From positions 1 to 5,991 of the forward strand of contig USCU01000079.1 of the NCBI GenBank assembly GCA_900553335.1: 5,991 bases of DNA. The letters run 5' to 3'. The stretch comes from an uncultured Ruminococcus sp. GTDB taxonomy: Bacteria > Bacillota > Clostridia > Oscillospirales > Ruminococcaceae. The translations under genes were made by a program, and so were the position numbers. How positions within the stretch are numbered: the stretch's first letter is position 1; each line of letters opens with the position of its first letter. The notes under the pieces are model-generated. The model was not told where the DNA came from. It did no database searches and worked only from the letters and a program-made list of their open reading frames with translations. This document shows, piece after piece, positions 1 through 5,991 of the stretch.

Positions 1-1046
1 GTTGTACTGTCACCTATTTTTTTATTCTTAAATTCCTTGTTATCAGCAAGCCACATTCTATAGCCTGTTACGTTTTGTTTGTTTAAAGCGATTTTGAGAC
101 TTGAATATCCTATTGATGACTTTGATACATTTACTTTGCCAAGCGAAACCGTTTTTGTAGCGCAAGTTAATTCAATCGGCGCAGACTGATATGCCTTTGA
201 TCCGACCGTTACATAGTTTATCACTTTAATATAGTAAGTCTTGTTGTTGGCAAGACCGCTGAAACTAAAAGAAGTTCCTGTTCCTTGAATCTTCTTTGCA
301 TTTTTATAGCTCTTATTGTCCGCAAGATATACTATACTTCCGCTTACACTGCTTTTTTTCAGTTCAATTTTAATCGAATCGTATGTCGCAGATTTGCTTT
401 TTACAGAAGGTTTTGCTACTGATTTTGTTGCGCTTTTAAAATTAACCGCATCAGAATAGTATTTAGTTCCGTCCACGGTCATATATGCATAGGCCTCAAC
501 GTCATAGGTCGTTCCGCTCGAAAGGCTTGCTATGTTTATCGAGTTTTTTGAGCTTGAAAGATCTCTTCCCGAAGCCTTTTTATCGACATCGGTTATTCTC
601 ACTCTATATCCGCTTATTTCACTTTCTGTTTCAAAATTCACAGTAATGCTTGAAATGTCCGATGATGTGTTCTGAAGCCTTGGAATAGCTACAGGCTCTG
701 TCTTTGCAGCAACATATCCGCCTGAAACCGTTTTAGACAATTTTTGCATTGAACCTAAAGCCTTAAAATAATATGTTGTATCAGGCTTTAATCCGTAAAC
801 GGTAATAACCTCTTCATTGCTTGTTGCCGTTTCAGCTTGTGAAAAATCTCTGTTTTCCGAATATAAAATGCTGTAGCTTTTTGATCCTGTATCTGTTAAT
901 GTTACTGTTGCGCTGGCAGAAGTAGTATCAATATCCTTTACATATCCGTTGTGCTGTTCAGCAGATGCATTTAAAACGAAAACCGCTAAAGCAACCACTG
1001 CAGCAGATAATGTTACAAGTCCAACTGTTACTATTTTTTTCAGCAT
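1..1046 (-). CDS. Secreted fibronectin type III repeat protein, N-terminal part (runs off left edge)
   Basis: The frame is open from an ATG at 1046 to the window edge, giving 348 codons with no stop, so the C-terminus is missing. Residues 1-29 form a signal peptide: MLKK, a hydrophobic core (about 5-25), and a likely cleavage site after NASA (26-29). The mature part is built of FnIII-like beta-sandwich repeats, roughly 33-118, 119-208, 209-299 and 300 onward. The usual signature near the end of each repeat is visible: LKPDTTYYFKA (86-96), LSSGTTYDVEAYAY (175-188), LANNKTYYIKV (265-275). Repeats 3 and 4 resemble each other (LADNKSYKNAKKI and LADNKEFKNKKI). The ribosome binding site AAAGGGTGG lies 4 bases before the ATG, and a consensus promoter lies upstream. 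FnIII repeats usually act as spacers or binding modules in extracellular enzymes, adhesins or cell-wall proteins. No catalytic, dockerin or anchor domain is visible here, so the role stays open. It is the last minus-strand gene after the holin-type pair but is separately transcribed. Confidence 0.85.
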   Translation of the reverse strand, partial: MLKKIVTVGLVTLSAAVVALAVFVLNASAEQHNGYVKDIDTTSASATVTLTDTGSKSYSILYSENRDFSQAETATSNEEVITVYGLKPDTTYYFKALGSMQKLSKTVSGGYVAAKTEPVAIPRLQNTSSDISSITVNFETESEISGYRVRITDVDKKASGRDLSSSKNSINIASLSSGTTYDVEAYAYMTVDGTKYYSDAVNFKSATKSVAKPSVKSKSATYDSIKIELKKSSVSGSIVYLADNKSYKNAKKIQGTGTSFSFSGLANNKTYYIKVINYVTVGSKAYQSAPIELTCATKTVSLGKVNVSKSSIGYSSLKIALNKQNVTGYRMWLADNKEFKNKKIGDST

Positions 1047-1075
1047 ATAGCCACCCTTTCTGGTTTTGTAATTAA

Positions 1076-1093
1076 TTTGTAACCATTTGCCAA
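1076..1093. repeat. Imperfect dyad element, copy 1 (possible operator)
   Basis: An 18-base sequence, TTTGTAACCATTTGCCAA, has a partner at 1204-1221 that matches it at 16 of 18 positions, both differences being transitions. The two ends are an imperfect inverted repeat around a 4-base centre. A further TTTGTAA lies at 1065-1071, 11 bases (about one helical turn) from the TTTGTAA in this copy. Its place at the predicted transcription start of the FnIII gene would suit a repressor site. The regulator is unknown. Confidence 0.4.
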
Positions 1094-1095
1094 GA

Positions 1096-1124
1096 ATTGT
1101 AACACTTTCGTTATCGACTGTCAA
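1096..1124 (-). promoter_or_regulatory. Sigma-A-type promoter of the FnIII protein gene
   Basis: On the minus strand, TTGACA (1119-1124) and TACAAT (1096-1101) are separated by exactly 17 bases. Both hexamers are at or one base from consensus. Transcription should start near 1089, giving a leader of about 43 bases before the ATG at 1046. A dyad element (1076-1093) lies across the predicted start point. Confidence 0.85.
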
Positions 1125-1203
1125 GCAAAACCAAGGTTTATTAACCAAATTTTAATATTTGAGGTGCTATTTGAACGATTTATTCTAAAAAAGCGCTCGC
1201 TGT

Positions 1204-1221
1204 TTTGTAATCATTTACCAA
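1204..1221. repeat. Imperfect dyad element, copy 2 (possible operator)
   Basis: TTTGTAATCATTTACCAA is the better dyad of the two copies: TTTGTAA and TTACCAA pair at 6 of 7 positions around TCAT. It lies 128 bases from copy 1, about 80 bases upstream of the -35 hexamer of the FnIII promoter. That spacing would suit an upstream activator site or DNA looping between two operators. Function is inferred only from position and repetition. Confidence 0.4.
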
Positions 1222-1244
1222 CTATATATGAACAATTAGTTAAT

Positions 1245-1272
1245 TTGTTTATAGAGTTAAAAATCATACTAT
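1245..1272 (+). promoter_or_regulatory. Possible weak promoter reading toward the structured RNA
   Basis: On the plus strand, TTGTTT (1245-1250) and TACTAT (1267-1272) are 16 bases apart. The hexamers are only fair matches and the region is AT-rich, so chance is a real possibility. If used, transcription would start near 1279 and run through the structured region 1354-1522 to the hairpin at 1525-1552. Confidence 0.25.
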
Positions 1273-1283
1273 GTTTGTATAAC

Positions 1284-1314
1284 AAAAAAACAGCAGCCTA
1301 TTATTAGCTGCTGT
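1284..1314 (-). terminator. Strong intrinsic terminator (minus strand) beyond the holin-type operon
   Basis: On the minus strand a perfect 8-bp stem (ACAGCAGC/GCTGCTGT, arms 1307-1314 and 1290-1297) with a 9-base loop is followed directly by seven Ts (1284-1290). On the plus strand the hairpin is followed by CCTCAG, so it is not a terminator in that direction. It would stop transcripts reading through from the holin-type genes before they reach the FnIII promoter. Confidence 0.8.
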
Positions 1315-1353
1315 CCTCAGTTCGTCAAAAAAACACACTGTTAAAATATCACC

Positions 1354-1522
1354 GCGTTGGCAGACATGCGCTGATGCAGAGATAACCTGAGAGAAGATCA
1401 GCGGTACAACCCGCTTTTCGATGAAAAAGGGGTACCTAAGGGAAAACGCAAAGCGAAATGAGCGAAGCTATCAAAGTGAGTGCATTTGTCCTGTGGAGTG
1501 TGGTACGGCAAATCTGCCACGC
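1354..1522 (+). ncRNA. Compact structured RNA candidate: group II intron domain I-like or stand-alone ncRNA
   Basis: This non-coding stretch is less AT-rich than its surroundings and folds as a closed domain. GCGTTGGCAGA (1354-1364) pairs with TCTGCCACGC (1513-1522) in 10 base pairs with one bulged T, across about 150 bases. Inside, CGCTGAT (1369-1375) pairs with ATCAGCG (1397-1403). GTA+CC (1432-1436) can pair with GG+TAC (1502-1506), which places CCTAAG (1435-1440) opposite TGTGG (1499-1503). That is one base from the classical 11-nt GNRA-tetraloop receptor (CCUAAG/UAUGG). The purine-rich joiner GGGAAAACGCAAAGCGAAA (1440-1458) favours the plus strand. The order of the CCTAAGGG and AACG...AAAGCG motifs resembles, from memory, domain ID of group II introns such as Ll.LtrB. 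No intron 5' end (GTGYG), reverse transcriptase or domain V is present, so it would be a remnant. A stand-alone class such as the raiA RNA is another possibility that I cannot test. Structure is well supported, class is not. Confidence 0.5.
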
Positions 1523-1524
1523 TA

Positions 1525-1552
1525 AAACAGCAGACTATTCTGTCTGCTGTTT
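1525..1552. terminator. Hairpin terminator overlapping the holin stop codon, possibly bidirectional
   Basis: An 11-bp stem (1525-1535 with 1542-1552) encloses a 6-base loop. On the minus strand it is followed by TTTTAG, a short T-run partly inside the stem. On the plus strand it is followed by TTATCATT, also weak. The holin stop codon (1535-1537) lies at the edge of the loop, so the last codons are part of the hairpin. It starts two bases after the closing helix of the structured RNA, where an end for a plus-strand RNA would be expected. Confidence 0.55.
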
Positions 1553-1834
1553 ATCATTATCCGTTTTTAAATTTTTCCCTGTAATAGTTTTAATAGTTTC
1601 GTTAAATCCTGTTGATGCCAATCCGCTTATTATACCGATTGCAATAGCCGTTACTAAATCGTTTGCGGGAAAGTTACTCATAGTAAAATACCCCAAAACC
1701 CCTAAAACGGCCCCGCAAGAGCCTGTTATAAGAGGTATAAATCTACTTTTAAGTTTAAATGCTTTAGCTCCTATACCCATAAAATAACAAATTACCACTA
1801 TCGGTACAACTGTCACTAAATTTGAAATATCCAT
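1535..1834 (-). CDS. Phage holin-type small membrane protein (99 aa)
   Basis: The protein has three predicted membrane segments, about residues 4-22, 32-52 and 60-77, with basic residues in the first loop (KAFKLKSR, 24-31). It ends in a short charged, polar tail (TGKNLKTDNDKQQTE). Size, topology and the pattern of a small-residue-rich third segment (AIAIGIISGLASTGFNETIK) fit the Firmicutes phage holin family represented by Pfam Phage_holin_5_2, which oligomerises in the membrane and lets endolysin or other proteins out. The family is assigned from memory and not by a search. ATG at 1834 is preceded by GGAGG (1841-1845) at a spacing of 6. It lies 27 bases after the upstream gene's stop, so the two are co-transcribed. 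No endolysin, tail or other phage gene is visible nearby, so it may be a remnant or a domesticated holin. Confidence 0.7.
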   Translation of the reverse strand: MDISNLVTVVPIVVICYFMGIGAKAFKLKSRFIPLITGSCGAVLGVLGYFTMSNFPANDLVTAIAIGIISGLASTGFNETIKTITGKNLKTDNDKQQTE

Positions 1835-1861
1835 AGTTTACCTCCTGTTAATTTGATTGTC

Positions 1862-2179
1862 TTAAAACCCTGTTTCGTTTGATAATATATCCATGCCTTT
1901 CACACGATTGAAAATCTCTGTTCCTGTTGAGTTTCCGCCAAGAGAATGATAAACGCTGTATAAATTTTCAAAATTTCTCAGCTCGCTTATGCTTACCTCA
2001 CCTTTTGCTATAAGAGCTGTTCCTATGGAAAGTATTCTATCCTGTAAAATTGCTACAACACCGTCCTTTAGTTTTTCCTGCTCGGAAAGCTTTCGCGATA
2101 TTCTCTTATAGCTGTAAGATAAAACGGCAATTGTTCCCGTCAATACGATCTCTCCGATAAGACTTAATATAAATTCCAA
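1862..2179 (-). CDS. Phage-type protein with N-terminal membrane anchor (105 aa), first gene of the holin pair
   Basis: Residues about 3-22 form one membrane segment (FILSLIGEIVLTGTIAVLSY), followed by a basic stretch (KRISRK) and a charged helical cytoplasmic part. The C-terminal half contains the pattern LRNFENLYSVYHSLGGNSTG (67-86). From memory this resembles the 'YHSLGGNGTGT' signature of small proteins encoded beside holins in many Firmicutes phages and prophages, which are usually annotated as hypothetical. Its biochemical role is not known. It may help the holin or be a holin-like partner. Translation starts at TTG (2177-2179): the only ATG in frame is near the C-terminus, while AAAGGAGG lies 8 bases upstream of the TTG. 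The holin gene follows after 27 bases. An intrinsic terminator sits in its leader. Confidence 0.65.
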   Translation of the reverse strand: MEFILSLIGEIVLTGTIAVLSYSYKRISRKLSEQEKLKDGVVAILQDRILSIGTALIAKGEVSISELRNFENLYSVYHSLGGNSTGTEIFNRVKGMDILSNETGF

Positions 2180-2187
2180 ACCTTAAA

Positions 2188-2195
2188 CCTCCTTT
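2188..2195 (-). promoter_or_regulatory. Strong ribosome binding site that fixes a TTG start
   Basis: AAAGGAGG on the minus strand ends 8 bases before the TTG at 2179. There is no ATG or GTG at a comparable distance, so this site decides the start of the 105-aa phage-type protein. Confidence 0.85.
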
Positions 2196-2214
2196 TACAC
2201 TTAAATATCTGCTT

Positions 2215-2238
2215 AAAAAAAGCCCCTCCGAAGAAGCT
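2215..2238 (-). terminator. Intrinsic terminator in the leader of the holin-type operon (possible attenuator)
   Basis: On the minus strand AGCTTCT (2232-2238) pairs with AGGGGCT (2221-2227) around a 4-base loop, or in a variant fold with a TTCG tetraloop, and is followed directly by seven Ts (2215-2221). The stem contains two G-T pairs and is only moderately stable. It lies 36 bases before the TTG start at 2179. No minus-strand gene lies between it and the GH74 gene, which has its own terminator, so it either attenuates holin-operon transcription or ends an unseen small RNA. Confidence 0.6.
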
Positions 2239-2254
2239 AAAATCAGCTCATATA

Positions 2255-2272
2255 TTGCATGACAAGATGCAA
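2255..2272. repeat. Inverted repeat upstream of the holin-type operon
   Basis: TTGCAT (2255-2260) and ATGCAA (2267-2272) form a perfect 6-bp inverted repeat with a 6-base spacer. It lies 17 bases upstream of the leader terminator on the minus strand. It could be an operator or a second RNA hairpin. I found no convincing -35/-10 pair for this operon: TATAAT-like sequences occur on the minus strand around 2315-2325 but without a good -35. Confidence 0.35.
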
Positions 2273-2447
2273 CAATGCTTTAAAAGTTCAAATGCCGTTT
2301 ACATACCATTAATATATTATATTTAAAAACCGGATTTAGGTGTAACCAACTGCTTTGCTGATAATCATACGGTGCATACCTCAATCCGTTCATTTTTAAT
2401 CAAGCATTAAATAATTGTGAATAAATTTTAAAATCGCCAAAAAAGCC

Positions 2448-2476
2448 TTGATATATGTATGAATTTGATGTAATAT
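2448..2476 (+). promoter_or_regulatory. Sigma-A-type promoter of the DRE-TIM aldolase gene
   Basis: TTGATA (2448-2453) and TAATAT (2471-2476) are separated by 17 bases, each close to consensus. Transcription would start near 2483, leaving a leader of about 90 bases. The leader contains a perfect 7-bp hairpin, CGCTTTA/TAAAGCG (2487-2493 and 2500-2506). TTTAAAATCGC (2427-2437) upstream is a near-inverted copy of GCGATTTAAA (2494-2503) in the leader. Confidence 0.75.
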
Positions 2477-2486
2477 ATGATTCAGG

Positions 2487-2506
2487 CGCTTTAGCGATTT
2501 AAAGCG
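2487..2506 (+). repeat. Leader hairpin in front of the aldolase gene
   Basis: CGCTTTA and TAAAGCG form a perfect 7-bp stem with a GCGATT loop just after the predicted transcription start. No T-run follows, so it is not a terminator. It may stabilise the 5' end of the mRNA or be a DNA operator. A GGAGG at 2514-2518 follows but has no ATG, GTG or TTG at a useful distance. Confidence 0.5.
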
Positions 2507-2571
2507 AATAAGTGGAGGCAGTAAGTATTAAAGCATAAACTGTTTAAGACTAGTGAAAAGGATGTAGAAAA

Positions 2572-3546
2572 ATGACAACACAGGGAGATTTAATTTCATT
2601 CCGCCCGGACGTAAGGGTACTTGACGCAACACTTAGAGATGGAGGTCTTGTAAACAACTTCCGATTTACTGATGAATTTGTGCGCGACCTTTATCATACT
2701 AATTTAAAATCCAATGTGGATTATATGGAATTAGGTTATAAGGCTTCAAAAGAAATTTTCAATCCCGATGATTTCGGAAAGTGGAAGTTTTGCTCTGACG
2801 ATGATGTTTTTGATATTGTCGGCGACAATAATACTAATTTAAAGCTTGCTTGTATGCTTGATGTAGGAAGAACTGATTTTAAAAACGATGTTTTGGACAG
2901 TCAGAACTCTCCGTTTGATCTTATGAGAGTGGCAACTTATATTCATCAGATTCCTTCGGCAATCGAAATAATTGAGGACGCAAAGAAAAAGGGATATGAA
3001 GTAAGTGCAAATATAATGGCTATCTCAAAGATAAACGATGAAGAGCTTACACAGGGCCTTGAGCTTTTGGCAAAAAGCCCCGTTGATATTATTTATATAG
3101 TAGACAGCTTCGGGGCGTATTACCCCGAACAGATCGAAAGGCTTTCTCAAAAATACCTTGAGATAGGAAATAAATACAATAAGCAGATAGGTATCCACGC
3201 ACACAACAACCAGCAGCTTGCTTTTGCAAATACTATTACAGCTTTAAGGTATGGTGTAAGCTGGCTAGACTGTACGGTAAGCGGAATGGGTAGAGGAGCA
3301 GGAAACTGCTATATGGAATCGCTGCTCGCATTTTTGAAAAATCCCAAATACAACCTTGTGCCTGTTATGGATTTTGTTGCAAAGCATATGCCGGCTATTA
3401 TAAGTGAAGGTAATAAATGGGGATATGATATCTCGTATCTTCTTACCGGAATTTTAAACAGCCACCCGTCATCAGCTATCAAATTTGTCAAGGACGGCAG
3501 GCATGATTATACTGCATTCTTCCATGAGCTTTTGGATCTTGAATAA
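2572..3546 (+). CDS. DRE-TIM metallolyase superfamily enzyme (HMGL-like aldolase-type protein), 324 aa
   Basis: The protein is a TIM barrel of the HMG-CoA lyase/isopropylmalate synthase/4-hydroxy-2-oxovalerate aldolase superfamily, whose members make or cleave C-C bonds next to a metal-bound 2-oxo acid. Visible signatures are LDATLRDGG (17-25; R22 and D23), VDSFGAYYPEQI (177-188), GIHAHNNQQLAFAN (207-220; metal ligands H209 and H211) and the glycine-rich GMGRGAGN (238-245). WGYDISY (283-289) places a tyrosine where 4-hydroxy-2-oxovalerate aldolases (BphI type) have their catalytic one. The position of the BphI-type catalytic histidine, three residues after RD, is a leucine (L26), so the usual aldolase activity is doubtful. 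There is no partner acylating dehydrogenase. The length fits a catalytic domain without regulatory extensions. ATG at 2572 follows AAAAGGA with a 9-base gap. It is monocistronic, with its own promoter and terminator. Family is sure, substrate unknown. Confidence 0.85.
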   Translation: MTTQGDLISFRPDVRVLDATLRDGGLVNNFRFTDEFVRDLYHTNLKSNVDYMELGYKASKEIFNPDDFGKWKFCSDDDVFDIVGDNNTNLKLACMLDVGRTDFKNDVLDSQNSPFDLMRVATYIHQIPSAIEIIEDAKKKGYEVSANIMAISKINDEELTQGLELLAKSPVDIIYIVDSFGAYYPEQIERLSQKYLEIGNKYNKQIGIHAHNNQQLAFANTITALRYGVSWLDCTVSGMGRGAGNCYMESLLAFLKNPKYNLVPVMDFVAKHMPAIISEGNKWGYDISYLLTGILNSHPSSAIKFVKDGRHDYTAFFHELLDLE

Positions 3547-3557
3547 AACATCTTAAC

Positions 3558-3590
3558 AAAAAAGGGAACTAAAAACAGTTCCCTTTTTTT
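3558..3590. terminator. Bidirectional intrinsic terminator between convergent genes
   Basis: GGGAACT (3564-3570) and AGTTCCC (3577-3583) form a perfect 7-bp stem with a 6-base loop. Six As flank it on the left (3558-3563) and seven Ts on the right (3584-3590), so it works on both strands. It lies 12 bases after the aldolase stop. The GH74 stop codon (3589-3591) overlaps the T-run. Confidence 0.9.
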
Positions 3591-5913
3591 ATAGCCTTTC
3601 CTTAACAGGCTTTCCTGTAATTATTCCCTTTGAGCCTGAGGCAATATACACTCTGCCGAACTCTCTCGGATCCCCTGTTATTCCCGTTACCGTTCCATAA
3701 CATTGAGTGTCATCATTTATTCGCACAAAACTCTTTGCATAATCGGTTGAACGCCAAAAGCCGTATTCGCCTCCTAAAACTCCCGTTGTAAATATTGTAA
3801 CAGGACTTTCATCGCCAATCGGCTTTCCGAAGCCAACACCGCATATTTTGTCCTTATCTGAAGTGATTTTTTGAGAATAAACTGCACCGTCCTTTAACTC
3901 AAGTCTAAAAAGTCCGCTTTTTCTTAAGGCTATCCAAAGGCAATGTGCTTTTCCCGGCTCAGCTCTCGCTTCAAAGCGATTATCGCCAAAGCGTTCCTGC
4001 GGTTCTTCAAACTTGTCACCGACAAGATTTCTCTGAGTAAAGGTTTTTCCTTTGTCTTCGCTTATAAAGACAATTCCTTTATCGTTTATCGCCCATATCA
4101 AATTCTCGTCTACTCTGCATGAATATATTTTTATAGATATAGGATCATCAGCGTAATTTTTACTTCCGAAAAAGCTTGACAAGCTCCAGTTTTCACCTTC
4201 ATCATCGGTATAAACGACCGTATCTGAATAAAACCCACGGTCAAGTCCGCTCATCGCCCATAGTATCCGCTTCTCGTCTGAAGTCATTGCAACCCAGCCT
4301 GAATCAACGTTCGGCTTTTTTATATTCTCGATTATTTTATCAATCTTTTCAGTAAGTCCTGACGGATATTTTAAAAGCTTAAAGCTTTTCCCCTGATCTC
4401 TTGTAACTATAACTCCTCCCTTTGTTTCCCCGGTCCAATTTCCTCTAGGAGTCGCTGCAAAATAAACCGAACCAAAATCTGAGAAATCTGCGTTAAGACA
4501 AGTTATATACCTATCGTTGTTTTCGTTCGCAAATGTATTTTCAGCTCCGTTTTCCAAATCCTTAAACACAAACCCTCCGAGATCCCCGACAAGGTCTATG
4601 CACCTCACCTCTCCTTTCGGAGGAGAATAGACGTTCATGTGAACAGTTTCTTCAATCCCGTTGCATTCGGGTGAAAACAAAACCCTTCCTCCTGATTTAG
4701 CTTCAGCCAGATTCCGTGTCATAAAAACGCCGGTTCCTGTATTAAACAGCATCATATTGCTGTCAAAGGGATTTATTTTCACATCGCTCATCCAATGTAT
4801 CAAAGAACGGTTTCCGTTGTATTCAGGCTTCATATATGAAACGGTAAAGTCGATCTTACCCTCTTCAAGCCCTTTTAAAATAATACTGAAGCTGTCCCCG
4901 TTGTCGGTACTCATATAAATTGCATCGTCACCTCGCATAGAGCCTATTTCCGAGATGACAAGCATACCGTTTCTGTAGCATACTCCGGAAAGTCCCGATC
5001 CAATCAAAACCTCGCTTTCGCACTCCCCAGAAACCTTTCTGTCCAAGTTTTCAAACGGTATGTTTAATGGGGTAATATCTTTATCTAATGTGAGCCCGTT
5101 GTCGGTCATTTTATATCTGTATGCCCTTGCGTCATAGCAAGGTGCGCTGTCGCAGGAAATCGCATCAAACCCGCCGAAGCCCTTTTGCACCTGGGTGAAT
5201 GTCACAAAAAGATATTCATCGCTGACTGCCGCCCGCTGGGGAACAAATCCCGGATGCTCGCAAACAGGATCTGTGATAGGCTTTGGAATATCAAGCTTAA
5301 CAAAGCTTTTTAAATTATCGTAGGACGCAAAAAGAGTATGCCCTCTTACCGCTCCCGAAGCGTTAGCTTCACCGGTTGCACCAATAATAAAAAACTCTTT
5401 TTTTCCTAATCTCTCCTTATATATAAAGGTTAGGTTCCGTTCCGAAAAAGGTTTAATGTTCTCCCAGCTCTCTCCATCATTATCCGAAATAAACAAACCT
5501 TCGCTTTGTGATGCAAAATAAAGCATTCCGTCCTTTTTTATAAGCCGTTCACCGGCACTTCTTCCGATAAAATTTCCATGAATACTGCATGGAATAACCC
5601 TTTCTATATATGTTCTCCCGAAGTCATTGCTTATGTAAAGCCTTCCGTTTTTATGATCTCCGCAGGCGATATAAATCCGTTCTTTTATTTTTTCATCAAG
5701 AGCAATCCCTATCGGATAACACCTCTTTGAATCTATTGCTTTTACATCATCAATAAGGCAGATCCATTTGTTTTGCAAAAAGTCAAACCTGTACACTCCG
5801 CCTATATCGGTTCTTGCATATAAAACACCTTCGAAATTATCGCTGAATACAAATCCTGTTACAAATCCTCCGCCTTTTATCGGAATATTTTTAAACTCAT
5901 ATTTAACCGGCAC
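3589..5913 (-). CDS. GH74-family glycoside hydrolase (xyloglucanase-like), 774 aa, no signal peptide
   Basis: GH74 enzymes hydrolyse beta-1,4-glucan backbones, mainly xyloglucan, with two seven-bladed beta-propellers facing each other across the active cleft. The N-terminal hallmark is present: IKGGGFVTGFVFSD (12-25) then YARTDIGGVYRFD (32-44), with D36 as the likely catalytic base. The second hallmark opens propeller two: CIDLVGDLGGFVFKD (438-452), with D444 as the likely acid. WMSDVKINPFDSNMMLFNTG (374-393) is also typical. Asp-box (BNR) repeats of the form S/T-x-D-x-G-x-x-F/W occur near 95, 143, 335, 504, 569 and 618. The end, GRVYIASGSKGIITGKP (753-769), matches the usual closing strand. 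No signal peptide, carbohydrate-binding module or dockerin is present, so it is probably cytoplasmic, unlike most GH74 enzymes, and would act on imported oligosaccharides. GTG at 5913 is chosen because AGGAGG lies 7 bases upstream. Exact substrate and endo/exo mode cannot be read here. Confidence 0.88.
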   Translation of the reverse strand: MPVKYEFKNIPIKGGGFVTGFVFSDNFEGVLYARTDIGGVYRFDFLQNKWICLIDDVKAIDSKRCYPIGIALDEKIKERIYIACGDHKNGRLYISNDFGRTYIERVIPCSIHGNFIGRSAGERLIKKDGMLYFASQSEGLFISDNDGESWENIKPFSERNLTFIYKERLGKKEFFIIGATGEANASGAVRGHTLFASYDNLKSFVKLDIPKPITDPVCEHPGFVPQRAAVSDEYLFVTFTQVQKGFGGFDAISCDSAPCYDARAYRYKMTDNGLTLDKDITPLNIPFENLDRKVSGECESEVLIGSGLSGVCYRNGMLVISEIGSMRGDDAIYMSTDNGDSFSIILKGLEEGKIDFTVSYMKPEYNGNRSLIHWMSDVKINPFDSNMMLFNTGTGVFMTRNLAEAKSGGRVLFSPECNGIEETVHMNVYSPPKGEVRCIDLVGDLGGFVFKDLENGAENTFANENNDRYITCLNADFSDFGSVYFAATPRGNWTGETKGGVIVTRDQGKSFKLLKYPSGLTEKIDKIIENIKKPNVDSGWVAMTSDEKRILWAMSGLDRGFYSDTVVYTDDEGENWSLSSFFGSKNYADDPISIKIYSCRVDENLIWAINDKGIVFISEDKGKTFTQRNLVGDKFEEPQERFGDNRFEARAEPGKAHCLWIALRKSGLFRLELKDGAVYSQKITSDKDKICGVGFGKPIGDESPVTIFTTGVLGGEYGFWRSTDYAKSFVRINDDTQCYGTVTGITGDPREFGRVYIASGSKGIITGKPVKERL

Positions 5914-5920
5914 AAATCTC

Positions 5921-5926
5921 CCTCCT
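5921..5926 (-). promoter_or_regulatory. Ribosome binding site that fixes the GTG start of the GH74 gene
   Basis: AGGAGG on the minus strand lies 7 bases before the GTG at 5913. The GH74 N-terminal signature (GGGFVTG) begins 14 residues after this start, as expected for the unsecreted family core, so no upstream extension is missing. Confidence 0.85.
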
Positions 5927-5958
5927 CATAAAGAAACGGCTGTTTTTCCCTTAAGGTT

Positions 5959-5987
5959 ATTATACCATAATTTAATTGCGATTTATC
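5959..5987 (-). promoter_or_regulatory. Extended -10 promoter of the GH74 gene
   Basis: TATAAT (5959-5964) on the minus strand is preceded by TGG, an extended -10 element. At a 17-base spacing the -35 hexamer is GATAAA (5982-5987), a poor match that lies inside a palindrome. A weak -35 overlapped by a dyad suggests a regulated promoter. Confidence 0.65.
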
Positions 5988-5991
5988 GCAA
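5976..5991. promoter_or_regulatory. Perfect palindrome over the -35 region of the GH74 promoter (likely operator)
   Basis: TTGCGAT-TT-ATCGCAA is a perfect 7-bp inverted repeat with a 2-base centre, overlapping the -35 position of the GH74 promoter. This layout fits a transcription factor dimer responding to the glycan or its breakdown products. The regulator family cannot be named from the site alone. The dyad ends at the window edge, though the base at 5975 has no visible partner, so it could extend further. Confidence 0.6.

Follow-up and report, generated by a model that had tools for sequence, protein, structure and literature searches.

What is the folded stretch that lies beside the holin operon in this DNA, and how did it come to be there? 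The window, i.e., the whole stretch of 5,991 nucleotides that was analysed, comes from an uncultured Ruminococcus sp. An earlier note, made from the letters, had described positions 1354 to 1522 as a self-contained structured RNA, either a small RNA gene convergent with the holin operon or a relic of group II intron domain I. Our analyses point to another reading, to which we give a probability of about three in four: positions 1317 to 1525 hold one member of a dispersed repeat family, likely an IS1182-type transposon lacking a transposase, which likely sits in a duplicated bidirectional terminator and specifies a predicted four-part RNA on the plus strand. A structured region is real, the particular fold first drawn for it is not the one that homologues share, and the feature is both larger and mobile. 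The features of the window are listed below, with P1 to P4 denoting the parts of the fold derived from homologues.

3-1148, minus strand: gene for an fn3-domain protein.
1290-1314: left hairpin copy, terminator-type, ACAGCAGC..GCTGCTGT, with an A-run to its left (1284-1290).
About 1317-1525, plus strand: whole non-autonomous element, with boundaries from 21 copies aligned with their flanks.
1317-1334, plus strand: diverged 5' terminal inverted repeat, TCAGTTCGTCAAAAAAAC, the counterpart of the ends of the copies and of IS1182 elements.
1346-1525, plus strand: structured RNA domain, matched by covariance model R1 at 122.4 bits, the window itself being one of the 24 training rows.
1347-1384, plus strand: hairpin P1, inner stem 1359-1363/1371-1375, loop ACATGCG at 1364-1370.
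1347-1350/1381-1384, plus strand: outer stem of P1, TATC/GATA, a re-pairing read from the sequence.
1393-1419, plus strand: hairpin P2, AGCGG (1400-1404) with CCGCT (1411-1415), flanked by GAA/TTC.
1436-1447/1484-1495 (span 1436-1495), plus strand: helix P3, which encloses a variable domain.
1497-1523, plus strand: 3' hairpin P4, which is also the 3' terminal inverted repeat.
1525-1552: right hairpin copy, terminator-type, AAACAGCAGAC..GTCTGCTGTTT.
1535-1834, minus strand: holin gene, family Hol44 (PF16079).
1862-2179, minus strand: gene located upstream of that for the Hol44 holin; its 105-aa product has no Pfam match.
Elsewhere in the window: an aldolase-like protein (PF00682) and a BNR/sortilin-type protein.

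The ends of the element were determined by aligning 21 copies together with their flanks. The copies end sharply, with TCAGTCTGTCGAAAAAG on the left and the palindrome AAGCGTGTCGAC..GTCGACACGCTCA on the right, and the two are inverted repeats of each other. The terminal inverted repeats of the copies read TCAGTCTGTCGAAAAAG against the reverse complement TGAGCGTGTCGA-AAAG, and P4 in relatives reads AAGCGTGTCGAC-loop-GTCGACACGCTCA. The repeats have diverged in the window, where the 5' one, TCAGTTCGTCAAAAAAAC, is identical to TCAGTCTGTCGAAAAAG at 13 of 17 positions as counted by eye. The window element sits between two hairpins whose cores are 212 nt apart, and this distance ranges from about 210 to 310 nt across copies. 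With terminal inverted repeats, target repeats on both sides, no transposase gene and many copies, it has the hallmarks of a MITE.

We searched 297 genomes of the family by BLAST with the window sequence, and 10 of them gave matches. Relatives in G184, G155 and G061 (best E values of 1.5e-8, 3.3e-8 and 3.6e-5, respectively) were judged real from the alignments, and matches in the seven other genomes, resting on 19 to 40 nt, were set aside. BLAST with one copy yielded 49 matches in G155, 46 in G061 and 23 in G184, some of which are two pieces of one copy. In the same kind of single-genome search, some 5' and 3' halves of elements lay about 115 to 230 nt apart. Another repeat, TTTTGAATCCC(A/T)CCACCGCGC..GCGCGGTCCCCCTCCCTTTGACAAGGGAGG, replaces or nests in the interior of several same-ended elements of G061 and G155 (loci L151, L154-L156, L159-L161 and L173-L175). 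Model R1, built from 24 copies including the window, was run against 41 relatives and matched 40 times in G155, 34 times in G061 and twice in G013; the genomes with 40 and 34 matches are 2.4 and 1.5 Mb in size, respectively. Presence was patchy, at 3 of 41 and 1 of 41 relatives with E up to 1e-5. Eight further R1-matching genomes besides G001 were not accepted as having the same RNA, as their scores came largely from the ends and a P1-type hairpin, and they were treated as holding elements with other interiors.

Judged by sequence, the genes flanking the copies in G184, G155 and G061 look unrelated; three of the downstream proteins look by eye like phosphoglycerate kinase, CarB and WhiA. The orientation of the genes around 44 elements, based on rough stop-to-stop frames, was mixed and showed no consistent pattern: 12 elements had convergent neighbours, the remaining arrangements accounted for 10, 9 and 7, and 6 were undetermined. 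Through relatives of the window's aldolase we reached L021, a locus of an uncultured Clostridia bacterium whose synteny with the window covers the start of the fn3 gene, the genes of the holin operon and the aldolase gene. The synteny comparison showed that the element is absent there between the fn3 gene start and the holin operon and aldolase, and it was therefore gained in the window or lost in L021. The genome of L021, G001, has a single R1 match of 67 bits away from the syntenic locus. The idea of a single non-coding RNA gene tied to the holin operon does not survive this comparison together with the many copies at unrelated genes elsewhere. As for the holin protein itself, a search of viral contigs gave two loci at 38% identity.

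The reading of the region as a structured element on the plus strand was borne out, and it falls in no known class, with no Rfam match at a gathering score. A search of the whole window with 4227 families at E up to 5 gave nothing over the element, and a search of positions 1250-1600 at E up to 10 gave five chance-level matches, each far below its gathering score, the best of which (E 0.22 and 0.35) were both on the minus strand. Nothing reached a gathering score on six homologue loci, where the model rnk_pseudo, matching part of the L086 copy, and the model rnk_leader, matching outside the L085 copy, stayed below threshold at 26.2 of 55 and 33.1 of 50 bits, respectively. Twenty distant loci had no Rfam match at E up to 0.01. 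BLAST against phages and plasmids, with the RNA and with the 3' palindrome, gave short matches only (E 0.04 or above), and pattern scans of viral contigs and of genome contigs gave none. Our literature searches turned up no description of the element, nor of structured RNAs carried by IS1182 elements.

The copies made it possible to derive the fold by comparison. RNAalifold on an alignment made without structure proposed 43 pairs, 14 of which show double-sided changes. When 56 rows were aligned to R1, 28 of the 43 pairs had changes on both sides and 96.2% of cells were paired; none of 500 shuffles reached any of five measures on this alignment, and slid partners, those at slide 0 excluded, paired in 41 to 51% of cells. 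Double-sided changes are found at eight of the nine pairs of P2, and covariation extends over P1, P2 and P3, i.e., away from the element ends. The copies of G013 (L250 and L253) have re-paired parts of P1, P2, P3 and P4 with other bases, L250 failing at 3 of 43 pairs. The window copy retains 32 of the 43 consensus pairs as counted from the alignment, and it may be a decayed or older copy.

The helices first drawn for the region fared less well. They can indeed be found in the letters, as a closing helix at 1354-1364/1513-1522 (10 of 10 pairs, with one bulge) and an internal helix at 1369-1375/1397-1403 (7 of 7), but on a 24-row alignment of the window and 23 relatives, homologues pair in 64% and 67% of cells, respectively, and three pairs of the closing helix fail in 20 to 23 of the 24 rows. 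Compensatory changes occur at 5 of the 17 pairs (double-sided, in 7 cells), a level reached in none of 500 shuffles, yet the pairing as a whole is unsupported. The closing helix reuses bases that belong to the supported hairpins P1 and P4, and the minimum-energy fold forms P4 instead of it on some of the shared bases, followed by the hairpin at 1525-1552. This hairpin is the terminator-type structure that had been noted just after the closing helix. The fold of the region is also better than that of shuffled sequences (z of -3.08, with 2 of 200 shuffles as good).

Whether these pairs are maintained in RNA or in DNA can be approached through G-U pairs. A pair kept in double-stranded DNA without an RNA constraint would be expected to change to G-U and to A-C with about equal frequency. 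Counting on a single tree of 47 copies, we obtained 46 G-U against 14 A-C events (p 4e-5), or 36 against 11 once P4 was excluded (p 3e-4); the alignment had been fitted to the model, and the model accepts G-U more readily than A-C. On this tree, standard pairs changed to a different standard pair 47 times and to a mismatch 43 times. Nine of the 56 rows had been dropped for this test (an inserted or missing 3' half; one fragment row). The excess of G-U over A-C favours selection on the plus strand as RNA. Covariation and a G-U bias on one strand, as would be expected of a functional RNA, were found in this model-fitted alignment, and the data support the view that the element carries a structured plus-strand RNA that would be under selection at the RNA level. 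A scan of positions 1150-1650 found no plus-strand promoter-like or terminator-like site, and the right hairpin was therefore not scored as a plus-strand terminator; a minus-strand terminator-like site was found at 1318-1286. A TATAAT-like promoter just before P1 in G155 and G061 was considered and dropped, since transcription beginning at the normal spacing from it would truncate P1.

We investigated the hairpins on either side of the element by aligning the flanks of 34 of 51 model matches, namely, full-length ones without L098 and L123, plus the window and L181. Shared hairpin-forming flank sequence with a score of at least 30 was found for 10 of the 34 copies, including the window (AAAACAGCAGCCTATTATTAGCTGCTGT against AAAACAGCAGACTATTCTGTCTGCTGT, score 30), whereas 2 of 1122 mismatched flank pairs scored 30 or more. 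A clear hairpin duplication was not seen in this alignment for the other 24. The element at L207 has an exact 28-bp hairpin duplication. In 15 hand-picked cases, one of which is the IS1182 element L220, the eight positions outside the left hairpin contain on average 4.8 A and those outside the right hairpin 4.6 T, compared with 2.1 A and 3.2 T in the eight positions on the inner sides. The outer A-run and T-run of one bidirectional terminator are thus retained, indicating that the second copy of the hairpin most likely arose on insertion of the element.

Two other loci bear on the arrangement of hairpins. At L182 (G483), a second element seems to begin right behind the right hairpin, and tandem elements are possible. 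L162 and L163 appear to be elements at the same site in two genomes, beside sequence read as rplL; their left and right hairpins are alike within a genome and different between genomes, a pattern that either repeated insertion or conversion between the two hairpins would give.

The ends of the element led to its probable source of transposase. The palindrome end was found in 19 of 394 genomes of the order, at up to 25 per genome, with zero control matches. IS1182-family genes (NF033551) were found in 13 of 28 genomes tried, 4 above the curated cut-off. The ends around these genes were scanned with two mismatches allowed and without a control: of the four above the cut-off, the complete transposons L219 and L220 have the element's inverted repeats at either end, L221 and L222 are not clearly bounded by them, and several partial IS1182 genes have one end close by. 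L219 and L220 carry DDE_Tnp_1_6 and DUF772, and their genomes (G558 and G333) hold other element types. A 32-bp hairpin stands on each side of L220, with differences between its copies in the loop. The clearest arrangement is that of the region L219:1330-3230 of G558, which reads hairpin, IS1182 element, hairpin, shared-end element, hairpin, and all three hairpins contain CCGCCGCATTATAAATGCGGCGG; this tripling probably reflects two insertions at one target. The transposase-less element next to L219 has an interior unlike the window's RNA. G155, which has the window's type of RNA, contains IS1182 as a C-terminal fragment only, at a contig end and beside one element end, and the NF033551 search gave no IS1182 gene in G001 or G061. 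A transposase gene of G184, L180, was rejected as a partner because the shared ends are absent nearby; its wider flank (L229) has a loose end match on one side only. The shared ends and the hairpin duplication in IS1182 elements indicate that the window most likely has a transposase-less IS1182-type element carrying an RNA, and its assignment to this type is well supported.

Elements with these ends are not uniform inside. The distant R1 matches and the loci from the palindrome scan have common ends and differing interiors, L207 and L218 among them. We looked around 19 palindrome loci for hairpins with a stem of at least 5 pairs, both loop forms being built into the search. At five loci, a hairpin of 12-14 bp with the loop ACRUGYG or GCRUGYA lies no more than 330 nt away, at the other 14 it does not, and the same rule gave no hairpin in 70,060 nt of background sequence taken from these loci. 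Eleven of 17 further loci have the loop hairpin, and L181, L182, L189, L191, L194 and L212 do not. The window has the loop ACATGCG but fails the stem rule. Both loop forms also occur in copies of the window's family, which looks like covariation, and our guess is that the loop hairpin has a shared binding partner. Six loci of G558 (L187, L192, L195, L196, L198 and L199) represent a distinct element type that shares the 3' end and has its own predicted fold (GGACAGGAAC..GGTTCCTACC); L187 and L196 had no Rfam match at E up to 0.01. A broader proposal, which we consider doubtful at this stage, is that of a superfamily of non-autonomous IS1182-type elements across Clostridia, with different RNA domains, several having a hairpin with an RCRUGYR loop, that would turn host terminators into RNA genes through duplication of the hairpin and whose RNA would recruit or control a DDE transposase.

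The findings have to be weighed against other explanations of the same locus. It may be that the element is an ordinary MITE, its inverted repeats and palindromes being DNA structures for transposition and its folded transcript having no role. This would account for the double use of P4 as the 3' terminal inverted repeat, and it fits with the existence of same-ended elements with another interior (L207 and L218), the 14 of 19 palindrome loci without a P1-type loop hairpin and the lack of a plus-strand promoter-like site in 1150-1650. However, covariation is found in P1, P2 and P3 rather than at the ends, and G-U outnumbers A-C by 36 to 11 outside P4, making this explanation unlikely. The conserved fold in five genomes plus the window might instead belong to a small regulatory RNA gene of the host, dispersed by transposition and retained for the host's benefit. 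The high copy numbers (40 in a genome of 2.4 Mb and 34 in one of 1.5 Mb), the location of copies beside seemingly unrelated genes and the uneven distribution among relatives (3 of 41 and 1 of 41) argue against it, and we regard it as very unlikely.

Descent from group II intron domain I had been proposed from a receptor-like motif. The pair CCTAAG/TGTGG (the latter at 1492-1496) is present and surrounded by GTACC/GGTAC, and it is one mismatch from what we take to be the 11-nt tetraloop receptor motif. Nevertheless, it is not conserved: the flank pairs in 37 of 115 cells of 23 relatives, which read TCGGGGG/CCCTCGA or TTGGGGG/CCCTCAA at this site, and the motif coincides with the variable outer end of P3. 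As no group II model was listed for the window or for 1250-1600 (at E up to 10), a relic with a tetraloop receptor is extremely improbable.

If the locus is a transposase-less IS1182-type element, its history may be pictured as follows. An IS1182-family transposase acting in trans would join the element ends at the foot of a terminator cruciform and, with joining at this point, gap repair would copy the whole hairpin. The left copy may then shield the element from neighbouring transcription and the right copy may end its transcript. The RNA unit would thereby be fenced by two terminators, each insertion making a small RNA gene out of a host terminator. The RNA is likely kept as an aid to the element's own spread or persistence, and binding of a protein to the P1 loop would be the most probable way for it to act.

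Several known systems resemble this element in part. The RNA MRSC-65-2, as presented in PMC11109978, similarly combines a covarying structure with dozens of copies per genome and suspected mobility. It consists of a single long stem with a UYCCGG repeat, whereas our element has a four-part fold, and the transposon family, ends and target can be named for the latter. This sets the element apart from MRSC-65-2 alone, within a class that has 249 other candidates (PMC11109978). Bacterial MITEs and the pneumococcal BOX, RUP and SPRITE elements, according to PMC10969869, are likewise short and multi-copy, with inverted ends, direct repeats and stable predicted transcript structures. The element described here differs from these as treated there in that whole terminator hairpins of about 19-32 bp serve as its target repeats and its interior is a covarying multi-helix fold with a G-U bias.

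The IS1182 family, which includes IS1272, shares with the element its stem-loop targets and terminal inverted repeats, as PMC5678879 describes them. That paper cites a report that some IS1182 members target palindromes, and its IS1272 model includes, as pathway b, a branch in which the entire stem-loop is duplicated. IS1272 itself is reported to replace its target stem-loop without target duplication (PMC5678879), whereas our element has no transposase and the whole stem-loop is duplicated. The tripled hairpin of L219 and the other duplicated hairpins thus provide sequence examples of the whole-stem-loop duplication drawn as a possible outcome in PMC5678879.

The element would represent a mobile RNA class outside Rfam whose spread could be tied to a named transposon family. 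Structured RNAs inside transposable elements are familiar from omega RNA/HEARO, from the IS110 bridge RNA and from the 5' tnpA RNA of IS200; in contrast to these, the partner found for our element is a DDE transposase. DDE transposases are not known to use RNA, and IscB, TnpB and IS110 elements are carriers of working RNAs. Should the RNA of the present element be active, DDE transposons would join IscB, TnpB and IS110 elements in this group.
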